A DNA stretch of 64,000 nt, taken from positions 223,501 through 287,500 of the forward strand of contig NZ_QBDX01000002.1 of the NCBI RefSeq assembly GCF_003129605.1, given 5' to 3'. Positions 1-64,000 of this stretch are shown in pieces. The position numbers and the translations under genes are program-made. The DNA is from Hyphobacterium indicum. GTDB taxonomy: Bacteria > Pseudomonadota > Alphaproteobacteria > Caulobacterales > Maricaulaceae. The notes below the pieces were generated by a model. It did not search any database, was not told where the DNA came from, and worked only from the letters and a program-made list of their open reading frames with translations. Within the stretch, counting starts at the first letter, position 1; every line of letters begins with the position of its first letter.

Positions 1-1
1 A

Positions 2-835
2 GCCGGTTATGTCGGTGAGGACGTTGAAAACATTGTCCTGAAGCTGCTGCAGTCCGCCGATTACAATGTCGAGCGCGCCCAGCGCGGCATCGTCTATATT
101 GACGAAATCGACAAGATTTCCCGCAAGTCCGACAATCCGTCCATCACCCGGGATGTATCAGGCGAGGGCGTGCAGCAGGCCTTGCTGAAGATCATGGAAG
201 GCACGATTGCCTCCGTGCCGCCGCAAGGCGGCCGCAAGCATCCCCAGCAGGAATTCCTGCAAGTGGATACGACCAATATTCTCTTCATCGTCGGCGGGGC
301 CTTTGCGGGCCTGGAGAAGGTGATTTCACAACGCGGCAAGGGCTCGTCCATCGGCTTCGGGGCCGATGTGAAAGACGCCGATGAACGCCGCACGGGCGAT
401 ATCCTGCGCGAATGCGAGCCTGATGATCTACAGCGTTTCGGCCTGATCCCCGAATTCATTGGCCGTTTGCCGGTCATTGCCACTCTGGAAGATCTCGATG
501 AAAGTGCGTTGATCGAGATCCTGACCGAGCCGAAAAACGCTCTGGTCAAGCAGTATCAGCGCCTGTTCGAGATGGAAGGCACCAGCCTGACCTTCACCGA
601 AGACGCCTTGCACGCCATCGCGAAGAAGGCGATCGGACGCAAGACCGGAGCCCGGGGCCTGCGGTCCATCATGGAAGGCATATTGCTGGAAACCATGTTC
701 GACCTTCCCGGCCTCGACGGTGTGGACGAGGTGGTCGTCAATGGCGATGTCGTCAATGGCGGTGCCAAGCCGCTCTTCATCTATGCCGAAAAAGCCGAGT
801 CCGAGAAAAAAGACAAGCGGCCAACCGCGTCCTGA
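2..835 (+). CDS. clpX: ATP-dependent Clp protease ATP-binding subunit ClpX (3' part)
   Basis: AAA+ unfoldase that recognises and unfolds substrates and feeds them into the ClpP chamber in the cytoplasm. The reading frame is open from base 2, so the N-terminal zinc-binding domain and the Walker A motif lie upstream of the window. About 277 codons are visible. The fragment opens with [11 protein letters not shown], followed by Walker B (IVYIDEIDK, near base 90-115), the [10 protein letters not shown] segment and the [11 protein letters not shown] sensor/arginine region, and ends in the C-terminal D2-small domain ([17 protein letters not shown]). All of these are typical of ClpX. lon lies 161 bp downstream on the same strand; clpP-clpX-lon is a common protease cluster in proteobacteria. 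Identity is near certain; only the truncation by the window edge limits it. Confidence 0.97.
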
Positions 836-858
836 CCGGCCGCGCACACAGGGCCGGT
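835..858 (+). terminator. Hairpin after clpX
   Basis: ACCGGCC (835-841) pairs exactly with GGCCGGT (852-858) around a 10-nt loop directly after the clpX stop codon. There is no real T-run behind it, only TGAATT, so it may be a weak terminator or an mRNA 3'-end stabiliser. Confidence 0.35.
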
Positions 859-996
859 TGAATTCCGGCTCTGCGGCAACCATTTGGGTAATAAGCTGGG
901 AAAGCTGTGCAAGATGCGCGTTTGGCGCGCTTGCAGGGCCGCGAATCGTATCAGCATGATGCACCAGCGGCCCGATTGTCAGGAGTTCTGAAGCAT

Positions 997-3399
997 ATGA
1001 CCGAGACCAAAATCCTCCCGCTCTTGCCCCTGCGCGATATTGTTGTGTTTCCGCACATGATCGTGCCGCTCTTCGTGGGCCGCGACAAATCCGTGGCGGC
1101 GCTGGAAGAAGTCATGCGGGCCGACAAGCAGATTTTGCTCGCCACCCAGAAAAATGCCGGAGATGACGATCCGGCGGTCGGAAATATTCACACCATTGGC
1201 GTCATGGCCTCGGTGCTGCAATTGCTGAAGCTGCCGGATGGCACTGTAAAAGTGCTGGTCGAGGGAGGCGCGCGTGTCGAAATCGAGCGCTATCTCGACA
1301 ATGCGGCCTATTTCGAAGCCGAGGCAAGAATTCTGACAGATGAAATCGGCGATCCTTCCGAGATGGAAGCGCTGATGCGCGCGGCGTCCGTGAAATTCGA
1401 TGACTATGTCAAACTGAACAAGAAAGTGCCGCCGGATGCCCTGGCGACCATCAAGGAAGTTGCGGATCCGGCCAAACTGGCGGATGCGATTTCCGCGCAC
1501 CTGGCCGTCAAGATTTCCGAAAAGCAGAGCCTGCTGGAGCAGCGCGATGTGGCCCGCCGCCTTGAACAGGTCATGGGCCTGATGGAGGGCGAAATCTCTG
1601 TCCTGCAGGTCGAGAAGAAGATCCGCAGCCGCGTCAAGCGCCAGATGGAGAAGACCCAACGCGAATATTATCTCAACGAGCAGATGAAGGCGATCCAACG
1701 CGAGCTGGGCGAGCCGGATGACAGCCGTGAAGAGCTCGCCGAAATCGAAGAGAAGATCGAGAAAACGAAGCTTTCCAAGGAAGCGCGCGAAAAAGCCGAT
1801 GCGGAATTCCGCAAGCTGAAGCAGATGAGCCCGATGTCGGCAGAGGCCACCGTCGTGCGCAACTATCTCGACTGGATGACCTCCCTGCCATGGGGCAAGC
1901 GCAAGCGCCTGAAGCACGACCTCAAAAAGGCCGAGGAAACGCTTGATGCCGATCATTACGGGCTGGAAAAGGTCAAGGAGCGTATCCTTGAACATCTTGC
2001 CGTGCAGGCCCGCGCCAAGAAACTCAAGGGCCCGATCCTGTGCCTTGTGGGGCCTCCGGGCGTGGGCAAGACCTCGCTGGGCAAATCCATTGCCCGCGCG
2101 ACCGGCCGCGAATTCGTCCGCATGTCACTGGGCGGCGTGCGCGATGAAGCCGAAATCCGCGGTCACCGCCGCACCTATATCGGCTCCATGCCGGGCCGCA
2201 TCATCCAGGCGCTGAAAAAGAAGAAGTCGACCAATCCGCTCTTCCTGCTGGATGAAATCGACAAGCTCGGCGCGGACTATCGCGGTGATCCCTCGGCGGC
2301 GCTGCTCGAAGTGCTGGACCCGGAGCAGAATTCCACTTTCGCGGATCACTATCTGGAAGTGGACTATGATCTGTCCGACATCATGTTCGTGACCACGGCC
2401 AACTCGCTGAACATGCCGCAACCGCTTCTCGACCGGATGGAGATCATCCGCATCGCCGGTTACACCGAAGATGAAAAGGTCGAGATCGCCACCCGGCATC
2501 TCATGCCCAAGCAGTTCAAGAATCATGCGCTGAAAGAAGGCGAGTTCGAAGTGAAGGATGAGGCCATCCGCGATCTGATCCGCTACTACACCCGCGAAGC
2601 CGGTGTGCGGAATCTGGAACGTGAGCTGGCCAATCTCGCGCGCAAATCCGTGCGCAAGATCGAAAGCGGTGAGACCAAATCCGTCACCATCACATCGGAC
2701 AATCTCGGCGACTTTGCCGGGGTCCGAAAATACCGCTTCGGCGAAACCGAAGGCGAGGACAAGATCGGTGTGGTTACCGGCCTGGCCTGGACCGAGGTCG
2801 GCGGTGACCTGCTCACCATTGAGGCCGTCAAGATGGCGGGCCGGGGCAAGATGACCGTTACCGGTAATCTGCGCGATGTGATGAAGGAGTCGATTTCGGC
2901 TGCCAATTCCTTCGTGCAGGCCCGTGCGCCCAAGCTGGGCGTCAAGCCGACCGTCTTCCGTGCCACCGACATCCATGTCCACGTTCCGGAAGGCGCAACG
3001 CCCAAGGACGGACCCTCGGCCGGCATCGCCATGATGACCGCCATTGTCTCGGTGCTGAACCAGATCCCGGTGCGCAAGGATGTCGCCATGACCGGCGAGA
3101 TCACGCTCCGCGGACGCGTCCTGCCCATTGGCGGGTTGAAGGAAAAACTCCTCGCGGCGTTGCGGGGCGGCGTGAAAACCGTTCTGATTCCGATCGATAA
3201 TGAAAAGGATCTCGCGGAAATTCCCGACAATGTGAAAACCGGACTGAATATCATCCCGGTCTCCACGGTTGAGGATGTGCTTGCCAACGCGCTGGTGACA
3301 CCGATCACACCGGCGGAATGGACGGAGGCGGATGAAGCCGCACTGGCGGCGCTTTCAAACACGCCGTCCACACCTGCCGGTAGCCAGGTCGCGCACTAG
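997..3399 (+). CDS. lon: ATP-dependent protease Lon
   Basis: Cytosolic AAA+ serine protease that degrades misfolded and regulatory proteins. The 800-aa product has the LonN substrate domain (about 1-200), a coiled linker, Walker A GPPGVGKT (352-359), Walker B LFLLDEID, and a C-terminal protease domain with the Ser-Lys dyad: Ser674 in PKDGPSAG and Lys717 in GGLKEKL. The dyad spacing of 43 residues equals that of E. coli S679/K722. A GTG at 907 is in frame, but the ATG at 997 is chosen because AGGAG lies at 981-985 and homologues begin near the LPLLPLRDIVVFPH motif. In the 161-bp leader, TTGAA at 858 and CCATTT at 880 weakly resemble an alphaproteobacterial heat-shock promoter. A small hairpin (GCAAG 909-913 with CTTGC 930-934) also lies there. 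Confidence 0.97.
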   Translation: MTETKILPLLPLRDIVVFPHMIVPLFVGRDKSVAALEEVMRADKQILLATQKNAGDDDPAVGNIHTIGVMASVLQLLKLPDGTVKVLVEGGARVEIERYLDNAAYFEAEARILTDEIGDPSEMEALMRAASVKFDDYVKLNKKVPPDALATIKEVADPAKLADAISAHLAVKISEKQSLLEQRDVARRLEQVMGLMEGEISVLQVEKKIRSRVKRQMEKTQREYYLNEQMKAIQRELGEPDDSREELAEIEEKIEKTKLSKEAREKADAEFRKLKQMSPMSAEATVVRNYLDWMTSLPWGKRKRLKHDLKKAEETLDADHYGLEKVKERILEHLAVQARAKKLKGPILCLVGPPGVGKTSLGKSIARATGREFVRMSLGGVRDEAEIRGHRRTYIGSMPGRIIQALKKKKSTNPLFLLDEIDKLGADYRGDPSAALLEVLDPEQNSTFADHYLEVDYDLSDIMFVTTANSLNMPQPLLDRMEIIRIAGYTEDEKVEIATRHLMPKQFKNHALKEGEFEVKDEAIRDLIRYYTREAGVRNLERELANLARKSVRKIESGETKSVTITSDNLGDFAGVRKYRFGETEGEDKIGVVTGLAWTEVGGDLLTIEAVKMAGRGKMTVTGNLRDVMKESISAANSFVQARAPKLGVKPTVFRATDIHVHVPEGATPKDGPSAGIAMMTAIVSVLNQIPVRKDVAMTGEITLRGRVLPIGGLKEKLLAALRGGVKTVLIPIDNEKDLAEIPDNVKTGLNIIPVSTVEDVLANALVTPITPAEWTEADEAALAALSNTPSTPAGSQVAH

Positions 3400-3422
3400 C
3401 GGCTGATCAATACGCAAAACGC

Positions 3423-3452
3423 AAACGCCGCTCCTCATCGGGGCGGCGTTTT
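3423..3452 (+). terminator. Rho-independent terminator of lon
   Basis: AAACGCCGC (3423-3431) and GCGGCGTTT (3443-3451) form a perfect 9-bp stem with an 11-nt loop that ends in TTTT. It lies 24 bp after the lon stop and separates lon from pheA. Confidence 0.8.
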
Positions 3453-3533
3453 CATATGCGGAGTTGTGCCACACACTTTCCATTCTTGCTGCACCTGCTA
3501 ACACTAAGCGGCTGAACGGACAGGGGCGGGGCC

Positions 3534-4691
3534 ATGCCGAAAGACACGCTGGAGACATTGCGCGCGGAGATCGACGGGACAGACCGCGATATTCTGCGCC
3601 TGTGCGCGAAACGCGCCTCTCTGGGTGTGCAGATCGCGCGCGCCAAGGCCCAGGCCGGCGGCGCCGTCCGTGATCCCGCGCGCGAGCGCGATGTGCTGCG
3701 GGCCGCGATCGAGAATGGCGCAGCGCTCGGGCTCGAGCCCGCTGCGGTCGAACGCCTCTACCAGACACTGATCGAGCTATCCCTGAGCGGCCAGCGCGCC
3801 GAGCTGGATGCCCGCGCCGATGTCGAGGGGGAGGCGCGGGTTGCTTATCTCGGCGGTCCGGGCACTTATTCGCACTTTGCCGCCCTGGCCCACTTCGCCG
3901 GCCGCCATTCGGCCATGGCGCCGGTCGTGCGCCGCGATTTTGCGTCCATTGTGAGGGCCGTGGAAGATGGCGAGGCGGACTATGCCTTTCTGCCGATCGA
4001 GAACACGACGACCGGCAGTATCAACGAAGTCTATGACCTCCTGCTGGATACGCAGCTCGAAATCGCCGGAGAACATCACTACCGGGTCCGCCACTGCGTG
4101 GTCGGGCGCGGAAAGTCCCTGAGCGGCATTTCAACCATTTATGGCCACCCGCAGGCGCTGGCCCAGTGCCGCCGCTTCCTGTCGGGGCTCGAGGGGGTCA
4201 CCCAGCGTTTTGCCAGCTCGTCAACGCGGGCGCTGGAGCATGCGATGGAGGAGGGTGGTCAGACCGCGGCCATTGCCGGTGCCGATGCCGCCCGCCTGTT
4301 CGGCCTCAACGTCATTGATGATCAGGCCAGTGATGCGGGAGAGAATTACACCCGCTTTGTCTCGCTGGCGAAATCGCCGACCCCGCCGGCCGCCGGCCTT
4401 CCGTGCAAGACCACCATCGTCTTTGCCACCAAGCACACGCCGGGCGCGCTGGTCGATGGCCTCGCCGCCTTCCGCGATGAAGGCATCAATCTGGCGCGGC
4501 TGGAAAGCCGCCCGGTTCCGGGCGCGCCCTGGGAGGAGATGTTCTTTCTCGATATCGAGGCCAACATGAATGCGCCGGAATGCAAACGGGCGCTGGCCGC
4601 GCTGGAGGGCTGCGCCTCACGGCTGCGAATCCTCGGCTGTTATGGCGCGGACCGGATCGCACCGTCATCGGTACTTCACGAACCGGAATAA
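3534..4691 (+). CDS. pheA: Bifunctional chorismate mutase/prephenate dehydratase (P-protein)
   Basis: Converts chorismate to prephenate and prephenate to phenylpyruvate for phenylalanine synthesis. The 385-aa protein has an N-terminal AroQ-type chorismate mutase helix bundle (about 1-90; LETLRAEIDGTDRDIL...RAKAQ). A prephenate dehydratase domain follows (about 100-285; YLGGPGTYSHFAA, PIENTTTGSI, and the TRF signature in NYTRFVSL). A C-terminal ACT domain (about 290-375) carries GALVDGL and the phenylalanine-binding ESRP. Length and order match E. coli-type P-proteins; many alphaproteobacteria instead have a stand-alone dehydratase of about 280 aa. The ATG at 3534 follows GGGGCGGGG. tRNA-Val starts only 23 bp after the stop. 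Confidence 0.95.
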   Translation: MPKDTLETLRAEIDGTDRDILRLCAKRASLGVQIARAKAQAGGAVRDPARERDVLRAAIENGAALGLEPAAVERLYQTLIELSLSGQRAELDARADVEGEARVAYLGGPGTYSHFAALAHFAGRHSAMAPVVRRDFASIVRAVEDGEADYAFLPIENTTTGSINEVYDLLLDTQLEIAGEHHYRVRHCVVGRGKSLSGISTIYGHPQALAQCRRFLSGLEGVTQRFASSSTRALEHAMEEGGQTAAIAGADAARLFGLNVIDDQASDAGENYTRFVSLAKSPTPPAAGLPCKTTIVFATKHTPGALVDGLAAFRDEGINLARLESRPVPGAPWEEMFFLDIEANMNAPECKRALAALEGCASRLRILGCYGADRIAPSSVLHEPE

Positions 4692-4714
4692 AGAGTCTAT
4701 CTAGCGCATCGACC

Positions 4715-4790
4715 GGGCGGTTAGCTCAGCTGGGAGAGCATCTCGTTTACACCGAGAGGGTCGGGGGTTCGAACCCCTCACCGCCCACCA
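4715..4790 (+). tRNA. tRNA-Val (anticodon TAC)
   Basis: 76 nt including an encoded CCA (4788-4790). Acceptor stem GGGCGGT (4715-4721) pairs with ACCGCCC (4780-4786). Anticodon stem TCTCG/CGAGA encloses loop TTTACAC with anticodon TAC at 4748-4750. The T-arm contains GGTTCGAACC. Only 23 bp separate it from the pheA stop, so it may be read from pheA or from a promoter inside the pheA 3' end (a weak TTCACG-N17-TATCTA is visible just upstream). Confidence 0.97.
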
Positions 4791-4850
4791 GCCTTCGCTC
4801 GCTGGCGCGAGCTTCGGCTGGGCAAGCCAGCATCTGACCGAGCGAAGGCT
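4790..4850 (+). other. Long imperfect hairpin directly 3' of tRNA-Val
   Basis: AGCCTTCGCTCG (4790-4801) is exactly complementary to CGAGCGAAGGCT (4839-4850), and GCTGGC (4801-4806) pairs with GCCAGC (4826-4831) inside it. The outer 5' arm exists only in front of repeat copy A and not in front of copy B. It could act as a 3'-end processing or termination signal for tRNA-Val, although no T-run follows. Confidence 0.55.
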
Positions 4851-4877
4851 GTCACGCCGTAGCTTCAGCGGAGGCGG
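4801..4877. repeat. 77-bp direct repeat, copy A
   Basis: Matches 5001-5077 at 75 of 77 positions; the differences are T/G at 4814 and G/A at 4820. The flanks on both sides are unrelated, so the repeat unit has sharp borders. It contains the internal hairpin GCTGGC (4801-4806) / GCCAGC (4826-4831). Confidence 0.9.
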
Positions 4878-5000
4878 ACGCCTTTTCATTGTTTCCGTTG
4901 CGCGCGGCCCTGGCACGCGCCATCACCGTAGCAGTTGCGGGCCGTGCTCACATGAAACGCGCTCAGGGCTGGGGCGTTGGTAGATACCAATCAACATGTT

Positions 5001-5077
5001 GCTGGCGCGAGCTGCGGCTAGGCAAGCCAGCATCTGACCGAGCGAAGGCTGTCACGCCGTAGCTTCAGCGGAGGCGG
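5001..5077. repeat. 77-bp direct repeat, copy B
   Basis: Second copy of the 4801-4877 unit, exactly 200 bp downstream, with two mismatches. It keeps the inner GCTGGC/GCCAGC hairpin but lacks the outer arm. It ends in GGCGGCC followed by TTTTT. Confidence 0.9.
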
Positions 5078-5123
5078 CCTTTTTAACGCTTTCAACCCAT
5101 GTGCAGGATGCAGAGAAACCCGC

Positions 5124-5152
5124 TTGACCACTGCCGCGGCCTTGCGTAGACA
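5124..5152 (+). promoter_or_regulatory. Sigma-70-type promoter for tRNA-Asp
   Basis: TTGACC at 5124-5129 and TAGACA at 5147-5152 are separated by exactly 17 bp. They lie 33 bp upstream of the mature tRNA-Asp 5' end, a normal arrangement for a stable-RNA promoter. Confidence 0.6.
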
Positions 5153-5185
5153 ACCGGCCTTCCCGAAAGGGATGGAATGGCCCAA

Positions 5186-5262
<77 letters not shown>

Positions 5263-5275
5263 TTTCCTGCAAAAG

Positions 5276-5304
5276 AAAGCCGTCCCTTCCGGGCGGCTTT
5301 TTTC
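5276..5304 (+). terminator. Rho-independent terminator of tRNA-Asp
   Basis: AAGCCGTCCC, loop TTCC, then GGGCGGCTT followed by a T-run forms a strong stem just 14 bp behind the tRNA-Asp CCA end. Confidence 0.8.
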
Positions 5305-5434
5305 TTTCCCCGATGATCCCGTTCGCGCATAGCCGCCGCCCGGAATCGCCGGTTCCCAATCCGGACGGGCCCTGCTAGACGCGCCGCTCTTTTGTGGCGC
5401 GGTCCGGGTGGCTGCAATATTCAGGCTGGTATTC

Positions 5435-6940
5435 ATGCATTTTCTTCAGCTGGACGCGTTTGACTGGACCCGCACGCGTCAGGAATGGTTCGGCAATATC
5501 CGGGGCGATCTGCTCGCCGGGCTGGTCGTGGCGCTCGCGCTCATACCCGAAGCCATTGCGTTTTCCATCATCGCCGGTGTGGACCCCAAGGTCGGCCTCT
5601 ATGCCTCCTTCTCCATCGCCGTCCTGATCGCCTTTGTCGGCGGCCGCCCGGGCATGATCTCTGCGGCTACCGCGGCCACGGCCGTGCTGATGGTGACGCT
5701 GGTGCGCGATCACGGCCTGCAATATCTGCTCGCGGCCACCATTCTGGCCGGCGTGATCCAGATCGGGGCCGGGGCGCTCAAGCTGGGCAATCTGATGCGC
5801 TTTGTGTCGCGCTCGGTACTGACCGGATTCGTCAACGCGCTCGCCATTCTGATTTTCATGGCCCAGCTGCCAGAACTGATCGGCGTCACCTGGCTGACCT
5901 ATGTGCTGGTCGCGGCCGGGCTGGCCATCATTTATATCCTGCCGCGCTTTACCAAGATCATCCCGTCACCTCTGGTCTGTATTCTCGTTTTGACCGGGCT
6001 GACGCTCTATTTCGGCTGGGATGTACGCACCGTCGGCGATATGGGCGAATTGCCGGACACGCTGCCGGTCTTCCTGATTCCGGACATCCCCTTCAGTTTC
6101 GATACGCTGATGATCATCCTGCCCTATTCGGCGGCAGTGGCGGCGGTCGGCCTGCTGGAATCGCTTTTGACCCAGCAAATTGTCGATGATCTCACCGATA
6201 CGCCATCCGATCGGAACCGCGAATGCGTCGGGCAGGGCACCGCCAATATCGTCACCGGCTTTCTCGGCGGCATGGCCGGTTGTGCCATGATCGGCCAGTC
6301 CATGATCAATGTGAAATCCGGCGGCCGAGGGCGCTTGTCGACCTTCTCGGCGGGCGTCTTCCTGCTCTTCATGATCCTTGTGCTGGGCGACTGGATTGCC
6401 GCCATTCCCATGCCCGCCCTGGTCGCCATCATGATCATGGTCGCCATCGGGACCTTCTCCTGGTCCTCGGTGAAATCGCTGCGCACACACCCGCTTTCGT
6501 CCACCATCGTGATGACGGCGACCGTGGCGGGCGTCATCCTGACCCACAATCTGGCCATCGGCGTCATGGTGGGGGTCTTCCTGTCGGGCATTTTCTTCGC
6601 CTGGAAGATTTCGAGAATCTTCGAGATCACCTCGACGCTCTCCACCGATGGCCGGAGCCGGACCTATATGGTGCGCGGGCAGCTTTTCTTCGCTTCAACC
6701 GAGGCGTTCACCAATGCCTTCGATTTCAAGGAAGCGCTTGATGAGGTGACGATCGACCTCACATCGGCGCATATCTGGGATATTTCCAGTGTGCAGGCGA
6801 TCGACCTCATCGTCCTGAAATTCCGCCGCGAAGGCATGACGGTCAATCTGGTAGGCATGAACCAGGCCAGCGAAACCCTCGTGGATCGCCTCGGTGAACA
6901 CGACAAGCCGGGTGCGATTGATCGCGCCATCGGGCATTAG
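5435..6940 (+). CDS. SulP family inorganic anion transporter with STAS domain
   Basis: Inner-membrane SLC26/SulP transporter, probably for sulfate, bicarbonate or a related anion; the substrate cannot be read from sequence. It has about 10-12 hydrophobic segments from residue 20 to about 400. The family signature region near the N-terminus is seen in [36 protein letters not shown]-terminal cytoplasmic STAS domain follows (about 405-490; [23 protein letters not shown]). The start is uncertain: an in-frame GTG at 5408 adds nine residues, but the ATG at 5435 gives the usual N-terminus. It ends 10 bp before a two-domain UspA gene; SulP and Usp genes are often paired, suggesting a common transcript. 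Confidence 0.9.
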
Positions 6941-6950
6941 GAGCCAGACC

Positions 6951-7820
6951 ATGGATCGTATCATCACCCTGATTGACGGCTCGGCCTATAGTGAAAGCGC
7001 GTGCGACCACGCCGCCTGGGTCTCCGGAAAGACCGGCTTCGGCATTGATCTTCTGCATGTGATCGATCACCGCCCCGGACGCTCCGGTCCGGTCAATCTG
7101 TCCGGCAATCTCACGCTGGGCGCGCGGTCCGAGCTCCTGGAGAAACTCACAAAACATGATGAAGAGGGCGCAAGGCTGGCCCGCGAACGCGGACGGTTGA
7201 TCGTCGAGGCCGCAAAAGCCCGGCTCGAGGGGCAAGGTCTGACCGGCATCCAGACGAAGCTGCGCAATGGCGACCTGCTCGAAGCCGTCCATGAGGTCGA
7301 GGATGAAGCCCGCGTCATCATTATCGGCAAGCGGGGCGAGCACGCCGATTTCGCAAAACTGCATCTGGGATCCAATCTGGAACGCGTGGTCCGCAGCGCG
7401 CATCGGCCGGTGCTGGTGACATCACGCGCCTTCAGGGAGCCGCGCCGCGCCACCATCGCCTTTGATACCGGCCCGAGTGTGGCAAAAGCGGTTGATCATA
7501 TCGCCCGTGGCAAGCTGTTTGCCGGAATGGATATCCGCCTCCTGCATGTCGGTGAAGCCACCGCAGAACTGGTGGCCGCGATGGAAGCTGCGTGCGCCAG
7601 ATTACGCGAGGCCGGCTACGAGGCCGCCTTTGAAACACTGGCTGGTGATCCCGATGCCGTGTTCACCCAGAAAGCCGCCGATGGGGAGATCGAGTTTCTC
7701 GTCATGGGCGCCTATGGCCATTCCCGCCTGCGCAATCTGATCATCGGCAGCACGACCACGCAATTGATCCGGTCCTGTACTGTCCCGGTGCTTCTGTTCC
7801 GCCCGGATATGAATGCCTGA
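6951..7820 (+). CDS. Universal stress protein, tandem UspA domains
   Basis: 289-aa cytosolic protein with two Usp domains (about 1-145 and 150-289). Both carry a nucleotide-binding signature of the G-2X-G-9X-G(S/T/N) type: GKRGEHADFAKLHLGSN in the first and GAYGHSRLRNLIIGST in the second. This suggests ATP binding, as in UspFG-type proteins. The ATG at 6951 is preferred over an in-frame start at 6894 because TAGGAG (6938-6943) precedes it and MDRIITLIDGS is the normal Usp N-terminus. It follows the SulP gene by 10 bp and may respond to or modulate that transporter. Confidence 0.9.
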   Translation: MDRIITLIDGSAYSESACDHAAWVSGKTGFGIDLLHVIDHRPGRSGPVNLSGNLTLGARSELLEKLTKHDEEGARLARERGRLIVEAAKARLEGQGLTGIQTKLRNGDLLEAVHEVEDEARVIIIGKRGEHADFAKLHLGSNLERVVRSAHRPVLVTSRAFREPRRATIAFDTGPSVAKAVDHIARGKLFAGMDIRLLHVGEATAELVAAMEAACARLREAGYEAAFETLAGDPDAVFTQKAADGEIEFLVMGAYGHSRLRNLIIGSTTTQLIRSCTVPVLLFRPDMNA

Positions 7821-7911
7821 CAGGTTGGAAACAGGCTTTTTCCACCCCTACGCCTAACGCGGCCCGGGTCAGAAACCCAATTGTCCGGTCAGCAAGGAAA
7901 GGAAAACTGCC

Positions 7912-8577
7912 ATGGTTGAACGAAAAACCGCGCTCGTAACCGGTGCCAATCGCGGCATCGGCAAGGCCATCGCCAAAGGGCTCGCCGCCGAAGGGCTCGA
8001 CGTTATCGTCGGCGCGCGCAAGCTTGTCGATGCCCGGGCCGCCGCTTCGGAAATCGGTGGCCGGCCACTGGAAATCGATGTCAGCCGGGAAGACAGCATC
8101 GAAGCCGCCCTGGAAAAGGCCGGCGCCATCGATGTGCTGGTCAATAATGCCGGTGTCCTCTCGACCGATCCCGTGCTGGAGAACCCGCAAGCATTCAATA
8201 AGGCCATTGAGGTCATGCTGAAAGGGCCCTACGCGCTGATCCGCCGGGTCGCGCCGGGCATGGTGGAACGCGGCTATGGCCGGATTGTGAACCTGTCCTC
8301 GGAATGGGGATCTTTCGGCTCGGGACTGAACGGTCCGGGACCTTATGGCCTGGTGAAAGCCGCGTTGAACGGGCTGACCGTCGCCGCCGCCCGGGATTTA
8401 CCCGCCGCGGTGAAGATCAATTCGATGTGCCCCGGCTGGGTGCGCACCCGCATGGGTGGGGAAGGTGCCACCAAATCGCCGGAGGAGGGGGCCGATACCG
8501 CGGTCTGGCTGGCCACACTGCCGGACGACGGACCCACGGGCGGCTTCTATCAGGACCGCAAGCCGCTCGTCTGGTAG
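7912..8577 (+). CDS. Short-chain dehydrogenase/reductase (SDR)
   Basis: 221-aa NAD(P)-dependent oxidoreductase with a Rossmann fold. Cofactor motif TGANRGIG lies near residue 10, NNAG in DVLVNNAGV, catalytic Ser in NLSSEWGSF, and the Tyr-x-x-x-Lys pair in YGLVK. The length is short for a classical SDR (about 250 aa), with a brief C-terminus ending GGFYQDRKPLVW, as in plant menthone/carbonyl reductase-like SDRs. The substrate is unknown. AAGGAAAGG precedes the ATG at 7912. It stands alone and is followed by a hairpin. Confidence 0.88.
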   Translation: MVERKTALVTGANRGIGKAIAKGLAAEGLDVIVGARKLVDARAAASEIGGRPLEIDVSREDSIEAALEKAGAIDVLVNNAGVLSTDPVLENPQAFNKAIEVMLKGPYALIRRVAPGMVERGYGRIVNLSSEWGSFGSGLNGPGPYGLVKAALNGLTVAAARDLPAAVKINSMCPGWVRTRMGGEGATKSPEEGADTAVWLATLPDDGPTGGFYQDRKPLVW

Positions 8578-8592
8578 CGCGCAGCGGTTGAA

Positions 8593-8614
8593 GGCGGACG
8601 GGTATCCGTCCGCC
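8593..8614 (+). terminator. Perfect hairpin after the SDR gene
   Basis: GGCGGACGG (8593-8601) and CCGTCCGCC (8606-8614) form a perfect 9-bp stem with a 4-nt loop, 15 bp behind the SDR stop. The following sequence is only moderately T-rich. It is probably the end of the SDR transcript. Confidence 0.5.
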
Positions 8615-8689
8615 CTCCTGTATCGTTTGCGGCCTCTGCCTCTTCATCGGCGGCGGTCTGGCCTGGTGGTTCCGGCGCAAGGGCTGGTT

Positions 8690-9235
8690 CTAGGCTGCCG
8701 GTTGGCCGCATTCGCCATAAGCCGCTTCCAGCTCTCCAAACCGGGGCCAGAATGAGGGCGGTGTTTCACCCGCAGCAACGGCGCTGAATATGTCGAGGTG
8801 CGTGTGCCAGCCGGCAGCTATGCCCCCAGCACCGGCAAGGCCCGAAAGGTCGTATTGCGTTAGCCGCAGGCAGGTGCCTTCACCGTCCTGTACCAGCTCG
8901 ATACGGACGCGCGACTTCGTTCCATCGGGTTCAAACATGGCGAATTCGACATGGTGCGGCTCATCAATGGCAATCAGTTCTCCCGAAAGCCGGACTTCAT
9001 CCGGGGAGTCGGCATACTTGGCTGGTATCGAATCACCCGGCAGGCACAGGTCACCGTTCCGAAAGACGAATTCGAGGCGTCCGCCGGGATTCAGCTCCCA
9101 TTCGCCACCCGCCAGCCATTTCGCGCGCTTTTCCGGATCAATAATCCAGCTCCAAAGTGCCGCTGGCGCAACATCGAAGCGCCGCTCGAAAACGAGTGTA
9201 TCGGGATCGGCCATCACGCCGTTTCTCATAGTCAT
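8690..9235 (-). CDS. SRPBCC (AHSA1-like) domain protein
   Basis: 181-aa START/Bet v1-like fold protein related to Activator of Hsp90 ATPase 1 homologues. The features seen are FERRFDVAPAALWSWIIDPEKRAKWLAGG at the N-terminus and the closing helix segment AGWHTHLDIFSAVAAG. Members bind hydrophobic ligands; no specific ligand is evident. Its start overlaps the stop of the upstream ArsR gene by 4 bp (ATGA), so the two are translationally coupled. ArsR-SRPBCC pairs are common, and the regulator usually controls the pair. A later ATG (MADPDT) eight codons in is an alternative start. Confidence 0.85.
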   Translation of the reverse strand: MTMRNGVMADPDTLVFERRFDVAPAALWSWIIDPEKRAKWLAGGEWELNPGGRLEFVFRNGDLCLPGDSIPAKYADSPDEVRLSGELIAIDEPHHVEFAMFEPDGTKSRVRIELVQDGEGTCLRLTQYDLSGLAGAGGIAAGWHTHLDIFSAVAAGETPPSFWPRFGELEAAYGECGQPAA

Positions 9236-9582
9236 TTCTGTTTCTCCCAGGATTGGTCTGACTGTTCATTGGCGATGGCATCATCCAGCGCATCGAGACG
9301 CCCGGCCCAGAAGCGCCGCTTGTCCTCAAACCAGCGCGCGGCCGCATCGAGGGTGCCCCGCTCGATCGAAATGCGCTGTTCACGCCAGACGCGCTGACGG
9401 CTTACCAGTCCGGCTCGCTCAAGAATCCGGACATGCTTTGAAATACCGGCCAGCGACATTTCGAAAGGCCCCGCCAACTCGGAGATGTTCGCCGGGCCAG
9501 CGCTGAGCCGGTCAAGAATCGCGCGCCGTGTGCCGTCTGCGAGCGCGGAAAGAGTGGTGTCGATATCAACGCCTGCCATCAT
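9232..9582 (-). CDS. ArsR-family winged-helix transcriptional regulator
   Basis: 116-aa regulator. It begins DTTLSALADGTRRAILDRLSAGPANISELA, then has the recognition helix region SLAGISKHVRILERAGLV and the wing RQRVWREQRISI. No cysteine metal-sensor motif is present (no CxC in the recognition helix), so it is probably not a metal sensor but the type coupled to SRPBCC proteins. It is the first gene of a two-gene unit. The 135-bp region to the divergent glutathione transferase gene holds its promoter; an AT-rich patch at 9590-9630 (ATTCATTAAACC...GGTAAAATGAATATGG) with ATTCATT/AATGAAT dyad symmetry is a candidate operator. Confidence 0.88.
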   Translation of the reverse strand: MMAGVDIDTTLSALADGTRRAILDRLSAGPANISELAGPFEMSLAGISKHVRILERAGLVSRQRVWREQRISIERGTLDAAARWFEDKRRFWAGRLDALDDAIANEQSDQSWEKQK

Positions 9583-9732
9583 TGCTACTCATTCATTAAA
9601 CCAATAGGTAAAATGAATATGGTAAGCCTTCCTGTCAAGACGGGTATCACGCAGGCGTGACATCCGGCCTGTCTTCAATACTTGCGGCGATCGCCTATAT
9701 GACCTGCGGGACACGAAATGCGAGGAAGCGGA

Positions 9733-10605
9733 ATGACCAGCACCAAATCATATGAACCACCCAAGGTCTGGACCTGGGAAAAGGACGACAATAACCGCTT
9801 CGCCAGCATCAACCGGCCTGTCTCCGGCGCGACCCACGACAAGGATCTGCCGGTCGGGAAACATCCGCTCCAGCTATACTCGCTGGCCACGCCCAATGGC
9901 GTGAAGGTCACCATCATGCTGGAGGAACTCCTCGAAAAGGGCATTACGGGTGCCGAATACGATGGGTGGCTGATCAATATCGGTGAAGGCGATCAGTTTT
10001 CCTCGGGCTTTGTCGACATCAATCCGAATTCCAAGATCCCGGCCCTGGCCGATCATTCCGGCAGCAAGCCCCGCCGGGTCTTCGAATCCGGATCGATTCT
10101 GGTCTACCTCGCCGAGAAATTCGGAGAATTCCTGCCCACCGATCCGGACCAGCGGACCGAAGTGTTCAACTGGCTGTTCTGGCAGATGGGATCCGCCCCG
10201 ATCCTGGGCGGCGGGTTTGGTCATTTCTATGCCTATGCCAACGAGAAGCAGAAATACCCGATTGACCGCTATGCGATGGAGGTCAAGCGTCAGCTCGACG
10301 TGCTCGATAGGACACTGGCCACCCGTGAGTTCATCGTAGGCGATGACTATACGATCGCCGACATGGCCATCATGCCCTGGTATGGCGCGCTGGCGAAGGG
10401 CCTGCTCTACGATGCCGGGGACTTCCTGTCGGTGCAGGACTACAAGCATGTCATCCGCTGGACGGACCAGATCCAGGCCCGCCCGGCCGTCAAACGCGGC
10501 CGTATGGTCAACCGGTCCTGGGGCGAGCCGGCCAGCCAGCTGCTGGAACGCCACGACGCGTCGGACTTCGAAACGCGGACGCAGGACAAGACCGGCACGG
10601 GCTGA
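9733..10605 (+). CDS. yghU: Glutathione S-transferase, YghU type
   Basis: 290-aa Nu-class glutathione transferase / disulfide-bond reductase of the YghU/YfcG group, cytosolic. The sequence closely follows E. coli YghU over its whole length: PPKVWTWEKD, INRPVSGATHDKDLPVGKHPLQLYS, TPNGVKVTIMLEELL, NPNSKIPAL, ESGSILVYLAEKFG, GGGFGHFY and RHDASDFET. The thioredoxin-like domain covers about 45-130 and the helical domain the rest. The Thr-Pro-Asn-Gly in the first domain is the site where family members bind glutathione. An in-frame ATG at 9718 exists, but the ATG at 9733 has GAGGA at 9722-9726 with good spacing. Confidence 0.92.
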   Translation: MTSTKSYEPPKVWTWEKDDNNRFASINRPVSGATHDKDLPVGKHPLQLYSLATPNGVKVTIMLEELLEKGITGAEYDGWLINIGEGDQFSSGFVDINPNSKIPALADHSGSKPRRVFESGSILVYLAEKFGEFLPTDPDQRTEVFNWLFWQMGSAPILGGGFGHFYAYANEKQKYPIDRYAMEVKRQLDVLDRTLATREFIVGDDYTIADMAIMPWYGALAKGLLYDAGDFLSVQDYKHVIRWTDQIQARPAVKRGRMVNRSWGEPASQLLERHDASDFETRTQDKTGTG

Positions 10606-10628
10606 ACAAATCAGCTGGATCAAGAGAG

Positions 10629-10653
10629 AGCCGTCCTTCGGGGCGGCTTTTTT
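10629..10653 (+). terminator. Rho-independent terminator of yghU
   Basis: AGCCGTCC (10629-10636), a TTCG tetraloop, GGGCGGCT (10641-10648) and six T form a textbook terminator 23 bp after the yghU stop. Confidence 0.85.
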
Positions 10654-10748
10654 ACGGATGCACAGCCCAATTTCTGCAAACCATTCGCAACTACTGAAAA
10701 ATCAACATATTGAGCGGAATTGTCCCGCACAAAAGCCGCCATTTCGCC

Positions 10749-10815
10749 TTGCGGGTGAAGTCGGCTCGCACTAGCTTCCGGCCCGACCGTGCGGGGGCTA
10801 TTGGTCAGGCCTGAC
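10749..10815 (+). promoter_or_regulatory. Candidate nuo operon promoter and palindrome
   Basis: TTGCGG (10749-10754) and TAGCTT (10772-10777) are 17 bp apart and could be the nuo promoter. The 12-bp perfect palindrome GTCAGGCCTGAC lies at 10804-10815, downstream of it and 54 bp before nuoA, where a regulator could bind. Both are inferred from pattern only. Confidence 0.3.
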
Positions 10816-10868
10816 TCGCGATTCCGCGAAGGCCAGCCCACGCACATCAGCTATCGGGGCGATCCGTC

Positions 10869-11234
10869 ATGAATGCGCTTCTGCTCGAATATCTGCCGAT
10901 TATCATTTTTCTGGGAATCGCTGCTGCTATGGGCATTGGCTTCATGCTGGCGGCCTGGGTTCTGGCACCGTCAAAGCCGGATCCGGAAAAGGTATCGACA
11001 TATGAGTGCGGGTTCGAGGCTTTTGACGATGCCCGCATGAAATTCGACGTGCGATTCTATCTCGTGGCGATTCTTTTCATCATCTTCGATCTGGAAGTGG
11101 CCTTCCTGTTCCCCTGGGCCGTGACGCTCGGAGAGACCGGCCTGTTTGCCTTCTGGTCGATGATGGTGTTCCTCGGTGTTCTGACCGTGGGCTTCATCTA
11201 CGAGTGGAAAAAAGGCGCGTTGGAGTGGGAGTAG
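10869..11234 (+). CDS. nuoA: NADH-quinone oxidoreductase subunit A
   Basis: Small three-TM subunit of proton-pumping complex I. The 121-aa protein has TM1 at about 6-32, the loop with the family signature [20 protein letters not shown] (the Cys-containing loop that moves during turnover), TM2 at about 60-80 ([19 protein letters not shown]) and TM3 at about 88-110. First gene of the nuo operon; nuoB starts 3 bp later. Confidence 0.97.
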
Positions 11235-11237
11235 AAC

Positions 11238-11804
11238 ATGGCTGAGAACACGATAATTCCTGCGGGTTCTGCTGGCCGTGCGGCCACCCCGCATTATGAC
11301 CCGAACAAGCACGACCCCTTCTTCGATGGTGTCTCCGATGCGCTGGCCGACAAGGGTTTTGTCGTGGCGGCCGCCGATGACCTCATCACCTGGGCGCGGA
11401 CCGGCTCCCTGATGTGGATGACATTCGGCCTCGCCTGCTGCGCCGTCGAGATGATGCAGGCGGCCATGCCCCGCTATGATGTCGAACGCTTCGGATTTGC
11501 GCCGCGCGCCTCCCCGCGCCAGTCCGACGTGATGATTGTGGCCGGCACGCTCACCAACAAGATGGCCCCTGCGCTGCGCAAGGTTTACGACCAGATGCCC
11601 GAGCCGCGCTATGTCATCTCCATGGGCTCCTGCGCCAATGGCGGCGGTTATTATCATTATTCCTATGCCGTGGTGCGCGGCTGTGACCGGATCGTTCCGG
11701 TTGATGTCTATGTGCCGGGATGCCCGCCGACCGCCGAAGCGCTGGTCTATGGCATCATGCAGTTGCAGAAGAAAATCCGCCGGGAAGGATCGATCGAACG
11801 ATGA
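11238..11804 (+). CDS. nuoB: NADH-quinone oxidoreductase subunit B
   Basis: 188-aa peripheral-arm subunit that carries the terminal [4Fe-4S] cluster N2. Ligands are the tandem CysCys in [11 protein letters not shown], the Cys in [12 protein letters not shown] and the Cys in [12 protein letters not shown]. The N-terminal part (1-50) is variable, as in other alphaproteobacteria. The stop overlaps the nuoC start by 4 bp (ATGA). Confidence 0.97.
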
Positions 11805-12412
11805 GCGAACGATTGAAGGAACTCGGCGAGCATATTTCGCATCACCTGGATTCCGCCATCCGGGAATGGTCAGTCGATTTTGGTGAGCTGAATGTCAGCA
11901 TCTATTCGGACCGTGTCGAGGAAGTGATCAAATTCCTGCGCGATGACCGCGGCTGCCGCTTCACCACGCTGATCGATATCTGTGGCGTCGATTACCCGGC
12001 CCGCGCCGAGCGTTTCGATGTCGTCTACCACCTTCTGTCGATGAATCTGAACCATCGCATCCGCATCCGGACGTCGACCGACGAGGAAAAACCCGTCGCG
12101 TCCATCTCGGATATTTTCCCGGTCGCCAACTGGTTCGAGCGCGAGGCGTTCGACATGTATGGCATCGTGTTCTCCGGCCATCCGGATCTGCGCCGCATCC
12201 TGACCGATTACGGCTTTACCGGCCATCCGCTGCGCAAGGATTTCCCGCTGTCCGGCTATGTCGAAGTGCGCTGGGATGACGAGGAAAAACGCGTCGTCTA
12301 CGAGCCGGTCGAACTGGTTCAGGAATATCGCGATTTCGATTTCCTCTCCCCGTGGGAAGGCGCCAGATACGTGCTGCCGGGTGACGAGAAAGCCAAGGGG
12401 GAGGGCGCGTAA
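11801..12412 (+). CDS. nuoC: NADH-quinone oxidoreductase subunit C
   Basis: 203-aa 30-kDa subunit of the complex I peripheral arm; no cofactor. It is recognised by [22 protein letters not shown] and [24 protein letters not shown]. It is separate from nuoD, not fused as in E. coli. An upstream in-frame start at 11720 would lie inside nuoB; the ATG at 11801 overlapping the nuoB stop is chosen. Its TAA shares one base with the ATG of the following GFA-domain gene (TAATG). Confidence 0.96.
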
Positions 12413-12843
12413 TGTCTGCTCCTGTTAAGGGAAGCTGCTTGTGCGGCGCGGTAACGTTTTCGGCCCGGCTGAAAAACCAACATGTGGATGCCTGCCATTG
12501 CGGCATGTGCCGTAAATGGGGCGGTGGCCCCTTCATGAATGTCATGGCCGCTGCGGCACCTGTGTTCGAGACCGATGCCCAGCTTGGCATTTACAATTCA
12601 TCGGACTGGGCCGAGCGCCTGTTCTGCAAGAATTGCGGCTCGTCCCTGATGTGGCGGATGAAAGCCGATCTCGATCAGGTTGCGATTGCCGCGTCGGCGG
12701 TTCTGCTGTCGAGCGAAGCAGATTTTCGTTTGCAGGTCTTTATCGACGAGAAGCCGGCCTATTACGATTTCGCCAATGACACCCGCAAAATGACCGGCCC
12801 CGAATTGATCGCAGCGTTTCAGAGCGGGGAGAGCATTTCATGA
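12412..12843 (+). CDS. GFA-domain (CENP-V/Gfa fold) zinc protein inserted in the nuo operon
   Basis: 143-aa protein of the glutathione-dependent formaldehyde-activating (GFA) domain family. Zinc-binding cysteines are in the family arrangement: C9-x-C11 (SCLCGAVTF), C28-H-C30-x2-C33 ([12 protein letters not shown]) and C72-x2-C75 (FCKNCGSS). GFA proteins bind two structural/catalytic zincs and may act on S-hydroxymethylglutathione or other thiol adducts; the true substrate of most members is unknown. It lies between nuoC and nuoD and is locked into the operon: its ATG shares a base with the nuoC stop and its TGA overlaps the nuoD ATG (ATGA). It is not a known complex I subunit. Confidence 0.88.
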
Positions 12844-14057
12844 CCGACCTGACCAACCCCGAAAACATGGAACAGCTCGACGACCGCAAATTCACGATCA
12901 ATTTCGGTCCCCAGCACCCGGCGGCCCACGGCGTGTTGCGCCTCGTGCTGGAGCTGGATGGCGAGATCGTCGACCGCGTCGATCCGCATATCGGCCTGCT
13001 TCACCGCGGTACCGAGAAGCTGCTGGAACACAAGACCTATCTGCAGGGAATCGGTTATTTCGACCGGCTCGACTATGTCGCGCCGATGAATCAGGAACAT
13101 GCCTTCTGCATGGCTGTGGAAAAGCTGGCCGGCATTCCCGTTCCGGTGCGCGGCGAATATATCCGCGTCCTCTATTGCGAGATCGGCCGCATCCTGTCGC
13201 ACATTCTGAACGTCACCACGCAGGCGCTGGACGTGGGCGCGCTGACCCCGCCCGTCTGGGGTTTTGAAGAGCGCGAAAAGCTGATGGTTTTCTATGAGCG
13301 CGCGTCCGGCTCGCGCATGCACGCGCATTATTTCCGCCCGGGCGGTGTCCACCAGGACCTGCCGCCGAAGCTGATCGAGGATATCGGTGAGTGGTGCGAA
13401 CAATTTCCGGCCAAGCTCAAGGACATCGACAACCTTCTGACCGAAAACCGGATTTTCAAGCAGCGCAATGTCGATATCGGCGTGGTGTCGAAGGAAGAAG
13501 CGCTGGAATGGGGCTTTTCCGGCGTCATGGTGCGCGGCTCCGGCATGGCCTGGGATTTGCGCCGCGCCCAGCCCTATTCGGTCTATGACGAGCTGGATTT
13601 CAACATCCCCGTTGGCAAGAACGGGGATTGCTGGGACCGCTATCTGATCCGCATCGAGGAGATGCTGGAATCGGTCAAGATCATGAAGCAATGCGTGGAA
13701 TGGCTGTCGCGCGCGGAAAATGCCGGCGAAGTCCTGCCCACCCATTCCAAATTCGCCCCGCCGCGCCGCGCCGAGATGAAGCAATCGATGGAAGCCCTGA
13801 TCCATCACTTCAAACTCTACACCGAAGGCGTTCATGTCCCGGCCGGTGAGGCCTATGTCGCTGTGGAAGCGCCCAAGGGCGAATTCGGCGTCTATCTGGT
13901 TGCCGACGGCACCAACAAGCCCTATCGCGTGAAGATTCGCGCGCCGGGCTTTGCCCACCTGGCCGCCATGGATCACATCAATCGGGGCCACCAGCTGGCG
14001 GACGTGTCCGCCATCCTGGGCTCGCTGGATATCGTGTTCGGAGAAATCGACCGCTAA
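12840..14057 (+). CDS. nuoD: NADH-quinone oxidoreductase subunit D
   Basis: 405-aa 49-kDa subunit that forms the quinone-binding cavity together with NuoB. Hallmarks are [23 protein letters not shown] (quinone-site His), [27 protein letters not shown], the [15 protein letters not shown] segment, and a C-terminus ending in [12 protein letters not shown]. Its stop shares one base with the ATG of the following lipoprotein gene. Confidence 0.97.
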
Positions 14058-14503
14058 TGCTGCGTGCTTTTGTCATACTGATCGTGCCGATCGCCGTCAT
14101 GGCTTGCTCCCCCCGCGATGAGGGCGCGCTGCATGCGCAGATCGCGGAATCGATCGGCAATCAGCCACCCTATTCGGCTGTCGGTGTGATCGGCTGTTCA
14201 GGCGGTACTGCAGAAGTCCAATGCATGGGCTGCGTGCTGACCGCCTTTGAACCCGGGGATCTGGATAATCGCGTTTATGCCGAAATCCAAGAATACAATT
14301 TCCGAGCCGAGGACGAGGCGGGGCTGGACCTGATCTCGTTTGGTGGCGCTTACGGAATTGAGCAGATTCAACATGACGGCACGCGGGCAGGCGTCGCCGA
14401 AGCTCTGCTGGCCGGCCGGGAGTGGTGCGACGGACAGGGTGTTACGGACTGGTTTGTCGAGAATGACACCGTCGCCGAGACGTATGAAGGAGGCGCGCGA
14501 TGA
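14057..14503 (+). CDS. Predicted lipoprotein of unknown function inside the nuo operon
   Basis: Unrecognised 148-aa protein. Residues 1-16 form a hydrophobic signal sequence ending in a lipobox (V14-M15-A16-C17), so export and lipid anchoring at C17 are predicted. The mature part has four more cysteines, C47, C56, C59 and C124, enough for two disulfides in the periplasm; the C56-x2-C59 spacing is notable. The domain is acidic and small. Start and stop overlap nuoD (1 bp) and nuoE (ATGA, 4 bp), so it is co-translated with complex I subunits. It could be an assembly or accessory factor, but nothing in the sequence proves this. No family is recognised. Confidence 0.75.
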   Translation: MLRAFVILIVPIAVMACSPRDEGALHAQIAESIGNQPPYSAVGVIGCSGGTAEVQCMGCVLTAFEPGDLDNRVYAEIQEYNFRAEDEAGLDLISFGGAYGIEQIQHDGTRAGVAEALLAGREWCDGQGVTDWFVENDTVAETYEGGAR

Positions 14504-15174
14504 GCGCTCGCAAAATTGCTCTCGACCAACCGGAAAGCTTCTCGTTTTCAAAGGAAAGCGAGAAAGAAATAAAGTTCTGGTTGAACAAGTATCCGGAAGC
14601 CAAGAAGGCCTCTGCCGTCATTCCCATGCTGTGGATTGCGCAAAAGCAGGAGGGCTGGGTATCCGAACCGGCCATGCGCGAAATCGCCGACCGTCTGGAC
14701 ATGCCGAAAATCCGGGTGATGGAGGTTGCGACCTTCTACACCATGTTCAATCTCGAACCGGCCGGGGAACACCTGATCCAGCTCTGCGGCACCACGCCCT
14801 GCTGGCTGCGCGGTGCGGAGGACCTCAAGAAGGTCTGCGCCGAGAAAATCGGCCCCAGGGGCCAGGTCTCGGCTGATGGCAAGCTGTCCTGGATGGAAGT
14901 GGAATGCCTGGGCGCCTGCGCCAATGCGCCCATGGTGCAGATCGCCAACAAGGCGGGCGATCACTATTATGAAGACCTGACGGCCGAGACGATGGGCCGG
15001 ATCATTGACGATCTCGTGGCCGGCAAGACGCCGAAGCCGGGCTCCCAGACCGGCCGGTCCTGTTCGGAGGCCGAAGGGGGTTCCATGGCGCTGACCGATG
15101 GCGCGCTCTATGACGGATCGCTGGCGAAGAAAGTCAAATTGCCGAATACGAGCCCCAAGAAGGAAAAGGCCTGA
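14500..15174 (+). CDS. nuoE: NADH-quinone oxidoreductase subunit E
   Basis: 224-aa 24-kDa subunit with the [2Fe-2S] cluster N1a in a thioredoxin-like fold. Cluster ligands are CGTTPC (C-x4-C) and CLGAC (C-x3-C). It is longer than E. coli NuoE (166 aa) because of a polar C-terminal extension after about residue 165, a feature also known from other alphaproteobacterial Nqo2 proteins. An AAGGAGG ribosome-binding site lies inside the end of the preceding gene. Confidence 0.96.
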
Positions 15175-15176
15175 TC

Positions 15177-16487
15177 ATGGTTCAACTTCTTGAAGATAAA
15201 GACCGTATTTTCCTGAACTTGTTCGGCCGGGAAAATCCGGGCCTGGACGCCGCGAAACAACGCGGCGCCTGGAATGCCACGAAAGACATGATCGATATGG
15301 GTCCGGAATGGATCGTTGATCAGGTCAAGGCCTCAGGCTTGCGCGGCCGGGGCGGGGCGGGCTTCCCGACCGGCCTCAAATGGTCATTCATGCCGAAGGA
15401 AGTCGGCGCACGCCCGCACTATCTGGTCGTCAATGCGGATGAATCCGAGCCGGGCACCTGCAAGGACCGCGAGATCATGCGCAATGATCCGCACCTCCTA
15501 ATCGAGGGCTGCCTGGTTGCTTCCTTCGCGATGCGCGCCAAGGCCTGCTACATCTATATCCGCGGTGAATATGTCGACGAACGCATCGCGCTCGAAAAGG
15601 CCATCAAGGAAGCTTATGACGCCAAGCTGATCGGCAAGAACAATATCCATGGCTGGGACTTCGACTGCTACGTCCACCATGGCGCGGGTGCCTATATCTG
15701 CGGCGAGGAAACCGCTTTGCTCGAAAGCCTGGAAGGCAAGAAGGGCCAGCCGCGCCTGAAGCCGCCTTTCCCGGCCAATGCCGGCCTTTATGGCTGCCCG
15801 ACCACGGTCAACAATGTCGAATCCATTGCCGTCGCGCCGACCATTATCCGCCGCGGCGCGGAGTGGTTTGCGGGCTTTGGCCGGCAGGGCAATACCGGCA
15901 CCAAGGTATTCTCGATTTCCGGCCATGTGAACAAGCCGTGCAATATCGAGGAGACCATGTCCATCCCGCTGAAAACGCTGATTGAAACCCATGCGGGTGG
16001 CGTGCGCGGCGGCTGGGATAATCTCAAGGCCGTCATTCCGGGCGGCTCGTCCGTGCCTTGCATCCCGGCCGACACCTGCACCGACATTCTGATGGATTTC
16101 GACGCGCTGCGCGATGTGAAATCCGGCCTCGGCACAGCAGCGGTCATCGTGATGGACAAGTCCACCGACATCATCAAGGCGATCGCGCGCATCTCCTATT
16201 TCTACAAGCATGAAAGCTGTGGCCAGTGCACGCCGTGCCGCGAGGGCACGGGCTGGATGTGGCGCGTGCTGGAGCGCATGGCGCGCGGCGAGAGCTCGAC
16301 GGACGAGATCGACAAGCTCCTGGACGTGGCCAGCCAGGTCGAAGGCCACACCATCTGCGCCCTCGGTGATGCCGCGGCCTGGCCGGTCCAGGGTCTGATC
16401 CGGCATTTCCGCCACGAGATCCAGGACCGCATCAATACCTATCGCGCCGGCAAGCCGGTCACGGTGTCACAGATGGCCGCGGAGTAG
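15177..16487 (+). CDS. nuoF: NADH-quinone oxidoreductase subunit F
   Basis: 436-aa 51-kDa subunit with the NADH and FMN sites and cluster N3. The FMN/NADH-binding glycine-rich stretch is [16 protein letters not shown], with a second at [19 protein letters not shown]. [4Fe-4S] ligands are [12 protein letters not shown] plus the Cys in [12 protein letters not shown]. It begins 2 bp after the nuoE stop. Confidence 0.97.
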
Positions 16488-16496
16488 GGGAATAAT

Positions 16497-18599
16497 ATGA
16501 CCGATAATCTCCGCACCATCATCATCGACGGCGAGGAAATCGACGTCCCGAACCATTACACGCTGCTGCAGGCCGCCGAGGCGGCGGGCAAGGAAATCCC
16601 GCGCTTCTGTTATCACGAGCGCCTGTCCGTGGCGGGCAATTGCCGCATGTGCCTGGTCGAGCTGGTCGGTGCGCCGAAACCGGCGGCCTCCTGCGCCATG
16701 AATGTGTCGGACATGCGCGGCGGGCCGAATGGCGAACCGCCGGCAATGAATACCGCTTCGCCCATGGTGAAGAAGGCGCGCGAAGGCGTCATGGAATTCC
16801 TGCTGATCAATCACCCGCTCGATTGCCCGATCTGCGATCAGGGCGGCGAGTGCGATCTGCAGGACCAGGCCATGGCCTATGGCCGGCCCGGCACCCGCTA
16901 TACCGAGAACAAGCGCGCCGTCGAAGACAAGAATATGGGGCCGCTGATCAAGACGATCATGACCCGTTGCATCCAGTGTACGCGCTGTGTGCGCTTTGTG
17001 ACCGAAGTCGCGGGCTCGCCGGAAATCGGCATGCTCAATCGCGGCGAGGATGCCGAGATCACAACCTATCTGGAAGCCGCCGTTGAGTCCGAACTCTCCG
17101 GCAATGTCATCGATCTCTGCCCGGTCGGCGCGCTGACCTCCAAGCCCTATGCCTATAATGCGCGGCCCTGGGAGTTGAAGAAGACCGAAACCATCGACGT
17201 GATGGACGCCATGGGCTCCTGGATTCGTGTGGACAGCCGCGGCCCGGGCGTTCTGCGCATCATGCCGCGCGTCAATGACGAGATTAATGAGGAATGGATC
17301 TCGGACAAAACCCGTTTCATCTGGGACGGCCTGCAGCGCCAACGTCTTGATGCGCCCTATGCCCGCAAGGACGGCAAGCTGGTCCCGGTCAGCTGGGAAG
17401 AAGCGCTCGGCCTCGCAGCTGAAAAACTGTCCGGAAACGCGAAGCAGATCGGCGTCATCGCCGGCGATCTCAATTCCATCGAAGAATTGAAGGCTGCCAA
17501 GGACCTGTTCGACGCGCTTGGCGTGACCTCCATTGATGGCCGCCAGGACGGTGCGAAGCTGGGCACTGGTCCGCGGGAAAGCTGGCTCTTCAACTCCACC
17601 ATTGCCGGGATTGACGAGGCTGATGCCATCCTTCTGGTCGGCACGGATCCGCGCCTCGAAGCGCCGGTGCTCAATGCCCGTATACGCCGCGCCTGGCTGG
17701 AACGCGACGTCAAGGTCGGCGTGATTGGCGAGACCGGTGATCTGACGTATCCGTTCGAGCAGATCGGCAGCGGCCCGGAAGACCTGAAAGGTTTTGGCGG
17801 CAAGCGCTCCGGCTTCACCAAGACCCTGAAAGATGCCGAAAAGCCGATGATTATCGTCGGTATGGGCGCTCTGGCCCGCAAGGATGGCGCACAGGTGCTG
17901 CGGGCCGCCGGAGAGCTCGCGGCCAAGGTCGGCGCGGTCAAGGATGGCTGGAACGGCTTCAACGTGCTGCAAACAGCAGCTTCGCGCGTCGGTGCGCTGG
18001 ATCTCGGCTTCGTGCCTGGCAAGGGCGGCAAGGACGCAGGCGGCATCCAGGCCGCGGCAAAGTCCGGCAAGATGGACACCGTCGTGCTGATGGGCGCGGA
18101 CGAGATCGACGCAGATTTCGGCAAGGCCTTCGTCATCTATATCGGCCATCACGGCGATCGCGGCGCCCATCGCGCCGACCTGATCCTGCCGGGTGCGGCC
18201 TATACCGAGAAAAAGGGCATGTGGGCCAATATGGAAGGCCGCGTGCAATTCAATGCCCGTGCCGTCTTCCCGAAAGGCGAGGCGAAAGAGGACTGGGCGA
18301 TTTTCCGCGCCCTGTCCGATCGTCTGGACAAGACCCTGCCCTACAATTCGCTGGAAGAATTGCGTGAGAAACTGATTGCCGATCATCCGGTTTTCGGTGG
18401 CATTGATCACGCGCCGGGCCATGCCACAGCCGCTGAATTTGATGTGGCGTCCATTGGCGAAGCGGGCGATATGGGCACCGAACCCTTCCGGTCGGCCGTG
18501 ACCGACTTCTATCTCACGAACGCAATCGCACGGGCCTCGAAAACCATGGCGGACTGTTCGGCACTCAAATCAGCGCCTCACGCGCAAGCGGCGGAGTAG
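16497..18599 (+). CDS. nuoG: NADH-quinone oxidoreductase subunit G
   Basis: 700-aa 75-kDa subunit. The N-terminal ferredoxin domain binds N1b ([15 protein letters not shown] and CAMN). Next come the His/Cys ligands of N5 ([15 protein letters not shown]), then N4 (RCIQCTRC and DLCPVGAL). A molybdopterin-oxidoreductase-like domain (about 220-640) follows and is catalytically dead in this family. Length is typical of alphaproteobacteria. nuoH starts 5 bp later. Confidence 0.97.
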
Positions 18600-18604
18600 G
18601 GGAG

Positions 18605-19669
18605 ATGGAGACGATGGACCCGATCTCTTTCTGGAACTTGCCGGTTTCCGTCGAGTGGACGCTGGTGGCGTTGGCCCAGATCCTCGCCTTCATGATCGTA
18701 TTGCTGATCTCGCTGGCTTTCCTGCTCCTGATGGACCGCAAGGTCTGGGCGTCGGTCCAGATGCGCAAGGGCCCCAATGTCGTCGGTGCCTTTGGCCTCC
18801 TGCAATCCTTTGCCGACTTCCTGAAATTCGTGTTCAAGGAAATCGTGGTGCCGGCCGGTGCCGACCGCACGCTCTTCCTGATCGCGCCGCTGATCACCTT
18901 TGTCCTCGCCTTCATCGGCTGGGCCGTGGTGCCGGTGGCACCGGGCTGGGTGATTGCCGATCTCAATGTCGGCATCCTCTACCTGTTCGCGATCTCGTCG
19001 CTCGGCGTTTACGGCATCATCATCGGCGGCTGGGCGTCCAACTCGAAATATCCCTTCCTCGGCGCGCTGCGGTCGGCGGCGCAGATGGTCTCGTATGAAG
19101 TCTCCATCGGCTTCATCATCGTGACGGTCCTGCTCTTTGCCGGCTCCATGAATCTGTCGGTCATCGTCGAGCAGCAGGCCGGCGGATTCTGGAACTGGAA
19201 CATGCTGGCCCTGCACACGCTGCCGGTGCCGATGTTCCTGGTGATGATCCCTATGACGGCGATCTTCTTCATTTCCGCCCTGGCAGAAACCAACCGCCCG
19301 CCTTTCGATCTGCCGGAAGCGGAATCCGAACTCGTAGCCGGGTATCAGGTGGAATATTCCTCCACACCGTACCTGTTGTTCATGATCGGTGAATATCTGA
19401 ACATCGTTCTGATGTGCGCCATGACGACCATCCTCTTCTTCGGTGGATGGCATGCACCGTTCGAATTCCTGTCCTTCCTGCCGCCTTTCTTCTGGTTCGC
19501 CGCCAAGGTGATCTTCTTCTTCTTCATGTTCGCCATGGTGAAGGCGCTGGTGCCGCGCTACCGCTATGACCAGCTGATGCGCCTGGGCTGGAAAATCTTC
19601 CTGCCAACCTCACTCGGTGCCGTCGTTCTGGTCGGCGCTTACGTCGCCTATTCGGGAGCTGCCTCATGA
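18605..19669 (+). CDS. nuoH: NADH-quinone oxidoreductase subunit H
   Basis: 354-aa eight-TM membrane subunit that forms the quinone entry tunnel with NuoD/B. It contains the conserved [37 protein letters not shown] family segment and the [23 protein letters not shown] quinone loop. An alternative ATG lies three codons in (18614). The stop overlaps nuoI by 4 bp. Confidence 0.97.
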
Positions 19670-20154
19670 GCCGTATCGCTCAAACCATTCGCGGTGCCCT
19701 GTTGATGGACTTCTGGGGCGCCTTCGTCATGGGCCTGCGCTACATGGCGCAGCCGAAAGCGACCATCAATTATCCGTTTGAAAAAGGCCCGCTCAGCCCG
19801 CGTTTCCGCGGTCAGCACGCCTTGCGCCGCTATGCCAATGGCGAGGAACGCTGCATTGCCTGCAAGCTGTGTGAAGCGGTCTGCCCGGCACAGGCCATCA
19901 CCATCGAGGCCGAGCCGCGCGAAGACGGCTCCCGCCGCACCACGCGCTATGACATCGACATGGTGAAATGCATCTATTGCGGCTTCTGCGAGGAAGCCTG
20001 CCCGGTGGATGCCATCGTCGAGGGCCCGAATTTCGAGTTCGCCGCGGAAACCCGCGAGGAGCTCTACTACGACAAGGAAAAACTGCTTGCGAATGGCGAT
20101 CGGTGGGAACGCGAGATCGCGCGCAATCTGGAACTGGACGCGCCCTACCGCTAG
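19666..20154 (+). CDS. nuoI: NADH-quinone oxidoreductase subunit I
   Basis: 162-aa 23-kDa subunit (TYKY type) with two [4Fe-4S] clusters N6a and N6b. Two ferredoxin motifs are present, [12 protein letters not shown] and [12 protein letters not shown], each C-x2-C-x2-C-x3-CP. An N-terminal amphipathic helix attaches it to the membrane arm. A 30-bp gap to nuoJ carries the ribosome-binding region. Confidence 0.97.
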
Positions 20155-20184
20155 GGCAGGCGCAACACAAGAACGGGGCGGCTG

Positions 20185-20796
20185 ATGCTGCAGGTAATTA
20201 CATTCTGGATACTGGCGAGCGTGACGGTGCTGTCCGCCTTCTTCGTCGTGGCCGCAAGAAATCCGGTCCGGTCTGTGCTGTGGCTGATCCTCGCCTTCTT
20301 CTCGGCCGCCGGCCTGTTTGTCCTGCTCGGTGCCGAGTTTCTCGCCATGCTGCTCATCGTCGTCTATGTCGGCGCGGTCGCAGTGCTCTTCCTGTTCGTG
20401 GTCATGATGCTGGACGTCGATTTTACCGAGTTGAAGCAGGGATTCCTCAGCTATCTGCCATTCGGCGCGCTGGTTTCGATCGTCCTGGCGACGGAATTGA
20501 TCATTGTCGGCAATGCCTGGACCGAAGCCAATGTGGTCGCGCCGGCCGGTGCCAGCGCCACGCCGGAAGGCGTGTCCAATGTCGAGGCGCTCGGCATGCT
20601 GCTCTACGATGATTATGCGTATTTCTTCCAGGCGGCCGGTCTGGTCCTTCTGGTCGCCATGATCGGCGCCATCGTCCTGACCCTGCGCCACAAGCCGCAT
20701 ATCAAGCGGCAGAATATTGCCGAACAGGTTGGCCGTGACCGCAAGACGGCGGTGACCATGCAGGATGTGAAATCCGGAGAGGGGCTGGGCGAATGA
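20185..20796 (+). CDS. nuoJ: NADH-quinone oxidoreductase subunit J
   Basis: 203-aa membrane subunit with five predicted TM helices. The conserved TM3 segment [28 protein letters not shown] contains the pi-bulge region coupled to the E-channel. A polar C-terminus of about 40 residues ([23 protein letters not shown]) matches alphaproteobacterial homologues. The stop overlaps nuoK by 4 bp. Confidence 0.96.
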
Positions 20797-21104
20797 CCGA
20801 GATCGGGCTGTCACACTATCTCGCGGTTGCCGCGATCCTGTTCACGATCGGTGTCTTCGGCATTTTCGTGAACCGCAAAAATGTCATCATTCTGCTGATG
20901 TCGGTCGAGCTCCTTCTGCTCGCCGTCAACATCAATCTCGTGGCGTTCTCTTCCTATCTCGGCGATCTCGCCGGGCAGGTTTTCGCCATGTTCGTCCTGA
21001 CGGTTGCGGCGGCTGAAGCCGCAGTCGGCCTTGCAATCCTTGTCGTCTACTTCCGGAACCGTGGAAACATTTCGGTCGAAGACGTGAATCTGATGAAGGG
21101 CTAG
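20793..21104 (+). CDS. nuoK: NADH-quinone oxidoreductase subunit K
   Basis: 103-aa three-TM subunit (ND4L type). The two conserved membrane glutamates of the proton path are in [15 protein letters not shown] and [13 protein letters not shown]. nuoL starts 5 bp later. Confidence 0.97.
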
Positions 21105-21109
21105 AGGCC

Positions 21110-23248
21110 ATGGCACCGATCCTCATCGTCTTCGGCCCGCTAGCAGGCGCCATTATCGCGGGACTGTTCCAGCGATTCATCGGCGACCGCGCAGCACAGG
21201 TCATCACCACCGGTCTGCTGATCCTGTCGGCCGTGCTCTCGGCCTGGGTCTTCTATGACGTCATATTCGCCGAGAATGCGCGCACGATTCCGCTGGCAAC
21301 CTGGATGCAGATCGGTGACTTCCACGCCAGCTGGGCCCTGCGGCTGGATCCGCTCTCGGCGGTCATGCTGGTCGTCGTGACCAGCGTCTCATCGCTCGTC
21401 CACGTCTATTCATGGGGCTATATGAGCGACGACCCGCACCGGGCACGCTTCTTCAGCTATCTCTCGCTTTTCACCTTCGCGATGCTGATGCTGGTGACCG
21501 CTGATGACTTCCTCCAGCTCTTCTTCGGCTGGGAAGGCGTCGGTCTCGCCTCCTATCTGCTGATCGGTTTCTGGTACAAGAAGAAGTCCGCCAACAACGC
21601 CGCCATCAAGGCCTTCGTCACCAACCGGGTCGGCGATTTCGGCTTTGCACTCGGCATCATGGCAGTCTTTGCCGTCTTCGGTTCCGTCAGCTTTGACAGC
21701 GTCTTCAGCGATGTCGAGGGCATGGCCGCCCTGACCTGGAATTTCCTCGGCCTGGAATACAATGCGATCGAGCTGATCGCCTTCCTGCTCTTCATTGGCG
21801 CGATGGGGAAATCCGCCCAGTTCTTCCTCCATGTCTGGCTGCCCGACGCGATGGAAGGCCCGACGCCGGTGTCCGCGCTGATTCACGCCGCCACCATGGT
21901 GACGGCCGGCGTTTTCCTCGTTTGCCGTTGCTATCCGCTGTTTGAAGCGGCACCGATGACCTCGGCCTTCGTGACGGTCATCGGGGCGACCACCGCGCTG
22001 TTTGCGGCGACGGTCGGTCTGGCGCAGAACGATATCAAGCGCGTCATCGCCTATTCGACCTGCTCCCAGCTCGGCTACATGTTCTTTGCCGCCGGTCTCG
22101 GCCTCTATTCCGCGGCCATGTTCCACCTGTTCACGCACGCCTTCTTCAAGGCCTTGCTTTTCCTCGGCGCCGGTTCGGTGATTCACGGCCTGCATCACGA
22201 GCAGGACATGCGGAAAATGGGCGGTACGTTTAAAGCGCTACCCGCAACCTATCTCCTGATGATCATCGGCACGCTGGCGCTGACCGGCGTGGGCATTCCC
22301 GGAACACCCATCGGCTTTGCCGGCTTCTTCTCGAAGGACATGATCATCGAGGAGGCCTTCATGATGGGCGAGGAAGGGGTGCCGTTCGGCATGCTGGCCT
22401 TCTGGGTCGGCGTCATCGCCGCCGGTCTGACCAGCTTCTATTCCTGGCGCCTGATCTTCATGACTTTCCACGGCAAGTTCCGCGGCGAGAAAGAAGTGCT
22501 CGATCACGCCCATGAAAGCCCGCCCGTGATGATGATTCCGCTGGTCCTGCTGGCCGTGGGGGCAGTTTTCGCCGGTATGGCCTTCAAGGATCAGTTTGTG
22601 GGCCGCAATGCTTTCACCTTCTGGGAAGACTCACTGCCCGCCGGTCCCTATGCCGAGGGCAATTATGGCGATGATTACCGTGCTTCCCTGGCAGAGGAGG
22701 TTCTGGCCGGACATTCCGACCTGGAATCGGACTCACTGAACGCGGCCGTCGGCGCGGGAGATGCCGAAGCACCATCGCAGGCCGTCGACAGTCACGCTGC
22801 GGAGAGTGCAGGCGATCACGACGCAGAGGATGAGCATCATGGCGGACACCACCCGCCGACCTGGGTGCTCTGGACGCCCTTGTTTGTGACCGTGACCGGT
22901 TTTGCGCTGGCCTGGTTCCTTTACATCCGCCATGAGGGCTTTGGGGCCCGGCTGGCGGCACGCAGAGGTCCGCTGCACAGCTTCCTCCTGAACAAATGGT
23001 ATTTCGACGAGATCTACAATTTCGTCTTTGTCCGGGGCGCCGCTGCGCTTGGCGACATCTTCTGGAAGGTCGGCGACCGGCGCATCATTGACGGTTTCGG
23101 GCCCAACGGTTTTGCCGCGTCGGCGATGGCGGCGGCACGGCGGCTGTCGCGGGCACAGTCAGGATTCCTTTATCACTACGCATTTGTCATGCTGATCGGG
23201 GTGGTGGCACTCACCATCTGGGCGATGACCGGCGCGGGAGGCGAATAA
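21110..23248 (+). CDS. nuoL: NADH-quinone oxidoreductase subunit L
   Basis: 712-aa antiporter-like proton-pumping subunit with the lateral helix. Conserved features include FFGWEGVGLASYLLIGFWY (TM5 Glu), GAMGKSAQFFLHVWLPDAMEGPTPVSALIHAATMVTAG (TM7 Lys and following) and AYSTCSQLGYMFFA. Between the core and the C-terminal helix is an acidic, His-rich linker (about residues 535-585, including GDHDAEDEHHGGHH), longer and more charged than usual. The lateral-helix end (RGAAALGDIFWKVGDRRIIDG) and terminal TM follow. nuoM starts at the next base. Confidence 0.97.
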   Translation: MAPILIVFGPLAGAIIAGLFQRFIGDRAAQVITTGLLILSAVLSAWVFYDVIFAENARTIPLATWMQIGDFHASWALRLDPLSAVMLVVVTSVSSLVHVYSWGYMSDDPHRARFFSYLSLFTFAMLMLVTADDFLQLFFGWEGVGLASYLLIGFWYKKKSANNAAIKAFVTNRVGDFGFALGIMAVFAVFGSVSFDSVFSDVEGMAALTWNFLGLEYNAIELIAFLLFIGAMGKSAQFFLHVWLPDAMEGPTPVSALIHAATMVTAGVFLVCRCYPLFEAAPMTSAFVTVIGATTALFAATVGLAQNDIKRVIAYSTCSQLGYMFFAAGLGLYSAAMFHLFTHAFFKALLFLGAGSVIHGLHHEQDMRKMGGTFKALPATYLLMIIGTLALTGVGIPGTPIGFAGFFSKDMIIEEAFMMGEEGVPFGMLAFWVGVIAAGLTSFYSWRLIFMTFHGKFRGEKEVLDHAHESPPVMMIPLVLLAVGAVFAGMAFKDQFVGRNAFTFWEDSLPAGPYAEGNYGDDYRASLAEEVLAGHSDLESDSLNAAVGAGDAEAPSQAVDSHAAESAGDHDAEDEHHGGHHPPTWVLWTPLFVTVTGFALAWFLYIRHEGFGARLAARRGPLHSFLLNKWYFDEIYNFVFVRGAAALGDIFWKVGDRRIIDGFGPNGFAASAMAAARRLSRAQSGFLYHYAFVMLIGVVALTIWAMTGAGGE

Positions 23249-24742
23249 ATGCTCTCTGCCGTAACCTTTGCGCCGCTGGCCGGTGCGCTCGTCATCATTC
23301 TTTTCAAGATGTTCTCGCGCGCCGAGGACTCAGCCTTCATCGAAAAGAATGCGCGTGGCGTGGCCCTGCTGACGACGCTCGTCACCTTTGCCCTGGCAAT
23401 CGTGGTGATGATCCAGTTCGATCCGCAAAACCCCGGCTTCCAGATGGTCGAATACGTGCCCTGGTTTACCGAGCTGGGAATGGGCTATCGCATGGGCGTG
23501 GACGGCCTGTCTGTCCTCTTCGTACTGCTGACCGCCTTCCTGATGCCGATTGCCATTCTGGCCAGCTGGAAGATCGAGAAGCGCGTCGCCGATTACATGA
23601 TCGCCTTCCTGATTCTGGAAACGCTGATGATCGGCGTCTTCTGTGCGCTCGACATGGTGTTGTTCTACATCTTCTTTGAAGGCGGCCTGATCCCGATGTT
23701 CCTGATCATCGGCGTCTGGGGCGGCGCCAACCGGGTCTATGCCGCGTTCAAATTCTTCCTCTACACCCTGCTGGGCTCGGTGCTCATGCTGGTCGCTATG
23801 GTCTTCATGTATCTGCAGGCCGGCACCACGAATATCGAGGTATTGCTGGCGACGCCGTTTGCGGCCGAAATCCAGACCTGGCTGTGGCTCGCCTTCTTCG
23901 CGTCCTTTGCGGTGAAAATGCCGATGTGGCCGGTCCACACATGGTTGCCGGACGCCCACGTCGAAGCGCCCACTGCAGGTTCAGTCATTCTGGCCGGTGT
24001 GCTTTTGAAAATGGGCGGCTATGGCTTCCTGCGGTTCTCGATCCCGATGTTCCCGGATGCGACGGCCTATTTCACCCCGCTGGTCTTTGTGCTGTCGGTG
24101 ATCGCCATCATCTACACCTCGCTGGTGGCCTTCCGGCAGACCGACATCAAGAAGCTGATCGCCTATTCATCGGTCGCCCATATGGGCCTGGTGACCATGG
24201 GCCTTTTTGCCATGACCGAGCTCGGCGTGCAGGGGGCGATTTTCCAGATGTTCTCGCATGGCGTCATCTCCGGCGCGCTCTTCCTTGCCGTCGGCGTCAT
24301 CTATGACCGGATGCACACTCGCGAGATCGCCTTCTATGGCGGGCTGGTGCACCGGATGCCCGTCTATGCGGCCGTCCTGGCCCTGTTCACCATGGCCAAT
24401 GTCGGCCTTCCGGGCACATCCGGCTTTGTCGGCGAGATCATGGCCATGATCGGCACTTTCCAGGTCTCGACCTGGGCGGCGGCCGGCGCGGCGATCGGCG
24501 TGATCCTGTCGGCGGTCTACATGCTGACGGCCTACCGCAATCTGGTGCTCGGCGATCTGACCAATCCGAAGCTGGCCCAGATCAACGACATGAATATCCG
24601 CGAATGGGCGATATTCCTGCCGCTGATCATTGCCACGCTCGTGCTCGGCTTCTTCTCGACGCTGATCACGGATGTGACGGCGGCCTCGGTTGAGCAACTG
24701 CTTTCCAATTATCAGGCGGCCCTTGCCGCCAGCGCACAGTAG
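23249..24742 (+). CDS. nuoM: NADH-quinone oxidoreductase subunit M
   Basis: 497-aa antiporter-like subunit with about 14 TM helices. It is recognised by [20 protein letters not shown] (TM5 Glu), [40 protein letters not shown] (TM7 Lys region) and [13 protein letters not shown]. It directly abuts nuoL (TAA then ATG, no gap). Confidence 0.97.
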
Positions 24743-24753
24743 GGGCCGAAGCG

Positions 24754-26205
24754 ATGAACCTTTCAACGCTCACCGCTGAATACATGCTCTTCGCACCGGA
24801 ACTGGTTCTGGCAATCGGAGCGATGGCCCTTCTGATGCTGGGCGTCTTCGTCAGGGATCACGACAAGGCCGCCGCTTTTGTCGCCCCGTTGACGGCCGGA
24901 CTGCTGGTGGTTGCGGCGCTTGTTGCCGCTTTCATGGTGCCGGGTGAGGGCGGACAGGCCTTTTCGGGCGCATTCGTGTTCGACCCGCTGGCACTGTTTG
25001 CCAAGGTCGCGATTTTCGGCGCAGCGGCCATCGCCTTGCTGTTTGCGGTTCCGTATCTGAAAGCGGAACGCCTCGCCAAGTTCGAGTATTTCGTACTGAT
25101 CGCGCTGGCGGCTCTTGGCATGTCCATGATGGTGTCGGCCAATGATCTCATCGCCATGTATATGGGCGTCGAGCTGCAATCGCTGGCGCTGTATGTGCTG
25201 GCCGCTTTCAACCGAGACAGCCTGCGTGCGTCCGAAGCGGGCCTGAAATACTTTGTGCTCGGCGCCCTGTCGTCCGGACTGCTCCTGTATGGCGCGTCTC
25301 TGGTCTACGGATTTACCGGTGCCACCGGATTCAACGAAATCGCGATCGCCGCGGCGTCCGGCGAAGTCTCGATCGGGCTGCTCTTCGGCCTGGTCTTCAT
25401 TATCTGCGGACTGGCCTTCAAGGTGTCGGCTGCGCCCTTCCACATGTGGACGCCGGACGTTTACGAGGGATCGCCCACTCCGGTGACGGCCTTCTTCGCG
25501 ACCGCGCCCAAACTGGCCGCCATCGTTCTGCTTGCGCGTATCCTGCTCGAACCCTTCGGGGCGATGACGGATCAGTGGCAGCAGGTCATTACCGCCATTG
25601 CGGTCCTGTCCATGGCGGTCGGCGCATTCGGCGCCCTGACGCAGAACAATATCAAGCGTCTGATGGCCTATTCCTCGATCGGGAATATGGGGTATGCGCT
25701 GGTCGCGATCGCCGCGGGAACCGCGATCGGTCTCTGGGCGCTGCTCGCATTCATGATCCTCTACATTATCGGCTTGGTTGCGGCTTTCGGCGTGATCCTT
25801 TCCATGCGCACCAGCGAAGGTATGGTCGAGCAGATCGAGGATCTGGCGGGCCTTGCACAATCGCGCCCGGGGCTGGCCTGGACAATGACCGGCGCAATGT
25901 TCTCCATCGGTGGTCTGCCCTTCCTGGTCGGCTTCTTCGGCAAGCTCTTCATCCTCTATGCCGCGCTGCAGGCCGGCCTGATCTTCTTGCCGATTGCCCT
26001 GGTTCTGTTTTCGGTCGTGTCCGCCTATTATTATCTGCGCATTGTGCGGGTGATGTGGTTCTCCGATCCGGTTGTGACCTTTGTCGGTCCATCCGCGGCA
26101 ACGGCCGTGATCACCAATGTGGCAGGGATTGCCACGGCGGCTCTGGTGATCGTTGCGCCGGTCCTATTCTATCTGGCGCAGAATGCCGGCTTCGGACCGC
26201 TCTAG
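24754..26205 (+). CDS. nuoN: NADH-quinone oxidoreductase subunit N
   Basis: 483-aa antiporter-like subunit. It has MYMGVELQSLALYVLAAF (TM5 Glu), GLAFKVSAAPFHMWTPDVYEGSPTPVTAFFATAPK (TM7 Lys region) and YSSIGNMGYALVA. It is the last complex I gene and is followed without a gap by birA. Confidence 0.97.
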   Translation: MNLSTLTAEYMLFAPELVLAIGAMALLMLGVFVRDHDKAAAFVAPLTAGLLVVAALVAAFMVPGEGGQAFSGAFVFDPLALFAKVAIFGAAAIALLFAVPYLKAERLAKFEYFVLIALAALGMSMMVSANDLIAMYMGVELQSLALYVLAAFNRDSLRASEAGLKYFVLGALSSGLLLYGASLVYGFTGATGFNEIAIAAASGEVSIGLLFGLVFIICGLAFKVSAAPFHMWTPDVYEGSPTPVTAFFATAPKLAAIVLLARILLEPFGAMTDQWQQVITAIAVLSMAVGAFGALTQNNIKRLMAYSSIGNMGYALVAIAAGTAIGLWALLAFMILYIIGLVAAFGVILSMRTSEGMVEQIEDLAGLAQSRPGLAWTMTGAMFSIGGLPFLVGFFGKLFILYAALQAGLIFLPIALVLFSVVSAYYYLRIVRVMWFSDPVVTFVGPSAATAVITNVAGIATAALVIVAPVLFYLAQNAGFGPL

Positions 26206-26949
26206 ATGACGGTATCGGGTGTCCGGACCGAATGGCTGGACGAAACGGATTCGACCAATGATGAAGCCCGCCGCCGCTTCAGGGCCGGGGAGATCGGTCC
26301 ATTGTGGATTGCCGCCCGCCGGCAGACCTCGGGACGTGGCCGCCGGGGCCGGGCCTGGGCGGATCTGAGCCGCAATCTTTACTGCTCCGGCCTGTATTCG
26401 CTCAAATGTACGCCCGGTGAGGCCGCCCAGCTCTCTTTTGCGGCGGCGCTGGCCGCGTCAGACGTCTGCCAGGCGGCCCTGACCGGTCGAACGGTGAAGG
26501 TGAAATGGCCGAACGATGTGCTGATCGAAGGTCAGAAAGTCTGCGGCATTCTGCTGGAATCGGCCGATGCGCCGGGACAGGTCGTTCAGCTCGTCATTGG
26601 CATCGGCATCAATGTCATGGCAGCGCCCGACATTCCCGAAACCCCGGCCGTCAGTCTGGCACAGCTCGGATCCGGTCTCGACGCTGCAACAGCGCTGGAT
26701 CACCTTGCCGACCGCTTCGAACACTGGCGCGGCGTCTGGGCGCGGGAAGGATTTGCACCCATCCGGGACGCCTGGCTGGCGCGCGCCCATGGCGTGGGTC
26801 AGCGCTGCCTCGCACGCCTGGACAAGGAAACGCTGGAAGGTGTTTTCACCGATCTCGCGGCGGATGGATCGCTGATACTGGAACTCGCCGGCGGAGAAAG
26901 ACGGCTTATTTCAGCGGGAGACGTATTTTTCCCCGGGGCTTTGGGCTAG
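26206..26949 (+). CDS. birA: Biotin--[acetyl-CoA-carboxylase] ligase
   Basis: 247-aa class I biotin protein ligase that makes biotinyl-AMP and attaches biotin to carboxylase BCCP domains. Catalytic motifs are [10 protein letters not shown], the biotinyl-AMP loop GRGRRGRAW and [20 protein letters not shown]. There is no N-terminal HTH domain, so unlike E. coli BirA it should not repress transcription. It starts at the base after the nuoN stop; the nuoN-birA-coaX-rnj order is common in alphaproteobacteria. Confidence 0.95.
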
Positions 26950-26959
26950 ACCGCTTTTC

Positions 26960-27739
26960 ATGTTTCTTGCAATCGATTGCGGCAATACCAATACGCTCTT
27001 CGCCGTCCATGACGGCGAAGGATGGCGCGCGCAATGGCGCACCGCGACCCACTCCACCCGCACGGCGGACGAGCATGCGGTCTGGCTCAGCCAGATCATG
27101 GAAATGAACGGGTTGTCATTCGGCGATATATCCGCCTGCGTCATCTCGACCGTGGTGCCGCAAGCCCTGTTCAATCTGCGCAATCTGTCACGGCGCTATC
27201 TCAATGCCGAGCCGCTGATCATTGGAGAGCCCAATGTCGAACTCGGCGTTCAGGTCCGCCTGCCGCGCCCGCAGGAAGCCGGTGCAGACCGGCTGGTGAA
27301 CGCGCTCGGTGCCCGCATGAAATATGACGGGGCCTTGCTGCTGATCGATTCCGGCACGGCGACGACATTCGATGTCGTCTCCAGCGATGGCGCATTTGAA
27401 GGCGGCATCATTGCGCCAGGGGTCAACCTGTCGATGAAAGCGCTGCATGAAGCGGCGGCGCGCCTGCCCCGTATCGAAATCCGCCAGCCCGAAAAGGTCA
27501 TCGGCAAGGACACCGTGTCGGCCATGCAGTCGGGTGTTTTCTGGGGCTATGTCGAGCTGATCGACGGGCTGGTGCGGCGCACGCGGGCGGAATATCCCGA
27601 AGACCTGACAGTGATTGCCACGGGCGGCGTGGCCTCGCTGTTTGAAGGCGCGGTGTCATCAATCGATCACTTTGATTCAGATATTACGATTTGCGGATTG
27701 CTGGAAGTCTGGCGTCTCAATGGCGGCGGAGCGGACTGA
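26960..27739 (+). CDS. coaX: Type III pantothenate kinase
   Basis: 259-aa ASKHA-fold kinase that phosphorylates pantothenate, the first step of CoA synthesis. Motifs are the phosphate loop [25 protein letters not shown] and [11 protein letters not shown], then [15 protein letters not shown]. The TGA overlaps the ATG of the RNase J gene (TGATG sharing). Confidence 0.96.
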
Positions 27740-29409
27740 TGGCAGAAACTGGCGGACTTTATTTCCTGCCCCTCGGCGGGTCCGGTGAAATCGGCATGAA
27801 TCTCAATCTCTACGGCTATGGGCCCGAGGAGAACCGCAAATGGATCATGGTCGATTGCGGTGTCACTTTCGGTGATCTGTCTACGCCGGGAATCGATCTC
27901 ATCATGCCGGATCCCGATTTCATCGAGGAACGCGCCCACGATCTGCTGGCGATCGTCCTGACCCATGCCCATGAAGACCATATGGGCGCGGTAGCCCATC
28001 TCTGGGAGCGATTCCGCTGCCCCATCTACGCCACGCCGTTCACGGCATGGCTGATGGTCGACCGGCTCAAGGAAAAGGGGCTTGAAAAGGAAGCCATCGT
28101 CAATGTCGTCCCGCTGGACGGGCAGATCAAACTCGGCCCGTTCGACATCAGTTTCGTGACACTGACCCACTCCATCCCCGAGCCCAATGGCCTGGCCATC
28201 CGCACGCCGGAAGGCCTGATCCTGCATACCGGAGACTGGAAGATTGATAGCGACCCGCAGATCGGCGAGGTCACAGATGTCAGCGCGCTCACCACCCTGG
28301 GCGAAGAAGGTGTGCTGGCGATGGTGTGCGACAGCACCAATGTTTTCACAAAGGGCGAATCCGGTTCGGAGGCCGGGGTCCGCAAGAATCTGATCGAACT
28401 GGTCGGGGAACTGAAAGGCCGTGTCGCGATCGCCTCCTTTGCCTCCAATGTCGCGCGCATGGAATCGGCGATTGTCGCCGCCGAGGCCAATGGCCGCCGC
28501 GTCTGCCTGGCCGGCCGGTCCATGCACCGAATGGCGGCTGCGGCGAAGGCCGTGGGCCTGTTGAAGGACGCCAAACCCTTCATTGATGAAGATGATGCTG
28601 CTGCGTTTCCGGCAGAGAAAATCCTCTATCTCTGCACGGGCAGCCAGGGCGAGCCACGCGCGGCCCTGTCGCGTGTTGCGCGGGGCGATCACCGCGCCAT
28701 CAACCTCACCACCGGAGACACGGTGATTTTCTCCTCGCGTGTCATTCCGGGGAATGAGGCCGGCATTTTCGAGTTGCAGAACCGGCTGGCCGAGCGCGGC
28801 GTCGAGATCATCACCGAACGTGATCGTCACATTCACGTATCCGGCCATCCTTGCCGTGACGAGCTGCGGCAGATGTATGCCTGGGTCAAGCCGCGCATTG
28901 CCATTCCGGTGCACGGCGAACGCCGGCATCTTGTCGAGCACGCCGCCTTTGCCAAATCGCTTCAGGTGCCGCATGCCCTGCCGGGCCGCAATGGCGACAT
29001 GATCCGCATCACAAAAGACGGGGCGAGCGTTGTCGACGAGGTCAAATCGGGCCGCCTCTACATGGATGGCAACCTGCTCAGCGAGGCTGAGGGATCAGGC
29101 ATTCGCGAGCGCCGCTCCATGGCTTATGCCGGCCATGTCACCGTGGCCATGGTGATTGACGGGCAGGGCGGTCTGGTTTCCGGACCGGATGTGCGTGTGC
29201 TAGGGCTTCCGGAAACGCGTGAACTGACTGAAGATCATTGGTTTGACCTGATCGCCGATACGGCCGAATCCGCCTTTGACCGGCTCAAGCACCGGGCTCG
29301 CGGTGACGAGGCCCAGGTTGAGGAAATGGTGCGCCGGGCTGTGCGCGGCGAGCTCAACCGCATCTGGGGCAAGAAGCCCCAGGTTGATATAATGGTGCTC
29401 ACGGCCTGA
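27739..29409 (+). CDS. rnj: Ribonuclease J
   Basis: 556-aa metallo-beta-lactamase/beta-CASP ribonuclease with 5' exo- and endonuclease activity in RNA turnover and rRNA maturation. The zinc motif HAHEDH is at residues 76-81. The beta-CASP motifs include STNVF, FASNVARMESA, the CTGSQGEPRAALSR segment and VSGHPCRDELRQMYAWVKPRIAIPVHGE, with a C-terminal domain from about 450. An earlier in-frame start at 27691 would lie inside coaX; the ATG at 27739, coupled to the coaX stop, gives the family-typical N-terminus (LYFLPLGGSGEIGMN). Confidence 0.95.
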   Translation: MAETGGLYFLPLGGSGEIGMNLNLYGYGPEENRKWIMVDCGVTFGDLSTPGIDLIMPDPDFIEERAHDLLAIVLTHAHEDHMGAVAHLWERFRCPIYATPFTAWLMVDRLKEKGLEKEAIVNVVPLDGQIKLGPFDISFVTLTHSIPEPNGLAIRTPEGLILHTGDWKIDSDPQIGEVTDVSALTTLGEEGVLAMVCDSTNVFTKGESGSEAGVRKNLIELVGELKGRVAIASFASNVARMESAIVAAEANGRRVCLAGRSMHRMAAAAKAVGLLKDAKPFIDEDDAAAFPAEKILYLCTGSQGEPRAALSRVARGDHRAINLTTGDTVIFSSRVIPGNEAGIFELQNRLAERGVEIITERDRHIHVSGHPCRDELRQMYAWVKPRIAIPVHGERRHLVEHAAFAKSLQVPHALPGRNGDMIRITKDGASVVDEVKSGRLYMDGNLLSEAEGSGIRERRSMAYAGHVTVAMVIDGQGGLVSGPDVRVLGLPETRELTEDHWFDLIADTAESAFDRLKHRARGDEAQVEEMVRRAVRGELNRIWGKKPQVDIMVLTA

Positions 29410-29420
29410 GGAGCGTTGAA

Positions 29421-29837
29421 ATGAAAGTCGGACGTCTCAATCACATCGGCATTGCCACACCGGATATTGTGGAGACGCGTGACACCTATGCCGCGCTTTA
29501 CGGCCTCGACAAGGTGACGGCGGTCAAGGACTTTCCGGAACTCGGCGTGAAAGTCTGTTTTGTCGACACCGGCAATACCGAACTGGAATTGCTGCAGCCG
29601 CTCGGCCCGGAGAGCCCGGTCAACAGATTTCTGGAAAAGAATCCGAAAGGCGGACAGCATCATCTGTGTTTCGAGGTCGCCGATATATTCGCTGCGCGGG
29701 ATGCCATGCGCGCGCGGGGTGCCACTATTCTGGGCACAGGAGAGCCCTATACCGGCGCTCATGGCGTACCGGTCATCTTCGTCCACCCGAAGGACACCCA
29801 TGGAGTCCTGATCGAACTGATGCAGGAGCCGGCATGA
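29421..29837 (+). CDS. mce: Methylmalonyl-CoA epimerase
   Basis: 138-aa vicinal-oxygen-chelate protein that interconverts (R)- and (S)-methylmalonyl-CoA in propionate and branched-chain catabolism. Two VOC half-repeats supply metal ligands: His8 in LNHIGIATPD, GGQHHLCFEV, and a Glu in VLIELMQEP near the C-terminus. GAGG precedes the ATG. The stop overlaps the next gene by 4 bp. Confidence 0.95.
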   Translation: MKVGRLNHIGIATPDIVETRDTYAALYGLDKVTAVKDFPELGVKVCFVDTGNTELELLQPLGPESPVNRFLEKNPKGGQHHLCFEVADIFAARDAMRARGATILGTGEPYTGAHGVPVIFVHPKDTHGVLIELMQEPA

Positions 29838-30199
29838 CCCCGGTCCGTATCGTCCAGATTGCCATCGTGGCGGTGGCTGCACTGGCTTGGCTGTTCCAGT
29901 TGGTCCGCCCTGGCGAGGGAATGAATTTCGTGACCGGCCTGGTCGTTTATCTGATCGCCTGGTGGATCACCCTGTTCACCATATTGCCGCTTGGCATTAC
30001 GGGGCAGGCCGAAAGCGGGGAGATTGTGCCCGGAACCGAATCCGGCGCGCCGGTTGTGGCCAATTTCAAGGGCAAGGCGTGGCTGACGACCGTCACCACA
30101 GCCATCATCTGGCTGTTGCTCTTCATTGTTCTGGAATTCCAGCTCATTTCGCTGAACGACATACCGTTCATTCCCGGCGAACACGCCTGGGACGGCTAG
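29834..30199 (+). CDS. DUF1467 family membrane protein
   Basis: 121-aa protein of unknown function. Predicted TM helices lie at about 4-22, 30-52 and 78-100; the central VVYLIAWWITLFTILPLGI is the family hallmark. The small family is found next to mce and proS in many alphaproteobacteria. The start overlaps the mce stop (ATGA). It ends head-on against the SseB-like gene with a shared CTAG (30196-30199) serving as stop on both strands. Confidence 0.85.
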   Translation: MTPVRIVQIAIVAVAALAWLFQLVRPGEGMNFVTGLVVYLIAWWITLFTILPLGITGQAESGEIVPGTESGAPVVANFKGKAWLTTVTTAIIWLLLFIVLEFQLISLNDIPFIPGEHAWDG

Positions 30200-30993
30200 G
30201 GGCGGACAAAAAAGCCCTTCAGCCGCTGCCCCCAGCTACGGGCATAAAACGGCTCGATTCCGGATTCTGCGATATACTGATCGACAAATCCGCTGCCATT
30301 CCCCAGCAGGACGGCATCGACCGGCCTCTCCGGTGCCGCAGTGCTGGCTATGACGATCTCCATGGCCCGTAGCACGGCATCTGTCTTGCCATCTGTCTCG
30401 AGCGCGACCAGCAGGCTGAGCGGGTCGTCATCTCTTTCCGGGACCCGCATCTGGGTCAGAAAGGCGCGCCTGACCGTGCTGTGCCGGGCAAAGAGCCGGG
30501 TGAGGGCCTCGACCATTTCCACCGGAATATCCACCGGCGGGCCGAGCTGGACTTCGGTGTTTTCGGCCAGCGTGTATTCACCCTGTCCGGGAAGGCGCGT
30601 GTCATCGAGCAGACGCGTCACTTCCCCGGGTGTGAATTCCTTGGCGATCTCCTGGCCCGGATTGAGCACCAGATAATTGCCGCGCGTCGATTCCAGCAAT
30701 TCCCGCCCGCGGATCGACAGATACCCTGTCTCCCCCACAACGGTTTCCGTCAGCGCCTCCAGCGATGTGAAAAACGGAATATAGGGCCGTCCGTCTTCGA
30801 ACTCGAAGCTGGCAAGTGACAGCGTATCGCCCTCCCGAATCCGGAAATCCTCGTCCGGCAATCCGGAATCGGCTTCCCCAATGACATAGATCTGCGCATC
30901 CAGCAGCAGATTGAAGAAGTCCGGCCGGGCAACCGGGTCATCGGCGGCGTCCTGCAGCGCTTTTTCCAGCTTGTTTCGCGGAAACTCGGTCAT
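30196..30993 (-). CDS. SseB-domain protein (enhanced serine sensitivity family)
   Basis: 265-aa protein resembling SseB. The N-terminal domain has FNLLLDAQIYVIGE and FTSLEALTETVVGETGYLSIRGRELLEST followed by YLVLNPGQEIAKEFTPGEVTRLL. A C-terminal SseB domain (about 150-255; PVEMVEALTRLFARHSTVRRAFLTQM and the DGKTDAVLRAMEIVIAST segment) completes it. The function is not established; the name comes from E. coli, where sseB affects serine sensitivity. No signal peptide or TM is seen. It is a single-gene unit converging on DUF1467. Confidence 0.8.
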   Translation of the reverse strand: MTEFPRNKLEKALQDAADDPVARPDFFNLLLDAQIYVIGEADSGLPDEDFRIREGDTLSLASFEFEDGRPYIPFFTSLEALTETVVGETGYLSIRGRELLESTRGNYLVLNPGQEIAKEFTPGEVTRLLDDTRLPGQGEYTLAENTEVQLGPPVDIPVEMVEALTRLFARHSTVRRAFLTQMRVPERDDDPLSLLVALETDGKTDAVLRAMEIVIASTAAPERPVDAVLLGNGSGFVDQYIAESGIEPFYARSWGQRLKGFFVRP

Positions 30994-31046
30994 GTCTGCT
31001 CCTCACCGACTTCATGCCAGCTTTCACGATCAGAGGACAGCCGGTT

Positions 31047-31967
31047 TTAATCTGCAGATCGTGCGTGCTCACGCGACATCAGCAACACGCTGGCGAGGAC
31101 CACGCCGAAGCCGGCGAGATGGACCCACTCGAAAGGTTCATCCAGCAACACATATGAAAAAATGAGGGCGGAACACGGCATCACCGCCATGAAACCGGCC
31201 GCCGTGGCTCCTTTCGCCTTGCGGACGCCGAGATACCAGAGCCAGCTGCCAAGGGCGAGCGTGCCCGCGCCATACCAGGCCAGTGCCGTCCAGGATCGCG
31301 GCGAAGCCTGTGACCAGTCCCAGCCCAGCCCCTGCCAGATAGCGAACGGCAGAAAGAAGGGAATCGCGATGGCCGCGGACAACAGGGCCACCAGCACCGG
31401 AGAGACCGTTTGCGTCGTGGTCCGTCCGGCCAGCGTGTAGACCGCTTCACAGCAGACCGCTGCCAAAACCAGCAGGCTTCCGGCTATGATCAGGCTGCCG
31501 GACTCCCCCTGGCTCATCAGATTCAGGATCAGCACGCCGGCCACGGCCAGCGCAATGGCGATCAGTTTCGGCACCGTCACGGATTCCTTCAGGAACAGAA
31601 TGGCGCCAGCCGCCGTAATCGCCGGAGCCGTACTCATCACAACGGCACCGGCGGCCCCGGGGATCAGGCGCATGCCGTAGAGCATCAGCACCGAAAAGCC
31701 GAACATGCCGAAGGCGGCGATGACGGCAATGCGGATCCAGTCGGCCTTGCGGATGCAGGCAATTTCATGTCTGTGCGCGAACGCCAGCGGAGACAGCGCC
31801 AGAACGCCAAGGCCGACACGGAGCCCCGCGGCCAGCATGACAGGGAAGTCCTGCCCGATGATGCGGCTGACCGGTGTGGCCGAGCCGAATATGGCCATGC
31901 CGAGGAACAGGAAGGCGAGAGTCGAGCCGGTCCCGGATTTTGGATCGCTGTCAGGGGTGTCAGACAT
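31047..31967 (-). CDS. EamA/DMT-family permease
   Basis: 306-aa inner-membrane protein with ten predicted TM helices in two EamA repeats of five (about 20-145 and 160-295), as in drug/metabolite exporters; the substrate is unknown. Conserved pieces are [17 protein letters not shown]-like TM4-5 sequence in the first half and [24 protein letters not shown] in the second. The longer in-frame start at 32039 is rejected because its first 24 residues are polar and the ATG at 31967 has a GGGGG-type Shine-Dalgarno. proS is divergently oriented, 122 bp away. Confidence 0.85.
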
Positions 31968-32089
31968 GCCCCCAGACAAGTGGCCTGCCGGGCATCTGTC
32001 AACGCCGGACGGGAAAACGTTGGCGCGGCTTGCTACCACTGCAGCAGCAGTTTATGCCAAAACCGGTTGCAACAATCAGATCAGAATCC

Positions 32090-33427
32090 ATGCGCCTTTC
32101 CCGTTATTTCATCCCCGTTCTGAAGGAAACGCCTTCGGACGCCCAGATTGTCTCGCACCGCCTGATGTTGCGGGCCGGCCTGATCCGTCAGGAGGCCGCC
32201 GGCATCTATGCCTGGCTGCCGCTCGGTCACCGCGTTCTGCGCAAGATCGAGCAGATCGTCCGCGAGGAACAGGACCGCGCCGGAGCGGCCGAGATGTTAA
32301 TGCCGACCCTGCAACCGGCCGATCTGTGGCGCGAAAGCGGCCGCTATGATGATTACGGGCTTGAAATGCTGCGCATCGTCGACCGCCACAAACGCGATCT
32401 GCTTTACGGCCCGACCAATGAGGAAATGATCACGGAGATATTCCGCAGCTATTGCCGCTCCTACAAGGACGTGCCCAAGCTGCTCTATCATATCCAGTGG
32501 AAATTCCGTGACGAAATCCGCCCGCGTTTCGGCGTCATGCGCGGCCGCGAATTCCTGATGAAGGATGCCTATTCTTTTGATCTGGATGAAGACAGCGCCC
32601 GCAAGGCCTATAACCGCATGTTCGTGGCCTATCTGAACACATTTGCGCGCATGGGACTGAAAGCTGTTCCGATGCGGGCCGATACCGGCCCGATTGGCGG
32701 CGACCTGTCGCACGAATTCATCATTCTGGCCGAAACCGGCGAGAGCGAGGTTTTCTGCCATGCTGATCTTGTGGAGATGGGCGCGCCGGGTCTGGATGTG
32801 GATTTCGAGGGAGATCTGCAGCCGCTCGTTGATCAGCGCACATCATTGTATGCGGCCACCGAGGAAATGCATGAGGCGGATCGTTTCGAGGCAGAAGTCC
32901 CGGCGGACAAACGCCTCTCGGCCCGCGGTATTGAAGTCGGGCATATCTTCTATTTCGGCACCAAGTATTCCGAACCGATGAAAGCCTTTGTTGCGCATCC
33001 GGATGGCAAGGAGCGCCCGGTTCACATGGGCAGTTATGGCGTGGGCGTCTCCCGTCTGATGGGCGGCATTATCGAGGCCAGCCATGACGAGAACGGCATC
33101 ATATGGCCGGAAAGCGTTGCCCCTTATGGCGTCGGCATCATCAATATGCGACCCGATGACGATGAAACGAATGCCGCCTGCGAGACCGCCTATGCGGCGC
33201 TGACCCGGGCCGGCAAGGAGCCCTTGCTGGATGATACGGCGGACCGGGCAGGGGGCAAGTTTGCCCGTATGGATCTTATCGGCCTGCCTTACCAAATGGT
33301 CATTGGCCCGCGCGGGCTGAAAGAGGGCAGGATCGAGGTCAAGGTGCGCCGGTCCGGCGAGAAGCATGAACTCTCGCTTGACGACGCAATCAATCGTCTT
33401 GCGGAAGGATCCTTCATCGATGGCTGA
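32090..33427 (+). CDS. proS: Prolyl-tRNA synthetase (short alphaproteobacterial type)
   Basis: 445-aa class II aminoacyl-tRNA synthetase. Class II motif 2 is [26 protein letters not shown] and motif 3 contains [16 protein letters not shown]; a C-terminal anticodon-binding domain covers about 345-440. The large YbaK-type editing insertion of E. coli ProS is absent, replaced by a short insert (about 205-270), as in other alphaproteobacteria. The start is taken at [11 protein letters not shown]; an in-frame ATG at 32054 would add 12 residues, and neither has a strong ribosome-binding site. It overlaps lolC by 8 bp. Confidence 0.95.
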
Positions 33428-34719
33428 TGCGAAGCTGGGCGGTGCCCGGCCTTTTGCGCCGTTTGAGTTCGTGATCGCCATGCGCTATCTGCGCGCCCGG
33501 CGCAAGGAAGGCGGCATCGCGCTGATCGCGATCATTTCGTTTATGGGCATCATGCTCGGCGTTGCCGCGCTCATCATCGTCCTCTCCATCATGAACGGTT
33601 TCCGCTACGAGTTGCTGAGCCAGCTTCTTGGGGCGCAGAGCCATATCTATGTGGATGTCCGCGGCCTGACCGAACCGGAGATCGACGACATCGAACAAGG
33701 CCTTGAGCGTATTCCGGGCGTGCTGAATGCCGGCCCGCGTTATGAGGGCCAGGCGCTTTTTACCGCCAACGGCCAGACTGTTGGCGCACAGGTGGTCGGT
33801 ATCGAGCCCGGTGACCTGGCGGATATTCCCCGGATTTCCGCCATCCCTGCCGGGGACGAACGCTATGGCCTGATCGATGGCACATTTGACACGTTCGGCG
33901 ATGGCAATCATGGCGGTGACAATATCCTGATCGGCCGCGCCCTCGCTGCGCGCCTGGATGTCGGACCGGGCGATCAGATCACTGTGCTGGCTCCGACCGG
34001 CTCCTCCGGCCCGTTCGGGACCGTGCCGCGGCGCAAGGCTTTCACCGTCGGCGGAATCTTTACCGTCGGTGTGCACCAGTTTGACCAGGTCGTGACCTTC
34101 ATGCCGCTGGAACAATCCCTGCTGTTTTTTGCGCAGGACGGGCCGCTGACCATCGAGGCCCGCGTTCAGGACCCGGTCGAGATCGGAGCGGTAATGGTTG
34201 AAGTGCGCCGTGCCGTCGGCAGCGGTGTTGCCGTTTATGACTGGCGCGACCAGAGCTCGGCCTTCTATCAGGCGCTGCAGGTGGAACGCTTCGCCATGCG
34301 GCTCATCCTGTCGGTCGTTATCCTGATTGCCGCACTCAACATCATCACCGGACTGATCATGCTGGTGAAGAACAAGGGCCGGGATATCGCCATTTTGCGC
34401 ACAATGGGCGCGACCCGTGGCTCGGTCATGCGGATATTCCTGCTGATCGGCATGATGATCGGAGCTGTCGGGGCGCTCTCGGGGGCAGCACTGGGTTTTG
34501 CCTTCGTATTGAATATTGAACATCTGCAGAACTTCATCGAGCTTCTGACCGGCGTCGATCCGTTCAACCCTGAAGTCTATTTCCTGACCCGGCTGCCCGC
34601 CCGGATTGATCCGGGCGAGGTCAGCTTCGCCATCCTCTTCGGCCTGATATCGGCCTTGCTCGCGGCCTTCCCGCCGGCCTGGCGCGCGGCCCGGCTCGAT
34701 CCTGTGGAGGCGCTGCGTT

Positions 34720-34727
<8 letters not shown>
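33420..34727 (+). CDS. lolC: Lipoprotein-releasing ABC transporter permease LolC/E
   Basis: 435-aa inner-membrane permease of the Lol system, which extracts outer-membrane lipoproteins. TM1 (about 30-60; [29 protein letters not shown]) is followed by a periplasmic MacB-like domain (about 60-280) and three C-terminal TMs of the FtsX domain ([46 protein letters not shown] coupling helix). A single permease serves as LolF-like homodimer in alphaproteobacteria. It overlaps proS by 8 bp (ATGGCTGA) and lolD by 8 bp (ATGAGTGA). Confidence 0.93.
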
Positions 34728-35412
<685 letters not shown>

Positions 35413-35443
35413 CAGGGGGATTCCGGCATTAACCAAAAACCTG

Positions 35444-35472
35444 TTGCGGCGCGGAACAAAACGTGAAAGAAC
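35444..35472 (+). promoter_or_regulatory. Candidate promoter of the SOS-regulated small gene
   Basis: TTGCGG (35444-35449) and AAGAAC (35467-35472) are 17 bp apart. The -10 candidate is poor but overlaps the first half of the LexA box, as LexA operators commonly overlap the promoter. Confidence 0.35.
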
Positions 35473-35483
35473 ATAACCGGAAC
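35469..35483 (+). promoter_or_regulatory. LexA operator (SOS box) upstream of the sidA-like gene
   Basis: GAAC-N7-GAAC, exact (GAACATAACCGGAAC), the direct-repeat LexA site of alphaproteobacteria. It lies 22 bp before the ATG of the 30-codon gene. The same motif in the same exact form lies in front of lexA at 59362-59376. Confidence 0.8.
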
Positions 35484-35505
35484 AACACCGATAACGGAGC
35501 TGGTT

Positions 35506-35598
35506 ATGAGACGACTTCTTGCTGACGCAACTTCCGCTGCCGCCATTCTGGGCTTCGGCTGGATGATTTTGATGTGGACATCCATTCTCCTCGCCTGA
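35506..35598 (+). CDS. sidA: SidA-like SOS-induced membrane peptide (cell-division inhibitor candidate)
   Basis: 30-codon gene. The peptide begins MRRLLADAT and then forms one hydrophobic helix (about 11-29, with GFGWMILMW) that ends almost at the C-terminus, a single-pass inner-membrane peptide. GGAG at 35496-35499 is 6 bp from the ATG, an ideal Shine-Dalgarno, and a perfect LexA box lies 22 bp upstream of the ATG. In Caulobacter crescentus SidA is a 29-aa inner-membrane SOS product that blocks division through FtsW, and I recall its gene lying just upstream of dnaE, as here. Size, topology, operator and neighbourhood agree; I cannot align it with the Caulobacter protein. dnaE follows 55 bp later. 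Confidence 0.68.
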   Translation: MRRLLADATSAAAILGFGWMILMWTSILLA

Positions 35599-35653
35599 CC
35601 TTTTCGGGCAGGCTCTGCTAGGAGGGGTGAGTCGAAATCAGGGAGTATCCGGA

Positions 35654-38600
35654 ATGAGCGAGTCTTCAGGAGAGGCCGGACAGGCATTTGTCCATCTCCG
35701 CAATCGCTCGCCCTATTCGGTGCTCGAAGGGGCCATCCCGATCAAACACATGGTGGAGTTAGCGCAGGGCGGCGATATGCCGGCCATCGGCCTGACCGAT
35801 ACCAACAATCTTTTCGGGGCGCTGGAATTTTCCGAAACCCTGTCCGCTGCCGGCATACAGCCGATCACGGGCTGCACGCTTTCCATTCGTCTGGCTGAGC
35901 CTCGCCCCGGTGAAGCCGCGAGGCCGGATGGCACCATCGTGGTGCTGGCTGCCAATGAGACCGGCTATCGCAATCTTCTCAAACTCACGAGTGCCGCCTT
36001 CCTTGAGGTCGGTCCGGCCGAACCGGCCCACATCGCGGCCGGGAAACTCTTCCAGCACACAGAAGGCCTGATCGCGCTGACGGGCGGGCCTGACAGCGTG
36101 CTGAATCGTCTGATTGTTGATGATCACCGGCAGGAGGCAGGGGCCTGGCTCTCGCGTTTGCAGGAGGCGTTCGGCGACCGGCTCTATGTCGAGCTGCAAC
36201 GGCATGGCCGCCGCGAGGAATTACTGGCCGAAACCTGGCTGGTCGATGAAGCCTATGCCCGCAATCTGCCTCTGGTTGCGACCAATGAATGCTATTTTCC
36301 GGATCGGGACATGCATTCCGCCCACGATGCCTTGTTGTGCATTGCCGAGGGCGAATATCTGACGGTTGAAAACCGCCGCCGGGTCACGCCGGATCATTTT
36401 TTCGCGCCGGCAGAGGAGATGCGGGCGCGCTTTGGGGATCTGCCGGAGGCCATCTCCAACACGATCGAGATTGCGCGCCGGTGTTCCTTCAGGCCGCAGA
36501 CTCACGATCCGATCCTCCCGGGCTTCCCGACCGAAGCCGGCCGCGATGAACTCGCCGAACTCCGCGCCCAGGCCGAAGCCGGCCTGAAAGCGCGGCTGGC
36601 AGCGGTCGAAGCGGCCGCGCCGGTCGAGGAATATGAGGCGCGGCTGGCGCTGGAGCTGGAAATCATCGGTTCGATGGGGTTTCCCGGCTACTTCCTGATC
36701 GTTTCCGATTTCATCAAATGGGCAAAGGCCCATGATATTCCGGTTGGTCCCGGCCGCGGATCGGGAGCCGGATCGCTGGTCGCCTGGTCGTTGACCATTA
36801 CCGATCTTGATCCCTTGCGGTTTGGTCTGCTGTTCGAGCGTTTCCTCAATCCGGAACGGGTCTCCATGCCCGATTTCGACGTCGATTTCTGTCAAGAACG
36901 GCGCGGCGAGGTGATCCGCTATGTGCAGGAGCGCTATGGCGCCGACCATGTCGCCCAGATCATCACCTTCGGCACGCTGCAGGCCCGCGCGGTCGTGCGC
37001 GATGTCGGCCGTGTCCTGCAATTGCCGCTCGGCCTCGTCGACAAGCTGGCCAAGCTGGTCCCGGCCAATCCTGCCAATCCGGTCACGCTGGCAGAGGCGA
37101 TCGAGACCGAACCGCGGCTGCGCCTGTTTGCCGAGGAAGAGCCGGGCGTGGACCGCTTGCTGGAGATCGCGCTGAAGCTGGAAGGCCTGTATCGCAACGC
37201 GTCCACCCATGCTGCGGGCGTGGTGATTGGTGACCGGCCGCTGGACGAACTCGTGCCGCTCTACCGTGATCCGCGATCAGATATTCCCGCCACCCAGTTC
37301 AACATGAAATGGGTCGAGCCCGCCGGGCTGGTCAAATTCGACTTTCTCGGCCTCAAGACCCTGACGGTGATCGCCCGCGCCCTGAAATACATAGAACAGG
37401 CCGGAGGCGACGTACCTGATCTTGAAAATGCGGCTTTCGATGATCCGAAAGTCTATCAGCTCTTGTCGACCGGGGCGGGTATTGGTGTGTTCCAGATGGA
37501 ATCCACCGGCATGCGCGACACGCTCGCCAAGATGAAGCCCGACAAGATCGAGGATCTGATCGCGCTCATCTCCCTCTACCGGCCGGGGCCGATGAAAAAT
37601 ATCGACGTTTATGTCGACCGCAAATTCGGCCGCGCCGAGGTGGACTATCTCCATCCCGATCTCAAAACCGTTCTGGACGAGACCTACGGGGTCATCATCT
37701 ACCAGGAACAGGTGATGCAGATCGCCCAGATCCTGTCCGGATACTCGCTCGGGGAGGCCGACCTTCTGCGCCGTGCCATGGGCAAGAAGAAAAAGGAGGA
37801 GATGGCCCTCCAGAAAGTGCGCTTCCTCGAAGGGGCAGAGAAGAAAGGCGTTTCGCGCGGCAAGGCGGAATATATCTTCGAACTGGTCAATGAATTTGCC
37901 GGTTACGGCTTCAACAAATCCCACGCCGCGGCCTATGCGGCCATCGCCTACCGGACCGGCTTTCTGAAGGCCAACCATCCGGTAGAATTCCTTGCCGCCC
38001 TGATGAGCCTCGACCGCAACAATGTCGAGAAGCTGGCGGTTTTCTTCCAGGAAGCCCGGCGCATGGATGTGACCATCCGGCCGCCCGACATCAATCTTTC
38101 CGAAGCCGACTTTTCGGTGAAGGACGGAGCGGTCATCTATGCGCTTGGCGCGATCCGCAATGTCAGCCTGTCGGCCATGGAAGCGCTGGTGGAAGAACGC
38201 AAGGCCAATGGCCCCTTCGCCGACCTCTTCGATTTCGCCGAGCGCGTTGATCCGCGGCTTCTGAACAAGCGGACCCTGGAAAATCTTGCCCGCGCCGGCG
38301 CTTTCGACAGTGTCGAGCTGGATCGCGCCCGCGCCTTCGCCGCCGCCGAGACATTGTGCGCCATGTCGGCCAAGGCCCATGAAGAGCGCGAGACCGCGCA
38401 GGTCAGTCTCTTTGGCGGTGCCGATCCGGAGTCCGGCGGTCTGGCCCGCCCGAAACTGCCCGACGTGCCGCCATGGACGGCCACTCAGCGGCTGGACGAG
38501 GAGCTGGCGGCCATCGGCTATTATCTTTCCGGTCATCCGCTGGATGATCTGGCCGATATGCTGGCCAAACGCGGCGTTGTCTTCGTCGCCGATGCGCCCG

Positions 38601-39106
38601 ACCGGGTCGCGGATGGCGCGTCCGCCATTCGCATGGCCGGCGTCGTCCGCCGCCGTCAGGAACGTGTGTCACAACGCTCCGGCAAGCGTTTTGCATGGGT
38701 CACGCTCTCGGATCCGTCCGGCGAATTCGAGGTCCTGGTCAATCCTGACACGCTGCAATCCTCCCGCGATGCGTTGGAGGTCGGGGCTTCGGTCATGATC
38801 AGTGCCAGTATCGATGACAAGGAAGAACAGCTCCGCTTTTTCGCTGACAGCATAGAAGCCCTGGATGAGGCCCCCGCCGCCGCCGGGCTGAAAGTGCGTC
38901 TCGATGTGTCCGCACTGGAAAGCGTCAAGGCGCGGCTGGATCGGGCCGCAGACAGTGCGAAAGGCGAGGGGATTGTTCATCTTGTCCTGTCGGTCGCCGA
39001 CGGCAGTGAAGCGGAATTGCGTCTGCCCGGCCGCGTGCCGACGACACCACCTGTCCAGGCCGCTCTGCGCGGGGTCAAGGGCGTGGAAAGCGTCGAGCTG
39101 ATCTAG
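35654..39106 (+). CDS. dnaE: DNA polymerase III alpha subunit
   Basis: 1150-aa replicative polymerase. The PHP domain is at the N-terminus (FVHLRNRSPYSVLEGAIPIKHMVELA...AIGLTDTNNLFGALEF). The C-family polymerase palm has catalytic Asp407 and Asp409 in PDFDVDF. The fingers region follows (YQEQVMQIAQILSGYSLGEADLLRRAMGKKK; NKSHAAAYAAIAY), then tandem HhH and an OB-fold (about 965-1045). Phe instead of Ile in PDFDVDF is also seen in E. coli. An in-frame GTG at 35627 is rejected in favour of ATG 35654 with GGGAG just upstream. It follows the sidA-like gene. Confidence 0.97.
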   Translation: MSESSGEAGQAFVHLRNRSPYSVLEGAIPIKHMVELAQGGDMPAIGLTDTNNLFGALEFSETLSAAGIQPITGCTLSIRLAEPRPGEAARPDGTIVVLAANETGYRNLLKLTSAAFLEVGPAEPAHIAAGKLFQHTEGLIALTGGPDSVLNRLIVDDHRQEAGAWLSRLQEAFGDRLYVELQRHGRREELLAETWLVDEAYARNLPLVATNECYFPDRDMHSAHDALLCIAEGEYLTVENRRRVTPDHFFAPAEEMRARFGDLPEAISNTIEIARRCSFRPQTHDPILPGFPTEAGRDELAELRAQAEAGLKARLAAVEAAAPVEEYEARLALELEIIGSMGFPGYFLIVSDFIKWAKAHDIPVGPGRGSGAGSLVAWSLTITDLDPLRFGLLFERFLNPERVSMPDFDVDFCQERRGEVIRYVQERYGADHVAQIITFGTLQARAVVRDVGRVLQLPLGLVDKLAKLVPANPANPVTLAEAIETEPRLRLFAEEEPGVDRLLEIALKLEGLYRNASTHAAGVVIGDRPLDELVPLYRDPRSDIPATQFNMKWVEPAGLVKFDFLGLKTLTVIARALKYIEQAGGDVPDLENAAFDDPKVYQLLSTGAGIGVFQMESTGMRDTLAKMKPDKIEDLIALISLYRPGPMKNIDVYVDRKFGRAEVDYLHPDLKTVLDETYGVIIYQEQVMQIAQILSGYSLGEADLLRRAMGKKKKEEMALQKVRFLEGAEKKGVSRGKAEYIFELVNEFAGYGFNKSHAAAYAAIAYRTGFLKANHPVEFLAALMSLDRNNVEKLAVFFQEARRMDVTIRPPDINLSEADFSVKDGAVIYALGAIRNVSLSAMEALVEERKANGPFADLFDFAERVDPRLLNKRTLENLARAGAFDSVELDRARAFAAAETLCAMSAKAHEERETAQVSLFGGADPESGGLARPKLPDVPPWTATQRLDEELAAIGYYLSGHPLDDLADMLAKRGVVFVADAPDRVADGASAIRMAGVVRRRQERVSQRSGKRFAWVTLSDPSGEFEVLVNPDTLQSSRDALEVGASVMISASIDDKEEQLRFFADSIEALDEAPAAAGLKVRLDVSALESVKARLDRAADSAKGEGIVHLVLSVADGSEAELRLPGRVPTTPPVQAALRGVKGVESVELI

Positions 39107-39130
39107 CCGCCGCCATCTGCCCAATCGGGC

Positions 39131-39159
39131 TTGCGCCACACGCTATTCCCGCCTATATG
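39131..39159 (+). promoter_or_regulatory. Promoter of rpsB-tsf
   Basis: TTGCGC (39131-39136), 17 bp, TATATG (39154-39159). It lies 25 bp after the dnaE stop and leaves an mRNA leader of about 120 nt before rpsB. Confidence 0.5.
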
Positions 39160-39164
39160 CGCGC

Positions 39165-39287
39165 CTGATCACGCACACGGGACTTCGGTGCACCTCGAAT
39201 TGGGGTGTTATCGCTCCGGTGTTGCGGTCGGCATCGGGCTGATCGTGACTCCGTTCCGTGGAGGCCAACCGGAAAAGGATATGATCA
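39165..39287 (+). promoter_or_regulatory. rpsB 5' leader, possible S2 autoregulatory RNA
   Basis: A GC-rich leader of about 120 nt with several possible short stems, for example ACTCC and GGAGG around 39248-39264, then GGAAAAGGAT before the ATG. Ribosomal protein S2 represses its own mRNA through a leader in other bacteria. Here a regulatory structure is only inferred from leader length. Confidence 0.3.
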
Positions 39288-40175
39288 ATGGCACTGCCTG
39301 AATTCTCCATGCGCCAATTGCTCGAAGCTGGCGCACACTTCGGACACCAGACCCACCGCTGGAACCCCAAGATGAAGTCTTTCATCTTTGGCGAGCGCGC
39401 AAACATCCACATTATCGACCTGTCACAGACGGTGCCGCTTTTGCACCAGGCACTGGTTCAGGTGCGTGATGTGGCGGCCAAGGGTGGCCGTATCCTGTTT
39501 GTCGGTACCAAGCGTCAGGCGTCCGACATCATCGCGCAGAACGCCAAGCGTTGCGCGCAGTATTACATGAACAACCGCTGGCTCGGCGGCACGCTGACCA
39601 ACTGGGCAACGATTTCAAATTCCATCGCCCGCTTGCGCGAACTGGAAGGCCTGTTCGACGATGAACAAGCCCAGTCCGGCTTCACCAAGAAGGAATTGCT
39701 GAACCTGACCCGCGAGCGCGACAAGCTGGAATTGTCCCTCGGCGGCATCAAGGAAATGGGCGGCACGCCGGACCTGATGTTCGTGATCGACACCAACAAG
39801 GAAGCGATCGCCATTCTGGAAGCCAAGAAGCTGGGCATTCCGGTCATCGGTATTGTTGATACCAATTGTGACCCGGACCCGATCGACTTCCCGATCCCGG
39901 CCAATGACGATGCCGCGCGCGCCATTACCCTGTATTGCGAGCTGATCGCGGACGCAGCGCTTGATGGCATGACACAAGGCCAGTCGGATCTCGGTGTGGA
40001 TATCGGCGCCGCCGAAAACCCCGTTGTTGAACCGGCTCTGACCGAAACGGCAGAAGCGGCTCCGGCTGAGGAAGCGCCAGCTGAAGAAGCCAAAGCCGCA
40101 CCGGCTGCGGACACTGTCGCGGAAACGTCAGACGAATCCGCTACCGAAGCGAAAGAAGAAAAGACCGAAGGCTGA
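39288..40175 (+). CDS. rpsB: 30S ribosomal protein S2
   Basis: 295-aa small-subunit protein. It shows [53 protein letters not shown] and [25 protein letters not shown]. After about residue 245 an Ala/Glu-rich tail of about 50 residues ([20 protein letters not shown]) extends beyond the 241-aa E. coli length. First gene of rpsB-tsf; 41 bp to tsf. Confidence 0.98.
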
Positions 40176-40216
40176 TCCCGGCCTCCGGCATCGAACGAAA
40201 ATCAGGAGCATTACCG

Positions 40217-41095
40217 ATGGCCATTACAGCAGCCCTCGTCAAGGAACTGCGCGACATGACGGGCGCAGGCATGATGGATGCCAAGAAGGCATTGACGGAA
40301 AATGACGGAAACATGGAAGCCGCGGTCGACTGGCTGCGCACCAAAGGCCTGTCCAAAGCCGCGAAGAAAGCCGACCGCGTGGCCGCAGAAGGTCTGGTCA
40401 GCATAGCAGTGGACGGTGGCAAGGGTGTTGCCGTGGAAGTCAATTCCGAAACCGACTTTGTCGCCAAGAATTCCGACTTCCAGGCCATGGTGAAGGACAT
40501 TACCTCTGCCGCCCTGGACGCCGCCGATGTTGAAGCGCTCAAGACCGCATCGGTGAATGGCAAGACCGTTGCCGATATGATCACCGACAATGTCGCCAAG
40601 ATCGGCGAGAACATGTCGGTCCGCCGCCTGGCAAAGATCGAGGGTGAAAGCGTTGCAGCCTATGTGCACAATGCCGCCGCCGAAGGCATGGGCAAGATCG
40701 GTGTTCTGGTCGCTCTGAAAGGTTCGAATGACGAGTTCGGCCGTCAGGCCGCCATGCACATCGCCGCCATCAATCCGGCGTCCCTGTCGGAAGCGGATCT
40801 GGACCCGGCGATTGTCGAGAAGGAAAAATCGGTCCTGACCGAACAAGCCCGCGAAAGCGGCAAGCCTGAAAATGTCATCGAGAAGATGATCGAGGGCCGG
40901 ATGAAGAAATTCTTCGCCGAGGTGACCCTTCTGAACCAGTCCTTCGTCATCAATCCAGACCTCACGGTCGGGGCCGCTGCAAAAGAGGCGGGCGTCGAAA
41001 TCCTCGGTTTCATCCGCATGGAAGTCGGCGAGGGTGTCGAGAAGAAGACCGAAGACTTCGCCGCAGAAGTCGCCGCCACTGCCAAGGGTGGCTAG
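40217..41095 (+). CDS. tsf: Elongation factor Ts
   Basis: 292-aa nucleotide exchange factor of EF-Tu. The N-terminal UBA-like domain is [34 protein letters not shown]. The EF-Tu contact TDFVAKN follows, then core and dimerisation subdomains. AGGAG precedes the ATG. A strong terminator hairpin follows. Confidence 0.98.
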
Positions 41096-41106
41096 ATTGA
41101 TCAAAC

Positions 41107-41142
41107 AGCGCCGGAGCCTTACCGCTCCGGCGCTTTTCTTTT
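41107..41142 (+). terminator. Strong intrinsic terminator/attenuator between tsf and pyrH
   Basis: AGCGCCGGAG (41107-41116) and CTCCGGCGCT (41125-41134) form a perfect 10-bp stem with an 8-nt loop, followed by TTTCTTTT. Its T-run ends 12 bp before the pyrH GTG, leaving no room for a promoter after it. Confidence 0.85.
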
Positions 41143-41154
41143 AGGGTTCCGCTC

Positions 41155-41919
41155 GTGACTGATTCTGCCGGACATACGACCAGCGAAAAACCCGCCACCC
41201 TCTACAAGAGGGTGCTGCTGAAAATTTCCGGTGAAGCCCTTATGGGCGAACAGCAATACGGCATTGATCTCAATGTTGCCGAACGCGTGGCGCGCGAGAT
41301 ATCCGATGCGGTGAACAGCGGTGTTGAAGTCTGTCTCGTGATTGGCGGCGGCAACATTTTCCGCGGCCTGTCTGTGGCCGCCAAGGGCATGGATCGCGCG
41401 GCCGCCGACTATATGGGCATGTTGGCCACGGTCATGAATGCGCTGGCGATGCAGAATTCGCTGGAGCGGGTTGGCGTCCCGACGCGGGTTCAGTCCGCCA
41501 TTCCGATGATGTCGATCGCCGAACCCTATATCCGCCGCCGGGCCATCCGCCACATGGAGAAGGGGCGCGTCGTGATTTTTGCGGCCGGCACGGGAAATCC
41601 CTTCTTCACGACAGATACGGCTGCAGCCTTGCGCGCGGCTGAAATGGGTTGCGAAGCCCTGTTCAAGGGCACCCAGGTGGACGGGGTCTATTCCGACGAT
41701 CCGCGCAAGAACCCGGATGCCGAGCGCTATGAATCGCTGGATTATCTCGAGGTGCTGTCGCGGGACCTGAAGGTGATGGATGCTGCAGCCGTGACATTGA
41801 TGCGCGAGAATGCCGTGCCTATCGTGGTGTTCAATATTCACAAGCCGGGCGAATTTGCACGCGTGCTGAGGGGCGAGGGCACCTGCACAACCATCGGCAT
41901 AACGCGCTCGGCCCGATAA
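41155..41919 (+). CDS. pyrH: UMP kinase
   Basis: 254-aa amino-acid-kinase-fold enzyme that makes UDP from UMP. Motifs are [53 protein letters not shown] and [17 protein letters not shown]. The start codon is GTG at 41155; it gives the usual short polar N-terminus. frr follows 15 bp later, as in most bacteria. Confidence 0.97.
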
Positions 41920-41934
41920 CAACAGGGGTAATGG

Positions 41935-42495
41935 ATGAGCGCGAGAATTGATCTGAAAGACCTGAGCCGCCGCATGGACGGCGCGATTGACTCCCTGCAC
42001 AAGGAATTCGGCAGCCTTCGCACCGGACGGGCGTCGGCCAGTTTGCTGGATGCCGTCAAGGTGGACGCCTATGGCTCACCGACGCCGATCAACCAGGTCG
42101 CAACGGTGTCCGTTCCGGAACCACGGATGATTTCCGTACAGGTCTGGGACAAGACCATGGTGGCAGCCGTCGACAAGGCGATCCGCAATGCCCCGCTTGG
42201 CGTCAATCCGGTGGTCGAGGGCACATTGCTGCGCATACCGATTCCGCCGCTCAATGAAGAGCGCCGCACCGAACTGGCCAAGGCGGCCAGCAATTTCGCC
42301 GAACATGCCCGCGTGGCCATCCGCAATATCCGCCGGGACGGCATGGATACGCTGAAAAGGATGGAAAAAGACAACGAGATCAGCGAGGACGAGCTCAAGG
42401 GTCAGTCCGACGCGGTCCAGAAACTCACCGACGAATATGTCGCCAAGGTGGACTCTGAGCTGAAATCCAAGCAGGACGAGATCATGCAGGTCTAG
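41935..42495 (+). CDS. frr: Ribosome recycling factor
   Basis: 186-aa factor that splits post-termination ribosomes with EF-G. The long three-helix domain shows [21 protein letters not shown], then [13 protein letters not shown], NVxxGNPxG-like [14 protein letters not shown] and [15 protein letters not shown]. Normal length. Confidence 0.97.
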
Positions 42496-42513
42496 ACCTG
42501 ACCGGCTTGGGAG

Positions 42514-43248
42514 GTGTCCATGACCAGTAGCGAAGAACAGTGCCGGGGCGTCCGGCATGTCGCTATCATCATGGATGGCAATGGCCGGTGGGCACAACAA
42601 CGCAACCGGCCCCGCGCCTTCGGGCATAACAAGGGTGTGGACGCGGTCCGCGAAGCGGTCAGGACGGCCGGTGATCTGGGCGTGCGTTATCTGACACTAT
42701 TCGGCTTTTCGACCGAGAACTGGCGCCGTCCGAGTGACGAAGTCGATGCCCTGTTCGAACTGATGAAGCGCTTCGTCGATGCGGACCTGGAAAAGCTGCA
42801 TCGGGAAGGCGTGAATATCCGGATCGCGGGCCGCCGCGAAGGCCTGTCAGACGATCTTCTGGAAATCATCGGCCGCGCCGAATCCCGGACCGCGGAAAAT
42901 GACCGCTGCTTCCTGACCATCGCGTTCAACTATGGCGGCCGTGACGAAATCGTTCGCGCCGCAAGGCGGCTGGCGAGAGATGCGGCCAGCGGACGGGTGG
43001 ATCCCGGTACTGTCGATGAGACTCTCTTTGCCGGCTATCTCGACACGGCGGGCATGCCCGACCCTGATCTCGTTATCCGGACCAGCGGAGAACACCGGAC
43101 CAGCAATTTCCTGATCTGGCAGGCCGCTTATGCCGAGCTTGTCTTCATGGACGTGCTCTGGCCTGATTTTTCAGCTGATCATTTCAAATCCGCTCTCGAT
43201 CAGTATGCCTCCCGGCAGAGGCGGTTCGGGGGCGTGAATGCTGCCTGA
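42514..43248 (+). CDS. uppS: Undecaprenyl diphosphate synthase
   Basis: 244-aa cis-prenyltransferase that makes the C55 carrier lipid for peptidoglycan and O-antigen. The catalytic Asp and phosphate site are in VAIIMDGNGRWAQQRNRPRAFGH; also present are TLFGFSTENWRRP, FNYGGRDEIVRA and PDLVIRTSGEHRTSNFLIWQAAYAELVF. The end overlaps cdsA by 11 bp. Confidence 0.97.
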   Translation: MSMTSSEEQCRGVRHVAIIMDGNGRWAQQRNRPRAFGHNKGVDAVREAVRTAGDLGVRYLTLFGFSTENWRRPSDEVDALFELMKRFVDADLEKLHREGVNIRIAGRREGLSDDLLEIIGRAESRTAENDRCFLTIAFNYGGRDEIVRAARRLARDAASGRVDPGTVDETLFAGYLDTAGMPDPDLVIRTSGEHRTSNFLIWQAAYAELVFMDVLWPDFSADHFKSALDQYASRQRRFGGVNAA

Positions 43249-44056
43249 CCCAGAAACGGTCCGCCAGCGCGACCCGGCGCTGGTCACCCGCATCGTGTCC
43301 GCCCTGATCCTGATCCCGGTCTCGCTCTTCCTGCTGTGGAATGGCGGACTGGCCTTTACCGCCTATTGCGCGGCGTTTGCTGCGGCCATGGCGTGGGAAT
43401 GGATGCGCATGGCGGACCGCGATGCGCCCACCCGGAGTTATGCCATTGCGTCAGCCGCCGCTTCCGGCGCCGTCCTGTTTGCGGCGGATGGCGAGTTTTT
43501 CTGGATGCTGGGCTGGCCTTTGGCGGGTGCGATCGGCGTCAGCCTTACCGGTGACATGCCGCTGGCGCGGCGCTGGCGTGGTGCATTCGGCATTCTTTAC
43601 GTTGCGCTGGCCGTCTCGGCGCTGGCGTCACTGCGCGCCCTGAACGGCTTCAATGCGGCCGCATTCATTCTGCTGGTGGTCTGGGCGGCCGACAGCGCGG
43701 CCTATTTTGCCGGAACCTGGTTGCGGGGTCCGAAGCTCTGGCCCCGGGCCAGTCCCAACAAGACCTGGTCGGGTCTGATCGCGGGCATTGCCGGCGGCGT
43801 GGCCGCCGCCTGGGGCTTTGCGCAGTGGCAGAATGAGCCGGTATTGGGCACAATGACTGCCGGTCTGATCCTGGCACTGGCGGCTGTCGCCGGAGATCTC
43901 GCCATGTCGCTGTTCAAACGATTGTTCGGTGTAAAGGACACGGGCGAGATCATTCCCGGGCATGGTGGCGTGCTGGACCGGGTCGATGCCCTGATGGCGG
44001 CCTGCCTTGCGGCCCTTGTCATGGCCTCGCTGAATGTGCTGGAAGGCCCGCTATGA
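43238..44056 (+). CDS. cdsA: Phosphatidate cytidylyltransferase
   Basis: 272-aa integral membrane enzyme that makes CDP-diacylglycerol. About eight hydrophobic segments are seen. The C-terminal CTP-transferase signature is FKRLFGVKDTGEIIPGHGGVLDRVDALMAA, preceded by SPNKTWSGLIAG. It starts inside the uppS end and its own stop overlaps dxr by 4 bp. Confidence 0.95.
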   Translation: MLPDPETVRQRDPALVTRIVSALILIPVSLFLLWNGGLAFTAYCAAFAAAMAWEWMRMADRDAPTRSYAIASAAASGAVLFAADGEFFWMLGWPLAGAIGVSLTGDMPLARRWRGAFGILYVALAVSALASLRALNGFNAAAFILLVVWAADSAAYFAGTWLRGPKLWPRASPNKTWSGLIAGIAGGVAAAWGFAQWQNEPVLGTMTAGLILALAAVAGDLAMSLFKRLFGVKDTGEIIPGHGGVLDRVDALMAACLAALVMASLNVLEGPL

Positions 44057-45231
44057 GCCGTCGAATTTCCATCCTCGGAGCCACAGGATCCGTCGGCAGT
44101 GCCACGCTCGACCTGATATCGCGGGCCGAGCCGGGTGCGTTCGAATTCGCTGCCTTGACGGCAAATGCCAACGTGGCGGCACTGGCGGAAATTGCCCGGG
44201 TCCACCGTCCTGAAATTGCCGTGATCGGTGACGAACGTCTTGCCGGCGATCTGGCGGAGGCGCTGGCCGGAACCGGCATAGAGACGGCCGCCGGTCCGGA
44301 GGCCCTGATCGAGGCGGCTTCGCGCCCGGTTGATTACACTATGGCGGCCATTGTCGGCTCGGCCGGCCTCCGTCCTGCAGCGGCGGCACTTCAGGCCGGC
44401 TCCATTCTGGCGCTGGCGAACAAGGAATGTCTGGTGTGTGCCGGGGATTATTTCATGGAGCTGGCAGAGACGCGGGGGGCCCGAATCCTGCCGGTCGACA
44501 GCGAGCACAATGCCATTTTCCAGGCCATTTATCCGGGGCACGAAAAGCATATCCGCCGGATCATTCTGACTGCATCCGGTGGGCCATTCCGGGACTGGCC
44601 GGTCGAGAAGATGTCCGGCGTGTCCCGTGCGGATGCCCTCGCGCATCCTGTGTGGAGCATGGGCGACAAGATCTCGATTGATTCAGCCACGCTCATGAAC
44701 AAGGGACTCGAGGTGATCGAGGCGTGCCGCCTGTTCCGCCTGCCACCGGCACAGGTGGATGTTGTCGTTCACCGGCAATCCGTCATTCATGGCCTCGTCG
44801 AATACATTGATGGGAGCGTCCTGGCGCAATTGGGCAGTCCCGACATGCGTATTCCGATTGCCTCTACCCTGGCCTGGCCAGAGCGCATGGAGACGCCTTC
44901 CGAGCCATTGAATCTGGCAGCGCTGGCCCGCCTCGATTTTGAAGCTCCGGACGAAATCCGCTTTCCGGCCCTCAGGATTGCCCGTGAAGCCTTGCTGGCC
45001 GGTGAGGGGGCGACCTCCTGTCTGAATGCTGCCAATGAAGTGGCTGTGGAGGCATTTCTTGCGGGCAGGGTCGGCTTTCTTGACATCCCCGGCCTCGTTT
45101 CCGACTGTCTGGAAGCCATGGATCGCAAGTCAATGCTTCCCAAACGGTTTGCTGGCATAGATGATGCTTTGAACGTTGACCGGCGGGCGAGAGACATCGT
45201 CTCGCAGTGCATGACCGGCATTCCCGCCTGA
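44053..45231 (+). CDS. dxr: 1-deoxy-D-xylulose 5-phosphate reductoisomerase
   Basis: 392-aa NADPH-dependent enzyme of the MEP isoprenoid pathway. The cofactor loop is SILGATGSVGSATLDLI; substrate and metal motifs are ALANKECLVCAG, VDSEHNAIFQ, TASGGPFRDW, HPVWSMGDKISIDSATLMNKGLEVIEA and the SVIHGLVEY loop. Normal length. It lies with cdsA and rseP as in most proteobacteria. Confidence 0.97.
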   Translation: MSRRISILGATGSVGSATLDLISRAEPGAFEFAALTANANVAALAEIARVHRPEIAVIGDERLAGDLAEALAGTGIETAAGPEALIEAASRPVDYTMAAIVGSAGLRPAAAALQAGSILALANKECLVCAGDYFMELAETRGARILPVDSEHNAIFQAIYPGHEKHIRRIILTASGGPFRDWPVEKMSGVSRADALAHPVWSMGDKISIDSATLMNKGLEVIEACRLFRLPPAQVDVVVHRQSVIHGLVEYIDGSVLAQLGSPDMRIPIASTLAWPERMETPSEPLNLAALARLDFEAPDEIRFPALRIAREALLAGEGATSCLNAANEVAVEAFLAGRVGFLDIPGLVSDCLEAMDRKSMLPKRFAGIDDALNVDRRARDIVSQCMTGIPA

Positions 45232-45248
45232 TATTCGAGAGGCTTTCC

Positions 45249-46424
45249 TTGTTTGATTTCCTGAGCTCCGGCCTGCTGACCATTTTCGCGTTTATCACGG
45301 TGATATCGATTGTCGTCGTTATACACGAGCTGGGCCATTATCTCGCCGGCCGCTGGTGCGGTGTGCATGCCGAAGTGTTTTCCTTCGGCTTTGGCCCGAC
45401 GCTATTCGCGGTGAAAGACCGGCGCGGCACAATCTGGCGCATCGCCGCCCTGCCTCTGGGCGGATATGTGCGCTTCATGGGAGATGCCGGTGCTGCCAGC
45501 GAGCCTGACCGGGCCAGGCTGGTCGAAATGCGGGCCAGAATGGGAGCGGATGCCGAGCGCTGTTATCATTTCAAGCCGGTCTGGCAACGCGCCTTTATCG
45601 TCATTGCCGGCCCGCTGGCGAATTTCATTCTGGCGATTGCGATTTTCAGCGTTCTCGCGGGCGCACTCGGTGAACGGGGATATCTTCCCATTGTCGGGGA
45701 GGTCAGCGAAGACTCGCCTGCCGAAGCAGCCGGATTCCAGTCTGGCGACCGCATTCTGGCGATTGCCGGACAGGAGATCGAGCGGTTCTCCGATATCCGT
45801 ATGGCGCTGATGTGGCGTCCGGGCGAGCCCGTCACCTTCGATATCGACCGCAATGGCCTCCAGCTGCAATTGATCGCGGCGCCGCAATCGCGGCGCCTGC
45901 CGGACGGCTTTGGCGGGTATAGGGAAGTGGCGGTCGTCGGCTTCAATGCCTCGGGTGAAACCTACGAACGCGCCTATAATCCGGTAGAAGCCCTCGGTGC
46001 AGGAATCGACCGTGTCGGCAGCGTGATTGGGACAACCGGGCAATATGTCTGGCGGATTATTACCGGCCGAGCCTCGGCGAACATGCTCAATGGTCCCTTG
46101 GGAATCGTGACCGTGTCGGGTCAGGTGGCCAACGGGACAGTCGACAATGCCCCGAATGCCGGCGCGGCTGTTGGCGGGCTGGCATTAAATCTTGTCCAGC
46201 TTGCGGGTTTTTTCAGTATCGGACTGGGTTTAGTGAACCTTCTGCCAATTCCCATACTCGACGGCGGCCATCTTGTGTATTACGCCTACGAGGCGGTTGC
46301 CGGGAGACCGCTCAGTGAGAAGGCGCAAGCCATCGGCTTCAAGGTCGGGCTTGCCCTCGTGCTGGGCATGATGCTTGTGGCAACCTGGAACGATTTGGTT
46401 TATCTGGGCGGATTAGGTTCCTGA
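45249..46424 (+). CDS. rseP: Site-2 protease RseP (MmpA)
   Basis: 391-aa inner-membrane zinc metalloprotease for regulated intramembrane proteolysis (MmpA in Caulobacter cleaves the PodJ remnant; RseP in E. coli cleaves RseA). The zinc motif HELGH is at residues 26-30 in TM1, one PDZ domain is at about 150-220, and the second metal motif is in LLPIPILDGGHLVYY near the C-terminus. The start is most likely the TTG at 45249, with GAGAGG 6-7 bp upstream. A 14-residue-longer ATG start at 45207 would run into the dxr end and give a polar N-terminus. Confidence 0.93.
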   Translation: MFDFLSSGLLTIFAFITVISIVVVIHELGHYLAGRWCGVHAEVFSFGFGPTLFAVKDRRGTIWRIAALPLGGYVRFMGDAGAASEPDRARLVEMRARMGADAERCYHFKPVWQRAFIVIAGPLANFILAIAIFSVLAGALGERGYLPIVGEVSEDSPAEAAGFQSGDRILAIAGQEIERFSDIRMALMWRPGEPVTFDIDRNGLQLQLIAAPQSRRLPDGFGGYREVAVVGFNASGETYERAYNPVEALGAGIDRVGSVIGTTGQYVWRIITGRASANMLNGPLGIVTVSGQVANGTVDNAPNAGAAVGGLALNLVQLAGFFSIGLGLVNLLPIPILDGGHLVYYAYEAVAGRPLSEKAQAIGFKVGLALVLGMMLVATWNDLVYLGGLGS

Positions 46425-46449
46425 TCCGCAAACAAGAACGGCGGCCCGT

Positions 46450-48825
46450 ATGTCGAGTATCCAGCGCGTCCTGACCGCGGCAATCTATTGCGTTATTTCC
46501 CTGGCATTGCCGCTGGGCGCTTCTGCATCGGCACAGGCCCCGGAGACAACACCGGAAGCTGCCCAGGACCAGGCGCCTCAGGCCGCTCCGCTGCGGCAGG
46601 TGCTGGTCGAGGGCAATCAGCGTGTCGAGGCCGACACTGTCCTGTCTTATCTTGCGCTCCAGCCCGGCGTTCCGGCCGATCCGCGTTCCATCAACCTGTC
46701 CATTCAGACACTGTTTGCCACGGGTCTCTTTTCCGACGTCCGGATCGAGAATCGCGGGGAGATTGTTGTCGTTTATGTGCAGGAAAACCCCATCATCAAC
46801 CGTGTCCTGCTCGAGGGGAACCGGGCATCGGACGATGATACCATCATGGAAGAAATCCAGGCCCAGCCCCGCGCCATCTTCACGCGCGCCCGCGTCCAGG
46901 CCGATGTCCAGCGTATTATCGAGGTCTATCGCCGCACCGGGCGTTTCGCCGCTCAGGTGACGCCGCGTATTGTCGAACTGCCGCAAAACCGTGTGGATCT
47001 GATCTTCGAGATTTCCGAAGGCCCTGTGACGGGCGTGCGCCGCGTCAACTTCATTGGCAATGAGAGTTTTTCGGACCGCGAGCTCCGGGGCGAACTGGTT
47101 ACGGTTGAATCACATTGGTGGCGCTTCTTTTCCACCAACGACAATTATGATCCGGACCGCCTCGAATATGATCGTGAACTGATCCGCCAATTCTACCAGA
47201 ATCGCGGCTTTGCCGATTTCCGGGTGGTTTCCGCCGTTGCCGAACTGACGCCGGATCAGGAAGATTTCTACATCACATTCACCCTCGACGAGGGCGATAT
47301 CTACAATTTCGGTGAGATCACCGTTGAAAGCGATCTGCCGGACGTTGATTCAGACGTTCTCGAATCTTTCCTGCCGATCCAGACAGGCCAGCTTTTCCAG
47401 GGCGAACAGATCGAGAATGCTGTTGACACGCTGAATTTTGCGGTCGGCGCTTCCGGATATGCCTTCGTCAACATCACCCCGAACATTTCACGCAATCGCT
47501 CCGAGCAGACGGTCGATGTCACCTTCGAGATCGAGGAAGGTCCGCGTGTGTATATCGAGCGGATCGACATTGTCGGGAATACACGCACGCTCGACCATGT
47601 CATCCGGCGGGAGCTGGAGCTGGTGGAAGGCGATGCGTTCAATCGTTCACTGATCGACCGGTCGCAGGCGAGGGTGCGCCGCCTCGGTTTCTTCGAGGAA
47701 GTTGAAATTACGGAAGTCCAGGGCGCTGCGCCTGATCTCGCCCGCTTGCAAGTGTCGGTCGAAGAGCAGGCGACCGGAGAGCTGGCCTTCGGAGCCGGTT
47801 TCTCATCAACAGATTCGTTCCTGGTCGATCTGTCGATTTCGGAGCGAAATCTGCGTGGACGGGGTCAGTTTCTGCGCTTCCGGGTCGCGCTCAGCTCGCG
47901 GCGTGAGCAGATTGATATCCGTTTCACCGAGCCGCGTTTCCTTGACCGCAATCTGGCGGCCGGTATCGACCTGTTCTCGGTGCGCTCCGATTTCATCAAT
48001 GAAGCCAGTTTCGAGACCCAGTCGACCGGTTTCAGCCTGCGCGCCGGTTTCCCGACGACCCGCTCAACCAATCTGGGACTGCAATACACTTTGAGGACGG
48101 ATGATGTCCGCATCTTTGCCGGCGCGAACCAGGCCTTGCGCAATCAGGCCGGCTCCCGGATCACCTCGGTTCTGAACTATTCGCTCCGCTGGGATCGCGT
48201 GGATAATCCCGTTACGCCGACCCGCGGTTTCCGCGCCGATCTCAGCCAGTCCTTCGCCGGCATAGGTGGCGATGTCCGCTTTGTGTCGACAGAGCTGAAC
48301 GCCGCAGTCTATCGTCCGCTTTTCTGGAATGTTGTGGGCAGTCTGAGTGTCAATTCCGGCTTCATCATGGGATGGGGCGGCGACAATGTCCGCATTAATG
48401 ACCGCTTCTTCCGCGGCGGAAATTCCTTCAGGGGTTTTGAAATCGCTGGCATCGGTCCGCGCGTTGTGGTCCGTGATGCTGCGACGGGACGCCTGCTGGC
48501 CGGCGATGCACTGGGCGGTCGCGTCTATGCGATCGGAACCGCGGAAATGTCCTTCCCGCTGCCGCTGCCGGAACAATATGGTGTCCGCGGCAGCCTCTTT
48601 ACCGACTTTGGTACACTTGGACTTCTTGACGATGATGATATCATCGACGAAGTCACGGGTCAGTCTTTCACCGTGGATGACATGTCGCTGCGCGTTTCAG
48701 CCGGCCTCAGCATCTTCTGGGATTCACCTTTCGGTCCGGTCCGTTTTGACCTGGCCGAGGCGCTGGTCAACGAAACCTACGACCGCACCGAATTCTTCCG
48801 CTTCAGCACACGAACAGGATTCTAA
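46450..48825 (+). CDS. bamA: Outer membrane assembly factor BamA
   Basis: 791-aa Omp85 protein that inserts beta-barrels in the outer membrane. The signal peptide ends near Ala28 (GASASA). Five POTRA domains cover about 38-430 (VLVEGNQRVEADTVLSYL; VLLEGNRASDDDTIMEEI; VNFIGNESFSDRELRGEL; IDIVGNTRTLDHVIRRELELVEGDAF). The 16-strand barrel follows, ending in FFRFSTRTGF with a terminal Phe. skp follows after a single base. Confidence 0.97.
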   Translation: MSSIQRVLTAAIYCVISLALPLGASASAQAPETTPEAAQDQAPQAAPLRQVLVEGNQRVEADTVLSYLALQPGVPADPRSINLSIQTLFATGLFSDVRIENRGEIVVVYVQENPIINRVLLEGNRASDDDTIMEEIQAQPRAIFTRARVQADVQRIIEVYRRTGRFAAQVTPRIVELPQNRVDLIFEISEGPVTGVRRVNFIGNESFSDRELRGELVTVESHWWRFFSTNDNYDPDRLEYDRELIRQFYQNRGFADFRVVSAVAELTPDQEDFYITFTLDEGDIYNFGEITVESDLPDVDSDVLESFLPIQTGQLFQGEQIENAVDTLNFAVGASGYAFVNITPNISRNRSEQTVDVTFEIEEGPRVYIERIDIVGNTRTLDHVIRRELELVEGDAFNRSLIDRSQARVRRLGFFEEVEITEVQGAAPDLARLQVSVEEQATGELAFGAGFSSTDSFLVDLSISERNLRGRGQFLRFRVALSSRREQIDIRFTEPRFLDRNLAAGIDLFSVRSDFINEASFETQSTGFSLRAGFPTTRSTNLGLQYTLRTDDVRIFAGANQALRNQAGSRITSVLNYSLRWDRVDNPVTPTRGFRADLSQSFAGIGGDVRFVSTELNAAVYRPLFWNVVGSLSVNSGFIMGWGGDNVRINDRFFRGGNSFRGFEIAGIGPRVVVRDAATGRLLAGDALGGRVYAIGTAEMSFPLPLPEQYGVRGSLFTDFGTLGLLDDDDIIDEVTGQSFTVDDMSLRVSAGLSIFWDSPFGPVRFDLAEALVNETYDRTEFFRFSTRTGF

Positions 48826-48826
48826 A

Positions 48827-49426
48827 ATGAAACCTTCCCACCTTAATCCGCTTGCGATCATCGCAGCTGCTGTCACGCTCATGGCGATCAGCGCTCCGGC
48901 GATGGCGCAACAAACCATTCTTGTCATCAACGAAGACCAAATCCTTCGTGAAAGCGCTGTCGGGCAGCATATCGCCACCCGCCTTCAGGCCATTTCCGAG
49001 GAAATGGACGGCGAATTGCGTGCGGCGCGGGCCCCGATCGATGAGGAAGCCGAGCGTCTGAATGCCGAAACCGCCGGTATTACGGAAGAAGGCATTCAGC
49101 AGCGCCCGGATCTGATCCAGCGTATCCAGACCGTCAGCCAGCAGGCTCAGCAATTCGAAGCCATGCGCCAGCGTTACTCCAACGAGCTGGTGGCAACCGA
49201 ACGCGCCGCCATGCGGCCGGTCCTCGAGGCCCTGCAGGCGGTGTTGCAGGAAGTGGTGACCGCCCGTAATGCCGACATCGTTATTGACCGCGGTTCGCTG
49301 GTTTATGCCGGTCAGAGCGTCGATGCGAGCGCTGAGGTGATCGAGAGCCTGAATGCGCGGCTCCCGACCGTTCCGGTCAACCGTGTCCGCCTTCCACAAG
49401 GTGATGCACAACAACCGCAGCAGTAA
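48827..49426 (+). CDS. skp: Periplasmic OMP chaperone, Skp/OmpH family
   Basis: 199-aa secreted chaperone that holds unfolded outer-membrane proteins for BamA. The signal peptide is cut after Ala27 (PAMA-QQ). A short core strand (TILVINEDQILRESAVG) is followed by long coiled-coil helices rich in Glu, Arg and Gln, then DIVIDRGSLVYAGQSVDAS. The long frame opening at 48347 lies inside bamA, so the ATG at 48827 right after the bamA stop is used. Confidence 0.9.
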   Translation: MKPSHLNPLAIIAAAVTLMAISAPAMAQQTILVINEDQILRESAVGQHIATRLQAISEEMDGELRAARAPIDEEAERLNAETAGITEEGIQQRPDLIQRIQTVSQQAQQFEAMRQRYSNELVATERAAMRPVLEALQAVLQEVVTARNADIVIDRGSLVYAGQSVDASAEVIESLNARLPTVPVNRVRLPQGDAQQPQQ

Positions 49427-49445
49427 CACGGAAGGAGTGGCGTCC

Positions 49446-50453
49446 GTGGCCGATCCACGTTTCTACGAGTCGGCCCGTCCGCTTTCTATCCGGGAACTGG
49501 AAACACTGTCGGGCGCGAGCTTTGAAGGGCTTGCGCCCGATGGCGTTTCGGCCACCGGCGTGGCCCCCGTCGAAGCCATGCGCGCCGGGCATCTCAGCTA
49601 TGCCGAGCGCAAAGTTATCAACCCGGTTGCTGGCGCCATCATCTTCACCAAATCCGAGCTGGCGGAAGATTTGCGCGCGGCCGGCGCCATCGTCGGCGTG
49701 ACCGTCAATCCTCGCGCGGCTTTTGCGCGGTCAGCGGGTGCGATCTACAGGCTGAAAGAGCTGACCGCCGGAGAGGCGGATATTCACTCCACAGCGCGTA
49801 TTTTACCCGGGGCTTTCATCAGTGCCGGAGCAAAGGTCGGCGCACATGCGGTCATTGAGCCGAATGCGGTCATCGGCCCGGGCGTGGAAGTCGGCGAGGC
49901 GGCCATTATCCGCGCCAATGCCGTGATTTCCTGCGCCACCATTGGTGACCGGACCGAAATCGGATCCTGCACGGTGATCGGAAAGTCGGGATTTGCAGTC
50001 GTGTTGGGCGCAGACCAGCGAATCAAGGTGCCGCATTTCGGCCGGGCCATAATCGGCTCGGATGTCTCGATCGGAGCGTCCTGCTCCATCGATCGCGGCC
50101 TGTTTGATGACACCAGCATTGGCGATAACTGCCAGATCGATAATTTCTGTCAGATCGCCCACAATGTGCAGATTGGCAGCGGCACGGTCATGGCGGCCTT
50201 TGCCGGTATTTCCGGCAGCACGAAAATCGGACGAAACTGCCTGTTCGCCGGGCGCTGCGCGACGACGGACAACATCACCATTGGCGATGACGTCATTCTG
50301 CTCGCGGATACAGCTGCCATGTATGACATCCCCGATGGTGAGCGCTGGGGCGGGAGCCCGGCCATGCCGGCCCGAAATTTCCTGAAGCAATTGACACAGT
50401 TGCGCAAATTGTCCGGCATCAAGGGCGCACAGGGCAAGAAGGCACGGAGATAG
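49446..50453 (+). CDS. lpxD: UDP-3-O-acylglucosamine N-acyltransferase
   Basis: 335-aa left-handed beta-helix acyltransferase that adds the second acyl chain in lipid A synthesis. The N-terminal uridine-binding domain covers about 1-105 and hexapeptide repeats about 110-290 (for example IHSTARILPGAFISAGAKVGAHAVIEPNAVIGPGV). The catalytic His is in NFCQIAHNVQIG. Start: GTG at 49446 with AAGGAG at 49432-49437, which gives the usual DPRFYE N-terminus; longer in-frame starts at 49353 and 49404 lie inside skp. Confidence 0.95.
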   Translation: MADPRFYESARPLSIRELETLSGASFEGLAPDGVSATGVAPVEAMRAGHLSYAERKVINPVAGAIIFTKSELAEDLRAAGAIVGVTVNPRAAFARSAGAIYRLKELTAGEADIHSTARILPGAFISAGAKVGAHAVIEPNAVIGPGVEVGEAAIIRANAVISCATIGDRTEIGSCTVIGKSGFAVVLGADQRIKVPHFGRAIIGSDVSIGASCSIDRGLFDDTSIGDNCQIDNFCQIAHNVQIGSGTVMAAFAGISGSTKIGRNCLFAGRCATTDNITIGDDVILLADTAAMYDIPDGERWGGSPAMPARNFLKQLTQLRKLSGIKGAQGKKARR

Positions 50454-50455
50454 GC

Positions 50456-50911
50456 ATGACGGAGTCGGGCACATCCATCGGAATCCAGGAAATCCTGGAG
50501 CGGTTGCCGCATCGCTACCCGTTCTTGCTACTCGACCGGGCCGAAGACTATCGTGAAGGCGAATCCATCGTCGGGATCAAGAATGTCACGGCAAACGAGC
50601 CGTTCTTTCCGGGGCATTTCCCTGGCAATCCGGTGATGCCGGGCGTCCTCATCATTGAAGCCGTCGCCCAGGCCGGGGCCTTGTTGATGTCAAAGACACT
50701 GGATGCCGATGTCTCGAAAACAGCGATCTATTTCATGGGCGTGGACAAGGTCCGTTTCCGCCGTCCGGTCAAGCCGGGCGATGTTCTGCGCATGCCGGTG
50801 CGGGTCACGCATATACGCGGTGAGCTCTTCAAATTCAGCGGTCAGGCCTTTATCGGGGACCATCGCGTCACCGAATTCGACTTTTCCGCGAAAGGCGTAG
50901 GGGTCCTATGA
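50456..50911 (+). CDS. fabZ: 3-hydroxyacyl-ACP dehydratase FabZ
   Basis: 151-aa hot-dog-fold dehydratase of fatty acid elongation. [12 protein letters not shown] opens the fold, and the active-site His and Glu are in [25 protein letters not shown]. The gene starts 2 bp after the lpxD stop and overlaps lpxA by 4 bp; the shared 3-hydroxyacyl-ACP pool links it to lipid A synthesis. Confidence 0.97.
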
Positions 50912-51699
50912 GCGCAAACATTCACCCGAGTGCGATTGTATCCGAAACGGCAAAGCTCGGCGAGGGCGTTGAAATCGGCCCCTTCTGTATCGTCGATGGC
51001 GATGTCGAGTTGGGAGATGGCGTCCGCCTGATCTCCCACGTTTCAATATCCGGCCATACAAAGATCGGGGCGGGTTGCGTCATCTATCCGCATGCCTCGC
51101 TCGGCCACCCGCCTCAGGATTTCAAGTACAAGGGTGAGGAAACCTGGCTCAGGATCGGGGAGCGCAACACGATCCGGGAATATGTCACCATGCATCCGGG
51201 CACGGGTGTGGGACGCAAGGAAACCGTCATTGGCGATGACGGCTTCTTCATGGTCGGAACCCATGTCGCGCATGATTGTGTCGTCGGCAACAAGGTCGTT
51301 CTGTCCAATCACGCGGTGCTGGGCGGGTATTCGGTTGTCGAGGATCAGGTTATCCTCGGAGGCTATACCGGTGTCGTCCAGTTCTGCCGGATCGGACGGC
51401 AGGCTTTCGTGAATGCGATGTCGCTCCTGACCAAGGATGTCATTCCCTACGGTGCAGCGGGCGGCAATTATGCACATCTGGAAGGCCTCAACCTTGTGGG
51501 CCTCAAACGCCGCGGGCATTCGCGTGAAGCGATCAAGGAATTGCGGACCGCCTATCGTCTGTTGTTCGCCGAAGAAGGCTCGTTCAGCGAGCGGCTGGAA
51601 GATGTCGCCGGTGTTTATGTGAATAATCCGGCGGTCATGGAAATCGTGGAATTCATTCGTGCCGAGCCCAAGCGCTCGATCTGCATGCCGCATGACTGA
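50908..51699 (+). CDS. lpxA: UDP-N-acetylglucosamine acyltransferase LpxA
   Basis: 263-aa hexapeptide beta-helix enzyme, first step of lipid A synthesis. It shows IHPSAIVSETAKLGEGVEIGPFCIVDGDVELGDGV, HPPQDFKYKGE, the catalytic His in GTHVAHDCVVGN and the helical C-terminal domain (GLNLVGLKRRGHSREAIKELRTAYRLLF). The start overlaps the fabZ stop by 4 bp (ATGA) and the end overlaps lpxI by 8 bp. Confidence 0.97.
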   Translation: MSANIHPSAIVSETAKLGEGVEIGPFCIVDGDVELGDGVRLISHVSISGHTKIGAGCVIYPHASLGHPPQDFKYKGEETWLRIGERNTIREYVTMHPGTGVGRKETVIGDDGFFMVGTHVAHDCVVGNKVVLSNHAVLGGYSVVEDQVILGGYTGVVQFCRIGRQAFVNAMSLLTKDVIPYGAAGGNYAHLEGLNLVGLKRRGHSREAIKELRTAYRLLFAEEGSFSERLEDVAGVYVNNPAVMEIVEFIRAEPKRSICMPHD

Positions 51700-52555
51700 T
51701 ACACCACATACCGGATGGTCACGGCTGGCTATCATCGCCGGTGGGGGTGAAGTACCGCTTCTGATCGCCCAGGGCGAGGCCAGCGCCGGGCGCAAGCCCT
51801 TCATCGTCGAAGTGACGGGCTTCGCCGATCAGGACTATACGCCATACGACCGGGCAGCCTTTCCCGTGACGAAGATCGGGGGCATGCAGAAAGCCATGCG
51901 CGAAGCGGGGTGTGATGCCGTCTGTTTTATCGGCCGCATTACCCGCCCGGATTTCAAGTCTTTAATGGGGCTGGACACCGCCGCCATGGCGCTTCTGCCA
52001 AAGATCACCCAGGCTGCCCGCTATGGCGATGACGCGCTCATGCGGGTGATTATCGATTCATTTGAACACAAGGGCCTGCGGGCAATCGGCGCCGATCAGG
52101 CATTGAGCAGCCTGGTGCCGCAGGCCGGAATCCTGGGGGCAATCGAGCCGGATGCGGCCGCCATGACGGATGTCAGAAAGGCGCTGCAGATTGCGCGTGC
52201 CATTGGCGCACATGATATCGGGCAGGGGGCGGTCGTGGCCAACGGGCTTGTGCTGGCGGTCGAAGCCCAGGAAGGTACAGATGCCATGCTCGCCCGCATT
52301 GCCGAATTGCCGGATGACATTCGCGGACGGCCGGGCGGGCGCGCCGGAGTGCTGGCAAAAACGCCGAAACCGCAGCAGGAACGCCGCATCGACCTGCCCA
52401 CAATCGGCCTCCGGACCGTTGAGGGCGTCAGTCGCGCCGGTCTGGCGGGCATCGCCATACAGGCGGGCAGCGCTCTGATACCGCGGCGCGATGAAACCAT
52501 AGCCGCAGCAGATGAGGCCGGCATTTTCATCTATGCCGCCCGGGCCGATGAGTAG
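51692..52555 (+). CDS. lpxI: UDP-2,3-diacylglucosamine pyrophosphatase LpxI
   Basis: 287-aa enzyme (former DUF1009) that hydrolyses UDP-2,3-diacylglucosamine to lipid X. It is the alphaproteobacterial replacement of LpxH. Features are LAIIAGGGEVPLLIAQ, GRITRPDFKSLMGLD, the metal-site candidate DDALMRVIIDSFEHKGLRAIGADQ, and the C-terminal PTIGLRTVEGVSRAGLAGIAIQAG. The in-frame start at 51659 lies inside lpxA; the ATG at 51692 gives the family N-terminus. It overlaps lpxB by 8 bp (ATGAGTAG). Confidence 0.93.
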   Translation: MTDTPHTGWSRLAIIAGGGEVPLLIAQGEASAGRKPFIVEVTGFADQDYTPYDRAAFPVTKIGGMQKAMREAGCDAVCFIGRITRPDFKSLMGLDTAAMALLPKITQAARYGDDALMRVIIDSFEHKGLRAIGADQALSSLVPQAGILGAIEPDAAAMTDVRKALQIARAIGAHDIGQGAVVANGLVLAVEAQEGTDAMLARIAELPDDIRGRPGGRAGVLAKTPKPQQERRIDLPTIGLRTVEGVSRAGLAGIAIQAGSALIPRRDETIAAADEAGIFIYAARADE

Positions 52556-53723
52556 CCCAAAGCGCATATTCCTTGTTGCGGTGGAACCGTCGGGTGATGC
52601 GCTCGGCGCAGATCTGATGTCAGCCCTGCGCGCCGATCATGGCGAACGTGTCGAAATCGCCGGTGTCGGCGGCGAGAAGATGGAAGCGCTTGGCCTGGAA
52701 AGCGCCATCGATATTTCTGAACTGGCCATTCTCGGCCTCCTGGATGGCCTGAAATCATACGGGACCATTCTGAAACGGGTCAATGAAACCGTTGAGGCGG
52801 CCATGGATTTCGGTGCCGATGCCGTGGTGCTGATCGACTCATGGGGATTCATGATCCGCGTCGCACAGCGCCTTCAGAAACGGGAAAACCCGCCGGTGCT
52901 GATCAAATATGTCGGCCCGCAGATATGGGCAGCCCGTCCCGGGCGCGCCCGGATACTCGCGCATTCGGTTGATCATCTGCTGACCATCCACGCCTTTGAC
53001 GCCCCGATGTTCGAAGCGGCCGGCCTGCCCACGACATTTGTTGGCAATCCGGCGCTGGAACGGCCGGTCACCGGGGACGGCCTGGCCTTCCGGGCCCGTC
53101 ATGGCATTGCGCCGGGCGCGCCGGTCATCGGCGTGCTTTTCGGCAGCCGTCAGAGTGAACGCCGCCGTATCGGACCGGTGCTCCGGGACGCCATCGCCCT
53201 GCTGGCGGAAGCCGAACCAGATGCGGTCTTCGTTTCGCCACTGGCTCCGGCGATTGCCGAAGGGATTGCCGCAGATATTGCGGGCGACCCGCGTCTTCCG
53301 CACATTTACCTGCTGGGGGAAGATGAAAAGCGCGATGCCACATCGGCCATGACTGTGGCACTCGCCGTTTCGGGCACAGCCACGACCGAACTCGCACTCG
53401 CGGGCGTGCCGACCGTGGCGACCTACAAGCTCGGATGGCTGAGCTGGTTCATCTATCGCTTCATTCTGTTCAAGGCGAAGTATTTCAGCCTCGTCAATAT
53501 CGCCGCCGATGAAGAGCTGATCATCGAGCATGCGCAGACCGGCGCGAAGGCTGAAGTTCTCGCGGAATCCGTCACAGCCTTATTGTCCGAAGTCAGAAGC
53601 GGGCACTCCCGCGGGCCGGCCTTGCAGACCGCCGCCCTGACCATGAAAGGCGATGGTCAGTCCAGTGCCCGGGCGGCCAGGGCCGTGACCGGTCTGGTCA
53701 CAGCCCGCAAGTCCACCGGCTAG
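52548..53723 (+). CDS. lpxB: Lipid-A-disaccharide synthase
   Basis: 391-aa GT19 glycosyltransferase joining lipid X and UDP-diacylglucosamine. It shows [18 protein letters not shown], the [21 protein letters not shown] segment, [28 protein letters not shown] and [21 protein letters not shown]. The frame from 52512 overlaps lpxI; the ATG at 52548 is chosen. The last four bases, CTAG, also hold the gltA stop on the other strand. Confidence 0.96.
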
Positions 53724-55027
53724 CGCTTGGCAATCGGTACATAGGTGCGTTCTGTCGCACCGGCAAAGAGCTGGCGCGGGCGGCCGATTTTCTGGACCGG
53801 ATCTTCCAGCATCTCGGTCCATTGCGCGATCCAGCCCACCGTCCGGGCCAGGGCGAAGAGAACCGTAAACATCGAGGTCGGGAAGCCCATCGCACGCAGG
53901 GTGATGCCGGAATAGAAGTCGATATTCGGATACAGTTTCTTATCGACGAAATAGGGATCCTCGAGCGCGATTTTCTCTAGCTCCAGAGCGACCTGCAGCA
54001 GAGGCTCGTCGCGGACACCCATCACGTCCAGTACTTCATGGCAGGTGTCACGCATCACTTTCGCGCGCGGATCGTAATTCTTGTAGACCCGGTGGCCGAA
54101 GCCCATCAGGCGGAACGGATCATTCTTGTCCTTCGCGCGGGCAATGAACTCCGGAATCTTGTCGACCGTGCCGATCTCCTCCAGCATGTTGAGCGCCGCT
54201 TCATTGGCGCCGCCATGTGCCGGACCCCACAGGCTGGCAATGCCGGAGGCAATACAGGCAAACGGGTTGGCGCCGGAGGAGCCGGCCAGGCGGACGGTCG
54301 AGGTCGAGGCATTCTGCTCGTGATCGGCATGCAGGATGAAAATCTTGTCCATGGCCTTGGCGAGCGTCTTGTTCAGCTCGAAATCCTCGGCCGGAACCGC
54401 AAAGCACATGCGCAGGAAATTGCCGGCGAAATCGAGATCATTGCGCGGGCTGATGAAAGGCTGGCCGATGGAATATTTATAGGCGCGCGCCGCAATTGTC
54501 GGCATTTTCGCGATCATGCGATGGCTGGCGATGACACGGGCCTGCGGGTCATTGATGTCGGTTGAGTCGTGATAGAAGGCGGACAAGGCTCCGACCGTGC
54601 CGACCATGACCGCCATCGGGTGCGCATCGCGGCGGAAACCGCGGAAGAATTGATCAAACTGATCATGCAGCATGGTGTGCCGGCGGATCGTCATGTCGAA
54701 ATTTTCGAGCTCTTGCGGGCTCGGTAATTCGCCATGCAGCAGCAGATAGCAGACTTCTATGAAGCTCGATTGTTCGGCCAGCTGGTCGATCGGATAACCG
54801 CGATAGAGCAGGGTGCCTTCATCGCCATCAATATAGGTGATGTGGCTTTCGCAGGATCCGGTCGAGGTAAAACCCGGATCATAGGTAAAGACGCCGGCCT
54901 TGCTGTAAAGCGTGCGGATATCGACCACATCCGGGCCGATCGTGCCTTTCAGAACCGGAAACTCATAGGTTTGACCATCGATTGTGAGCGTGGCCGTGCC
55001 ATTGGGTTGAGCCTTGGTTTCCATCAT
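53720..55027 (-). CDS. gltA: Citrate synthase
   Basis: 435-aa type II (hexameric, NADH-sensitive class) citrate synthase of the TCA cycle. The catalytic triad residues are the His in [15 protein letters not shown], the His in [14 protein letters not shown] and the Asp in [10 protein letters not shown]. It runs in the same direction as gltX, 26 bp downstream of it, so the two are probably cotranscribed. It converges with lpxB, sharing CTAG. Confidence 0.97.
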
Positions 55028-55053
55028 GGTCTTCCTTCTCGTCTTCCTCGGGC

Positions 55054-56487
55054 CTATACGCCCGTTTTGATTTGATCCGCCATGCGGCGCAAGACCTCAT
55101 CACGTCCCAGCCATTCCATGACCAGAGACAGGTCCGGCGCAGGTGCACCGCCGGTCAGAGCCGCCCGGAGAGGCGCCCCGATTTTTCCGAATCCGATACT
55201 CTCGGCTTCTGTAAAAGCCTCCAGCTCGGCATGTAGTGGGGCAGAAGCCCAGTGTGGCAGGGCCTCCAGACGCGGCAATAACCGCGCCAGAAGCTCCGGC
55301 GCATCCCCATTCAGGGGTTTGGCCGCCTTGCCTTCCAGCACGATCGGAACCGGCCGGAACAGGAAATAGGCCTGTTCGGCCAGTTCGGCGAGGGTCGAGG
55401 CCCGTGTCTTGAGCACATCCATCGCCGCCAGAAGGCGCGCGCGGAAGGCCGTGGAGCCCGTATCGAGGCCCTCTGCCAGCTTTTCGCACCAGGGCGAGAC
55501 CAGCTCCAGCAGGCGGGCATTGTCGGCCAGCTTCATGTGATGCGCATTGACGCTGGCCATCTTGTCGAAATCCAGCCGGCCCGGCGCCTTGTTCAGACCC
55601 GAAAGACTGAAAACGGCCTGCGCTTCGGCATCGGTGAAATATTCCTGGTCGCCATGCGACCATCCCAGCCGCAGGAGATAATTGCGCAGACCTTCAGGCA
55701 GATAGCCGAGATCGCGATAGGCTTCGATGCCGAGCGCGCCATGACGCTTGGACAGTTTCTTGCCATCGGGGCCATGGATCAGCGGCACGTGCGCGAACAC
55801 CGGACGCTGCCATCCCAGCGCATCATAAATCTGGGCCTGACGGGCGGCATTCACGAGATGATCGTCGCCGCGCACAATGTGGGTGATGCCCATATCATGA
55901 TCATCCGCGACAACCGCCAGATTATAGGTCGGCGTGCCATCGCTGCGCAGCAGGACCAGATCGTCGAATTCCTTGCCTTTCCAGCGCACATCACCCTGGA
56001 CAGCGTCCTCGACAATGATGTCGTCATCACCGGCGCGGAAGCGCACGGTAAACGGAGTATCCGCAGGCGTTTCTGAACCCGGGCGGTCCCGCCAGGGACT
56101 GCGCAGGGCGCGCCCTTCCGAAAACGCCACCTGACGCTCCGCCGCAGCGTCTTCCTCGGTCATGTAGCAGCGGAAAGCGCGGCCTTTTGCCAGCAGCTCG
56201 TCCACCACTTCGGCATGACGGCGCACATTGGCATTCTGTGAGACAGGCGCGCCATCCCAGTCCAGACCCAGCCAGGTCAGGCCATCGAGAATGGCGCGCG
56301 TGGCATCTTCGGTTGAACGCTGGCGGTCCGTATCCTCAATGCGCAGAAGGAATTTTCCGCCCGCACCACGCGCTAGAAGCCAGTTGAAAAGCGCTGTACG
56401 CGCCCCGCCGATATGGAGATAGCCTGTCGGAGAGGGCGCAAAGCGTGTAACGATGGGTTGTGTCGTGTTTTGCACTCGCGAAACCAT
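55054..56487 (-). CDS. gltX: Glutamyl-tRNA synthetase
   Basis: 477-aa class I synthetase. The HIGH-type motif is [21 protein letters not shown], the KMSKS-type motif [11 protein letters not shown]; an all-helical anticodon domain follows. Normal length for an alphaproteobacterial GluRS, which may also charge tRNA-Gln if an amidotransferase is present. The first gene of gltX-gltA, divergent from comEC. Confidence 0.96.
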
Positions 56488-56610
56488 GTTGCACTGCGAA
56501 AAGATGAGCGCGTGGTAGCATGGCGGACAGGGGGATGGAACAGCCGATTGCGCCAGACGGATACAGCATATCTGAACCCCGGAGCAGCGCCGGGGTCAAG
56601 CCGGTGGACA

Positions 56611-58659
56611 ATGGTAATCGGCCAAATGGATCTGGCCAGACCGGTCCGCATGGCCATCTGGGCGCCCGTCGCCCTGGGAGCAGGGTCGATTGTCTATTAC
56701 GGCTTGCAGGCAGAACCGCCTCCGGCGCTGACCGGCGTGCTCGCCACCGCCGGGCTGCTGGCCGTGTTGGCTGGCTGGACGACAGCGGCCGCAAGGCCTC
56801 TCCTGTGGTCGATCCTGATGCTGGCGGCATTTGCCGCCTTCGGCTTCGCACGCGCACAGCACCACACGCTGTCGCAAGACATGATCTTTGTTGAGGACTC
56901 TGGCCGGGCACGGGCTGTGGAGGGCTGGATAGAGGCTGTCCAGAACAGCAATGGCCGGGAGCGGGTCATTTTGCGGGTCGCTTCGCTGGACGGTATGGAC
57001 CGGCCGCCGGAGCGCATCCGTTTCTATGCACGCCGCGGCGAATTCGGGCCGGGCGAGGGCGTGTCTGCGCGGGTCGTGCTGACGCCGCCGCGGCGGCCGG
57101 CGGTTCCGGGCGGGTATGATCCGGCCTTTGCCGCATGGTTCTCCGGTCTTGGCGGGACGGGCTATGCCATTGCCCCGCTCGCGGCGGCGGAGGTGAACGG
57201 GGACCGGTGGCGCCGCCTGCTCGCCCGCTGGCGCTGGCAGATGGCCGAACATATCCGTGAACGGGCCGCGCCGGAGACATCGGGCATTGCCGCGGCCCTG
57301 ATCACCGGCGACCGGTCCGGCATTCCGCCGGATCAGGCGGAAGCCCTGCGCGTAGCGGGGCTGGGGCACATATTGGCGATATCCGGTCTGCATATGAGTC
57401 TCTTTGCCGGCGGGCTGTTTTTCGTGACGCGGGCCATGGGGGCCGCCATTCCTGCATTCGCCCGGAAATATGATCCGCGCATTCCGGCAGCACTCATCGC
57501 GCTGACCGGTGCACTGCTTTACCTGATCCTGTCCGGCGCGTCGGTCTCGACCCAGCGCGCTTTCGTCATGGTCTCGGTGGTCCTGCTGGGTGTGCTGCTG
57601 AAACGCCGGGCGATTTCCCTGCAATCCATCGCCCTGGCCGCAACCATCATCCTGATCCTTCAACCGCAAAGCATTCTGGCACCGGGTTTCCAGATGTCAT
57701 TTGCCGCCGCTTCGGCCCTGGTCGCGGCGTTCGATTTGTGGCGGCGGCGTGAAACCCATGTCCGGCAGAAGGGAACGATTGACCGATTTATCGGCTTCTG
57801 GGGAACCCTGTCCTTTTCATCTCTGGTGGCCGGCAGTGCGACGGCGGCCTATGCCGCCTTTCATTTCAACCGCATTGCCGTCTACGGGCTGGCCGCCAAT
57901 CTGGCCGCCATGCCGGTATTCTCTCTGGTGGTGATGCCGGCGGGCGCGCTGGCATTGGCGCTCGCTCCCTTCGGGCTGGACGGGCCCGCGCTCGCGGTGA
58001 TGAGCCGCGGCCTGATATGGGTGGTGTGGATCGCGGAAGGCGTGGCGTCCTGGCCGGGCTCTCTCGCACCGGCCGCCTCGGCACCGGGGGCCGTGCTGGC
58101 GCTCTATGCCTTCGGATTTGTGCTGCTGGTCGCCGCCTCCAGTCTGGTCCGGCGTATCGGCGCTGTGGCGATGATCGCCGCCTATGCGGCCTGGTTTGTC
58201 CACCAGCCCCCTGACGCCTTTATCAGCGAGGAAGGCGTGGTTCTGGCCAGGTTTGAGGACGGGGAGGGCGCAGGCTGGGCCAGTACAGACCGGCGGCGGG
58301 CCCGCTTTGCAACATCGGTATTTCTCGAACAGGCGGGAGAGCCGGTCCGCCCGGGCCGGGACGGGATAGAATGTGATCCGCGCGGCTGCGCGGGCCGGGC
58401 CCAAGGTTTGGCCATCACCGTCAGCGAAAGCGGGGAAACGCTTGGCGAAGACTGCGCTGTCTCCGATATTGTTGTGCTGAAAGCCTTTGCCTCGCCCGTC
58501 GAGCGGGCCGTCTGTGAAGCCCGGCTGGTGGACCTGGGCGAACTGCAGGACGGTGGCTCCATCGCCCTGTGGCTGCAGGATGGCCGCATTGTCCGCGAAT
58601 CGCCGGTCGAGGCCCGGCGTGGCCGGCGCATCTGGGCAGTTAGTGATAGCGGCGGATAA
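56611..58659 (+). CDS. comEC: ComEC/Rec2 family DNA-uptake channel protein
   Basis: About 682-aa membrane protein. The N-terminal DUF4131 part (two TMs, then an OB-like domain at about 95-200) is followed by the competence domain (about 215-500; [64 protein letters not shown]), which forms the inner-membrane channel. The C-terminal metallo-beta-lactamase domain of Bacillus ComEC is missing; only about 120 residues with a few cysteines follow. The start is uncertain: the open frame reaches 56413 but overlaps gltX. ATG 56611 is used and ATG 56626 is possible. The 3' end overlaps lexA by 20 bp on opposite strands. Confidence 0.85.
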
Positions 58660-59320
58660 GCCCTACCAGCTTGCCCTGGACGCGGACACGGTCCGGCCCG
58701 AAAATGCGGGTCTCATAAGCCGGATTGGCGGCTTCCAGGGCCACGGACCCGCCTTTCTTGCGCAGGCGTTTCAGCGTGGCTTCTTCCTCGTCGATCAGCG
58801 CCACCACGATATCGCCATTGGTGGCGGTATCGCAGCGCTCGATGATCACGATATCGCCGTCGAGAATGCCCGCATCGATCATGGAATCGCCCTCAATCTC
58901 CAGCGCGTAGTGTTCGCCGCGCCCGCCGGCGAGATCCGGCGGCAACATGATGCGGTCCTGCTCGTGCTGGATGGCCTCGATCGGCACACCGGCAGCGATC
59001 TTGCCGAGCACGGCGATCTCGATTCCCTGCGCGGGTTCCGGATCGGCCCCGAAATCGGGACGGACCACATTCCCGGCATCAGCGGCAATCGCAGCCGGCG
59101 AGGCGGAGTCCGGCATTTTCAACACTTCCAGCGCCCGCGCGCGATGCGCGAGGCGTCGGATAAAGCCGCGTTCTTCCAGAGCGGTGATCAGGCGGTGCAC
59201 GCCGGACTTGGAGGCCAGGTCCAGCGCATCCTTCATTTCTTCAAAGGAGGGCGAGACGCCATCCTCGCTCAAACGCTTGTTGATGAAGAGCAAAAGCTGG
59301 TGTTGTTTGCGTGTCAGCAT
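58640..59320 (-). CDS. lexA: LexA repressor
   Basis: 226-aa SOS repressor. The N-terminal winged-helix domain (1-65; [31 protein letters not shown]) binds the operator. The hinge leads to the Ala110-Gly111 cleavage site (KIAAGVP). The latent protease dyad is Ser146 (EGDSM) and Lys184 (EEATLKRL). The Ser-Lys spacing of 38 residues is normal. The hinge is longer than in E. coli (202 aa), as in other alphaproteobacteria. A LexA box overlaps its promoter. An IS1595-type element is inserted immediately upstream. Its 3' end runs 20 bp into comEC. Confidence 0.96.
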
Positions 59321-59361
59321 GGCCAGACCCCGGCAGGAACAAATCGGAAACTTCTCCGGAT

Positions 59362-59376
59362 GTTCTATGAGTGTTC
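59362..59376 (-). promoter_or_regulatory. LexA operator (SOS box) of lexA
   Basis: GTTC-N7-GTTC on the plus strand (GTTCTATGAGTGTTC), i.e. GAAC-N7-GAAC read toward lexA. It overlaps the -10 box of the lexA promoter, so lexA is autorepressed. Confidence 0.85.
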
Positions 59377-59390
59377 CGGGTAAAGGTCAA
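59362..59390 (-). promoter_or_regulatory. lexA promoter
   Basis: On the minus strand TTGACC (59385-59390) and TAGAAC (59362-59367) are separated by 17 bp. The -35 hexamer lies inside the left 8-bp target duplication of the IS element, so it has been preserved, and duplicated, by the insertion. Confidence 0.65.
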
Positions 59391-59391
59391 G
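59384..59391. repeat. Left target-site duplication AGGTCAAG
   Basis: Identical to 61098-61105; directly abuts the left inverted repeat. Confidence 0.88.
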
Positions 59392-59417
59392 CCCTATTAT
59401 CCCCTTGAACCATGTAG
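59392..59417 (+). repeat. Left terminal inverted repeat of the IS
   Basis: 26 bp, matches the reverse complement of 61072-61097 at 22 positions (mismatches at 13, 16, 18 and 19). The inner block CATGTAG and the outer block CCCTATTATCCC are perfect. Confidence 0.88.
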
Positions 59418-59439
59418 TTTGTTGTGCTATAAAATAGCC

Positions 59440-60315
59440 ATGAGCAAGCAACCTACAGTCCTCGAATTCATGGAGCGCTTCCCAACGGATGACGCTTGTC
59501 TGGAACACCTTATGCGCGTCCGCTATGGCGACCGTCACACCTGCGGCAAATGCGGCAGGGATGCCCATTATTACCGCGTGACGGGCCGCCAGTGTTACGA
59601 GTGCGAATACTGCGGCTATCAGGTGTTCCCGCAAGTCGGGACCGCCTTTGAAAAGTCCTCTACGTCGCTGCGCAAATGGTTCTATGCCATGTATCTGTTT
59701 TGCTCCTCGCGGCATGGCGTGTCCGGCAAGGAATTGCAGCGCCAGCTAGGTGTTACCTATAAAACCGCATGGCGCATGGCGAAGCTGATCCGCGAATATA
59801 TGGGGCAAGTCGATGGTGACAGCCCTGTAGGCGGTGCTGGCAAAGGCGCGGTCGAGATTGATGAAACCTTCATCGGCGGCAAAGACAAGCGCGGATACGA
59901 AAACAAGATCGTGGTCATGGGAATGGCGGAACGTGGTGGTGAGGTCATCACCCGTGTTGTCCCGAACCGCTATATGAAAACCGTCCTACCCCATATTCGC
60001 CAGAACGTGCCGGAAGGCTCGCGCGTCATGACCGATGACTGGTCATCCTATCGCAGCCTTTCAAGCTGGGGATACAAGCATCAGGTCGTGAACCACAGCG
60101 CCAAGGAATACGTGCGCGGTGACGCTCACACAAACGAGATCGAAGGCTTCTGGTCGATTATCAAGCGCTCTATTCGCTCGACCCACGTTTGGGTTTCGCC
60201 CAAATATCTTGAGACGTATCTTGGCTCTTTCGAGTTTGTGTGGAATCTGCGGAAGCAGCCCCAGTTGATGTTTGACCTGCTTTTGCTGGCTTTTCCGCGC
60301 CCGGTGGCGCGCTAA
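59440..60315 (+). CDS. IS1595-family (ISXO2-like) transposase
   Basis: 291-aa transposase. The N-terminal zinc ribbon has C35-x2-C38 and C55-x2-C58 (TCGKCG...YECEYCGYQ), then a helix-turn-helix-like region (LQRQLGVTYKTAWRMAKLIRE). The ISXO2-like DDE domain has D141 (VEIDETFIGG), D199 (MTDDWSSY) and the HTNEIEGFWSIIKR motif with N232/E235. No frameshift or stop is seen, so it is probably active. The ATG at 59440 is preferred over the longer frame from 59371, which would start outside the element. Only 48 bp separate it from the left end. Confidence 0.94.
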   Translation: MSKQPTVLEFMERFPTDDACLEHLMRVRYGDRHTCGKCGRDAHYYRVTGRQCYECEYCGYQVFPQVGTAFEKSSTSLRKWFYAMYLFCSSRHGVSGKELQRQLGVTYKTAWRMAKLIREYMGQVDGDSPVGGAGKGAVEIDETFIGGKDKRGYENKIVVMGMAERGGEVITRVVPNRYMKTVLPHIRQNVPEGSRVMTDDWSSYRSLSSWGYKHQVVNHSAKEYVRGDAHTNEIEGFWSIIKRSIRSTHVWVSPKYLETYLGSFEFVWNLRKQPQLMFDLLLLAFPRPVAR

Positions 60316-60361
60316 CCATTGCCTGCAACAGGGCGTCAAATTTCTTTACTGAATCTGCCAT
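60170..60361 (-). CDS. Possible 63-aa antisense small protein of the IS
   Basis: An open frame starting MADSVKKFDALLQAMVSAPP, then a Lys/Ser/Thr-rich polar tail. It starts inside the passenger gene end (16-bp overlap) and runs antisense to the 3' end of the transposase gene. The FDxLLxxM...PP opening resembles short proteins often seen near mobile elements, but this is an impression only. It may be a chance frame. Confidence 0.25.
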   Translation of the reverse strand: MADSVKKFDALLQAMVSAPPGAEKPAKAGQTSTGAASADSTQTRKSQDTSQDIWAKPKRGSSE

Positions 60362-61002
60362 GACTCCATCCACACGCGGGCAATAACAGCATCCGCATTT
60401 TCCACTACCGGGCGGACTGTTAATTCCACACACTTGTTTTTCAACATTAGAAATTCACCAGTCAAACCCCATTCTCTACGAGAAGGCTGGTGAGCAAGTG
60501 ACGGAACCTCGAAATGATAAGCCTCAGTATTAAGGAACGCCTCCCACAGCTTATTGTTAGGCGCGAACTCGACATGGTACCTAACCCTACAATTCCTAGG
60601 CGCTTTGGACAGCTTGGGCAACGTCACTGTTAATGCTGTTCCAGGATCCGTTTTGACAGCTCCAATCAGCACTGGGGCGTTATAGATAAAGTGATCGTCA
60701 TACCAGCGCCCGTCGCGTTTGATCTTCTGGCCCGCGCCAGCAAATGCCAATACAAAATTGACGCATGCCCAGCCTAACAAAACGGTTAGCCCCGCATAAA
60801 ACTCTGCAAACCTAACAAGCATTTCGTTTGCGGCTTCGCCATACCCAACGCCCCACCGGATAAGGAGCATTACAGCAAACGTGCCGAGAGCTAGGCCACC
60901 AAACCCAAAAGAGGTTAAGAGGCGCGCCAACGAATTTCCGTAAACAGAACCGAACGCGACAAACCACTGCCGCACCTTGACCCGCTGTAGACGAGATAAC
61001 AT
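60346..61002 (-). CDS. Passenger membrane protein of unknown function inside the IS
   Basis: Unrecognised 218-aa protein. Two predicted TM helices lie at about 30-50 (FGFGGLALGTFAVMLLIRW) and 62-88 (FAEFYAGLTVLLGWACVNFVLAF). A soluble domain of about 125 residues follows (GRWYDDHFIYNAPVLIGAV...LTVTLPKLSKAPRNCRVRYHVEFAP...) with a beta-rich look and no known catalytic motif. It lies wholly within the inverted repeats, convergent with the transposase (30 bp apart), and is AT-richer than the flanking genes, consistent with cargo. No Shine-Dalgarno stands out. It is not a standard IS function. Confidence 0.7.
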   Translation of the reverse strand: MLSRLQRVKVRQWFVAFGSVYGNSLARLLTSFGFGGLALGTFAVMLLIRWGVGYGEAANEMLVRFAEFYAGLTVLLGWACVNFVLAFAGAGQKIKRDGRWYDDHFIYNAPVLIGAVKTDPGTALTVTLPKLSKAPRNCRVRYHVEFAPNNKLWEAFLNTEAYHFEVPSLAHQPSRREWGLTGEFLMLKNKCVELTVRPVVENADAVIARVWMESWQIQ

Positions 61003-61071
61003 CCACGACTCATACCACGCGGGCGGGCGCTTACGCCACTAAAGATAGTCATTGTGCGATCCTTGACGTCT

Positions 61072-61097
61072 CTACATGCCTTAAAGGGATAATAGGG
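61072..61097 (-). repeat. Right terminal inverted repeat of the IS
   Basis: 26 bp, reverse complement of the left end with 22 matches; ends in GGG directly before AGGTCAAG. Confidence 0.88.
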
Positions 61098-61105
61098 AGG
61101 TCAAG
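61098..61105. repeat. Right target-site duplication AGGTCAAG
   Basis: Second copy of the 8-bp duplication, 10 bp from the trpC stop codon. Confidence 0.88.
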
Positions 61106-61115
61106 TTAATGCCGG

Positions 61116-61901
61116 TCAGGCCAGCAAGGCCCGTGTCGCTTGCGCCACATCGGCCTGCCGCATCAGGCTTTCTCCGACCAGAAGGCCTTTCGCGCCCGCC
61201 GCTTTCAGGCGGGCCACATCGGCGGGTGTGAAGATGCCGCTCTCGGCAATGGCGAATCGATCCGCGGGAATATCCGCAGCCAGCCGCTCGAAGGTTTCAA
61301 GCGAGGTCTCGAACGTCGTCAGATCGCGATTGTTCACACCGATCAGGGGCGAGGGCAGGGCGAGGGCCCGTTCCAGCTCGGCCGCGTCATGGGTTTCGAC
61401 CAGGGCCGCCATTCCCAGATCGTGTGCAGCCTGGACAAGATCGAGCGCCAGCGCGTCATCGACACTCGCCATGATCACCAGGATCGCATCCGCGCCCAGC
61501 GCCCGCGATTGCGTCACCTGCCAGACATCGAGCAGGAAATCCTTGCGCAGGGCGGGCAGGGGCGCAGCGGCCCGCGCTGCAGCCAGATAATCGGCATGCC
61601 CCTGAAAGCTCGGCGCATCGGTCAGCACGGACAGGCAGGCCGCACCGCCGTCTGCATAGGCGCGGGCCAGGGCGGCGGGGTCGAAATCGGCCCGGATCAG
61701 CCCCTTGGACGGGCTGGCCTTCTTGATCTCGGCGATCAGGGCGACCCCCTCTGATCCGGCTTTCGCGGCCAGCGCGCCGGCAAAATCACGCGCCGGTCCC
61801 GTGGCGGCTATCATTTCCGCCAGCCGGGCCTCACTGAAAGCCGCCTTGCCGCGCGCAATTTCCTCCCGCTTGTAGGCCTCGATTTTCTGCAGTGCGTTCA
61901 C
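61116..61901 (-). CDS. trpC: Indole-3-glycerol phosphate synthase
   Basis: 261-aa TIM-barrel enzyme that closes the indole ring in tryptophan synthesis. Motifs are [25 protein letters not shown] (catalytic Lys), [23 protein letters not shown] and [18 protein letters not shown], then the phosphate-binding [28 protein letters not shown]. Last gene of trpG-trpD-trpC; overlaps trpD by 4 bp. The IS element begins 18 bp after its stop. Confidence 0.96.
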
Positions 61902-62917
61902 GCTTCGCCCCGGGAGATGGCGGCCATCTTCATCAGCGTGGATTTCGCCGCCCCGCTATCAATCGCGGCTTCGGCCATCCGCGCGCCTTCAGGCAGGCTG
62001 TTGGCAAGCCCCGCGACGATCAGCGCCGCGGCCGCATTCATCACTACAATATCGCGATAGGCAGACGGCGTCCCGCCCAGCAGGGCCCGCAAGGCCGCAG
62101 CATTGGCTTCCGGCGTTCCCCCGATCAGCTCCTCGATCCGGGCAGTGGCCAGACCGGCATCGCCGGGCAAAAGTGTGAACTCGGTGATCTTGCCATTGTT
62201 CAGCTCGACCACGCGGGTTTCGCCGGTCGTGGTGATCTCATCCAGACCATCCGAGCCATGGACCACCCAGGCAAATTCACAGCCCAGCGTATGCAGTGCC
62301 TGGGCGACCGGCGCCTGCCAGCGGGCATCGAACACTCCCAGAAGCTGCCGCCTGGCACCGGCGGGATTGGCCATCGGCCCCAAAAGGTTGAAAATTGTGC
62401 GGGAGCGCAACGCCTTGCGCGCCCCGCCGACATGGCGCACGGCGGAATGATGCGCGGGCGCGAACAGAAAGCCGGCCCCGGCTTCGCGCACCGACCGTTC
62501 CACCTGTTCCGGTGTGGCGTCCAGATTGATGCCCAGGGCCGCCAGCACTTCCGACGAACCGGATTTGGAGGACGCCGCGCGATTGCCGTGCTTGGCCACC
62601 TTGGCCCCTGCACCCGCCGCCACAATCGCGGCCGCGGTGGAGATATTGTATGTGCCCTTGGCATCGCCGCCCGTGCCGCAGGTATCAATCGCCCCTTCCG
62701 GCGCGGTAATGCCCTTCATGCGCTTGCGCAGCGCTTGTGCCCCGATGGCAAGATCCTCCGGCGTCTCCCCCACAGCCGCTAGGCCGATCAGGAATCCGCC
62801 GATTTCCGCTTCTCCGGCTTCGCCCTCCATCAACAGGTCAAACGCACCGGTCATGTCTTCGGCAGACGGGTGTTCGCCGCGGGACAGCGACTGCAGGCAG
62901 TTGTGTAGCGCGCTCAT
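61898..62917 (-). CDS. trpD: Anthranilate phosphoribosyltransferase
   Basis: 339-aa enzyme joining anthranilate and PRPP. The PRPP site is in [20 protein letters not shown], followed by [17 protein letters not shown], the anthranilate-binding [14 protein letters not shown] and LGPMANPA. It overlaps trpG and trpC by 4 bp each, a translationally coupled trio. Confidence 0.96.
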
Positions 62918-63507
62918 CGGGCAATCTCCCTGACCGGAAGTCCGGCCAGCATCATGAAATTGGCCAGCACGTCATGACCATGAAGGGAGGCGATGGATTC
63001 GGGGTGAAACTGGACGCCGTGCAGGGGCCGCGTGCGGTGCCGCATCGCCATGATCTCACCGTCCGCCGTGCGGGCATTGACGATCATCCCGCTATCGTCC
63101 GGCAGATCACCGACCGCCAGCGAATGATAGCGTGCAACCCCGAACGGGCTGGGCAGGCCGGCAAACACACCGCTGCCATCATGGGTGATCTCGCTGGTCT
63201 TGCCATGCATGATGGCCTTGGCCTGCACCGTGCGTCCGCCGAAAATCTCGCCCATGCACTGATGCCCCAGACAGACGCCCAGAACGGGCAGGTCTTCCGG
63301 TGCTGTGGTCAGGATATCCAGGCAGATACCGGCAGTGTCCGGACGTCCCGGTCCGGGGGACAGGCAGATGGCTGCGGGCTTCATTGCCAGCGCTTCTTCC
63401 GCCGTCATCACATCATTGCGGATGACACGGGTTTCCGCCCCCAGCTCCTCGAAATAATGCACGAGGTTGAAGGTGAAGCTGTCATAATTGTCGATGATCA
63501 GCAGCAT
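62914..63507 (-). CDS. trpG: Anthranilate synthase component II (glutamine amidotransferase)
   Basis: 197-aa class I glutamine amidotransferase that delivers ammonia to TrpE. The nucleophile Cys is in VLGVCLGHQCMGE, the His and Glu in GVQFHPESI, and the oxyanion region in SPGPGRPDTAGI. The ATG at 63507 (LLIIDNYDSFTFN) is the family start; the frame open to 63546 adds 13 unconserved residues. trpE is not in the window. In some bacteria the same subunit also serves p-aminobenzoate synthesis. Confidence 0.95.
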   Translation of the reverse strand: MLLIIDNYDSFTFNLVHYFEELGAETRVIRNDVMTAEEALAMKPAAICLSPGPGRPDTAGICLDILTTAPEDLPVLGVCLGHQCMGEIFGGRTVQAKAIMHGKTSEITHDGSGVFAGLPSPFGVARYHSLAVGDLPDDSGMIVNARTADGEIMAMRHRTRPLHGVQFHPESIASLHGHDVLANFMMLAGLPVREIAR

Positions 63508-63535
63508 GGGGCACGGGTCCTGTTGGCTGCGCGGT

Positions 63536-63563
63536 AATCTAGGCACGGACCGCCTGTGTGCAA
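63536..63563 (-). promoter_or_regulatory. Candidate trpGDC promoter
   Basis: On the minus strand TTGCAC (63558-63563), 16 bp, TAGATT (63536-63541), ending 28 bp before the trpG ATG. There is no room for a long leader peptide, so classical trp attenuation is not supported here. Confidence 0.4.
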
Positions 63564-63625
63564 CGCCGCAATGCCGTTATCAGCGGTAAACGGGACATTA
63601 ACCGAAACGGTGTGGTCATCCTGTC

Positions 63626-64000
63626 ATGAGCCGCAATTCCATTCATCCGGCGACACCGCTGATTTCGGGCCTGATTACGTCGCTGGCGTTTCTGTCCGGT
63701 GCGGCGGCATTTGAAATCGGCCGGGCGGCGGCGGAGGCCGATCCGCGCCCGGCAGAAACCTGGACCGCCAGTGCGGAACCGGCGCCTCCGGCCGCTTCGA
63801 TTTCGCCGCAGCCTGCGGAATCAGCCGTGATCGACACCCGTCCCGTCGTGGCGCTGGTCATGGATGATGCCGGAATCGACCCGCAATTGACGCGCCGCGC
63901 CATGGCGCTGGATATTCCGCTGACCCTGTCATTCCTGCCTTATGCGGAGCAGACACCGGAACTTGCCGTCATGGCCGATGCTCAGGGACATGCGGTTTTC
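63626..64000 (+). CDS. Divergent polysaccharide deacetylase family protein (5' part)
   Basis: 125 codons are visible, open to the window edge. A hydrophobic segment at about 12-28 (ISGLITSLAFLSGAAAF) is a signal anchor or signal peptide, then a Pro/Ala-rich linker to about residue 68. The catalytic-fold start VVALVMDDAGIDPQLTRRAMALDIPLTLSFLPYA is the signature of the divergent polysaccharide deacetylase (YibQ-like) family, which is periplasmic and linked to EnvC/peptidoglycan processing in other bacteria. It is divergent from trpG, 118 bp apart. Confidence 0.85.
   Translation, partial: MSRNSIHPATPLISGLITSLAFLSGAAAFEIGRAAAEADPRPAETWTASAEPAPPAASISPQPAESAVIDTRPVVALVMDDAGIDPQLTRRAMALDIPLTLSFLPYAEQTPELAVMADAQGHAVF

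Follow-up and report, generated by a model that had tools for sequence, protein, structure and literature searches.

SidA of Caulobacter crescentus is a peptide of 29 amino acids that is induced in the SOS response and interacts with FtsW (PMC4211646); the published facts on SidA used in this work were taken from PMC4211646 and PMC12700426. DidA of Caulobacter likewise inhibits division, has one helix, is small and is induced upon DNA damage, but it comprises 71 amino acids, is SOS-independent, is under different control and binds FtsN (PMC4211646). YneA of Bacillus and SosA of Staphylococcus are also SOS-induced inhibitors of division that reside in the membrane. Both are larger than SidA and are not known to be related to it in sequence. 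For YneA, interaction with FtsW has been reported (PMC13396833).

Here we analyzed a stretch of 64,000 nucleotides from Hyphobacterium indicum (hereafter “the window”). A preliminary description had proposed that a 30-codon ORF between lolD and dnaE represents probable sidA, and had portrayed SidA of Caulobacter as a 29-aa SOS-induced peptide acting via FtsW, in agreement with the literature (PMC4211646). Indeed, all elements described for the locus could be retrieved. The ORF is located at 35506–35598 on the plus strand, between lolD (34720–35412, plus strand) and dnaE (35654–39106, plus strand; ATG at 35654, with an in-frame GTG also at 35627), and its product is MRRLLADATSAAAILGFGWMILMWTSILLA (30 aa), followed by the stop codon. 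The start codon is preceded at a distance of six bases by the Shine-Dalgarno sequence GGAG (35496–35499, plus strand), which is conserved in relatives, and the exact GAAC-N7-GAAC LexA-type box GAACATAACCGGAAC (35469–35483, plus strand) ends 22 bp upstream of the ATG. The single hydrophobic helix is also borne out: AlphaFold2 predicts one helix spanning residues 2–29 (mean pLDDT 94.3). The peptide had no match in Pfam and NCBIfam scans, and a simple scan of the surroundings of the ORF detected neither a sigma-70 consensus promoter nor a plus-strand terminator. It is plausible that the ORF is unannotated in public records. The peptide resembles SidA of C. crescentus in its locus before dnaE, its length (30 versus 29 aa), its single membrane helix, the LexA-type boxes and, as detailed below, in profile similarity, but differs in that the curated SidA model does not match it.

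The preliminary description had made its proposal depend on conservation of ORF and box in close relatives and on codon-position-dependent variation of the peptide. The N-terminus of DnaE served as query against 200 genomes of the order, and in about 110 of these the region 5’ of dnaE was inspected, covering four families (Maricaulaceae, Caulobacteraceae, f5 and f4). An ORF of 29–34 codons encoding one helix is present directly 5’ of dnaE in 45 of 45 readable Maricaulaceae genomes, i.e. in the family of the window, and in 37 of 37 genomes of the Caulobacteraceae, following LexA-type boxes in both families. The exact box precedes the ORF in 34 of the 45 Maricaulaceae genomes, while the remaining 11 carry paired 7-of-8 boxes, 25 bp apart, in place of an exact one. 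Family f5 possesses a more divergent one-helix ORF of 25–33 aa (14/14 genomes read). In family f4, most genomes lack the ORF, and nothing fitting was found in several lolD-dnaE gaps of only 44–89 bp. The four closest genomes differ at 0, 3 and 22 sites in codon positions 1, 2 and 3, respectively, corresponding to a pN/pS of 0.05, and within-genus values for Maricaulis (g9), Caulobacter-like (g26), Brevundimonas-like (g19) and other genera range from 0.24 to 0.40. The third-position bias was observed in every genus tested for pN/pS. Because of this bias and the pN/pS values of 0.05–0.40, we infer that the ORF is translated.

To relate the peptide to SidA, we employed the NCBIfam model NF033228 (div_inhib_SidA; curated cut-off 35 bits), which matches a Caulobacter peptide from the dnaE-upstream locus with 71.6 bits. 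Above the cut-off, it detected 25 peptides in the 200 genomes of the order, all of them in Caulobacteraceae. Comparison of coordinates placed 24 of these directly before dnaE (for the remaining one the position of dnaE is unlisted), which confirms that sidA adjoins dnaE, as the preliminary description had suggested. One of 14 control genomes scored above the cut-off, by listing C. vibrioides. There was no above-cut-off match in the Maricaulaceae among the 200 genomes and none was listed at the locus in the genome of H. indicum; the window peptide yielded no match at E-values up to 1 and stayed below 35 bits. Thus, alignment with SidA, as recommended in the preliminary description, failed for the curated model and succeeded for family profiles. 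The profile of the Maricaulaceae peptides aligned with that of the Caulobacteraceae peptides with a probability of 95.6% and a score of 33.2, whereas 100 control profiles, in which shuffling was confined to the N-terminal block and the membrane block, all remained below this score (best score 21.0). In this alignment, the N-terminal pattern and the GF core match SidA. The C-terminal third of Caulobacteraceae SidA differs, while Trp24 is near-invariant in the window peptide's own family, and the window peptide shares only about 17–34% identity with individual SidA sequences from Caulobacteraceae. The f5 profile scored 22.6 as compared to 21.0 for the best shuffle, which is no more than suggestive of a relationship with SidA. 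In addition, a DNA pattern comprising the box, 62–92 bases and a GF-x-WM core was run over 84,980 genomes. It returned 77 matches, in 71 of which, including Maricaulis maris and Caulobacter segnis, dnaE follows the peptide; conservation of the GF.WM core among these matches is in part a consequence of the pattern itself.

Taken together, four features of SidA in a broad sense are found here: position immediately upstream of dnaE, about 29 aa with one membrane helix, a LexA-type box in the promoter, and homology at the level of family profiles. As the locus is the same as that of the NF033228 matches and is accompanied by profile similarity, coding constraint and boxes, the ORF is very probably the sidA gene of this lineage; shared length and topology likewise support the earlier reading as probable sidA. 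We are confident, with modest reservation, that it represents an ortholog of Caulobacter sidA encoding a putative LexA-repressed, SOS-induced inhibitor of FtsW-dependent division. Judged from these comparisons, NF033228 as curated covers only part of the SidA family. Control logic and mechanism have been described in Caulobacter. What this work adds is a diverged member, a conserved tandem operator, a conserved GANTC site before dnaE (see below) and a probable distribution across the class.

Alternatively, the box could serve dnaE and the small ORF could encode a leader peptide that adjusts the expression of dnaE and does not inhibit division. Such a role would fit the short distance from the ORF stop to the dnaE match, which ranges from 11 to about 340 bp, and the 3’ half of the ORF, which together with the ~20 bases that follow hardly varies among four close genomes. 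However, this spacing is highly variable, constraint at the protein level acts on the peptide sequence and its membrane helix, the junction does not fold better as RNA than shuffled sequences do, and in Caulobacter the peptide encoded here is SidA, known from experiment (PMC4211646). We consider a leader function very unlikely. RNA structure across the ORF end, considered for its strong conservation, was rejected, folding not exceeding shuffles (z −0.04). The nearly invariant stretch extends from about 35557 to 35618 and includes synonymous sites, whereas differences in lolD and dnaE reach about 20% among the same four genomes; possibly, it contains a nested dnaE promoter. Between the ORF stop and dnaE, the window also carries GAGTC (35629–35633), a GANTC site of the CcrM methylation type. 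Of 92 genomes, 61 have a GANTC in the interval from the sidA stop to dnaE, as compared to 18.8 expected from shuffling, and the site of Caulobacter overlaps with the stop codon of sidA (TGAGTC). Its conservation suggests a control of dnaE that is linked to methylation or the cell cycle.

For the sidA ortholog, the following mechanism is proposed by analogy with Caulobacter. LexA would keep the gene off by binding to one box or to two boxes in tandem. Upon DNA damage, RecA would be activated and LexA cleaved, leading to synthesis of the 30-aa peptide, which would insert into the inner membrane as one helix and hold the FtsW/FtsI/FtsN complex inactive, preventing division until repair is done. 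LexA repression, SOS induction, FtsW as target and the division block would accordingly be expected in H. indicum as well. FtsW, the published target of SidA, is indeed encoded in this genome. Mutations suppressing SidA were reported at A31, F145 and A246 of FtsW; A31K suppresses SidA and A31 is thought to affect SidA binding, while F145 and A246 are linked to hyperactive division (PMC4211646, PMC12700426). The Caulobacter FtsW sequence used for numbering carries exactly these three residues, and FtsW of H. indicum has Val, Phe and Ala at the respective positions, i.e. two of the three are conserved. Exchange of A31 for Val may indicate that the details of SidA contact differ, and the change of position 31 along with SidA fits co-divergence in this one comparison. 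The same substitution, together with the divergence of the peptide and its different C-terminal third, could also mean that the ORF encodes an SOS-induced membrane peptide that shares its ancestor with SidA but has another target, e.g. the membrane itself. DinQ of E. coli, described as an SOS-controlled single-helix peptide that can be toxic at the membrane (PMC3567139), would be a precedent. As the alignment with SidA includes the GF core as well as the pattern at the N-terminus, and as the genome encodes an FtsW that retains F145 and A246, we regard a different target as very unlikely.

Next to the exact box, a second box, GAACAAAACGTGAAA, which matches in 7 of 8 bases, is located at 35454–35468 on the plus strand and is also found in the other members of the genus read. 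The two boxes abut here and are thus 15 bp apart, in contrast to 16–18 bp in most Caulobacteraceae. LexA-type boxes 5’ of the micro-ORF were found across the whole order, and the second site, typically GAACAAAANNNGAAT or GAAA, recurs order-wide with a spacing of 15, 16–18 or ~25 bp. From the sequences, 35454–35468 and 35469–35483 are recognized as a tandem operator of putative LexA sites, and the near-perfect second box beside the exact one is a new feature that is conserved in the order. A lone exact box is not significant by itself because the window contains four as compared to 1.4 expected, and the case for sidA therefore rests on conservation. The presence of ORF and box at the same place across two families and under purifying selection refutes the idea that both arose by chance, to which the expected number of boxes per window might lend itself, and we give it virtually no credence. 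The window also comprises lexA itself (58646–59320, minus strand; TIGR00498, 175.5 bits), which lies behind the same type of box (GAACACTCATAGAAC, exact, 59362–59376, minus strand).

Outside the order, 89 genomes of other alphaproteobacterial families were examined. In 14 of them, which belong to 11 families, a one-helix micro-ORF upstream of dnaE has an exact box 5–60 bp in front of it, as compared to 0.15 expected from shuffled upstream DNA. When 13 of these peptides were scored with a SidA profile, 8 surpassed all 200 pattern-keeping shuffles and others, e.g. L216, L222 and L290, did not; common descent with SidA is therefore likely for some. On balance, it seems probable that a LexA-controlled one-helix micropeptide before dnaE constitutes an old, largely overlooked division checkpoint of Alphaproteobacteria that is not confined to Caulobacter, was lost in some lineages and evolves fast enough to escape NF033228. 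The checkpoint effector of a single model organism would thus become a feature conserved in the order and probably in a wider part of the class. LexA boxes followed by a one-helix ORF before dnaE provide a simple search rule, and the natural series of SidA-FtsW pairs could allow the binding surface to be read by co-variation.

Further boxes were noticed. The one at 34518–34532 is attributed to chance, as it sits inside the coding ORF 33366–34727, upstream of lolD. Elsewhere in the H. indicum genome, an exact box at 141228–141242 of contig C3 is located between divergent genes, which by eye we take to be uvrA and ssb. Its occurrence there and before lexA speaks for the sidA interpretation of the boxed ORF. 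An A-rich exact box at C2:529116–529130 lies between divergent genes that appear to encode a response regulator of the DivK type and a ROK-type kinase, and could mark an unusual SOS target.
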